Positions 1 through 12,017 of a DNA stretch of 12,017 nucleotides are shown in pieces (the stretch's first letter is position 1; each line of letters begins with the position of its first letter). Location: contig AUXH01000581.1 in the NCBI GenBank assembly GCA_000482145.1, forward strand, positions 1 through 12,017, written 5' to 3'. Below the pieces are notes generated by a model. That model saw nothing but the letters and a program-made list of their open reading frames with translations. It was not told the origin of the DNA and ran no database searches. Source of the stretch: Strigomonas culicis. Taxonomy: Eukaryota; Euglenozoa; Kinetoplastea; Trypanosomatida; Trypanosomatidae. Made by a program: the position numbers and the translations under genes.

Positions 1-2
1 AT

Positions 3-509
3 TTTATGAGTTCTGATGGTTTTTGCGATAGATTTGCTTTTTACTGTGAACGTTTATGTTTTTGTATGTGATTCTATTTAAGAGATATGTTTTTAGCATT
101 TTCTATTTTATTTTGTGTTATGTATTTTATATTTATAAATTGATATTTTGTATTTCATGAAGAGTCTTGAGTCATAGTAGATACTTTGAAAACATCAGAT
201 AAAATATTGCCAGAATGATTTTTTTTATTTTTATTTGGTTTTTTGAAAGCTGTACCTGATAAATTTATGGGTTTGTTTTTGATGGTAATTCTCTTATTCT
301 CTATATTTTTATTTATATTAAATTGTATTTTATGATTTGTATATTGTCGTAGTTCTTTGTTATGATTTACATATTCTTTAATATTGTTTTATAGCATTTT
401 TATGAGTGGTTTTTTAGCTTTGTATGTTATATTGGCATATCCTATTTGAATGGAATTACAATTTTGAGTTTTATTATTATTTATGTTGATTGTTTGTAGA
501 TTAGATTAG
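3..509 (+). CDS. CYb: Apocytochrome b, C-terminal part (5' end outside window)
   Basis: Membrane-embedded subunit of respiratory complex III that carries the b hemes and the quinol sites. The open frame enters from the left edge and gives 168 residues ending Cys-Arg-Leu-Asp then TAG at 507-509. It reads only if TGA is Trp, as in all genes here. The conserved Qo-site motif appears as PEWF (codons 210-221), followed by a long hydrophobic stretch and the loop KAVPDKFMG, which corresponds to the conserved PxKxxG segment after PEWY in other cytochromes b. The family is about 370 residues, so roughly the second half is present. In this group CYb mRNA is edited at its 5' end, which lies outside the window. 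The last codons (AGA TTA GAT TAG) are also the first units of the downstream pentanucleotide array. Identity is near certain. Confidence 0.97.
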
Positions 510-695
510 ATTAGATTAGATTAGATTAGATTAGATTAGATTAGATTAGATTAGATTAGATTAGATTAGATTAGATTAGATTAGATTAGATTAGATTAGA
601 TTAGATTAGATTAGATTAGATTAGATTAGATTAGATTAGATTAAATTAAATTAAATTAAATTAAATTAAATTAAATTAAATTAAATTAGATTAGA
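501..695. repeat. Pentanucleotide tandem array (TTAGA)28 (TTAAA)9 (TTAGA)2
   Basis: There are 39 uninterrupted 5-bp units: 28 TTAGA (501-640), 9 TTAAA (641-685) and 2 TTAGA (686-695). Degenerate AT-rich units (ATAAA, ATAGA) follow to about 705. The array begins within the CYb reading frame: its first two units supply the terminal Leu-Asp codons and the TAG stop. It fills the whole CYb-A6 spacer, so it must be transcribed as CYb 3' UTR, A6 5' leader, or both. Confidence 0.98.
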
Positions 696-712
696 ATAAA
701 ATAGAATTATAA

Positions 713-734
713 ATGAGGAAGGAGACGTTGTTTG
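713..734 (+). other. A6 5' pre-edited domain (purine-rich)
   Basis: A purine-rich segment (ATGAGGAAGGAGACG, then T-poor sequence) sits directly upstream of the point where A6 coding similarity begins. Read as DNA, the ATG at 713 runs into an in-frame TAG at 761-763 and is in a different frame from the A6 body. U-insertion (and possibly deletion) editing must therefore create the start and join the frames. The exact edited sequence and 5' boundary cannot be derived here because the guide RNAs are not visible. Confidence 0.75.
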
Positions 735-1391
735 ATATCATTGTATTATGCAGTTTGATCTAGAATAAGTTTTATCATATATTTTAATTGTTTAATGATA
801 ATTACTGATTTTTGTATATTTTGTTTATTTGATTTATATTTATTCGTAGGTGTTTGCGTTTTTTTATGTTGTTGATTTGTAATGTTTAATTTTTATAGTT
901 TAATATTATATTATTGTATTTCGTATCTGAATGTTTATATATTATTTTGTATAGCGTTCATGTATTATATGGGTTTTTTGTTTTGTTTTTGCTTTGTATT
1001 AGATTTTATAATTTTTAGTCATCTTTTAGTAGGAGATGCTTTTATGGATGTATTTTTTTTAAGATACTTATTATGTTTACTTGAATGTTTTTCATTATTA
1101 TGTAGATGTATTTCAACATTTTTACGTATGTTTTGTAATTTATTCTCATCTCATTTTTTAATGTTAATGTTTTGTGATTTTGTGTATTTTTTTATAGTCT
1201 TTTTCTTATTTTTCTTATTTTGTGATGTATTTTATTTTCTAATATTTTCTATTGCTTTTGTATTTTGTTTAATATTTTATTTATTTTTATATGCTTTAGA
1301 TATGTTTTCAGCTGTGTTACAAATATTTATTTTTTGTAATATGATAATGCAATTAATCATGGATTTTTTGTTATTTCTAGTATTTCATTAA
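713..1391 (+). CDS. A6: ATP synthase F0 subunit a (ATPase 6), 5'-edited
   Basis: Subunit a of mitochondrial ATP synthase, forming the proton half-channels beside the c-ring. An unedited frame matching the family runs from about 735 (Ser-Leu-Tyr-Tyr-Ala-Val-Trp-Ser-Arg) to TAA at 1389-1391, about 218 residues. The key proton-path arginine lies in the helix STFLRMFCNLFSSHF (Arg codon 1125-1127), the equivalent of the bacterial LRLFANMLAGHLL segment. The protein is almost wholly hydrophobic. The first DNA-level ATG in this frame (882) is internal: family-like sequence continues upstream through a TGA-Trp codon at 873. The true start is produced by editing in 713-734. Because only the 5' end is edited, this resembles Leishmania and Crithidia rather than Trypanosoma. 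The 3' end faces the MURF1 3' end with a 10-nt gap. Confidence 0.93.
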
Positions 1392-1401
1392 TTAGTGCAA
1401 T

Positions 1402-2727
1402 TTATAATATTATATCAAATAAGTTAATAATATCAAAAAAGAGAATAAAAGTGCAAAAGCTAATAAAGAAAAAAACGGTCAAATATGAATACGTCTGTAA
1501 TCTTACCACCCAAAAGCCCATAAACTGATATGAAAATATAAATATATTTATAATGAGTCTAAAGTAAAAAATATAAATAATAATCAATCAAATAACCGAA
1601 AAAAATATAATACAAACACCTAAGTGGTTTAAGTGTAAAAGTAAACAAAATACTTTTAAAAAAAAACCAAAAACGATAGGAACAGCTCCAATGCAAAGAA
1701 ATAAGCATGCAAGTAAAATACTTAGAATAATATTATTAAAAAAACTAAAAAAAATAAAATTTATGAGAAAATAATTTTCGTTATATTTGAAATCGAACAT
1801 ATTATATACTATAAAAAAGTAATATAAAACAATTAATAGTATCAAACTCATACTGTATATTAAATGAAAATTCAAATACATATAGAAAATATAGTTTTTA
1901 GTGCTAACAAAGACAAGAAACAAAAAGCTAAAATTATTTACACTCAATACAAATAACAAGCTTACTATCGCAAAGCTGTTTAATCCTACCAAAACACATG
2001 TGCTGCATTGTAGGATTACAAGTTTTATAAAAATAATATAAAAGTATATAAAACAAATAAGCAAAATGACCAAAATAAAACAAAAAAGTATGTAGAAGGT
2101 TAGCATATAAATATATACGAAAACACCTAAGCGTATATAAAGTTGTTCCATGAATAGAATGAAGATCGCTATGTAAAGTTTCAGTAAAATTAGTAACACG
2201 AAAAACAGGCAAAGGATACCCATCCATTCTTCATCGAAAATAAGAAAGCAAAAATCAGTTAGATATAAGCAGTGATTATAAATCATAAAGTACAATAAAA
2301 AAACAAGCAAAACAAAATTGATTAAATTAATCATGTAATAATACCATAAAACAAGTATTTTATACCCAAATCTACTAGACATTAATAAAAGAAAAAGCAA
2401 TAAGCTAAAAAGTTCAAATAATATTGCAATAAATAGAATGTTTATTAAGTAAAGAAATAAAAAAACAATTATATATTGAAAAACTATAATAATAAATAAA
2501 AATCTGGTATCAAAAGTCATAAAGCAGAATAACAAAAAAAAACAAAAACAAAAAAGTACCATAAATATAAAGCAAATATATGAATCAATTACAGTGAGTA
2601 CAAGCGTATTAATAACAATGAGCCATAAAAGGTCAAAGGATAAATAAATAATAGAACTATAATCGCAAAAGATAACGAAACTATACAAAAATAAAAATAA
2701 GAAAATATGAATTAAATATAAAAACAT
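1402..2727 (-). CDS. MURF1: MURF1, NADH dehydrogenase subunit 2 homologue
   Basis: Highly hydrophobic protein of 441 residues, identified by position (between A6 and CR3, opposite strand) and length typical of kinetoplastid MURF1. Published profile analysis assigned MURF1 as complex I subunit ND2, part of the proton-pumping antiporter-like module. I see no diagnostic short motif and rely on synteny and character. ATG is at 2727-2725 and TAA at 1404-1402. A TGA (Trp) codon at 1588-1590 splits the frame if the standard code is used, and both halves are in the same phase. The start abuts the G-rich CR3 region on the other strand, so the 5' leader must overlap antisense to CR3. No editing is required. 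Confidence 0.92.
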
Positions 2728-2814
2728 GGAGAGGGAGAGACAGTTGAGGACTCTAGGGAGAGGGAGGGTAGGGAAAGGGGGAGACCAGAGGGGCGGAGAA
2801 AAGCGGTATTAAGG
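2728..2814 (+). CDS. CR3: CR3 (G3) pan-edited cryptogene, approximate limits
   Basis: A compact G/A-rich island (runs such as GAGGGAGAGA, AGGGAGAGGGAGGG and GAAAGGGGGAG) lies exactly between the MURF1 start and the ND1 stop. The G-rich strand is +, and in kinetoplastids the G-rich strand of such islands is the sense strand of pre-edited RNAs into which many U are inserted. No meaningful open frame exists in the DNA, as expected. Position identifies it as CR3/G3. Its product is a small hydrophobic protein of uncertain assignment (ND4L has been suggested, from memory). Transcript ends probably extend into the flanking antisense genes, so the limits are only those of the skewed segment. Confidence 0.85.
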
Positions 2815-3759
2815 TTAAAGTAGGTAGCATAGTATTTTTGTAAAAATTATCCAACAAAAAATAAGTAGTCCAACAAAAAACATAAAGATTACAATAAAAG
2901 TCTGTGCAGTAGTTACTTTCAGTCTAAATCCAACAACACGTGGTCAAAAAAAACAAACAGTTAGTAATAAAATAGCTTTAAAGCAAATAAATAACCCACC
3001 AAAGCACAAGCTCGCAAATAATATAGTAGATAACAAAGTATGATTAATTTCTAAAACAGAGTAAACAACAAAAAACACACCAGATAATTCGGTTATTATT
3101 CCAGCAACCAACTCACTCTCACATTCTGTGTAATCAAAAGGAAGTTTGCTACCGTCAATTAAAAGTGAAATTCAAAAAAGTCCAATAAATAAAAATCCAG
3201 TAATATAGAAATTAGATAAATACAATTGGCCAACACAAATATCTTTTATGCCAAATAAGCTAAAATAGTCAAGCATATAAATAGTTAAGTATAGTAATAA
3301 AACCACAGCTTCAGTGATAATGCCAAAAAATAATGTCCTTATGGCAGACAGATAAACAAAGCAGCTTGAAAACAGAAAAAATCCAACGCACACAGTCGCA
3401 AATAAATTACTTATCCCATGGAGTGCTAAAAGTCAAAACATAGTAAAACCACCATCAAGCATAACAATGAATCCTATTGGAAAAAAAAATCACCCACCAA
3501 AAATAGTACATCCAGCACCTAAAACAAATAAAACTAAATAAAAACCATCAACACCAACAACAAAAAGCACAAATTTAAGAAATAATTTGACACCATCTGT
3601 AATAGGAGTAAGAATACCAAAAAGGAAAAGGGCAGGACCTATACGTAACTGTACAATCGCTAGAACGCGTCTTTCGCATAAACTCACATAACCGGTTAAG
3701 ACAAGAACTACTAATATAACAATTATCAAAATAACAACAATATCCAAAATAATAAGCAT
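2815..3759 (-). CDS. ND1: NADH dehydrogenase subunit 1
   Basis: Complex I membrane subunit at the junction with the hydrophilic arm, contributing to the quinone chamber. The frame gives 314 residues, the usual kinetoplastid length, with TGA as Trp (for example 3490-3492 and 3172-3174). The N-terminal helix is followed by CERRVLAIVQLRIGP (residues 28-42), matching the family ERKxLxxxQxRxGP signature, then LTPITDGVKLFLK. The acidic loop PFDYTECESELVAG (Glu 212, 214 and 216) matches the conserved PFDLxEGESELVxG quinone-site loop. Start ATG 3759-3757 lies only 9 nt from the divergently oriented COII start. The TAA stop (2817-2815) abuts CR3. Unedited. Confidence 0.97.
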
Positions 3760-3768
3760 TTTATTAAA

Positions 3769-4397
3769 ATGGCGTTTATATTAACCTTTTGAATGATATT
3801 TTTAATGGATTCTGTAATTGTATTATTATCTTTTGTATGTTTTGTAGTTATATGAATATGTATTTTATTTTATTCCGCATTCCTATTGATGTCAAAAATC
3901 AATAATATTTATTGTACATGAGATTTTACATCATCAAAATTTATTGATGCATACTGAATTACAATTGGTACTATGTTCATTTTATGTCTATTACTACGTT
4001 TATGTTTATTATTATATTTTAGTACTTTGAATTTTGTAAGTTTCGATTTGTGTAAAGTAGTCGGTTTCCAGTGATATTGAGTTTATTTTATATTTGGTGA
4101 AACAACAATATTTAGTAATTTAATATTAGAAAGTGATTATATGATAGGGGACTTGCGTTTGTTGCAATGTAATCATGTTTTAACATTATTAAGTTTAGTA
4201 ATATATAAATTATGAGTGTCAGCAGTCGATGTAATACATTCTTTCGCCTTACCAAGTCTAGGAGTTAAAGTAGAGAACCTGGCAGATGTAATGAATTAAT
4301 ATTATTTTCATCAAATAATGCTACTGTGTATGGTCAATGTAGTGAATTATGTGGTGTTTTACATGGATTTATGCCAATTGTCGTATGTTTTATTTAA
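3769..4397 (+). CDS. COII: Cytochrome c oxidase subunit II, frameshifted, mRNA edited
   Basis: CuA-containing subunit of complex IV that accepts electrons from cytochrome c. ATG 3769 opens a frame with FQWYW (aromatic electron-entry region) and [14 protein letters not shown] (CuA His at residue 157). The DNA frame ends falsely at TAA 4297-4299. The remainder, with [20 protein letters not shown] and the CuA Cys/His/Met ligands, lies in a different frame ending at TAA 4395-4397. Inserting four U into GAGAACC (giving GAuuGuAuACC) restores the family sequence DCIPGRCNE. That makes 633 nt and 210 residues, the normal length. This is the classic kinetoplastid COII editing case. The guide sequence is in cis, just after the stop. 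Confidence 0.98.
4273..4277 (+). other. COII U-insertion editing site
   Basis: The genomic GAGAA at 4273-4277 lies exactly where the COII frame breaks. Adding UU after A4274, U after G4275 and U after A4276 (four U in all) yields GAuuGuAuA and continues into CCUGGC. This restores Val-Asp-Cys-Ile-Pro-Gly-Arg in frame. It is the only edited block this mRNA needs. Confidence 0.95.
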
Positions 4398-4411
4398 GGT
4401 ATATAATCTAC
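4397..4411 (+). ncRNA. cis-acting COII guide sequence in the mRNA 3' UTR
   Basis: The sequence AGGTATATAATCTAC pairs over all 15 positions, with a single G:U wobble, with the edited COII sequence GUAGAuuGuAuACCU. It starts on the last A of the COII stop codon, so it is carried in the COII transcript itself. COII is the known kinetoplastid case where the guide acts in cis, and the location fits that model. Confidence 0.92.
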
Positions 4412-4427
4412 AAAAGGGGAAAGAAGG
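4412..4427 (+). other. MURF2 5' pre-edited domain
   Basis: A T-free purine run, AAAAGGGGAAAGAAGG, lies between the COII cis-guide and the MURF2 body. Both the initiation codon and the upstream leader must be made by U insertion. The sequence downstream of 4429 is already in frame, so editing appears confined to this short segment. Confidence 0.8.
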
Positions 4428-5450
4428 ATTGAGTCGTGTGTTTGATTTGTTATGTGTTAGGAGTTATGATTTTATACTGTGATGGTTTGATTTAGATTTT
4501 ATATTATATGATTTTGTGTTTGATTTTGTCGTCTGTGTAACATTTATATTTGTATTTGTTTTAGGTTTTTTTCTAAGAATTTTCTTTAGTTTTGTATTTG
4601 TACTATTATTTATAGTATTTTTCGGTAATTTTGCATTAACATCATTATTCACAGGTATCTATATATATTATATACATATAATTTACCAATTTATTTGTTT
4701 TTTTTTTGCATTTGGTATAAGTTATATTGTATATTATTTAGAATTTTTTATATTCCTTAATTTTTATATATTTTTTGATTTTGTATCTTTTGCAAACGCA
4801 CAAATTACATTTTTAGGAATAACACATACGTTTAACACAACATTCTGTTCATATCTGTTTTGTCTATTTTATTTCATAATATGTTTTATATTTTGCTTTA
4901 TATTTTTTGTAGTACGCTGTTTATTTGTAATTGTTTTTGATTTTTTATTTTTTAATTTTGATATATATATTTCTTTTTTAATGTGTGACATTAGTTATGT
5001 AGATTTTGTATGTTTTTTATTATTATTTTTCGGATTTGTTTTTAACTTTGTCACAGGATTATTTGCTTTTATATTCTACTTAAATTTAATATTTTTAATT
5101 TTATATTATATTATAAGTTTATTTTTTGGATTTATATTTATAGCTTATGGGGCGCAAAATTTTTTATTATATTTTAGTTTTTGAATGTTTATTTTATATA
5201 GTAGGAGTTGTTTTATATTAATGCCAAGTGTTTTAATATTCTTTAAATTTATGTATTTTGACGTTTTTTTTGTTTTTATATTTCTTTTGATATTATTTAT
5301 AATATGTTTCTTCGGTTTTTTCTTAAAAGACTTTTTATTTTTAAATTTATATTTCGACATGTTGTCGCATTGTATTGTGTATGAAAACCAATGCCCAAAT
5401 ACATTCTATAACACATACACCCAATTTTGTGTTACACAATTAATATCTAT

Positions 5451-5460
<10 letters not shown>
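4425..5460 (+). CDS. MURF2: MURF2, 5'-edited, function unknown
   Basis: Kinetoplast-specific hydrophobic protein of unknown function. The open frame runs without interruption (TGA = Trp at 5182-5184) from Leu-Ser-Arg-Val-Phe-Asp at 4429 to TAA 5458-5460. Upstream is a purine-rich stretch (AAAAGGGGAAAGAAGG, 4412-4427) with no DNA-encoded start, typical of a 5' editing domain. If one U is inserted between A4425 and G4426 and four before G4427, an AUG appears in frame (AUG UUU UGA UUG AGU). The product is then 346 residues, close to what I remember for the family. The start is therefore a prediction, supported by a guide RNA candidate near ND4. The 3' end overlaps COI (other strand) by 10 nt. 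Confidence 0.92.
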
Positions 5461-7100
<1,640 letters not shown>

Positions 7101-7139
7101 ATAATTAATCGAATAAAACGCAGGCAGTCAAAAGTGAAA

Positions 7140-7340
7140 ATGCCTAAAAATCAAACCTTTCCGCTACACACCAACACACCCCACCCAAACCCCCTTCTTC
7201 CCACCCAAACCCCTCTCTCCCACCCAAACCCCCCCAACTCAAACCAACACACCTATCGTCCTCTTCCCCAACTCAATCAACCTCCCATCCCCACACCCCT
7301 CAATCCCTCCCCCCACCTTCTCCCCCATCCCTTATTAACA
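7140..7340 (-). CDS. CR4: CR4 (G4) pan-edited cryptogene, approximate limits
   Basis: A strongly C-rich segment on + (clearest at 7155-7335) makes the - strand G-rich, the signature of a pan-edited cryptogene transcribed on -. It lies between the COI 5' end and ND4, the known place of CR4/G4. Its product is thought to be a hydrophobic membrane protein without a firm assignment. No credible protein can be read from the DNA. An apparent C-rich frame on + is only an antisense shadow. The region contains a triplicated motif of about 20 bp. Limits are set by composition. The 5' end of the RNA could extend to about 7400, and the 3' end should fall near the COI leader. Confidence 0.85.
7180..7235 (-). 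repeat. Three near-tandem copies of a motif of about 20 bp inside CR4
   Basis: CCCACCCAAACCCC occurs at 7180, 7200 and 7219 (spacings 20 and 19) separated by pyrimidine-rich CTTCTT or TCTCT spacers. On the sense (-) strand each copy is GGGGTTTGGGTGGG. The result is a set of G-runs capable of intramolecular quadruplexes. Confidence 0.85.
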
Positions 7341-7378
7341 TAATTATTAATAATTAAAATGTGTTACAAACAAAAAAA

Positions 7379-7426
7379 GCTCAATCAAAGTATAAAGATA
7401 AAATTAAGTTAAAATGATCAAATATT
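7379..7426 (+). ncRNA. Candidate guide RNA gene for MURF2 5' editing
   Basis: GCTCAATC (7379-7386) is complementary to the MURF2 sequence GAUUGAGU (4427-4434), with one G:U pair, and could be the anchor. The next 40 nt are A/U-rich. Their U and C residues pair in order with purines G4426 back to A4414, while A and G residues would template 27 inserted U. The only C (7419) falls opposite a G, as required. The predicted product creates AUG in the correct MURF2 frame. It lies in the otherwise non-coding leader of ND4. A MURF2 guide near ND4 fits my memory of the Leishmania maxicircle, but an A/U-rich sequence can match a purine run easily, so the evidence is moderate. Confidence 0.6.
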
Positions 7427-7435
7427 AAAATATAT

Positions 7436-8749
7436 ATGTTTAAATTTGTTGTTATATTTATATTATTTGTAATTTTGTTTTGATCAATGCTTATTTTATG
7501 TATAAATACAAGTTTTTGTTTTGCATGTGAAGTACATAATGTATATATAAATGTGTATTTAAACTATATAAATATATGATTTATATTTTTTATGGGTGTT
7601 ATAGTATTTTTTCTAATATTCTTATTAACGAGAAAAATAGTGTCATACACAAAATACTTTTGTATTATAAGCACATATTTATTCATTTATATAGATGTCG
7701 CGTTTATTATTTTAATAGATGATTTTGTTTGTTTTATGATATTATTCGAAAGTTTATTTTTCCCAATATGTTTTGTAAGTTTATTTTTTAATTTTAATAA
7801 TAGATTCATATTTGCAATATTTTATTTGGTAATAGTGAGTTCTATTAGTTCAATAATGTGTATTATGATATGTATAATAATAATATTTCATTTCAATATC
7901 TTAAATCTCCAAAGTTTTATCGATGTCTGCTTTTTTGATAGTTTATATTTATCAATCTACATATGAATATTATTATTTATTATGTTCGCAATAAAGTATC
8001 CTATATGACCTTTACATGTATGATTACCCGAGATGCATGTGGAAGTAAACACAGAAATGAGTGTTTTATTAGCCAGCGTAGTGTTGAAAATGGGATTTTT
8101 CGGTGTATTCAAATTTCTATTCCTAGCATTCAACCAAATATCAATATGATTTTTAGGCTTAATAGATAGCATGGTTATGTTAGGTCTAACATTTCTATCT
8201 ATATCACTACTATTCCAATCTGATTATAAAAAAATAATAGCAAATTGATCTGTAATACATACAGGTATGGGACTTATTTTATTATGGCATAACGATTTAC
8301 TGTTTTTAGGCATTTTATTTTTTTGTAATTTGTCCCATATTATAAGTTCAGCTTTTATGTTTATAATGGTGGGGTACATGTATGATAATTTTGGGTTGAG
8401 GATATTTCTTATAATGACATCTTTTTTTGGAGTCAGTGTATGAAGTTCATTATTTTTAGGTTTATTTTTATTTAATATAGATTTTCCATTTATGCTATTA
8501 TTTTATATCGATATATTCATATTATACGGATTAATTTCATTATCATTTATATATATATTATGTTTTTATGTTATTGTTTTATCTGTCTTTGTATCATCTA
8601 TTTATATATATATTTGTTTAAGTTATTATTCATTTGTTTGAATGGATAAATATATACGTTTAGATTTAACAATAAACGATTTGTATCTGTATTTTATTAC
8701 TTCATGTATGACAATGTCATTTTTTTATTTAATTTATTTATTATTTTAA
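7436..8749 (+). CDS. ND4: NADH dehydrogenase subunit 4
   Basis: Antiporter-like proton-pumping subunit of complex I. The frame from ATG 7436 to TAA 8747-8749 gives 437 residues, the expected length, with TGA as Trp (7964-7966 and others). The conserved core is IKYPIWPLHVWLPEMHVEV (Lys187 first) followed by NTEMSVLLASVVLKMG, corresponding to the KxPxHxWLPxAHxEAPxxxSVxLAxxLLK signature of the family. FESLFFPI earlier holds the conserved TM5 glutamate (Glu105). The leader of about 100 nt is A-rich and contains a guide RNA candidate. The 3' end meets the 3' end of the CR5 cryptogene. Unedited. Confidence 0.97.
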
Positions 8750-8754
8750 TAAAG

Positions 8755-8940
8755 ATCCCAAACAAATCAACTCTACCCACCCCTAATCTCCCCATCAAAA
8801 ATACCCCCCCCAAAACCCCTCCCCCTTTCCCCACCCTTTTAAATATCCCTGGTTCCAATCCCTATCCATCCCAATCCCCGAGTTTTTCTCCACCGCCTCC
8901 ACGCTCTGTCCTCCACAAACCTCCCCCATCTCATTAAACA
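8755..8940 (-). CDS. ND3: CR5 / ND3 pan-edited cryptogene, approximate limits
   Basis: A C-rich + strand (blocks such as ACCCCCCCCAAAACCCCTCC) means a G-rich pre-edited sense strand on -. The place between ND4 and RPS12 is that of CR5, recognised as complex I subunit ND3 after editing. The DNA has no useful open frame, and the short frames on either strand here are low-complexity shadows. Its 5' end is head to head with RPS12 near 8940-8950. Its 3' end converges on ND4, whose stop is at 8749. Confidence 0.85.
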
Positions 8941-8944
8941 AAGT

Positions 8945-9095
8945 ATATCTATTATAATAAGGCGTAGATGAGGGGGCGGGGTTGGGAAGAGCCACGACCT
9001 AGTTCGGGAACGACGTTATGAAAGAGGAAAGGGGGAGTTTGGAGAGGACAGGGGGAGTGGGGGAGAGCCAGGAGAGAACGCGTTTTTAGAAAGTA
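8945..9095 (+). CDS. RPS12: RPS12 (CR6) pan-edited cryptogene, approximate limits
   Basis: A G/A-rich island on + (for example GATGAGGGGGCGGGG, GGGGGAGTTTGGAGAGG and GGGGGAGTGGGGGAGAG) lies between CR5/ND3 and ND5. By position this is the cryptogene for mitochondrial ribosomal protein S12, part of the small-subunit decoding centre, whose mRNA receives U along its whole length. The AT-rich stretch just before it (about 8941-8962) would be the never-edited 5' leader. The AT-rich segment after 9080 (TTTTTAGAAAGTACAATC) is the 3' end and passes directly into the ND5 start. The protein cannot be read without guides. Confidence 0.87.
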
Positions 9096-9102
9096 CAATC
9101 AA

Positions 9103-10874
9103 ATGTTTTTATTTTTTTTTATATTATTTTTTATATTCGGTTTTTTTTTAGGTACATTTTTTTTAGGTAGGCACATATTAAGTTTTTGATTAACTATTAT
9201 AATGACAGTTTTTTTGGTGATGGTTACCTTATTCAGTTTTTTTTGTTTAAGCGTTTGCTTGTACGGATATTGTTACTATGATTTTTGTCTGATTTTAATG
9301 TTAGATTTGTGTTTTATATTTATGTCTTTTTATTGTAACGGATTTTATTTATTTATTTTATTTTTAATAGATTTAGTATTTTGTTTTATTTTATTTTATG
9401 CCTTTTATTATATGTATTATGATTTAATGTTAAATCGTTTTTTTAATATATTTTGGTGGTTTGTTTTATGTATGAATTTTTTTATATTATCCTATGATTA
9501 CTTGACCGCATATTGTGGATGAGAACTATTAGGTTTATTTTCATTTTTTTTAATATCTTATTTTTGATATCGTTTTTTTGCATTAAAATTTGGTTTTAAA
9601 TCATTTTTTATAAGTAAAATAGGAGATGTTTTACTACTATTATCTTTTGTGATGGTATTTATTTCAACTGGATATGGTATGGTAAACTTTTATTTTGTAA
9701 ATTTTTTATGTGTGGATTTTTATTTTACTGCATTTATGTTATTTTTATTAATAATGTGTGCTTTTACTAAGTCAACACAATTTGGTTTACATATTTGGTT
9801 GCCAGACGCAATGGAGGGACCTATACCAGTGTCTGCTTTAATACATGCAGCAACTTTAGTGGTATGTGGTATATTGTTGGTAAGTTTTTTTTTTGATGCT
9901 TTGATTTTTGATTAGCATATTTTTATCCATTAATCGGATGATCTAGTCTTATATTAGTTATGATGAGTTTATGTGTATTTTATAATTTCGATGCCAAACG
10001 TTTTGTCGCATTTAGTACCATATGTCAAATAAGTTTTTCTATGTTTTGCTGTCTATGCTTAGACTTATATGTTGGTTGCCTTTTTTTTTGTTATCACATG
10101 TTTTATAAAGCAACATTATTTATAGTTTTGGGTGTTTGAATACACTTATTTTTTGGTTTACAAGATGTAAGATGTTATTTTTTTATATACTTCTGCGGAT
10201 GTGTACTTGCAAGAATGTTATTAATATTTGCTTTATTAAATTCATGTTCACTTTGATTTTTATGTGGATTTTATTGTAAAGATTTATTATTATGTACTTT
10301 AATGCTAGTTTCATTTCATTTTATATTAGAATTTCTATTTGTATGTATATTTTTTATATTTTTTACGGTAATATATAATTATTTTTTGTTATTTTTTTTG
10401 TGTTTTGTATTTAAATGTTTTTGTTTAGCTGATTGTTTATTCTTATTATTTGATTTTGAATGTTGTTTGATTTATTGTTTTTTATGTTTATACATGTGTT
10501 TTATATTGATTTTTTTTGTTATAGATTTTCTTTATATCTTTATATTTTCCAGTTATTGCATGTTTTGGTCATTTTATTTATATTATTTTAATTTTTTTGA
10601 TATAGCTTCATTTACGGTGTTTATAATGTTATCTTTAGCTTTTGTCTATTATGGATGTATACTGTTTTATTTTTTTAATGTGGATTGTATTATGTTATTT
10701 TGAAGATTATTTTTGACAATTTGTTTGCTTTTAATGTTCGCCTTGTTTTCTTGTTGATATTTCGCCTGTTTTTTTATATATTTATTATTATTTGTATGAA
10801 ATTTTGTTATATATTTTAGATATAATTTAAAATATTGTTTATTTTTTTGTTTACTTTTACTTTTATATATATAA
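9103..10874 (+). CDS. ND5: NADH dehydrogenase subunit 5, with a one-base frameshift
   Basis: Largest antiporter-like proton-pumping subunit of complex I. ATG 9103 opens the frame. [10 protein letters not shown] carries the conserved TM5 Glu (Glu141), and [18 protein letters not shown] with [10 protein letters not shown] (Lys223, His230) is the hallmark family core. The frame then stops at TAG 9913-9915. From about 9895 the family-like sequence continues in the adjacent frame ([16 protein letters not shown], then [18 protein letters not shown]) to TAA 10872-10874. One extra T in the T10 run at 9885-9894 joins the two and gives 591 codons, 590 residues, the family length. The break is therefore a 1-base loss in a homopolymer: a sequencing error, a mutation, or less likely an unrecognised U-insertion site. 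Confidence 0.95.
9885..9894 (+). other. T10 homopolymer at the ND5 frame break
   Basis: Ten consecutive T follow Ser (AGT shares its last T). With ten T the frame reads FFF-D-A-L-I-F-D then stops. With eleven it reads FFF-W-C-F-D-F-W and continues for another 320 or so codons. This is the only apparent frame disruption in the unedited genes of the window. Confidence 0.9.
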
Positions 10875-11071
10875 ACAATATTTACAACAAATATAAATCG
10901 TTAATGTCATCTAATCTATCAAAGTGTTTATTATCCAAAAATCTATGTTATCTTTTAACAACCCCAAAAATCTAAACCACAACAAATTTAATAATTAAAA
11001 TATAAAATAAAAAATGATAAAAGACGAAAAAAGATGAAACGCACAAACTAATATTAAACCTTAATAAAATA

Positions 11072-11182
11072 TAATTATATAAAGTAAAAAGTAACCAGTC
11101 CAAATTATTAAAATGCAATAAATACCCAAAGGTTTAGGGAACGACCTCAAAAAACGTAATTATACAAAGTAAAAAACGAACC
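11072..11182. repeat. Imperfect direct repeat of about 25 bp, spacing 85 bp
   Basis: Copies at 11072-11096 and 11157-11182 share TAATTATA, one mismatch, AAAGTAAAAA, then a diverged end closing in AACC. They are too similar for background even in A-rich DNA, but there are only two copies. Confidence 0.6.
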
Positions 11183-11189
11183 GACAACG

Positions 11190-11211
11190 CCCCGCCAGCC
11201 CCACCCCACCC
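11190..11211 (-). other. Isolated G-quadruplex-type motif
   Basis: On the - strand the sequence is GGGTGGGGTGGGG, then CTGGC, then GGGG: four runs of at least three G with loops of 1, 1 and 5 nt. It is the only C/G-rich patch in several hundred A-rich bases and does not belong to a recognised cryptogene. Confidence 0.85.
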
Positions 11212-11611
11212 AAAATAAAAAACAAATTAATAAAAAACCCAAAAGTAAAGAAATAAAAAACAAAAGTCATGAGTAAAAAGTTATCAATGGGAGCAGCGCA
11301 GATAAGCGAAAAAGTGAAAAAAATAAAACACAAAAACACCAAAACAGAAAATGAAATTAGTAAATTAGTTTAAAAAATAAAACAAAAAACATAAAAATTA
11401 AGCGTTAAAGTTAGAGAAAACACATGAAAAAGCAAGCTAAATTAGCAACAAAAAGAAAAAAGGAAAAAAGTGAAAAGTGAAAAATAAAAATAACAACAAT
11501 TAAAAATAAAAATAAAAAAAGAAAACTTAAAAGTTGATGATGCAACATGGGTAAAAGTCAAAAAAAACGCAAAAAAAAGGCAAATGAAAATCAAAAAAAA
11601 ACAAAAAAATT

Positions 11612-11625
11612 ACAAAAATTTTTGT
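11612..11625. repeat. Perfect 14-bp palindrome ACAAAAATTTTTGT
   Basis: The sequence equals its own reverse complement over 14 bp. It sits at the boundary between the poly-A-rich segment and the C-containing sequence leading into the 82-bp repeats. Confidence 0.8.
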
Positions 11626-11753
11626 GAAAATTCAAAAAACAATATTTAACCACAGAAGCAACCAAGCAATCAAATACCCTTAAATACCGGTTTACACAAC
11701 AAAAAGCATTACCAAATATACCGCTAAATCTAACATTAGCCATACACCCATCC

Positions 11754-12017
11754 CTTACTACGCATAATTACATTTTCCCACAAAATAACCCAAAATCCCT
11801 GGTTTCTCATATAAATCCCCGTTGCTCCCCATTTCTTACTACGTATAATTACATTTCCCCCTAAAATACCCTAAAACCCCTAGTTTTCTCATATAAATCC
11901 CCGTTGCTCCCCATTTCTTACTACGTATAATTACATTTCCCCCTAAAATACCCTAAAACCCCTAGTTTTCTCATATAAATCCCCGCTGCTCCCCATTTCT
12001 TACTACGTATAATTACA
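11754..12017. repeat. Tandem 82-bp repeat of the divergent region, truncated by window end
   Basis: Units begin at CTTACTACG at 11754, 11835, 11917 and 11999. The first is 81 bp and diverged. The second and third are 82 bp and differ at a single base (CGTTGCT versus CGCTGCT). The fourth is cut off after 19 bases. Each contains the palindrome TACGTA, an AT-rich block, and C-runs (ACATTTCCCCCTAAAATACC, ATCCCCGTTGCTCCCC). Arrays of this kind are usual in maxicircle divergent regions. The first copy being most diverged suggests the array edge. Confidence 0.97.

Follow-up and report, generated by a model that had tools for sequence, protein, structure and literature searches.

A TTAGA/TTAAA microsatellite probably grown from the CYb stop codon in the maxicircle coding region of Strigomonas culicis

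The window analyzed here is an entire contig of 12,017 bases from the 17.7-Mb, 670-contig assembly of Strigomonas culicis. The gene order is the 3' half of CYb, A6, ND2, ND1, COII, MURF2, COI, ND4, and ND5, followed by 82-bp tandem repeats. Pfam matched six of the ten frames scanned (CYb, ND1, COII, COI, ND4, and the first ND5 piece); there was no match for A6, ND2, MURF2, or the second ND5 piece, and these were named from the gene order in the accessible parts of published tables. The spacer between CYb and A6, in this kinetoplastid maxicircle coding region, is occupied by an uninterrupted array of 5-bp units. The features of the locus are as follows.

3 to 509, + strand: CYb, 3' half only, ending C-R-L-D-stop (open frame in code 4; Pfam PF00032, E 4e-07; 73% identical to the CYb relative P0001 over 88% of the query)
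497 to 509, + strand: seed TAGATTAGATTAG, the final CYb codons and stop, 2.6 units (from the sequence; the CYb primer for T. cruzi Sylvio X10 in PMC3040149 closes with identical letters)
501 to 640, + strand: 28 perfect TTAGA units (from the sequence)
641 to 685, + strand: nine contiguous TTAAA units, a G-to-A variant block (from the sequence)
686 to 695, + strand: two TTAGA units (from the sequence)
696 to 705, + strand: two decayed units in register, ATAAA and ATAGA (one mismatch each; 0.42-0.64% by chance)
706 to 1391, + strand: A6, with a putative short 5' editing domain beside the array (frame open 705-1391; no Pfam match; placed by gene order and resemblance)

The initial annotation had counted 39 perfect 5-bp units beginning inside the CYb frame, and both statements agree with our counts. 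Positions 501-695 hold 28 TTAGA, nine TTAAA, and two TTAGA units (195 bp), so that the figure of 39 pools the two kinds of unit. The gene ends in TGT AGA TTA GAT TAG, and its stop codon at 507-509 lies within the run. The exact period of 5 reaches back to 497 through a partial unit TAGA (497-500) in the CYb frame, and the last four codons with the T that precedes them form a 13-nt seed of 2.6 units. Tandem Repeats Finder (TRF) delimited the repeat at 497-695, with period 5, 39.8 copies, and 98% matches. Exact period-5 matching runs for up to 147 nt in the array but for no more than 16 nt in the remaining window, and 1000 first-order Markov sequences gave a maximum of 19 nt. These many head-to-tail copies of a unit of 1-6 bp, above chance expectation, define the array as a microsatellite. 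Exactness ends after 695. An end coordinate of 705, as given earlier, is nevertheless sensible, since 696-705 consists of two one-mismatch units in register. Such neighboring pairs have a frequency of 0.42% across the other places in the window and were present in 0.64% of 20,000 local Markov sequences, in a test made when the coordinate 705 was already known. The total is 39 units, or 41 with the two decayed ones.

Within the assembly the array was found only here. A five-unit TTAGA pattern matched 24 overlapping places and a seven-unit TTARA pattern 33, all within 501-695 of this contig, and neither pattern revealed a second locus in the 670 contigs; these counts are lower bounds, as the DNA mode of the scan can skip simple repeats. 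Elsewhere in the window, TTAGA- or TTAAA-periodic matches on either strand reach 8-10 nt at most. No other contig was found with PF00033 or with the longer CYb relative P0007, and the 5' half of CYb was thus not recovered. The maxicircle is therefore incomplete in this assembly, and other kDNA, including minicircles, may be absent from it.

The remainder of the contig is compact. The A6/ND2 gap is 10 nt, MURF2 and COI overlap by 10 bp, and the ATGs of ND1 and COII are 9 nt apart. These three cases agree with the earlier statement that all other junctions are about 10 nt or an overlap, but COII/MURF2 could not be pinned down, and the comparison with the CYb-A6 junction is not like for like because A6 looks 5'-edited and stands head-to-tail with CYb. 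The MURF2/COI overlap (5451-5460) recurs unchanged in the tables for T. cruzi and L. major, as far as these were accessible. The COII frame breaks within 4255-4300, near ...VENLADVMN, and resumes in another frame. This is presumably where the known internal COII editing site would be expected. COII is listed as minimally edited in the accessible parts of published tables. The ND5 frame changes at a run of ten T (9885-9894), perhaps because of a homopolymer error in sequencing, perhaps as a true frameshift; according to the accessible text of PMC3040149, unedited genes of T. cruzi strains show comparable indels. The 82-bp tandem repeats (3.3 copies, 11747-12017) represent the divergent region at the contig end, and a 29-base piece of the repeat was found on no other contig of the assembly. 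COI shares 87% identity with Leptomonas pyrrhocoris and with a Leishmania hertigi cluster (best 120 of 7998 matches), and one nuclear protein of the assembly is 83% identical to one match, 82% to Angomonas deanei, and 79% to Phytomonas. These matches identify the source as a trypanosomatid.

On the far side of the array, the first ATG (713-715) is out of the A6 frame, which is open from 705 to 1391, so a short 5' editing domain directly after the array is likely. This domain was placed with the help of known A6 proteins. A6 appears almost wholly genome-encoded, and the putative editing domain spans just a few tens of nucleotides. A6 editing seems more reduced here than in the accessible parts of published tables, where about 300-600 nt are assigned to A6.

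The CYb stop and the first ATG are 203 nt apart, and the non-repeat part before that ATG is 17 nt (696-712), or 7 nt past the decayed units. Published CYb-A6 gaps, 11 entries computed from the accessible tables of four papers, span only 37-96 nt, with A6 starts defined differently among the tables because A6 is edited. The gap is 37 nt in T. cruzi CL Brener and 41 nt in Esmeraldo (computed from a table in PMC1559615), 37 nt in T. lewisi, and 65, 62, and 47 nt in L. major, L. infantum, and L. braziliensis, respectively (computed from published tables). Five columns in the accessible part of PMC12453231, which lacks the column headings, give 96, 96, 96, 46, and 44 nt. The array accounts for the excess over the relatives, and some of the earlier spacer may have been lost to it as well.

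The seed itself is shared with T. cruzi. The CYb primer for T. cruzi Sylvio X10, as printed in PMC3040149, ends in TGTAGATTAGATTAG, the same 15 nt as here, and the primer's frame would place it at the end of the gene. Among the searchable text of open-licence papers that mention 'maxicircle', the seed word occurs in this T. cruzi paper alone. Both sequences end in TAG, an unusual stop in the present contig, as the other counted stops are all TAA (5/5: A6, ND2, ND1, COI, and ND4). Twelve CYb relatives were compared at the protein level, of which seven were judged by reading to reach the end of the gene, the other five stopping short or leaving the frame. RLD closes two of the seven (P0001 and P0011), and RLD-like endings are seen in P0006 (RVD), P0008 (RLE), and P0002 (RLF); P0004 and P0007 reach the end without one. 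The codon usage in parts of seven genes of the contig predicts AGA TTA GAT for RLD in about 25% of cases, and the seed shared with T. cruzi could thus be partly convergent.

CL Brener and Esmeraldo, with spacers of 37 and 41 nt, have no room for a long array. T. cruzi therefore offers, from print, a short seed at the orthologous place without an array, in a comparison built on a published primer and table coordinates in which the primer strain is neither of the two tabulated strains. With the same 15 nt in T. cruzi and short gaps in two other strains, the 2.6-unit coding seed is probably older than the array. A COI search of viral contigs and a P0001 search of genome and viral contigs yielded no relatives' loci. 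The proposal that the array was seeded from the CYb end is supported by the T. cruzi primer, by RLD in two of seven relatives, and by the pattern scans, which found the array at this locus only.

The best explanation, which we hold with good though not full confidence, is a microsatellite born by replication slippage from the 13-nt coding seed. The seed would exist at the CYb end for protein-coding reasons, and selection on the CYb C-terminus would keep it and set a floor on unit number, with nothing nearby to impose a ceiling. A single G-to-A unit may have arisen and then spread as a block of nine contiguous TTAAA units, and the distal end would be older and decaying. In taking over part of the old spacer, the array would have left the A6 leader and/or the CYb 3' UTR partly repeat, with no demonstrated role. 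Indels have been taken as a sign of poor maxicircle replication quality, according to the accessible text of PMC3040149.

The initial annotation regarded expansion as harmless to CYb, and the case is stronger than was claimed. Gaining or losing whole units at any point of the pure TTAGA block does not alter the C-terminus (...CRLD-stop) because the sequence before the change is also periodic, and all six frames stay closed. Every frame of the array, on both strands, indeed meets a stop every five codons (code 4), as had been proposed in outline. From CYb to A6 the units lose purity, with 28 TTAGA units first, then the mixed blocks, and the decayed pair last, and this gradient suggests that growth proceeded from the coding end. 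It fits growth or upkeep on the coding side with decay on the far side, but it is not proof, and slippage inside the array is also possible.

The assembler may instead have inflated or mis-stitched a shorter array or the bare seed. The assembly shows its draft state, as the contig starts inside CYb with no 5' half found elsewhere, ends in 82-bp repeats, and carries the ND5 frame change at ten T, and as a contig end elsewhere truncates a GAPDH gene. We nevertheless consider an artefact improbable, given that the ordered 28/9/2 structure with decayed distal units is unlike the expected product of random stitching. Assemblers, moreover, tend to shorten perfect repeats, which counts against inflation. 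The exact unit count is provisional.

A promoter, processing, or RNA-binding array for A6 and/or CYb, selected to be long, is a somewhat weaker candidate still. The array lies directly upstream of A6, and since just 7-17 nt of non-repeat sequence lead up to the first ATG, A6 could plausibly start inside the repeat. At the RNA level, however, the fold of the strand at 490-730 is no better than that of shuffled sequences (z -0.88; 42 of 200 shuffles at least as stable), and Rfam gave 0 matches at gathering scores across the window, so neither the fold nor a curated family marks a structured RNA element. The TAATA[GA]AT motif, the forward motif of the minicircle gRNA-cassette inverted repeat according to the accessible text of PMC12266143, occurs at 10 places in the window and at none within 497-705; an origin of the array from a gRNA cassette was rejected on this ground. 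The published relatives for which tables were accessible manage with 37-96 nt. Effects on processing, polyadenylation, or guide binding, which had been suggested earlier, thus find no support in the fold or in Rfam, and neutral slippage is the most likely account.

The array is likely transcribed, and either neighboring mRNA could carry it, because maxicircle transcription in trypanosomes is described as monocistronic, initiation defining the 5' ends and trimming, limited by antisense transcripts, the 3' ends (PMC6789859, accessible part). Under that model the array would belong partly to the CYb 3' UTR and partly to the A6 leader. With so few non-repeat nucleotides ahead of the first ATG in the A6 region, part of the A6 leader may itself consist of repeat.

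Insertion of a repeat from the nuclear genome, a minicircle, or the divergent region is very improbable: the array is in phase with the coding seed, the longest periodic matches elsewhere in the window are 8-10 nt, and the scans, with their lower-bound counts in an assembly from which minicircles may be absent, gave no second locus such as the initial annotation had named as a sign of insertion.

The main value of the array is that it presents a testable case of microsatellite birth. The locus is a clean candidate for such birth from a recognizable coding seed in a gene-packed, multicopy genome region; 20-50 maxicircles per cell are given for L. tarentolae in the accessible text of PMC9743726. 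Variants in array length could serve as markers of strains and of heteroplasmy. The short non-repeat stretch between the array and A6 also raises the question of whether a simple repeat can contain the start of A6 transcription, a point relevant to maxicircle promoters, about which little is known. A bolder proposal, to which we give little credence, is that the trypanosomatid CYb terminus is a selection-protected microsatellite nursery. The pure 2.6-unit seed would be kept, arrays would expand and collapse independently by lineage, the A6 start or 5' leader would lie in the repeat here, and unit number, perhaps heteroplasmic within one network, would tune CYb 3'-end trimming or A6 expression.

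Three known systems resemble the array in part. Maxicircles also carry tandem repeats in the divergent region, such as the P5/P12 arrays described in the accessible parts of PMC7169413 and PMC12453231. Those lie outside the coding region, whereas the present array is inside it, between CYb and A6 and not between ND5 and the 12S rRNA. A divergent-region origin was rejected, as the contig's own divergent-region unit is 82 bp long and has no TTAGA-periodic run above 10 nt. The CYb 3' end of T. cruzi shares the 15 nt of the Sylvio X10 primer, TGTAGATTAGATTAG (PMC3040149, accessible part), and differs in that the A6 spacer of CL Brener and Esmeraldo is far shorter than the one here (PMC1559615, accessible part). 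In the searchable open-licence literature we found no report of this array or of a stop-codon-anchored maxicircle microsatellite. Organellar microsatellites have the same short perfect units and slippage-type block structure but, unlike them, the array here begins in the stop codon of a conserved gene. Mitochondrial microsatellites are thus known, and what is new, as far as we have seen, is one anchored in a gene's stop codon within the maxicircle coding region.
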